Virus record (IMG/VR): IMGVR_UViG_3300042526_000101
Coordinates: 1-22,580 of that record
DNA from: a virus
Length of the DNA: 22,580 nt
Strand: one strand, 5' to 3'
Shown here one piece after another: positions 1-22,580 of the stretch. The translations under genes and the position numbers were made by a program. Below the pieces are notes generated by a model. The model was not told the DNA's origin and ran no database searches. It was given only the letters and a program-made list of their open reading frames with translations. Each line of letters begins with the position of its first letter. Position 1 is the first letter of the stretch.

Positions 1-1
1 A

Positions 2-544
2 TTAAATAGACTCACTCCACACTGGAATAAATCGTCCATCTTCTGTCTTCGTATATGTAAGTATACCGTCTCCCATTCGCCTTGTCAACTCTTGGCTTGT
101 AGGAGTCATGTTGTTTGTTATTAATTTGTCTTTTCTTGGTTGTCCTATATGTATAGTTGCAAGTATAGCACAAATCTCTTTGACCTGATCTTCTGAGTAA
201 TATGCTCTTATTTGAAATCCTGTTTTACCATCAAGGCTTGATCCAACTGGTGGAGGAATGACTCCTCGTTTTATTAATCTTGGCATATACTTTCTATGAC
301 GATTAACTAACTTAGCAGTCTCAGCAATTGTGTATGCTCTTTTTCTATTTCTTCTAAAGTCAGAACGTAGACAGGTTTCTAATCTATCTTTGTTAATATT
401 ATAAACAGTTACCATTCCTGTTGATCTAGAACTGTGATGAAGTCTTACCAGATCTCCATTAAGGAACCATATCTTTTTACCGCCAGAAATTACAGGTTCG
501 CTATTGTATGCTTCGCTCTGAATTTTTCCTTTTGCAGTAACCAT
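2..544 (-). CDS. Winged helix-turn-helix (MerR/excisionase-like) DNA-binding protein
   Basis: A 180-aa protein, complete, ending in TAA at the window edge. Residues about 70-96 read as a helix-turn-helix (AYTIAETAKLVNRHRKYMPR, then LIKRGVIPPP), followed by a basic wing-like stretch to about 120. This matches the layout of MerR/excisionase-type winged helices, where the first helix pair selects DNA and the wing contacts the minor groove. Residues 26-60 (WFLNGDLVRL...) form a separate small beta-rich segment. The ATG at 544 has a strong ribosome binding site (GGAGGG, 4-5 bases upstream), which fixes the start although it overlaps the preceding zinc-ribbon gene by 55 bases. Similar proteins ending in a WSESI-like tail sit near the tail genes of large Streptomyces phages, as far as I recall. 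A regulatory role in late transcription is inference; an excisionase-like or structural DNA-binding role is possible. Confidence 0.75.
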   Translation of the reverse strand: MVTAKGKIQSEAYNSEPVISGGKKIWFLNGDLVRLHHSSRSTGMVTVYNINKDRLETCLRSDFRRNRKRAYTIAETAKLVNRHRKYMPRLIKRGVIPPPVGSSLDGKTGFQIRAYYSEDQVKEICAILATIHIGQPRKDKLITNNMTPTSQELTRRMGDGILTYTKTEDGRFIPVWSESI

Positions 545-678
545 TTTCCCTCCACAGATTCGCTAGGTGGATGATAAAATTTTCTATTTCCACACTTGAC
601 ACAATATGTTTCTAGGTGATCTACGTTTGAATGTATTCTATCAACAAACATTTTTCCTTGACATCTTTTACATTTCAT
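490..678 (-). CDS. Small zinc-ribbon protein
   Basis: A 62-aa basic protein with two CxxC knuckles (CKRC at residues 3-6 and CVKC at 26-29), the classic spacing of a four-cysteine zinc ribbon. Such folds usually bind nucleic acid or act as small adaptors to RNA polymerase or other proteins; the actual partner here is unknown. The reading frame extends upstream to 741, but the ATG at 678 puts the first CxxC right at the N-terminus and lies one base after the stop of the upstream gene, so it is the preferred start. A GGAG lies about 12 bases upstream, which is far, so translation may depend on coupling to the previous gene. The C-terminal 18 codons overlap the winged-helix gene in another frame. 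The pair reads as one regulatory unit at the end of the tail operon. Confidence 0.75.
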   Translation of the reverse strand: MKCKRCQGKMFVDRIHSNVDHLETYCVKCGNRKFYHPPSESVEGKWLLQKEKFRAKHTIANL

Positions 679-679
679 C

Positions 680-1120
680 CTAGTTAGGAACTCCAATAGC
701 AATAACATTAACACCAACTGATGCTGTTCCAGAAGTTCCAAACTTTACAATAAACTGAACTTCGGAAGTTGTTATAGATGTTATTACAACGCTTGTGTTT
801 GATCCAGCAGTTGTACCGCTTATGTTTACAATCGATGCCGTAGCAATTGGAGGAAACTTAAAGTTAGAAAATGTTACAGAGTAAGTTTTTTCTTGCCCCG
901 CAGTTACTGTTTCGTTGTTTGCGATTGACTTATATTTTCCAACAAACTTTGTGTCTGAAGTCTTTAAACTTTTCTTCTCTGCTCCAACTACGTCAACATC
1001 TGTATAATTATATGTTGCATCAGAAATAGAAGTAGACAGATCGTTTACTGCCTCTGCTAACTGATAAATATAGGTAACATCAAGAGGTTGCCCTCTTTCT
1101 GGTAGTGGTACTTTTGCCAT
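680..1120 (-). CDS. Minor tail / fibre protein with H-type-lectin-like C-terminus
   Basis: A 146-aa protein. The N-terminal 35 residues (beginning MAKVPLPERGQPLDV) look like a short attachment helix. The C-terminal half, residues about 78-145, has the pattern of an H-type lectin-like beta sandwich: a YSVTFSNFKFPPIATASIV strand pair, a central VVITSITTSEVQFIVKF segment, and an ending VNVIAIG that matches the family's usual terminal strand. In phages such domains sit at the tips of fibres or baseplates and can bind surface sugars; receptor binding here is inference. The ATG at 1120 has an excellent GGAGG six bases upstream. It follows the preceding minor tail gene by 18 bases and is followed one base later by the zinc-ribbon gene, so it is the last recognisable structural gene of the operon. 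Confidence 0.6.
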   Translation of the reverse strand: MAKVPLPERGQPLDVTYIYQLAEAVNDLSTSISDATYNYTDVDVVGAEKKSLKTSDTKFVGKYKSIANNETVTAGQEKTYSVTFSNFKFPPIATASIVNISGTTAGSNTSVVITSITTSEVQFIVKFGTSGTASVGVNVIAIGVPN

Positions 1121-1138
1121 TTTATTCCTCCTATTAGA

Positions 1139-1564
1139 TTATATCAAAGATTGAGATCCAGAATCAAAGATTCCTAATCCTGCCTTTATTTGCTTTTTAG
1201 ATGATGCTAGTTGTATCTTTACACGTACAGTTGTTGTTCCTTCATTTAAAAAAGAATATGAATGAACTGCCGATGTCCCGTGCCAAAAAAATGCGTTTCC
1301 ATTAAAACTAACAAATACATCATATGCTGGATGAAGATTTTCATCTCCCCAGACTGCTGTAATTATTTCCTCAGTTATGGAGAGGGCACCAGTTGTTCCA
1401 ACTACGGTAGCACCATTTGAGTTATAGATTGGAGACCAGTGTGAGGTTCTGTTTTTATCTTCAGAAATAATTCTATACCTTGTATTATATTTTAAAGTAT
1501 CAAAATCAACTGGTGGCAAAGATGATCTTAGAATCCTTGTTTTTTTAATATTTGCATCAGCCAT
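1139..1564 (-). CDS. Minor tail protein, beta-rich, unknown specific role
   Basis: A 141-aa, beta-strand-rich protein. Residues 20-50 contain RYRIISEDKNRTSHWSPIY, a segment I associate with fibronectin-like phage structural proteins, although no precise family can be named from sequence alone. Residues 70-120 carry alternating hydrophobic strands around ITAVWGDENLHPAYDVFVSF and SYSFLNEGTTTVRVKIQLAS. No enzymatic motif is visible. The start overlaps the stop of the upstream gene by one base (TAATG) without a clear ribosome binding site, so translation is probably coupled to it. Its place between two fibre-like genes points to a distal tail or baseplate component. Confidence 0.6.
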   Translation of the reverse strand: MADANIKKTRILRSSLPPVDFDTLKYNTRYRIISEDKNRTSHWSPIYNSNGATVVGTTGALSITEEIITAVWGDENLHPAYDVFVSFNGNAFFWHGTSAVHSYSFLNEGTTTVRVKIQLASSKKQIKAGLGIFDSGSQSLI

Positions 1565-2718
1565 TAGGTCACACCAATAGAAAATCTAAACTCAATATAA
1601 TTACTTGTATTTGGTGATTTGATGATGGTCGCAGCAGTATCATTTTTAATAACTGAATAACCTGTTAGTCCATATAAAGGATTTGTTGTTGCAATGTTTT
1701 CAAGTCGCAAAGCATCTAGTGCAATATAATAGTCAGATGAAGGAAATGGTCCAGCAGTTCCATTATCCTCAAGAACACAAGCATAAATCTTAACCACAGT
1801 AACTGCTTCCCAAGTAAAGTTTTGTGTTGTATAAAGTTCTTGTAATTGTTTTTTTACTACAAAATATCTATTTGTATCAAAATCATATCCATCAAAACCA
1901 TTTTCAATATCAACCTCAAACCTTGCATAAACATCTGGCTCTGCAACATCAGTACCTGCAAAATCAACCAATATTCTAATAGTGTCTGGAACTCCTACAG
2001 AATCTCCATCTTTATTAATTAAAGAAAATGCAAACCTTAGTTCATCTGTTGGAGAGTTTTTAGAAAAATCAACACTTGGTGCAGTTAGGTGTATGTGGTT
2101 TGAGCCTGGCTCAATAACTATGTGATCTACTCCTCCAGAACCTCCACCATCTAAACTTAGATCTGAATCGTCTCCTTGAATCAAGATAGTGTTATTTAAA
2201 AACCTTGCACGCTCATATCTTTCAAGCCTATTTGTTTTATAAAAAATAGAGTTATCTGCATTTGTTTGAAACACATTATCTGTTGCAATAACATTATCAT
2301 CTTCTGGATCATCTAAAGGAACAGATATTGTTGGTATTGCTGTTGCAGCAGAGTTAGTGTGGTGAATCCAGGTTTCTCCTTGTGCAAATGAAAATACTGT
2401 TTTACTGTCATTAGCACCAGCAGATGGGTTTGATCCTGCAGAGTATAGTCCTACCTCTGTTATTTCATATCTTTCTTCTGTTGGTAGTTCTGCTGTTAAG
2501 ACTATCTTATCTATACCGTTTTCATTTATAAAACCTCTAGAGGAAATTGGTACTCTGAACATCTCAAAATCTAGGTTTGTTTTTGTTGCAAAATCATCGG
2601 CAACATCTTCTGTCTGTAATGGCTGGGGACCGCAGCCAACTGCAAGATATGAAGCATAGGCAGGAGCCTGCCCTAGCATATATTTTCCGATTATACTCTT
2701 ACCTTTATTTGTAATCAT
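1564..2718 (-). CDS. Minor tail / baseplate fibre protein
   Basis: A 384-aa protein that starts MITNKGKSIIGKYMLGQAPA and continues with a short helix and a YLAVGCG segment, an N-terminal pattern I recall from minor tail proteins of large actinobacteriophages. Residues 75-95 (YEITEVGLYSAG) resemble the core of phage tail-collar or baseplate-attachment domains. A glycine-rich linker (DGGGSGG, near residue 190) then separates this module from a C-terminal beta-rich domain of about 190 residues, possibly a carbohydrate-facing sandwich. It overlaps the upstream gene by four bases (ATGA) and the downstream gene by one base (TAATG); a GGAG lies about 10 bases before the start. No catalytic motif was seen. 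Function is inferred from position and composition. Confidence 0.65.
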   Translation of the reverse strand: MITNKGKSIIGKYMLGQAPAYASYLAVGCGPQPLQTEDVADDFATKTNLDFEMFRVPISSRGFINENGIDKIVLTAELPTEERYEITEVGLYSAGSNPSAGANDSKTVFSFAQGETWIHHTNSAATAIPTISVPLDDPEDDNVIATDNVFQTNADNSIFYKTNRLERYERARFLNNTILIQGDDSDLSLDGGGSGGVDHIVIEPGSNHIHLTAPSVDFSKNSPTDELRFAFSLINKDGDSVGVPDTIRILVDFAGTDVAEPDVYARFEVDIENGFDGYDFDTNRYFVVKKQLQELYTTQNFTWEAVTVVKIYACVLEDNGTAGPFPSSDYYIALDALRLENIATTNPLYGLTGYSVIKNDTAATIIKSPNTSNYIEFRFSIGVT

Positions 2719-3218
2719 GATACAGTTTCTCCAAAGTTCGCTTCATATATTGTACCATTTATGGCGATTTGAACCTCTATCTGTTCATCATTATTCATAT
2801 TAATAGTCTCAATAATTAAATCACCAGTTTCTTCTTCAATATAAACATTTTCACCGTTAACGCCATTTCCTTCAAGAGGAACCTTTTCTTCAAACTTAAT
2901 TGCAAAGTTAGCAAAATATATGTCTGATGTTGCCTGTAGTCTTAAGATATTATTAGGATTATATCTTTGCTGCACTAAACCAAGATTTTTAATTGGTGAA
3001 TAGGATACTCTTTGACCATTTATAACGTCATTTCTAGAAACACTTAGTAACTCGTGCCCACCAATATCTTCAAATATTAAGTCTGTCATAATTTCTACAG
3101 ACATAGACTGATCATCAAAAAGAACAGTGTCTATTGGCGCTGTCTTTGTTGGTGGTGTAGAGTATGCCGTTACTACTGTTGCATTTGACGGAGTTTGTGG
3201 AACTGGAGATACTGTCAT
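2715..3218 (-). CDS. Minor tail protein (hypothetical virion component)
   Basis: A 167-aa acidic protein of unknown fold. The frame can be opened from a GTG at 3230, but that codon lies within the ribosome binding site: GAGG is six bases before the ATG at 3218, and that ATG follows the hub gene's stop by one base. I therefore take 3218 as the start. The N-terminus is rich in Pro/Thr/Val (TVSPVPQTPSNATVV), suggesting an extended arm. The C-terminal third (residues 115-167) is beta-rich, with alternating acidic and hydrophobic residues. It overlaps the next gene by four bases (ATGA). Its place between the hub-like protein and a fibre protein suggests a tail-tip subunit; nothing enzymatic is seen. 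Confidence 0.6.
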   Translation of the reverse strand: MTVSPVPQTPSNATVVTAYSTPPTKTAPIDTVLFDDQSMSVEIMTDLIFEDIGGHELLSVSRNDVINGQRVSYSPIKNLGLVQQRYNPNNILRLQATSDIYFANFAIKFEEKVPLEGNGVNGENVYIEEETGDLIIETINMNNDEQIEVQIAINGTIYEANFGETVS

Positions 3219-3219
3219 T

Positions 3220-6200
3220 TTAAACCTCACTCAAATAGATTGTCATGTTTGGTCCACTTTCTGATCTTTGATACTCTATATTATAAACTACAAACCTAGA
3301 AGAATCTTTAGAAACTAAGTCTAGGCCAGATGCATCCTTATAGTTTATAGTTACAATATCCCCAAGTTGTAAAGTTGGAATGCTAAATATATTCATTCCA
3401 ACAGATTTTTTAGGCACCATTAACTTATTTATAATCCAGTTCATCATTGCGTCTGCATCATCTTGTGTTTGAATATAAGGACTATCAATACTAAACTCAT
3501 TTTTTCCATATGTTAGTCTACTTAACTTTATTTCATCATATCTTGATTTTTCAACCAATGGAGAGTATGTTAGTGTGCTTCCAATTAGTTCTGGGTCAGA
3601 CAGATTACTACGCTTCTTAAAGAATTCATCTACGGTTAGTTCATGCGTTGTATCTTGTGTAAATGTAATTCCCTGAATTCTTAAAAAGTTTCCAGTTGTT
3701 TCATCTAGGTTTAATGCTTTGTCTGTTGAGTTAAATATTAAAAATTCTGCACCATATGAGTCTGCATAAAATCCAGAGGTTGTGTATCCTTTTATATTAT
3801 TAAAGGTTGGTGAAAGTTTTGCATAAAGTGCTGGGTATGCACGATCATACTTAATGTCAAAATATGCACATTCACGCATAATAGAACCAAACTCTTCAAA
3901 ATACATGTCATACTTTGGTGGTTGCTGTGCGCTAATTCCAGATAGATATGTTGACTGAACAACACCGCTCATTGCATACTTTCTAAAAGATTCTGTAACA
4001 TCAATCTCTTTATCTCCAAATACCTGACCCAAAGTTTCATTTACAGCAAACACTGTATTCTGGCTGTAGTTTTTAGATAGAGCGTATATGTTTTCAAACA
4101 TACACTTTGATGATCCACGCACAAATAAAGCCATATTATTATATGTTGGCAAAGGATCTGTATCGTCTACAACCTTTATTAATTGGTTATTTATGTATAG
4201 ATAGAATCTTCTAGTATTGCCTATGTCAATATATTCTACTGATAAATCATATACCGTTGAATTTTCTTCTCCAGCAAGTCTTTGCTGCCCAGTAAACTTT
4301 CCATCATCTACAATAACTTTTGATAATCCTCCCCAAAGTTTTACTGGTATTGCATTTGAAGTTGATGAATCTTTTTTAATTTTATAAAATACAACATTAT
4401 TTACTGAAAATTGTGCATTATTATTTTCATCAACTTTAAGGTATGAAGTTATGTTGTCTTCAGTAAGTGCAACAATTTCAAAATAATATCCGTTATTTGT
4501 TTCTGGATTTAATAAAAATGCCAGACCACCAGATCCTCCACCTATATTGATGTTTTGGTCTGGTTGATTTCCAGATAACTGATAGTATGTAACGCTTCCG
4601 TTTGGAGACTGAGTTCTAGTTGTATTGTTTTCAATCTTTCCAATAATTCTTAGCCTAGTTCCAAAATGCTTATAGGCATTGTCCAACTCTTTGTATACAT
4701 AAGATACAAAGTTTAACGGAGTTTCTGTTGTTTTAAATGATGGACCATTAAAGACTAATGCGGAGGACTGAATTGTTCCTGTTTGTGTTGATGGTAAGTT
4801 ATTTACTTCTGTTTCACTTAAATAATTTGTAGCCATAAAATTCTTTATAATGCTATTTCTTGTTGATTGCTTTGCAACAGTATTACTTACTCCTGCTGCT
4901 GCAACGGTTGTATTAGGAAGTGTAGATGCAAGATCAGCATCTAGTTGTGTACTAAATAAATATTGAGACTGCATATTCAATCCACGGACATTATCATTAT
5001 TTGTCCAATAACTATTTATTCCAGCATGGTGTGAAACTATCTCAGTCCCAAACTGTCCTCGCCCATGATCAACAACAGCCCCATTTTGTAACCTTGTTAT
5101 TCCATCTATAGTTTCATAGTTTGGTGTTGCATAAATTCTTACAAGGCCTGTTGGGTATATCTTTCCATTAAATGGTATTGATGAAAAATATTTTTGATAT
5201 TCTTGATTACTACTAATCCAAACTTTTCCAGTTCCAGTAATGTCAAACTCTGAAGCGTCATATCTAATAACTTCTCCGTTAGAGTATACATATCCACTGT
5301 ATCGTGTTAGCCAGTATACATTTTCTCCAAGGTCTATAATGTTATCTGTAAGAACATTTCCAACAACAACTGGTGCAGTTCCAACTAGATCTGAGTTTAG
5401 TGGCATTGCTCCTAAAACATAACTTCCTTGCTTTGAAGCAAGTTCATTTATTGTTTTTGTATTTTCTGTTCCGCCAACTTCCCATAAAAGAGATGGCTTA
5501 TATATCCAAGTTTTTTCTTTATCAATCATTGTAGATTGACGAATTGAACCATAGGATCTTTGAATGTATCTAGTTGTATAGTTAATCTTTCCATCATTAT
5601 AAATCTTCTTATCTTGTGATGCAATAGCAATAATGTTTGGAAGGTTTCCAGAAGTAGAGTTTTCAACTACTCCAGAATCAGTTTGATTATTAGATCCAGA
5701 TAAAACAAAATCTGTTTGTCTTTGAGTTTCTGTTGGCATCAAGTAATCTTTACTCATTACGACAAAGTTGTTATATTCATCAAAGAACATTGCGCTTTGA
5801 GTTGATACTGCCAATTGATTTAAAACTTCTGCAACATTTTGATCTGGAGCAACAAAGAAATATGGAATAATGGGGTCTGACTCATCTGCTACACGTCTAA
5901 ATATATAGTTGCTAAATCCAACATAGTCAAGAAGCATTGATATTGCATAACTTAGCGATGTCTGGGTTGTAAGAAGTCTAGGAGCAGGCATTGATTCTAA
6001 AAAGAAATAAAAATCTCTTAACTCTATTGACAACTTTGCTGCAGTTACATCTGCTTGAGGAAATCCTTCTGAGTATAAAGTTTTAATTGGAACGGAATAC
6101 TCATCTCCTGCAACATCTAAGATTGATTCATAAAAAAGAAACTTTATATTTTTTCTAATATAACCAGCAACTATACTAGATGTATTGTTTTCATTAAAGG

Positions 6201-7542
6201 CTTGATCATCATCAAACAAAGATAATGTTCCAGTAGATGCGAGTAACTGTCCAACTGGAAGAGATGTAGTTCCTATATCAGACAAAATCTTTTTAATATT
6301 AAAATCAACAACTTTATCTGATATATTTACAACTAGTCTAGGAGACATTTCAATTAAATCAAAGGTTGAGTCAAACTTATTCATTGTTTCTGCTATAACT
6401 CTTATGCCACGAATATATGTAAACTCTCTATATGTAGTTTGATTTTGTGCATCATTAGTAAATAGTTCTGGACTGGTTAAGTCTGTAAGTAGTTTTGTTG
6501 AACGATTTAAAATTCCAGAACTTAGTTGCCAGTTATACTCTGGAATAAAAGAATCATATTCTTGTTCTGGTCCATTCCAAATATATAAAGTTCCACGGTC
6601 ATTTGTATTTTCAACAACTAAGTATCCATCTCCATTTAAGGATCTCTCTGGCAATAAAGTTATTGATGCTATTTTTTGAACAAATGTATAGGATGTTTTA
6701 TATGCATCTGGAATATTTAATCCATATTCCAATTCAACATATCCATCTTCTGGAATAATTGCTGTATCATCATCTCTAAGAGAGTTTTCATCAAAAGAAT
6801 AAGCATCAATCCAGTTATCTTCATTTAAATATTGAATTTTCCATCTAACTGGAGTTGTTTTATTTGATACTCCATAAAGAGGATCTGGCAAGACTTCAGA
6901 AGATGTTGTAAAATTACCTAGATCTACTGTACCTACATTAGTTTGCATTTTTACTACAATCCTATTTGCTGGAACCTTTTCTTTATAAACCACAAATGGA
7001 ACAGCATCATCAATATAGTTTAACCCATTTGATATATTTTTAGCAATTCCTCTTTCAATATTATCTTCTGTTCTAAATGATGACCAATATCTAAATTGAT
7101 CATATCTTGATGCCATATAATATCTTGGTCTTTCTGCAATAGATACACCAGAGTTTGCAAAATATCTATTGTTAAAGTATGAGGCTTTATTAATTCCAGA
7201 TCTTGGTCTAAAAGGTTTTACACAATCTTCTAAAGAATAAATCATTTTCATTTTTTCTTTAGTTGATGTAAATAGTTGAGGTACTCCAGAGTTATCAAAC
7301 CCTCCATCTACAACAACATCTGCATCAGTTGCACCTGTATAGTAGTTTCCTTCATCTAAACTATCAAACGTCAAAGGAAGTGTTCGGTATTGTACATCTG
7401 ATCCAGTTGGTCTATATCGGTAGTTTCCAAGTTTATATATATTATCTGGCATATTCATATTCCACTCAGCCAAGACTAATGACTGTAAGTGTACTGTTGA
7501 AGATGTTTCTAGATGTGTCTTTAATGTCTCACTAACAAACAT
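3220..7542 (-). CDS. Tail hub / tail-associated protein with embedded lectin-like domain
   Basis: A 1440-aa tail-tip protein. Residues about 520-600 (TSLSYAISMLLDYVGFSNY, then a VAEVLNQLA...FFDEYNNFVV segment) and the C-terminus (LQLGDIVTINY near 1387, ending NMTIYLSEV) follow the pattern of tail hub proteins of the gp27/Tal type, in which separated beta domains build the ring that closes the tail tube. Inserted at about 955-1145 is a beta-sandwich stretch resembling concanavalin A-like or LamG-type domains (FGTRLRIIGKIE, a GGGSGG loop, FYLYINNQLIKVVDD, and a final strand ending ENIYALS). This could bind or hydrolyse a surface glycan, but no catalytic residues can be assigned. The ATG directly abuts the previous stop (TAAATG) and has GAGG five bases upstream. 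The length is large for a hub, in keeping with fusion of adhesin modules. Confidence 0.7.
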   Translation of the reverse strand: MFVSETLKTHLETSSTVHLQSLVLAEWNMNMPDNIYKLGNYRYRPTGSDVQYRTLPLTFDSLDEGNYYTGATDADVVVDGGFDNSGVPQLFTSTKEKMKMIYSLEDCVKPFRPRSGINKASYFNNRYFANSGVSIAERPRYYMASRYDQFRYWSSFRTEDNIERGIAKNISNGLNYIDDAVPFVVYKEKVPANRIVVKMQTNVGTVDLGNFTTSSEVLPDPLYGVSNKTTPVRWKIQYLNEDNWIDAYSFDENSLRDDDTAIIPEDGYVELEYGLNIPDAYKTSYTFVQKIASITLLPERSLNGDGYLVVENTNDRGTLYIWNGPEQEYDSFIPEYNWQLSSGILNRSTKLLTDLTSPELFTNDAQNQTTYREFTYIRGIRVIAETMNKFDSTFDLIEMSPRLVVNISDKVVDFNIKKILSDIGTTSLPVGQLLASTGTLSLFDDDQAFNENNTSSIVAGYIRKNIKFLFYESILDVAGDEYSVPIKTLYSEGFPQADVTAAKLSIELRDFYFFLESMPAPRLLTTQTSLSYAISMLLDYVGFSNYIFRRVADESDPIIPYFFVAPDQNVAEVLNQLAVSTQSAMFFDEYNNFVVMSKDYLMPTETQRQTDFVLSGSNNQTDSGVVENSTSGNLPNIIAIASQDKKIYNDGKINYTTRYIQRSYGSIRQSTMIDKEKTWIYKPSLLWEVGGTENTKTINELASKQGSYVLGAMPLNSDLVGTAPVVVGNVLTDNIIDLGENVYWLTRYSGYVYSNGEVIRYDASEFDITGTGKVWISSNQEYQKYFSSIPFNGKIYPTGLVRIYATPNYETIDGITRLQNGAVVDHGRGQFGTEIVSHHAGINSYWTNNDNVRGLNMQSQYLFSTQLDADLASTLPNTTVAAAGVSNTVAKQSTRNSIIKNFMATNYLSETEVNNLPSTQTGTIQSSALVFNGPSFKTTETPLNFVSYVYKELDNAYKHFGTRLRIIGKIENNTTRTQSPNGSVTYYQLSGNQPDQNINIGGGSGGLAFLLNPETNNGYYFEIVALTEDNITSYLKVDENNNAQFSVNNVVFYKIKKDSSTSNAIPVKLWGGLSKVIVDDGKFTGQQRLAGEENSTVYDLSVEYIDIGNTRRFYLYINNQLIKVVDDTDPLPTYNNMALFVRGSSKCMFENIYALSKNYSQNTVFAVNETLGQVFGDKEIDVTESFRKYAMSGVVQSTYLSGISAQQPPKYDMYFEEFGSIMRECAYFDIKYDRAYPALYAKLSPTFNNIKGYTTSGFYADSYGAEFLIFNSTDKALNLDETTGNFLRIQGITFTQDTTHELTVDEFFKKRSNLSDPELIGSTLTYSPLVEKSRYDEIKLSRLTYGKNEFSIDSPYIQTQDDADAMMNWIINKLMVPKKSVGMNIFSIPTLQLGDIVTINYKDASGLDLVSKDSSRFVVYNIEYQRSESGPNMTIYLSEV

Positions 7543-8178
7543 TTAGACCTCTTCCAGCGATACCGAAATATTCCAAAGATCGTGGTTTGATCCACCACGT
7601 TTTACAACAGAGTAATTGAAGTCTGTTATATAAACCTGCATTATTTGATTGTATTGTGCAAGATGTCCATAGTCTGCGTCATCCTTACCAAAGTTTGAAT
7701 ACTTGTCATATGCTAAAAACATCCAAAAAGGTCCTGTATGGTTTTCATACCAGTCAAGCAGTTCTACTCCACCTGCTCCACCATCTGAAGTAAACTCTCC
7801 AGTTGTATTTTTGTCAGGGGATAAACCAGTAGATAAAAACCCTGCATCCTGATAGTATGCTCTTGATGGTAAATTGTTCCATGAAACAGACATAGTTAGT
7901 TTGTCTGCTATGTGGTATGAACGCATACGTCCATTAATAGTTCTTTGTCTTTGTTCTATTCTTGTTGGTGTAAAGTTTAATTCCCCACGATTATGGTCTG
8001 AAAGAATGAGAAATTGATTAATTAAATCTGGATCTGTAGACCCCGCAAAGTTGCCCTGTACTTCATACCCATCTGGTACGTATACCCCATCAACGAGTGT
8101 GCCAGGGTTCTCAGACCACAGCAGGGCTTGGGGGCGCTGATACCTACGTCTACCTGTTAAATACGCTGCTGTAGCCAT
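7543..8178 (-). CDS. Distal-tail-like minor tail protein
   Basis: A 211-aa protein encoded immediately after the tape measure gene, the position usually held by the distal tail (Dit-like) protein that joins the tube to the hub. Its C-terminus (DLWNISVSLEEV) resembles the last beta strand of this group, and the middle holds a beta-rich segment with aromatic residues (LLDWYENHTGPFWMFLAYD, residues 139-157). The N-terminal stretch (TGRRRYQRPQALLWSENPG) is basic. The ATG abuts the tape measure stop (TAAATG) and has GAGGGG four bases upstream, so it should be well translated. The family call rests on gene order and the terminal strand; a different baseplate ring protein is possible. Confidence 0.65.
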   Translation of the reverse strand: MATAAYLTGRRRYQRPQALLWSENPGTLVDGVYVPDGYEVQGNFAGSTDPDLINQFLILSDHNRGELNFTPTRIEQRQRTINGRMRSYHIADKLTMSVSWNNLPSRAYYQDAGFLSTGLSPDKNTTGEFTSDGGAGGVELLDWYENHTGPFWMFLAYDKYSNFGKDDADYGHLAQYNQIMQVYITDFNYSVVKRGGSNHDLWNISVSLEEV

Positions 8179-11100
8179 TTAGCCCCTCTGTGTCCTAATT
8201 CTCTGTGAGTCAACTTGTCTAATTTGTGTCATAACAACTCTTGCAATATCCTCTGGATTTGCATCAGATTTAACATTGACGTTTAGATTATAATTATACA
8301 CCTTCTCGCCTTCGTATGATCCACTATTAATAGCCTTCATTTTATCAACGCCATATGAGTCAACAGCATACTTACTCATTACGAACTCTCCAGGGGTAAG
8401 CATTGCTGGAATAATATCAGTTCCTCTTGCTTTTCCACCTACCGCAAAATACTTAGGAGCCATTCCACCAGATGACATATATTTTGGAATGATTCCGCCT
8501 GATGATCTTCCAACCCTGCCCTTAATATTAGATGCTGCTAACTCTGCTGCTTCTTTAGCCTTAAACGATGCTAATGTGCTTGCTTGCTTCATTACTGCAT
8601 TGGATGCTACCAAGGCACGTTCTGCTGCCTTTAATTGTGCTGCAATAGATGCTGCGCCAATTGCTCCGCTTTCTTGTGCTGCAAGAGCACTTGGATTTAC
8701 CTTTGCTGCAAATAATGCTGCAGCATTCATATCTCCTGCTGCTTTGGCAGTTGCATATCCACTTAAAACTGCTGCTTTTGCTGCAGCAGCATCGGCTGCT
8801 TTTTGGGCTGCTTCATCGGCTGCTTTTTGGGCTGCAGCATCTGCTTCTCTCTTTAGTCTTGCTGCTTTTTCTTCTGGAGTTTCTCCGCCAGTATCGGCAA
8901 CGGTAGGAACAAATGCACTTGATTTTGTGGCTGTCGTAGTAGGTATTGTAGCCATTGCAGCAGCAATTTTACCAATAAGGGTCAGCATACTTTCAAGTTC
9001 AAGTTTTGAATTTGTTAATGCTAGTTTATATGCATCAAGTTTAATTTGAACTGAATCCCAGGCTAGTTTTTCATTTTCAATTGCAAGAAGTTTTGCATCT
9101 AAGATTTCTTGATTCTTATCAAGTTCTGCTTGTAACCTATCTAAAGTTGCTTGTGCGTTTGCAAGTTGAGTTGACTTAAGGCCATCAATAATTGTTTCAA
9201 TATCTCTAATTGATAGAAGTTTTGCTTCTCTTAATTCTGTTATGTTATAAACTTGATCTTCTAATGAAAGAATTTGTACTTGCACTGTCTTTCTTTGTTG
9301 TTCAAGTGCATAAGACTGTTGAGAAATTCTAAACTGTTCTGCTTCAATTTGTGCCTTGGTCATACCGCTTGCAGATACTACGTTATCGGTTTCAGCCTTT
9401 CTTGATGCAGCAATAAATTCTCCAGATTTACGGTTTGCTGCTTCTGCTGCAGTTGTACGCATATCATTTGCAAGTTGTGCTGCTGCTGAGATATCACCTT
9501 GAGATAGTGCATCGGCAAGGGAAATTCTACTCTTTTCCTGTGCTGCAATATCAGAGTTAAGTTGAGATATTGTCTGTAGTGCCTTTTCTTGAGCATCATA
9601 CTTCTCGTTAATTGCTTCTGTTGCTTTATCAATTAAAGTTAAGTCATTTGATAATACCGCTGATCTATCAGATAGAACTTGTAATGGTCTATCAAAATTA
9701 ATATCCATGCTGCGCTGGGCATCGTTAATTTTTTCCTGAAGGTCATCAAGGAAGTTTTGACCAATGCCTGGGTCATACTTAAGGGTAAGATTAATTTTAT
9801 CAATTTTATCTTGTTCTTTTTGAATACTATCATTAACAGACTTAACATCAATCTCTGCAGTTTTAATCTTAGCCTTTAATCCAATATTTGCTATATCAAA
9901 TTGGTTTTGTAATGTTCTGGCCTGTAAATCAAGAGCAGAAACATTTGCATCAATTGCTTCTTGTGTCGTTTGCTCAAAGGTTTTTGTTTGATTTGCAATT
10001 AACTCAAGAAGATCAGAATACTGTTTAGTTTTTGCTATTAAATCACCAAATTTATCCTTAGTATTTACAGTTGCATCTGCTGAAGCAATTGCAAAGGCAT
10101 TATTCTTGTCCTTTAATATTTCAAGAATAACTTCATGCTTTACTCCAGCAGCAGTAAGCCTCTTAAATGCCTCAACCTGCATCTTTGTCTCTGAAATATT
10201 ATCACTAAGTTTAATCATACTTAGTTGATAATTAAGATTAATAGTTTTTTGTATTTCTTTGTTTAACTCTGCTTGCTCTTCCTTAGTGGCTTGCAAACCT
10301 CCCTGGGCTGCGATCTTTGCAGTTAGAGTTACGTTCTGTAATATCTTTTGAATTTCAAGTGAGTTATATCCTTCTTTTGTTAATGCTTCATGGGCTGCAA
10401 CTTGATTTTCAATCTCTTTACTTGCATCTTTTACATCTTGAATGTATCCACCAATGGTGGCCTTTCGGAATCCTTCATTAATAACAACAAAGTCTTCTTT
10501 AAGTGCAGTAATGTTTCCTGCCTTATCAACTTCAAATAGTTTTTCTGTCCATAGTGCAAATTGCTCTGCGTCTAAACTTCTAATAATCTCCATGAAGTCT
10601 TTATCAATAAGTATTTCTCCACCATACTTATTTCCTGTTGCTTTTTCTATCTTCTTCAAGGCTTCTGCATTTTTTGCTGCTGCCTCTATTTGCTTAATTG
10701 CTCCATCTTGTTTTTGTAAATAGTCATTTTCTGTTTTTCCTGTATTTCTATTGAGAAACTTTCTTAAAGACTCCATTGGCTTAAGAGCATTAAAAGCACC
10801 TTCTTTAACAAGTTTTAATCTTTGAACAAGATCATCTAAGAAAGATTCATCTCTCTTTGCCTTTTCACCAGCACCTCCTGCTCCGCCAGGAACAACTGCT
10901 CCACTGACAGGTGCGGTTGGGAAAACTTTTGGAATGAGTGAGTCCATTGCAGCCTTCTCTGCTGCAGCCCTGTTCTTTGCATCATTCTTAAACATTTCAC
11001 GATCAATTTTTTCTTGTCTTTGGAACTGTCTTCTTCTTTCGTCAGTTGCAAATACTTGTTGTCCAGCATACTTTGGATTTGCTTTTTCAAATGCAGCATC

Positions 11101-14100
11101 TAATTCTCTATCTAGAATCTTATCAAAACTATCGCTAAACTCAATTTGAGAAACAGTTATAATTGCCTGAAGTTGAACGTTCTTATCAAGTTTACTTATT
11201 TGGTCCCAATACTTAAGTGCAGAATCTAGTGTCAGGTTTTTGCCTACACCACCTGCTTCTTCTTGCATCTTTATAAGAGCCTCAAGCGTAACTTTTCCGT
11301 CAGGGAATTTACCCTTAAGTTTATCAATTTCTTTTCCTCGTGCTTCAAGTGCATCAATATCACTTGCATCTGTTTCAATTTCTAAATCAATGCCAACAAA
11401 TGGTGGGATCTTTCCAAGTTCTTCTATTGAATTAAATACTGCATCTGCTCCAGCCTTATCCATAAGTTCAACTTCAAGAAGAAGTGCTTTTTGATTTTCT
11501 TCACTTTCAATCATTGTTAAGATTGTAGATAGTCTTTGAAGTCCTTCAGTTCCCTGAACATCAATAAAGGCTTCTAGATTCTTTGATATATTTCCACCAG
11601 CCTTAGTCAATGTGTTAAGAAGAGTAGAGGCTTCGTTAGGTGTTAATACATCTGAAGTAACCAGTGTTGAAATTTCAACAGTTACCTGGTCCTTGCCAAG
11701 TTGATCTAGTTGTGATTGAAGTGCAGCAGCCTGAGCCTTTAACGGTGCATTGTCTTTAAACTTATCCTGCATTCCAACTGAAAATGCTTCCATAAATTTA
11801 TCACGAACTTGTCCACGTCCAGAACCAAATGGACTAATCTTTTCAAAAGTTGATGCACCAGATACTTTATCATAACTTGAAGAAACGCTTGCAAGCATTT
11901 TTGCCTGCTCTTGTCTTAAAGTCTTTAGTCCATCTTGTCTTTTTACTTCTAATCCAGCAATTTCTAAATCAATTGCTGCTCTTTCTTTATCTGTTTTTAA
12001 AGTCTTCTTTTTTAATTCAAGATTTGCAATTGATGTATTAAATACTGATGTTAATGCGTCTATACTTCCTTGAGATGCAGAAAGGTTTTGTGAAATAAGT
12101 CCCTGAACTATTCCTGCTGCTTTTCCGATTGCAGCCTTTTCTTTACCCTTTTGCCAATTTCTAATTGCTGCTTCAATACCGCCAAAGATAACTGTGGATA
12201 TTGCTATACCTACTAGGCCAGGAACTGCTCCCACACCAGTTGCACCAACTCCTGCAGATGCTGCCGTACCTGCAAGTCTTGCAGCCTTTGCAGCCTTCAA
12301 TGCTGATTGAATATTTCCACCTGATGTTGCACCACGGGCTACAGAGAAGTCTTGCATCATATTTGCTGCTTGAAGTCCTGCTCTTGCTCCAAGTAAACCT
12401 CCACCAACGCCACCACCGACCAACTGTCCTACTTCTGTTTTTGTGTTTATTCCAACTTGATCTTTTGCAACTTTATTAAGTTTATCAACTGCAGATAATA
12501 TTACCTTTTCTCCAGCAGATAATAGATCAAGTTGTAACTTCAAAGGATTTTCTAAAATGTTTTCTCCATTAGGACCTAGGAGTTGTATTAGTCTACCTCT
12601 TACATTAACTTCAAGCCTTGCATCTTTTAGATTTCTTGTAAGTGCAACTGCAATTGACTCTGCTTGATCTATACCCAATACACCCTGAGTTACTGCTGTT
12701 CCAAGTTGATTAACTAGAGAGTTAACTGCTGCGCCTTCACCAAGAAACTCAAGTGATGACTCAAAGGTAGACTTAAGTTTTTTACCAAAGTCACTACTGT
12801 CTATAAGATTTCTACCAAAATCAATGCTTACTGGAGAAATGTCTGTATTTCTTCCTGCCCTTACTGCTGCTGCAGTTTGAGTTATAGAAACTTTTCCAGT
12901 AATCTTTCCAAGTTCTTCAAGATTTTTAGTAGTCATGCTCATTGACTCTGCTTGCTTTTGTCCTTCAATTACATTTTTTCTAATTGTTGCTGCTTGCATT
13001 TTAAATATAGCGACCAGTCCAACTGCAGTTGCTGCAAGCAATTTAAGTGGACTGTTAAGCATTGGCAATAGCATAGTCAACATAGACAGCATCATTATTA
13101 CATCCATGTTCTTTGCAATACCACTATCTGGATTTTTTTGAGCATACATTCCAGCAGCCATTGGAATCATCATTCCAGCCATTTGTGCTGGCATCATTTT
13201 TTGTGAGAAATTCATTCTATTCATTTGACGCATATTTGTGCGCTCTGATGCAGATGCTGCTCTTGCATTTCCGTCTTCACCCGTAACTGTTTGGGATACA
13301 TTACCATATCCACCAATAAATCCACGGAATCCACGAGTCTTATCTGTTCCAAATGCCTGTGTAGTTTTAGTTACAGTGTTTTCAAGTCGTGCAACAGTTG
13401 GCGTTGTCTTACCCATTTGAGCAGCAAACTTGTCAATTCTGTCTCCAAGTTTTTTAACTCTTGGTTTATCAAAGAATTTATCAATTGCTTTTTCAACTCT
13501 ATCAGGTGATCTTGAAGCAGCAGATGCTTGTCCTCCACCTGCTGGAACTAGTAGTCCAGATGGCGTGTATACCATTCCTGGTGGTGCTTTTGTGCCAGAG
13601 AATGGATTTACGTTAGAGTTTTCATACCCTGGAACTTTATCAGCAACCATTGACTGAATAAGTGGCATGTACTTAGCAGATTGTTTTGCTGGAATTACAG
13701 ATTCTCCTGGAGAAAGCATTGCTGGTTGAATATCTCCAGCACCCTTTGGTCCAGGCACTGAAACAATTCCTTCAGCCAAATTCATGGTTGGCTTAACCTT
13801 CATCATTGCATTATCTGTAAATATAAAGTCATCGTAGTATGATGGCTTACGACTTAATCTATATTCTAGTGCAGCCTGAAGAGCCTTCTTTTCATTTGGT
13901 AGTTTGTCAAATGGTGTCTTCTGTAGATTAGTTAATACTTCTCTTGCTTGGGCAGCATTAAGTGGATGACCACCTTTTACGTTTCCAAACTTTGTTCCTC
14001 TTAAACCAGAGTTAAACCATCCCCAGTCTCTTGCAATCTTGCTTGGTGCCCAGTCTTCTGGTGTACGATTTTGAGATCTGACTTCTCTAATATGACTTGG

Positions 14101-16872
14101 AGTTAACTTATTAACATCCCAACCCTTTAAAGACTTAACAACGTCTTGTCCTAAAACCTTTTCAAGATATAACTTTTCTTCATTTACTAAATAATTTTGT
14201 AACTTTACAAGATGTGGGTTTCTTGATTTTAGAAGGGCTCTAAATCTTTTATCTGCAATGTCTTGATTCTGTTGACTATTTCTTGCATTGCTAAACTTAG
14301 GAAGTCTTGAATAGATTTGGCTAGGAGTAACATCTTTACCTCCATAGCCCTTTCTTTTAATTGTACGGAGTAGTTCTTGCTCTGTAGTATCGGTTCTCTT
14401 ATTAGCAACCATCCAGTCTTCATTTTCTTTAAGTTTTTTCTTAAAGTTATCAAGTTTTCCTGCTGGAATTAAGAATGATTCATCTCCTACTGAGACACGA
14501 ACCTTAGATCCTTCAGCAGAATATCTAATTCCTGAAAGTCTTGAAGAGATTGGAACAACAGGTGCAACATTTCCAGACAAACCTCTACGAGCAGCATCTC
14601 TTGCTGCATATCTAGCCTGCTGTGCTTCACGGAATGCTGCAGGTCCTGCTGATAGTGGAATTCCCTTTCCAACAGTTGCTGCTGCTCCAAATGATGGGAA
14701 TAATCCTCCAGCAAAACCTGGAACCTTATCTTTAATTATTTGACCAATAAAACCTGAATACTTTTGTGACTGCTTTGCTGGAATAACTGCTTCTCCAGGA
14801 GATAGCATGGATGGAACTACATCTCCTGCTCCTCTTGGTCCTGGGACTGAAGTTGTTCCTTCTGCAAACCTTCTTGGCATACCTCCCTTGCCAGGCATAA
14901 ACAATCCTGGATTCTGTCCTGCAAAACCACCCATTGCTGCAGAAGCACCTCTATAAACACTGGTTAAAGATGTTAGTGCTGCTGCTTCTAATTGGTATGC
15001 TGCAGATAGTTGTTGGTGCTTAGAGTAAAGGGCATTGCTAATAGATATATTTTCTAATTCTTCTTGTGATAGATATTGAGTCTTTAATGCTGCATCGCTA
15101 GATCCCGCAGATAATTGCTGGTATCCCTTTCTTAAAACCTGAATTCCCTTTACTGAGTTTGCAACAGCATTTGCAAGCAAACCAAATGTCATTAAGAATA
15201 GTGGTCCAAGCCCACCAACTACAACTGTTATAATTCCAATAGCCTTCTTTATTCCATCTGGAAGACTATTAAATTTATCAGCAATTCTTGATATAAATTC
15301 AATCGCTGGTGTTAATACCTTAGCAAACAACTCGCCAATTGGTGCAATGGCTGCCTTTAGTCTTTCTACAGATCCAACAAACTTATTCATTGGAGAGTCT
15401 GCTTGAACTTTTAATTCTCGCTGACTTAAGATAGCAAGTTCTTCAACAGATGCATTTGTTAATTGAAGAACACGAGCAGCCTGTGTTCCTTCTCTTCCAA
15501 GGTTATTTAGAAGTGCGGAGATTCTTGCAAACTGATACTTTCCAAATACTTTTTCAATTACTCTTGAGCGCTCAAGATCAGTTAGTGGCTGTAGTGCTTG
15601 TGCAAATCCAGTTACAGTATTTCTTAAGTTACCAGCATTTGCTTCAACAATGCCCTTGATATTAATTCCAACTGCTGCTGCAGCCTTTGATGCAGCGTTA
15701 CTTGGATTAATTAAAGATGCAAGTCCTGACTTAAGTGCGTTAGCACCTTGTGCTGCAGAAATTCCACCTTCTTGCATTGCAGCCATAAAGTATGCAAGAT
15801 CTTTTACATCTCCACCTAACTGCTGAATAACTGGTGCAACCTTTGGAATTGCTTCTGTTAAATCGTCAAGTGCAACAACAGTTTGGTTTTCAACTGCGTT
15901 GAGGAAATCAATTGTTCCAGCCATGTCTCCAGTATCAATCTGGAATGCATTCTTAAGTGCAATGGTTGTTTCTAATGCTTTTTCTTGTGTAACTCCACCA
16001 AGTACTGCTAGTTTATTTGTTTGTTCTACAAGTGCTTCTAAACCTTTTCCGCTAAAACCTGCTGCTGCAGCATCAGCAGCCATTTTAATAGTGTCCGAAA
16101 CCTTAAGTCCATACTTTGTGTATTCATCTCCAAGATCACGAATATTTTTCAAAGCAGCAGCGGTGGCACCTTGATCTGTAAAAATATCTCCATAGACTTT
16201 CTTAAACCTAATTACCTGTGTTTCAATTTCTTTAAATGTTTTGATTGCTTGTGAGCCAAATAGCATAAGAGGAATAGTAAAACCAACCATAAGTTGGCGA
16301 CCAGCCCACTGGGTATTCTTACCAAAGTTAAGTAATTTTGTTGAACCATCATCAACTAGTTTATTAAATATTTGTTGGCGTTGAGTGGCTGCCATTAACT
16401 GTGTCGTTACATTTCCATAGTTTAGTGCCTTTGGATTGAACTTCATTGCGTTCATGGCACCCTGTGCATCACGTCCTAACTGGACATATTGCTGCTGTAG
16501 TGTCTTTACACGCTTATCAACTAATTTTCCTATGGTGTCAAATTCGCTACCAAACATCTTTCCAAATGTCTTAGTAGATGCTGCACCATACCTAAAGTAT
16601 TCTTTAAGTGAAAGTTTTTGTTTATCTAGGTTTTTAGCAAACTGCTCAGAAGCAGTGCTCATTCTTGTCATTGAAGCGGTCCACTGACCAGTGGCATTTA
16701 CATTATGTAAAAGAGATTGTGCGTACTTTGACTGTGCTGCTGCTGCAGTCTTTGTTCCAACGATGAGGGAGCGGTTAAGGGTAGTGAGTTCCTTTTCAAG
16801 AAGACGCAGTTGCGTCATTGCTTGTGAGGTGTCAATATTTATAAAAATATTGCTATTTGTATCTCCTGCCAT
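8179..16872 (-). CDS. Tail tape measure protein
   Basis: A 2897-aa protein that sets tail length and, in related phages, is ejected with the DNA. Residues about 225-395 match the phage tail tape measure core (VYGDIFTDQGATAAALKNIR, then a KVAPVIQQLGG and MQEGGISAAQGANALKSG region). Hydrophobic segments lie near 532-570, 1224-1296 and 1537-1570 and could enter the host membrane. Three copies of a linker with a GxxDxxPxMLxPGE core occur near 668-709, 1031-1077 and 2802-2835. Coiled-coil stretches fill about 2320-2640, and an Ala/Lys-rich helix lies at about 2660-2780. The C-terminus (DANPEDIARVVMTQIRQ) is typical of such proteins in large actinobacteriophages, from memory. At roughly 0.15 nm per residue the tail would be about 430 nm long. 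The ATG follows the short chaperone gene by 20 bases and has only a weak AAGG about 10 bases upstream. Confidence 0.95.
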   Translation of the reverse strand: MAGDTNSNIFINIDTSQAMTQLRLLEKELTTLNRSLIVGTKTAAAAQSKYAQSLLHNVNATGQWTASMTRMSTASEQFAKNLDKQKLSLKEYFRYGAASTKTFGKMFGSEFDTIGKLVDKRVKTLQQQYVQLGRDAQGAMNAMKFNPKALNYGNVTTQLMAATQRQQIFNKLVDDGSTKLLNFGKNTQWAGRQLMVGFTIPLMLFGSQAIKTFKEIETQVIRFKKVYGDIFTDQGATAAALKNIRDLGDEYTKYGLKVSDTIKMAADAAAAGFSGKGLEALVEQTNKLAVLGGVTQEKALETTIALKNAFQIDTGDMAGTIDFLNAVENQTVVALDDLTEAIPKVAPVIQQLGGDVKDLAYFMAAMQEGGISAAQGANALKSGLASLINPSNAASKAAAAVGINIKGIVEANAGNLRNTVTGFAQALQPLTDLERSRVIEKVFGKYQFARISALLNNLGREGTQAARVLQLTNASVEELAILSQRELKVQADSPMNKFVGSVERLKAAIAPIGELFAKVLTPAIEFISRIADKFNSLPDGIKKAIGIITVVVGGLGPLFLMTFGLLANAVANSVKGIQVLRKGYQQLSAGSSDAALKTQYLSQEELENISISNALYSKHQQLSAAYQLEAAALTSLTSVYRGASAAMGGFAGQNPGLFMPGKGGMPRRFAEGTTSVPGPRGAGDVVPSMLSPGEAVIPAKQSQKYSGFIGQIIKDKVPGFAGGLFPSFGAAATVGKGIPLSAGPAAFREAQQARYAARDAARRGLSGNVAPVVPISSRLSGIRYSAEGSKVRVSVGDESFLIPAGKLDNFKKKLKENEDWMVANKRTDTTEQELLRTIKRKGYGGKDVTPSQIYSRLPKFSNARNSQQNQDIADKRFRALLKSRNPHLVKLQNYLVNEEKLYLEKVLGQDVVKSLKGWDVNKLTPSHIREVRSQNRTPEDWAPSKIARDWGWFNSGLRGTKFGNVKGGHPLNAAQAREVLTNLQKTPFDKLPNEKKALQAALEYRLSRKPSYYDDFIFTDNAMMKVKPTMNLAEGIVSVPGPKGAGDIQPAMLSPGESVIPAKQSAKYMPLIQSMVADKVPGYENSNVNPFSGTKAPPGMVYTPSGLLVPAGGGQASAASRSPDRVEKAIDKFFDKPRVKKLGDRIDKFAAQMGKTTPTVARLENTVTKTTQAFGTDKTRGFRGFIGGYGNVSQTVTGEDGNARAASASERTNMRQMNRMNFSQKMMPAQMAGMMIPMAAGMYAQKNPDSGIAKNMDVIMMLSMLTMLLPMLNSPLKLLAATAVGLVAIFKMQAATIRKNVIEGQKQAESMSMTTKNLEELGKITGKVSITQTAAAVRAGRNTDISPVSIDFGRNLIDSSDFGKKLKSTFESSLEFLGEGAAVNSLVNQLGTAVTQGVLGIDQAESIAVALTRNLKDARLEVNVRGRLIQLLGPNGENILENPLKLQLDLLSAGEKVILSAVDKLNKVAKDQVGINTKTEVGQLVGGGVGGGLLGARAGLQAANMMQDFSVARGATSGGNIQSALKAAKAARLAGTAASAGVGATGVGAVPGLVGIAISTVIFGGIEAAIRNWQKGKEKAAIGKAAGIVQGLISQNLSASQGSIDALTSVFNTSIANLELKKKTLKTDKERAAIDLEIAGLEVKRQDGLKTLRQEQAKMLASVSSSYDKVSGASTFEKISPFGSGRGQVRDKFMEAFSVGMQDKFKDNAPLKAQAAALQSQLDQLGKDQVTVEISTLVTSDVLTPNEASTLLNTLTKAGGNISKNLEAFIDVQGTEGLQRLSTILTMIESEENQKALLLEVELMDKAGADAVFNSIEELGKIPPFVGIDLEIETDASDIDALEARGKEIDKLKGKFPDGKVTLEALIKMQEEAGGVGKNLTLDSALKYWDQISKLDKNVQLQAIITVSQIEFSDSFDKILDRELDAAFEKANPKYAGQQVFATDERRRQFQRQEKIDREMFKNDAKNRAAAEKAAMDSLIPKVFPTAPVSGAVVPGGAGGAGEKAKRDESFLDDLVQRLKLVKEGAFNALKPMESLRKFLNRNTGKTENDYLQKQDGAIKQIEAAAKNAEALKKIEKATGNKYGGEILIDKDFMEIIRSLDAEQFALWTEKLFEVDKAGNITALKEDFVVINEGFRKATIGGYIQDVKDASKEIENQVAAHEALTKEGYNSLEIQKILQNVTLTAKIAAQGGLQATKEEQAELNKEIQKTINLNYQLSMIKLSDNISETKMQVEAFKRLTAAGVKHEVILEILKDKNNAFAIASADATVNTKDKFGDLIAKTKQYSDLLELIANQTKTFEQTTQEAIDANVSALDLQARTLQNQFDIANIGLKAKIKTAEIDVKSVNDSIQKEQDKIDKINLTLKYDPGIGQNFLDDLQEKINDAQRSMDINFDRPLQVLSDRSAVLSNDLTLIDKATEAINEKYDAQEKALQTISQLNSDIAAQEKSRISLADALSQGDISAAAQLANDMRTTAAEAANRKSGEFIAASRKAETDNVVSASGMTKAQIEAEQFRISQQSYALEQQRKTVQVQILSLEDQVYNITELREAKLLSIRDIETIIDGLKSTQLANAQATLDRLQAELDKNQEILDAKLLAIENEKLAWDSVQIKLDAYKLALTNSKLELESMLTLIGKIAAAMATIPTTTATKSSAFVPTVADTGGETPEEKAARLKREADAAAQKAADEAAQKAADAAAAKAAVLSGYATAKAAGDMNAAALFAAKVNPSALAAQESGAIGAASIAAQLKAAERALVASNAVMKQASTLASFKAKEAAELAASNIKGRVGRSSGGIIPKYMSSGGMAPKYFAVGGKARGTDIIPAMLTPGEFVMSKYAVDSYGVDKMKAINSGSYEGEKVYNYNLNVNVKSDANPEDIARVVMTQIRQVDSQRIRTQRG
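8365..8470 (-). repeat. Third copy of the PGE linker motif in the tape measure gene
   Basis: This encodes GTDIIPAMLTPGEFVMSKYA, the most diverged of three copies of a glycine-rich linker in the tape measure protein. It lies about 60 residues before the C-terminus, just after the Ala-rich helix. The core (G-D-P-ML-PGE-V) is shared with the other two copies, but the flanking GPxGAG part is replaced by a GGKAR segment. Confidence 0.7.
8791..8838 (-). repeat. Two-unit 24-bp tandem repeat in the Ala-rich tract
   Basis: A 21-base unit at 8791-8811 is repeated exactly at 8815-8835, a 24-base period. It encodes AAQKAADE/AAQKAADA in the Ala/Lys-rich helix near the C-terminal end of the tape measure protein. 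Its in-frame period allows length changes without breaking the gene. Confidence 0.85.
13640..13790 (-). repeat. Second copy of the PGE linker module in the tape measure gene
   Basis: This encodes a roughly 50-residue module beginning LAEGIVSVPGPKGAGDIQPA and containing a MLSPGESVIPAKQSAKY core and a DKVPGY end. It is closely similar in protein, and visibly similar in DNA, to the copy at 14745-14870. The two flank a block of about 320 residues with no family I recognise. Confidence 0.85.
14745..14870 (-). repeat. First copy of the PGE linker module in the tape measure gene
   Basis: This encodes FAEGTTSVPGPRGAGDVVPS followed by the MLSPGEAVIPAKQSQKY core. It lies after the N-terminal tape measure core and its hydrophobic segment. 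With the copy at 13640-13790 it brackets an unrelated, more charged domain. Confidence 0.85.
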
Positions 16873-16892
16873 TAACCGCTAACCTTCAACCG

Positions 16893-17222
16893 TTAAAGTT
16901 CTTCTTGTGCTAAAGCAAGTAAAGCGGTATCTGAAAGATTAATTCCAGACGCTGCCTCAATGATTGAATAAACCGTAGGAAGATCAATTACATCCTCAAG
17001 TTTTTCAATGCTTTCCCCCAACTCTGGCTTATACTGCTCCATAGCGATTGCTACACACTCAATCAAAAGTGTCATAGACTTATCGTTATCATTTTGGACT
17101 GCCCCCAAGCCCTCAAACTTCTTCATAAATTTACGTAAAAGTGAGATCTTGAGAGGTCTTACCTTGATCTTTGTTCCATCAATCAGGGTAATTATTTTTT
17201 CTTCATGTACTGTTGTAGTCAT
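16893..17222 (-). CDS. Short tail assembly chaperone (G-like paralogue)
   Basis: A 109-aa acidic protein directly upstream of the tape measure gene, the usual site of tail assembly chaperones, which coat the tape measure protein and recruit tube subunits. It aligns from the first residue with the N-terminal half of the next gene upstream (17268-17969), sharing ITLIDG, PLKI, a C-x(2)-IAM-x-QYKPE block and DLPT; by eye about 45% of 95 residues are identical. It lacks the GT-type C-terminal extension, so it corresponds to the short G product of lambda-like systems, here from a separate gene. The ATG at 17222 has GAGG five bases upstream. A TGCTATAAT element about 25 bases before the start could give it its own transcript. 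No slippery heptamer or downstream T-like frame was seen. Confidence 0.85.
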   Translation of the reverse strand: MTTTVHEEKIITLIDGTKIKVRPLKISLLRKFMKKFEGLGAVQNDNDKSMTLLIECVAIAMEQYKPELGESIEKLEDVIDLPTVYSIIEAASGINLSDTALLALAQEEL

Positions 17223-17247
17223 AACTTCCTCTCAGTAAGTTACCTCA

Positions 17248-17256
17248 ATTATAGCA
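17248..17256 (-). promoter_or_regulatory. Extended -10 promoter-like element before the short chaperone
   Basis: On the minus strand this reads TGCTATAAT, a full extended -10 consensus, inside the 45-base gap between the two chaperone genes. Predicted transcription would begin near 17241, giving a leader of about 19 bases that still contains the GAGG ribosome binding site. No convincing -35 hexamer lies 17 bases upstream. Confidence 0.6.
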
Positions 17257-17267
17257 TAAACAGCCTA

Positions 17268-17969
17268 TTACATTAGGTTTTCGTAGTCAAGACCCATACC
17301 TATACCAAACCCTACCTTTTGAGCATTTGCCCCTTGTAAAGATAGTACGTCATTACTGTCACTAGTCTGACCACCACTAAATACTCTGGCTTTCATGTCT
17401 TCCCACTCTTTTTGACCTTTGTCTTTATTTGTTTCCCCGTCTAAATCCACACCTTGAATTGCTGCAAGAAATTTCTTTTCTTGATAATCTAAATCTCTAA
17501 TTGATCCAATAGTTGCTACTAGTTCAGGCATTGATAGGTTTGCCTCTAGTTCTTTATAGTCTTTCCATATACCCAGCAAAAATATTTCAGACTCTAACTT
17601 TGCTAAATCTAATTCATCCCAACCGCTACCCATAGTGTCTTGTTTTAGTGCTTGTTCTTTTACTGGCTCATCTACTTCTCCGTTGACACTAATACCGCCA
17701 CCAATATTAATTATTTTATAGATAGTGGGTAGATCAACATTATCTTCAAGGTCTTCAATTGTCTTTGCAATTTCTGGCTTATACTGTTGCATAGCAATTC
17801 TTGCACATTCTGACAAATAAGATATTGATTCAAGATCATTTTTTGATTCTTTAATTAAATGGAATGCTTCCATAAACTCCCTAAGATACTTAATCTTGAG
17901 AGGATAAATTTCTATCGTTTCGCCATCTATTAATGTAATAGTATCTGACTTATATATTCTTGTTGCCAT
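17268..17969 (-). CDS. Long tail assembly chaperone (GT-like, in one continuous frame)
   Basis: A 233-aa protein with two parts. Residues 1-95 are paralogous to the next gene (ITLIDG, PLKI, IAMQQYKPE, DLPT). Residues about 115-190 (ELDLAKLESEIFLLGIWKDY, then LSMPELVATI and EKKFLAAIQGVDLD) resemble the T-type extension of actinophage chaperones as I remember them. In lambda-like phages this long form arises by programmed frameshifting; here it is read in one frame, and no slippery heptamer is evident at the junction (residues 95-115). The start is supported by alignment with the paralogue from residue 1. There is no usable Shine-Dalgarno sequence, and a TGGTAAAAT element ends seven bases before the ATG, so a leaderless message is possible. 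It follows the major tail gene across a terminator. Confidence 0.85.
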   Translation of the reverse strand: MATRIYKSDTITLIDGETIEIYPLKIKYLREFMEAFHLIKESKNDLESISYLSECARIAMQQYKPEIAKTIEDLEDNVDLPTIYKIINIGGGISVNGEVDEPVKEQALKQDTMGSGWDELDLAKLESEIFLLGIWKDYKELEANLSMPELVATIGSIRDLDYQEKKFLAAIQGVDLDGETNKDKGQKEWEDMKARVFSGGQTSDSNDVLSLQGANAQKVGFGIGMGLDYENLM

Positions 17970-17976
17970 CTTATCA

Positions 17977-17985
17977 ATTTTACCA
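17977..17985 (-). promoter_or_regulatory. Extended -10-like element before the long chaperone
   Basis: On the minus strand this reads TGGTAAAAT, one mismatch from the extended -10 consensus. The predicted transcription start is about 17970, one base before the ATG at 17969, which would make the message essentially leaderless. It overlaps the end of the terminator's U-tract region. Single-mismatch AT-rich elements are weaker evidence than the perfect copies elsewhere. Confidence 0.4.
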
Positions 17986-18021
17986 CAAACAAAAAGCCCA
18001 CCCCCAGTTAAGGGAGTGGGC
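17985..18021 (-). terminator. Rho-independent terminator after the major tail gene
   Basis: In the coding direction, a hairpin (stem GCCCAC/GTGGGC, one mismatch, then CCC/GGG, loop TTAACT, at 17996-18021) is followed directly by TTTTTGTTTGT. It lies 16 bases after the stop of the major tail gene. Partial termination here would cut expression of the chaperones and tape measure relative to the tube protein. Confidence 0.85.
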
Positions 18022-18037
18022 CAGTTGTCAGTTTATA

Positions 18038-18676
18038 TTAAATTGAGTTTGATGCCCAAGTACGGTCAACGATCTTACCGTATGATCCAGAAGCGTCTTC
18101 TGGTAGTAGACGGAATGAAACTTCAAACATTGAAGCCTCATCACGCTTTGCTGATACTGTTACATTTTCAATAGACAAAGCACGGTATGCTGTGTAGACA
18201 CGCTCAATGTATGGAGAGTCTGCACAATCACCTGTTCCTGGTCCAACAGCACAGATAGCACGTTCTACTGGACATTCACCGATGTCGCCTGCAGAAAGAT
18301 TTAATGTTCTTCCTGCTGATGTCAACTTGTTTCCAGATAGATCATCTGAGTTGGCTGCCAATGCGAGAAGCAAGTTCTCTAGTGTAGCCTCAGCAAAAGC
18401 AGTTGCAAGGTTAACCTGCATGCCCTGCTTATAAAGTTTAGCAACGTCAAGAATCTGGTCCACCTGGACTTCACCGAAGTCTGGTTGGAACTGCATTTCA
18501 AGACCGTTCATGGTATAACCTACGTTATCGTAAGCAGCGTCATCAGCCAAAGTTTCCTTGTATGATTCACCGTTTACAAAAGCGGCCATTGTACCTGGCG
18601 TTAGGGTTGTATCTGCAACGAAAAGCGCTGCTGCACCAACGATAATGTTGGTCGATGTTCCACGACTATATGCCAT
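18038..18676 (-). CDS. Major tail (tube) protein
   Basis: A 212-aa protein in the position and size range of siphovirus tail tube subunits, which stack as hexameric rings around the tape measure protein. It starts MAYSRGTSTNIIVGAAALFV. Residues 58-75 (LEMQFQPDFGEVQVDQIL) and a C-terminal strand set (ALSIENVTVSAKRDEASMFE, then VSFRLLPE) fit the tube beta-sandwich with its N-terminal beta hairpin. Three cysteines (residues about 134-151) surround a GPGTGD loop that may be surface-exposed. The G+C content is visibly higher than in most neighbours, as in the capsid gene, in line with codon bias for high expression. The ATG has GAGGTG about 5-6 bases upstream. It is flanked by a promoter-like element before and a rho-independent terminator after, so it can be transcribed as its own strong unit. 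Confidence 0.85.
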   Translation of the reverse strand: MAYSRGTSTNIIVGAAALFVADTTLTPGTMAAFVNGESYKETLADDAAYDNVGYTMNGLEMQFQPDFGEVQVDQILDVAKLYKQGMQVNLATAFAEATLENLLLALAANSDDLSGNKLTSAGRTLNLSAGDIGECPVERAICAVGPGTGDCADSPYIERVYTAYRALSIENVTVSAKRDEASMFEVSFRLLPEDASGSYGKIVDRTWASNSI

Positions 18677-18741
18677 TTATTCACCTCTTCCTTAAAAATA
18701 GATATTAAGTTGTTTTGGCGTTTTTTGTTTCCTCAGCCATA

Positions 18742-18750
18742 ATTATAACA
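18742..18750 (-). promoter_or_regulatory. Extended -10 promoter-like element before the major tail gene
   Basis: On the minus strand this reads TGTTATAAT in the 79-base gap after the tail terminator gene. Transcription from about 18735 would give a leader of about 59 bases ending in the GAGGTG ribosome binding site of the major tail gene. No good -35 hexamer is visible upstream. Together with the terminator at 17985-18021 it would make a one-gene unit for the tube protein. Confidence 0.6.
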
Positions 18751-18755
18751 TTGTT

Positions 18756-19364
18756 TTATATGATTATTTTATTTGCATTAGAGAGTCTTGCTTCTGGTGC
18801 CCAGCCATGGTTTGTGAGGTCTTGGTCTTGATGGTAATCAAAGTCAATGATAATCTTATTCCCGCCAAAGGTACGGGCTGTTCCAAAGTCAATAATATCT
18901 CTGGTTTCTTCTAGTTGGTACACCTTGAAATTATGGAATAGGAACATGTTGTCTACTGTGGTTCCGTCATCTAACTGCACCTTTCGGTTGGCGCACCAGG
19001 CATTTAATTCCTCTGCAGACTCGTCTCCACGGTCAAGAAGTCTCAAGACAGCCTCTTGTGTCTGGATCATGGTTGGAATTGAGTCTTCTCCAAGACCATA
19101 GAAATAATACAATATTTGTTCACATTTAATGTGTGGAAACCCACTTCTATTCATCTTGATAAGTCTATCCCAGGTACAGGCAACTCCATTGCTGACTGGA
19201 GTGTTCACATCATTTAGAATCATCCACTTTTCTGTAAGGTCATCAAGATTAAAGGGTGATGGTGGAAAAAACGGGGTTACATATCCTAGGCTCTCACTTA
19301 GTTTTGATTGTAAGTACTTATTGATCCATAATAATGGAGTATTTAATAAATCTGTATTAGCCAT
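18756..19364 (-). CDS. Tail terminator protein candidate
   Basis: A 202-aa protein encoded directly before the major tail protein, where siphoviruses usually place the tail terminator that caps the tube and docks it to the head. The central part is helical, with an IKCEQILYYFYGLGED segment (residues about 78-93), and the C-terminus is beta-rich (FGGNKIIIDFDYH). The call rests on order and size; I cannot see a diagnostic motif. The start overlaps the preceding gene by eight bases in another frame, with a GGGG about seven bases upstream of the ATG. After its stop comes one of the few real gaps in the window. Confidence 0.6.
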   Translation of the reverse strand: MANTDLLNTPLLWINKYLQSKLSESLGYVTPFFPPSPFNLDDLTEKWMILNDVNTPVSNGVACTWDRLIKMNRSGFPHIKCEQILYYFYGLGEDSIPTMIQTQEAVLRLLDRGDESAEELNAWCANRKVQLDDGTTVDNMFLFHNFKVYQLEETRDIIDFGTARTFGGNKIIIDFDYHQDQDLTNHGWAPEARLSNANKIII

Positions 19365-20037
19365 TTAGTAACCCCGCATTTGCTATCCATCTATATCCAA
19401 CATCTAATCCTTTTGATCTTCCTGTTTTCTTTCCTCTTGTTAGGTTCTTCTTATATAATATAGGGTTTTCTAAGTATTGTGATATACCGCTTGATCTTAA
19501 AAATGCCTGTGTAAAGTATTTTGTAAAAAATGAGTCAATAACTTTTTCAAATGATCCTTCTGTGGCATCTCCGCCAGGATTGTCTACATTAATACTATTT
19601 TTAGTAAAGACCGTTTCTCCATCTTTTTCAAATACAAGCACATTAGAATTTCTTGGTGTAATCGTTACTGGTATTCCCTCTTCCATTATTCTGGCCTTGT
19701 CATAAAAAGGAACATTTGATCCATCTTTGATTGATGATGATTGTTTGAAGTTTGTTATAAATGTTAGTCCATTATTGCTTACTGTGTGTTTTATATCGTA
19801 TAGTCTTGCATTTGGACTTCCCACCTGATACCATTCATATATATGGTTAAGTGCTGTTGGATTTACCCTTGCATTTGAGTCAATATACTTTTGTAGCATT
19901 TCTGAAATGTTTAAACCAAGATTATGAAAGAACTGAACTTTTCCTCTTTGAACCCCATCCAGATATCCAAAAGAATACTCAATTATATTATTCATATCTT
20001 TTTTAAATTGAATGTTGTTGACTGCTAATTTCATCAT
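19357..20037 (-). CDS. Neck / tail completion protein candidate
   Basis: A 226-aa protein between the head closure and tail terminator candidates, fitting the HK97 gp10-type neck or tail completion slot. Residues about 65-85 (LNHIYEWYQVGSPNARLYDI) form a conserved-looking aromatic segment that I recall from neck proteins of large actinophages. The C-terminal 40 residues are basic (KKNLTRGKKTGRSKGLD), which would suit contact with DNA or with an acidic ring. The start overlaps the upstream stop by four bases (ATGA), and two Met codons stand in tandem; either may be used. There is no clear ribosome binding site, so coupling is likely. Confidence 0.6.
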   Translation of the reverse strand: MMKLAVNNIQFKKDMNNIIEYSFGYLDGVQRGKVQFFHNLGLNISEMLQKYIDSNARVNPTALNHIYEWYQVGSPNARLYDIKHTVSNNGLTFITNFKQSSSIKDGSNVPFYDKARIMEEGIPVTITPRNSNVLVFEKDGETVFTKNSINVDNPGGDATEGSFEKVIDSFFTKYFTQAFLRSSGISQYLENPILYKKNLTRGKKTGRSKGLDVGYRWIANAGLLNG

Positions 20038-20480
20038 ATGTCTGATGCCTGATTCTCTGAACGGCGAATGACTAATGCAAAATATTCTGGATCTCCAAAT
20101 GGGCCTATGATTGGTGACTGAGATTCAATCTCATATATTGTTGACTTTCCAGCCCTTGTTCCAGATGTCTCCACATATAGTGGAACATCATTTTTTGTTC
20201 TAATGTTTGTAACAATAACATTTGTTATTGCATCTGCTACATTTTCTTCAGAAAAGCGAATATCTCTCTTTGTTCTTCCTACTAATACTTTCTTTAATGT
20301 TATGTTTACATTTGGCTTTACTTCTTCGTCTACCGTGCCATCTTTTGAAAAATTGCAAACCACTGTCTTATTAAATATCCAAGTCTTTTTAACATTGCCA
20401 TAAGCGCCCTGCTCAACTAGTGGGTAATAAACATCTGCCTTCATTGGATACATGAAGTCTGTCTCTTCACATAGATCCAT
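20034..20480 (-). CDS. Head closure (stopper) protein candidate
   Basis: A 148-aa protein following the adaptor candidate, the position of the head closure ring that holds DNA in the capsid until ejection. It is beta-rich: YPMKADVYYPLVEQGAYGNV near the N-terminus, a central VLVGRTKRDIRF segment, and a C-terminal strand with FALVIRRSENQ. This resembles the SPP1 gp16-type small beta barrel in layout, though the match is by size, order and strand pattern only. The ATG at 20480 overlaps the adaptor stop by one base (TAATG). Internal Met codons at residues 10 and 13 are alternatives: an AAGAG precedes the first of them by about 10 bases, so the true N-terminus may be up to 12 residues shorter. Confidence 0.6.
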   Translation of the reverse strand: MDLCEETDFMYPMKADVYYPLVEQGAYGNVKKTWIFNKTVVCNFSKDGTVDEEVKPNVNITLKKVLVGRTKRDIRFSEENVADAITNVIVTNIRTKNDVPLYVETSGTRAGKSTIYEIESQSPIIGPFGDPEYFALVIRRSENQASDI

Positions 20481-21457
20481 TACAAAACCCAGGGCTTGGA
20501 AATATTATTAACGTATTTATCTAAAATCTTGTCTACTAGGATATTGCCAGTTCCATCAAGCAGTCTCTTGTCATACTCAATCTTAAACTGCTCAGTGCTG
20601 TAGGCCTTTACATATCTCTTGTAATAATCTAGTTTTCCACACTTAATGTCATTAATAAGCATTCTTGTTGCATCTTGAATATCATATGGTACAACCTTGT
20701 ATCCAGTTTCTAGAAGAATAATATAATCTGTTCCTTCAGAAAATGCTACACCAGAACTGACTGTTTGAACATTACCACTGTCTTCTGTATCAAATAAAGA
20801 AATTGAGTCTGAGTATCCTAATGGTATTCTTGCTGGCTTTCTTTCTGCACGGTTTAAAGCATCTACTGTCTCTACGGGATCTTTTGTAATTGCAGTCTTG
20901 TCTTTTGTTATTAAATAGTTATATGTGGTTAATGCTGCTGGGGTTTCTGATGAGTCATATACTAACTCTGCATTCTCATGTACCGTTAAAATTTTATGTG
21001 TTTTATCCCAAAGCGGTATGTAATCAGTTCCCTGTCCAACAACTTCTAGGTAAGACCTCTTATAATAAAAACCACCAGTGACTGAATCAATAATTGCTCT
21101 TGCAAGATTTTCATGATCTGTGTACTCTGCTATTTCAGTAGGAGTTGTTCCAAGTGTTGCTGGATCTACATACGGTCTTGTTATGTCTAAATTATCTTCT
21201 ACTACTATGTCTCCACGAACATCTTGAACTCCAGAGACTGTAAGGCTTTCGTAAATTGTAACGGGATATGATTTATCATACTTAGTAAATTCTTCAGTAA
21301 GTGCATAGGTAAGAACACTTTGATTATTTGATTGAAGAACTATTTCTGTTTCTGTTTGCTCTAGAAGGTCTTCAATTACAAGAATATACTCTGTAGATGC
21401 TTCTGGTACTGTATACGATACAGATAAAGGATATGGTGGCTTACGTAGTATTTGCAT
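20480..21457 (-). CDS. Head-tail adaptor (connector) protein candidate
   Basis: A 325-aa protein in the first connector slot after the capsid region. Residues about 94-125 (RPYVDPATLGTTPTEIAEYT, then a LARAIIDSVTGGFYYKR helix) have the short helical pattern of gp6/gp15-type adaptors that bind the underside of the portal. Residues 255-325 add another helical stretch (DATRMLINDIKCG, YYKRYVKAYSTEQFKIEYDK). The length is about twice that of simple adaptors; the extra parts are a beta-rich N-terminal domain of about 90 residues and a central beta-rich insert at about 150-255. The start overlaps the previous gene by one base (TAATG) with no good ribosome binding site. The portal gene must lie outside the window. 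Confidence 0.65.
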   Translation of the reverse strand: MQILRKPPYPLSVSYTVPEASTEYILVIEDLLEQTETEIVLQSNNQSVLTYALTEEFTKYDKSYPVTIYESLTVSGVQDVRGDIVVEDNLDITRPYVDPATLGTTPTEIAEYTDHENLARAIIDSVTGGFYYKRSYLEVVGQGTDYIPLWDKTHKILTVHENAELVYDSSETPAALTTYNYLITKDKTAITKDPVETVDALNRAERKPARIPLGYSDSISLFDTEDSGNVQTVSSGVAFSEGTDYIILLETGYKVVPYDIQDATRMLINDIKCGKLDYYKRYVKAYSTEQFKIEYDKRLLDGTGNILVDKILDKYVNNISKPWVL

Positions 21458-21789
21458 TATTTACCGTAATAACTCGCTAATTCTTCAGGTGTCGCAATGC
21501 GGACCTGCTTACGTGTTAGCCATTTTTCTGATGCTTCTTTGGTTACAATATTATAACCTGGGGTTAGTTGGCCAACCTTTACCCAATGTAAACTTTTAGT
21601 TGAATGTATTGCAATCTTTTCACTTGTTTTACTTGGTTCAATAACTTCTTTGTTTGGGTCTGGAATAAAACTGCCTATTGTTTCCAATATCTGCATTTTT
21701 GTTGTTGCCCCATCTAAATTAATATTATTCTTTTTGGCATAGGACTTTAACTCAAAAACTGTTTTTGTAACTAATTCTTCAATTGTCAT
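21457..21789 (-). CDS. Small capsid-linked protein with SAP/Rho-N-like motif
   Basis: A 110-aa protein encoded directly after the major capsid gene. Residues about 3-40 (VFELKSYAKKNNINLDGATT followed by KMQILETI) have the two-helix pattern of SAP, HeH/LEM or Rho N-terminal domains, small nucleic-acid-binding folds often found beside phage capsid genes. The C-terminal half (WVKVGQLTPGYNIVTKEASE, then KWLTRKQVRIATPEELA) looks like a separate small structured piece, perhaps contacting the capsid. Whether it binds DNA, decorates the shell or assists assembly cannot be told from sequence. It has a strong AGGAGG eight bases before the ATG and a TGGTATAAT element about 20 bases before the start, so it may begin a separate transcript. 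Confidence 0.6.
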   Translation of the reverse strand: MTIEELVTKTVFELKSYAKKNNINLDGATTKMQILETIGSFIPDPNKEVIEPSKTSEKIAIHSTKSLHWVKVGQLTPGYNIVTKEASEKWLTRKQVRIATPEELASYYGK

Positions 21790-21808
21790 AATTATATCCT
21801 CCTATGTT

Positions 21809-21817
21809 ATTATACCA
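21809..21817 (-). promoter_or_regulatory. Extended -10 promoter-like element after the capsid gene
   Basis: On the minus strand this reads TGGTATAAT, 11 bases downstream of the hairpin that follows the capsid gene. The predicted start near 21802 falls at the edge of the AGGAGG ribosome binding site, giving a very short leader of about 13 bases. The -35 region lies in the hairpin stem and is not recognisable. Confidence 0.55.
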
Positions 21818-21828
21818 GAATGTGAAGA

Positions 21829-21856
21829 AGGAGGGCAGTTGTTACACCGCCCTCCT
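21829..21856 (-). terminator. GC-rich hairpin after the major capsid gene, probable weak terminator
   Basis: In the coding direction an 8-bp perfect stem (AGGAGGGC/GCCCTCCT) with a 12-base loop is followed by TTCTTCACATTCT, a broken U-tract. It sits about 20 bases after the capsid stop. It may end part of the capsid transcripts or protect their 3' ends from decay. The poor U-tract makes full termination unlikely. Confidence 0.6.
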
Positions 21857-21870
21857 CATTCAATTATTTA

Positions 21871-21883
21871 TGAGTATTACTCA
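21871..21883. repeat. Perfect 13-bp palindrome across the capsid stop codon
   Basis: The sequence TGAGTATTACTCA has six-base arms around one central base and contains the capsid gene's TAA. With a one-base loop it cannot fold as an RNA hairpin, so if it matters it is as a DNA dyad. It may be chance. Confidence 0.4.
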
Positions 21884-22580
21884 GAAGCAGAGTTTGCATC
21901 TGCATAAGCAACTGCATCTAGTTCTTCCCATTGAATACCAAAGCGGACGAATACTGTGTATTCAATTGTATCCTTCTTTGGCTTGTATTCACGGTTTACA
22001 GTAATATCACGCTGGAATCCCCATACACGGTTTGATGGGAATGTCAAGTCGACGAAACCATCTGGGTAGTAAGGAACTTCCATTACATCAATTCCTAATA
22101 CACGAGTTGTACGTGCATTACCAATTGTCTGTGCGTTTCCATCAAGGTAATCTTGACGGTTTGCAGGTGTACCTGCTGGGCGACCAGCAAATGCTTCTGC
22201 GATTGCATCGCCTAGTGTACCGTTATTTGAAACGATACCCTGGAAAGCATCTGTACCAGCGTAGAACTTTAGGTTCGACTTAACTGCACGATACTTACGT
22301 GGCATTGCTAGAATGATGTTCTGCATTACTGTTGGTGTCCAAGCATCATTAGCGACAGTAACAACTGACTCATGAGCATCGTTTACATACTGTCCACCTG
22401 TGTATACAGAGTTTGTAGTCTGCGCTACGAAACCTTGCATAATTGACAAGAAGTCACCTGTAGCACCGTCACCATTAATGGCAAGGTCTTCAATATCGTT
22501 TGCGAATGCATTTGTCATCAAGCGAACTAGATGATCTTCAAGTGCTCCACCTTCAATATTGTCTTCTAATGATTCTGTAG
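21877..22580 (-). CDS. Major capsid protein, HK97 fold, C-terminal part (truncated by window edge)
   Basis: The frame is open from the window edge (last full codon ends at 22578), giving 233 C-terminal residues of the shell subunit. The first visible residues (ESLEDNIEGGALEDHLVRLM, then FANDIEDLAINGDG) match the spine-helix region of HK97-type capsid proteins. Further on, QNIILAMPRKYRAV, a LKFYAGTDAFQ segment and VMEVPYYPDG fit the P and A domains, and the C-terminus (YTVFVRFGIQWEELDAVAYA) is the usual closing strand and helix. A TTG/ATG pair near 22521 is internal and should not be taken as a start. G+C and codon choice differ from the minor tail genes, suggesting high expression. A hairpin follows the stop, then a promoter-like element for the next gene. 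Confidence 0.9.
   Translation of the reverse strand, partial: TESLEDNIEGGALEDHLVRLMTNAFANDIEDLAINGDGATGDFLSIMQGFVAQTTNSVYTGGQYVNDAHESVVTVANDAWTPTVMQNIILAMPRKYRAVKSNLKFYAGTDAFQGIVSNNGTLGDAIAEAFAGRPAGTPANRQDYLDGNAQTIGNARTTRVLGIDVMEVPYYPDGFVDLTFPSNRVWGFQRDITVNREYKPKKDTIEYTVFVRFGIQWEELDAVAYADANSASE

Follow-up and report, generated by a model that had tools for sequence, protein, structure and literature searches.

Organization of the tail module

The window, by which we mean the whole stretch of 22,580 nt analysed here, comprises positions 1-22,580 of the virus record IMGVR_UViG_3300042526_000101 (36.5% G+C) and carries a tail module on the minus strand. In the order of transcription the module runs from the gene for the major tail protein (MTP) through GT and G2 to the gene for the tape measure protein (TMP), with a gap of 68 nt between MTP and GT and of 20 nt between G2 and TMP. 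The product of the MTP gene (18038..18676, minus strand), the 5' neighbour of GT, matches phrog_2175 ('protein with Ig domain', 2.1e-32), and the gene in this position in Streptomyces phages is annotated as major tail protein or as protein with Ig domain. The TMP gene (8179..16872, minus strand), the 3' neighbour of G2, encodes 2,897 aa and its product matches PF10145 (PhageMin_Tail, 2e-28); one 1,492-nt stretch of the gene has no near-identical DNA in the phage record collection. GT and G2 are thereby placed between the tail tube gene (MTP) and the TMP gene, as are chaperones of the lambda G/GT type. An ORF of 180 aa lies downstream of the tail genes (window 2-544, minus strand) and, judging by eye, we presume that it may contain a MerR/excisionase-like DNA-binding region.

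The initial annotation had described two ORFs within 16893-17969 that have a common N-terminal domain of about 95 residues with about 45% identity, and that lie in reversed order, the long one ahead of the short one. All of this is borne out. GT, annotated here as a tail assembly chaperone with G and T in one frame, is an ORF of 233 aa (17268..17969, minus strand) and is transcribed first; G2, a stand-alone second copy of the G domain, is an ORF of 109 aa (16893..17222, minus strand) and follows it. Residues 1-97 of GT, the G1 domain (17679..17969, minus strand), are identical to G2 at 46 of 97 positions (47%; E 7e-30 in a two-sequence BLASTP). Both ORFs match phrog_10504 (7e-21 and 1.1e-21), and the C-terminal part of GT matches phrog_10474 (2.8e-14), which is distinct from the N-terminal family; the function of both families is unknown. 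The T domain of GT comprises residues 110-233 (17271..17642, minus strand), and the approximately 124 residues past the common domain are present only in GT. Read as ORFs, the long and the short form have the N-terminal G domain in common and T is found only in the long one.

Relationship of GT and G2 to tail assembly chaperones

GT and G2 were compared by tblastn with 50,697 phage records. Relatives of GT are present in 132 of these (127 Streptomyces and five Rhodococcus) and relatives of G2 in 127, all Streptomyces; many of them are annotated as tail assembly chaperone. The best match of GT to the Streptomyces phage chaperones has an E value of 4e-26. The best match of G2 (3e-18) is an unannotated record, and annotated chaperones reach 8e-18. 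The alignment of GT is split in two in many of the Streptomyces records listed, because T is in another frame there. The predicted structures of GT and G2 also match 'Tail assembly chaperone' entries of BFVD (5e-4 and 7.7e-7, respectively), and the BFVD matches of the GT model include GT of phage N15 (E 0.011). The proposed membership of the tail chaperone families is thus upheld by the annotated Streptomyces phage proteins and by BFVD, but not by Pfam and NCBIfam, in which no chaperone model scored above the cut-off for either protein. One candidate family, PF17388 (mycobacteriophage tail assembly protein), was rejected, as it matched only three of 56 members with a best E value of 0.0091 and unrelated families match more members. 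A sequence search of solved structures gave a single chance match (E 0.077).

The AlphaFold2 model of GT has a mean pLDDT of 74, with the G1 domain mostly near 90 and T and the tail lower, and that of G2 has a mean pLDDT of 68.5. Unrelated folds of the two N-terminal domains would speak against a duplication; both G domains are predicted with the same order of two strands followed by helices (beta-beta-alpha). When PDB chains were re-aligned to the GT model, the HK97 tail assembly chaperone 2ob9 came first (Z 4.4; unrelated rows tied, Z 3.7), with an rmsd of 4.8 over 84 residues. A Foldseek search of the PDB with the GT model returned nothing at E <= 0.001, and 2ob9 is absent from the structural match list of the G2 model. 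The structural matches to known chaperones are weak; they agree with a chaperone fold, without proving that fold.

Distribution of the fused and frameshift architectures

Six scans of viral contigs yielded 444 loci which, with 16 named phage regions and the window, make 461; two further loci that are again the window were set aside. The architecture of each locus was called by running G and T profiles on its three forward frames. The loci are the best 80 per scan and not a random sample. Three scans were queried with the fused type and four of the six began from fused or mixed queries, which leaves the proportions with little meaning; that mixed forms are absent is still informative. Both architectures were returned by three of the six scans. 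Among these best-80-per-scan loci, 327 have the fused gene together with G2, 113 have T in the -1 frame and no G2, and 15 are ended by the contig edge. The remainder are four loci with no detected upstream G (two truncated and two from Rhodococcus) and two truncated loci with no T.

The 310 distinct G-to-T sequences, window included, divide into 205 with the fused gene and G2, 94 with a single G and T in the -1 frame, and 11 at a contig edge. None of the 310 is a mixed form, again among the best 80 per scan. Wherever the contig gave room, a fused gene is accompanied by G2 (205/205). No -1-frame gene with a second G was detected with the G profile, which misses very diverged G sequences (it missed both of those from Rhodococcus). 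The fused form and the frameshift form alternate exactly. The initial annotation had read the locus as duplication in place of frameshifting, with the duplication supplying both chaperone forms, and this reading is supported by the sequences surveyed, with no exceptions. A pattern scan of genome contigs for relatives, carried out as a host search, gave 115 pattern matches and no relative.

The fused sequences all come from metagenome-derived viral contigs, and an assembly or sequencing artefact could in principle have joined G to T by a false base or duplicated a repeat. With 205 distinct sequences, drawn from many samples, showing a fused G-T followed by a second G, neither chance nor a local assembly error can be the cause. 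The two copies are, moreover, diverged and reciprocally monophyletic, and are accompanied by conserved regulatory elements. The independent fused sequences rule this explanation out, and we give it practically no chance.

Slippery sequences

The 16 named phage regions comprise 14 from Streptomyces phages and two from Rhodococcus phages. All 14 Streptomyces isolates have one G only, with T in its -1 frame; in the two Rhodococcus regions G was not detected by the G profile. A joined frameshift product is annotated for TunaTartare and for Rhodococcus phage NiceHouse. TunaTartare is the only one of the 14 Streptomyces records with a joined feature, and the other 13 (L163, L164, L167-L173 and L175-L178) list T as a separate gene, for example Gilson gp39, an ORF of 30 codons. 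The frameshift is probably under-annotated in those records.

The shift in the -1-frame loci sits in the overlap of G and T. There is an in-frame slippery heptamer in 84 of 95 such loci (CCCAAAC, 31; GGGAAAC, 31; CCCAAAT, 18; CCCAAAA, 3; and AAATTTG, 1), and in the first set of 56 loci the heptamers are 31-67 nt ahead of the G stop. Of the 11 loci without a heptamer, the seven from named phages belong to the Boydwoodruffvirinae and four are IMG/VR records. The G/T overlaps of these loci (L164, L168, L170, L171, L172, L175, L178, L187, L188, L189 and L191) have no XXXYYYZ and many of them carry CCCGGAA instead; going by these motifs, the Boydwoodruffvirinae may have an unusual slippery site.

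In the fused loci the slippery site has been lost. An in-frame XXXYYYZ is present at 18 of 183 fused junctions (10%), compared with 21% of windows taken as controls from other parts of these genes, and none of the 18 is CCCAAAN or GGGAAAC. The heptamers are rarer than in the controls and there is thus no slippery-site signal, in agreement with the original claim that the G/T junction lacks a slippery heptamer. A long form encoded by way of a frameshift, which is one mark of the lambda type, is not found here: G and T are in one frame in 205/205 sequences including the window. Relatives with a conserved slippery site would count against a replacement of frameshifting, but a slippery site is found only in relatives without a second G, which supports the replacement idea.

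Recoding might nevertheless persist in a hidden form, for example as slippage that truncates GT to the G form, with G2 as merely an extra copy. The 18 junction heptamers are what could be cited for this. They are unconserved, below the level of the controls, and different from the conserved CCCAAAN and GGGAAAC seen in frameshift phages. In G2, heptamers are present within the final 75 nt in only 16/183 loci, where a -1 shift adds a median of -2 residues. A hidden slippery site in either gene was rejected because heptamers are below the control level, and we regard hidden recoding as extremely improbable.

Putative promoters and translation start sites

There is a predicted intrinsic terminator in the gap between MTP and GT in the window (17995..18022, minus strand), with an 11-pair stem and a T-rich tail. 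It is followed by an extended -10 element, TGGTAAAAT (17977..17985, minus strand), 7 nt ahead of the GT start codon, which is predicted to be the promoter of a leaderless or nearly leaderless mRNA. Upstream of G2 is a consensus extended -10, TGCTATAAT (17248..17256, minus strand), 25 nt ahead of the start and predicted to be the promoter of G2 (and TMP), together with a strong Shine-Dalgarno, GAGAGGAAG (17225..17233, minus strand), read from the sequence. The Shine-Dalgarno duplex energy in the window is -9.7 kcal/mol for G2 and -1.1 kcal/mol for the GT start.

This signature is conserved. A perfect extended -10, TGNTATAAT, is found upstream of G2 in 203 of 204 fused loci, most often 23-29 nt ahead of the start (about 0.9/183 expected from shuffles), and TGNTANNNT is found 5-9 nt ahead of the GT start codon in 191 of 204. 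The GT -10 hexamers are mostly off-consensus (TAGAAT, 59; TAAAAT, 43; TATACT, 38; others), with the consensus TATAAT in 18 of 183 loci and no -10 in ten. The GT -10 is exactly 9 nt from the start in 48/181, which would leave a leader of 1-3 nt. The Shine-Dalgarno is stronger at G2 than at GT in 204/204 fused loci, with median energies of -10.2 and -1.1 kcal/mol, respectively. Among 61 representatives, the G2 -10 is present in 60, the GT -10 in 54, and the G2 Shine-Dalgarno is stronger by more than 3 kcal/mol in all 61. Of 183 fused loci, 154 have a terminator-like hairpin in the MTP/GT gap, where shuffled sequences predict 0.2; among frameshift loci the proportion is 34 of 81. No terminator was found between GT and G2 (0/183), and none of the 173 fused loci inspected for it has a -10 of this kind at the TMP start.

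The G genes of the frameshift type are laid out like G2, with a median Shine-Dalgarno energy of -9.3 kcal/mol and a -10 mostly 22-33 nt upstream, and none of 82 has a -10 at 5-9 nt ahead of its start. The GT layout is therefore derived. The promoter argument is built solely on the extended -10 and its conserved position: a sigma-70 two-hexamer scan shows no excess (18 against 22.7 expected), and TGNTATAAT in the window alone shows a mild one (5 against 1.77 expected). The start codon was considered as a discriminator of leaderless genes and discarded, as GT has 192 ATG and one GTG among 193 and G2 has 181 ATG and two GTG among 183. Further TGNTATAAT elements are located upstream of other structural genes in the window (21809-21817, 18742-18750 and 1138-1146, minus strand), and the starts at 21789 and 1120, which lie behind such elements, have a strong Shine-Dalgarno (-10.2). 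The positions of these elements suggest several short transcription units in the tail module.

A -10 element ends about 7 nt ahead of the transcript start, so a GT -10 at 5-9 nt from the start codon would put the start of the GT message at, or within about 3 bases of, the start codon. We infer that the elements act as promoters and terminator and that the GT mRNA would be leaderless. In the passages of a mycobacterial study that deal with start sites, leaderless and leadered genes are told apart by a mutually exclusive -10 or Shine-Dalgarno upstream of the start, and leaderless initiation in M. smegmatis is as efficient as leadered initiation (PMC4633059). A leaderless message need not be weak. 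The predicted excess of G would therefore have to stem from the strength of the promoters, from the additional promoter or from imperfect spacing, mainly from the first two, and not from the lack of a leader as such.

An alternative is that the same two genes are expressed on one late transcript, GT-G2-TMP, and that the ratio comes from the strength of the translation starts alone. The Shine-Dalgarno contrast is complete by itself (204/204) and no terminator separates GT from G2 in 183 loci; additionally, the part of the report on phage 0305phi8-36 that concerns its chaperones proposes that GT is low there for want of a ribosome binding site (PMC2147016). However, the terminator ahead of GT (154/183) would cut a shared transcript, GT would need internal translation without a Shine-Dalgarno, and a single transcript leaves the perfect TGNTATAAT, which stands at a constant position ahead of G2 (203/204), without a role. 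We consider a single transcript unlikely, and favour initiation from separate promoters.

Phylogeny of the G, T and MTP sequences

The tree of the T domain (116 representatives, 124 columns) is weakly resolved and has two architecture changes, compared with a mean of 38.6 after shuffling. The fused rows are nested among the frameshift rows. One fused row (L205) was set apart in the free tree, and the tree improves by 30.3 log units over the free one when all fused rows are held in a single clade. The MTP tree likewise has two architecture changes. By the nesting of the fused clade among frameshift phages, frameshifting is the older state, with one switch as the simplest account, and on these trees we favour a single switch from the frameshift to the fused form.

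The tree of the G domains has 102 rows, built from 34 of about 61 fused representatives and 34 frameshift loci, picked partly at random. G2 forms one clade (SH-aLRT 99.8) and G1 forms one clade with a value of 90, which is not conclusive. There is no sign in this tree of conversion between the tandem copies. Twelve single-G rows of sister frameshift phages group with G2. Holding the single-G rows together gives a tree that is 18.3 log units better (p-AU 0.74), which does not settle the branch order of G1.

When both forms are read from one frameshifted gene, their G parts are bound to be identical, and separation into two genes removes this tie. After the switch G1 changed faster than G2: mean pairwise identity among 58 representatives is 0.52 for G1, 0.675 for G2 and 0.683 for T, and G2 is more alike than G1 in 96% of pairs. 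The copies also differ at residues 27-28 (G2 numbering), which are K-Y in G1 (55 and 55 of 61) and S-L in G2 (59 and 61 of 61). These residues are a candidate site of copy-specific binding, as judged from the alignment.

The divergence of G1 and G2 into separate clades without conversion, and the consistent difference at residues 27-28, could also mean that G2 has taken on another job and is no longer the bulk chaperone, with GT alone acting in assembly. In that case it is hard to account for G2 being the slower-changing copy, the one whose place in the tree is with the single-G rows from sister frameshift phages and whose promoter and Shine-Dalgarno layout is that of a frameshift-type G. G2 is also retained in every fused locus whose contig reaches far enough (205/205). 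Another job for G2 is, in our judgement, very unlikely; the data point instead to G2 as the bulk G.

Discussion

Xu et al., in 2004, reportedly found that G/GT chaperones made by a -1 frameshift are conserved in long-tailed phages. According to the portion of a later account that concerns lambda, the long form of the lambda-type pair is made by -1 programmed frameshifting, as in many long-tailed phages, and G and GT are made at 30:1, a balance that is required (PMC5009743). The genes described here resemble lambda G/GT in consisting of a short G and a long GT with a common N-terminal domain, and in their location, with the tail tube gene on one side and the tape measure gene on the other. They differ in that there are two genes, T is fused in frame, there is no slippery site, the long form comes before the short one and the two have separate start arrangements. 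GT and G2 are homologous in sequence to the annotated tail assembly chaperones of the Stanwilliamsviridae. Taken together, the data make it probable that a siphovirus-type tail module here has its G/GT chaperone pair in the form of two genes, GT and G2, with the ratio set by initiation instead of recoding.

In the ancestor there would have been a single G gene with T behind it in the -1 frame. Duplication of G would then have given two copies, one being joined to T in frame to give GT and the other being left alone as G2, with loss of the slippery site. In the present module the terminator would end transcription coming from the MTP gene, and GT would be started from its own weak, off-consensus promoter on a leaderless or nearly leaderless message that continues through G2. 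G2 and TMP would get additional message from the consensus extended -10 promoter, G2 having a strong Shine-Dalgarno. With this additional strong promoter G2 should exceed GT, as G does in lambda. G2 would be the bulk G that coats TMP, and GT the link between TMP and the tail tube protein. We infer that the two genes yield both proteins, with more G than GT, and that these work like lambda G and GT. There is about an even chance that the whole arrangement arose in one switch, that is, by tandem duplication with fusion in frame, a terminator as insulation, a leaderless promoter for scarce GT, and a consensus promoter and Shine-Dalgarno for abundant G2, and that the G domain of GT then diverged (sub-specialized) for a docking role of its own and became fixed across a large clade.

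A two-gene G/GT without a frameshift is already in print for Bacillus thuringiensis phage 0305phi8-36, in which the paralogous gp143 and gp144 correspond to G and GT and a low level of gp144 is inferred from the lack of a recognizable ribosome binding site, as set out where the report treats this pair (Hardies et al. 2007, PMC2147016). Compared by description, the two systems are alike in having two paralogous genes without a frameshift and a long form with a poor ribosome binding site. In the same passages the phage is of a Bacillus lineage, no frameshift ancestor is shown, promoters are not described, gp143 is ahead of gp144 and the pair is separated from the tape measure gene by one other gene (PMC2147016). 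Here, in contrast, the fusion comes first, the pair adjoins TMP, there is a frameshift sister group and a paired promoter signature, and the arrangement is seen in 205 sequences. Microbacterium cluster EA phages are described as having two separately expressed ORFs, in a passage that mentions neither a common N-terminal domain nor an in-frame fusion (PMC7302621). Among 3,679 SEA-PHAGES genomes, 342 are described as carrying two chaperone genes but no joined one (PMC10885494). A search of open-licence papers found no duplicated-and-fused chaperone in actinophages, and no frameshift sister group, reversed order or promoter-based control. What is new here is the regulatory signature, with a conserved putative promoter and a start arrangement particular to each of the two copies.

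The nearest cultured relatives of both domains are in the Stanwilliamsviridae (Streptomyces) and Trinavirus (Rhodococcus), which have the same gene neighbourhood. In their frameshift chaperones, by contrast, G is single and T lies in the -1 frame. Uncultured phages of a large group appear to use two genes where their closest relatives use one frameshifted gene. Few recoding events in phages are as conserved as the frameshifting of tail chaperones, which raises the question of why it persists. Because the frameshift and duplicated lineages are sisters with the same neighbourhood, it can be asked directly what the frameshift buys; candidate benefits are a fixed ratio, identical G domains and compactness. 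For annotators, the finding is a warning that two chaperone genes need not mean a missed frameshift. As for the phages themselves, the fused clade suggests that promoters and start sites can take over the setting of the ratio, and in this clade the now separate G domain of GT evolves at a higher rate.
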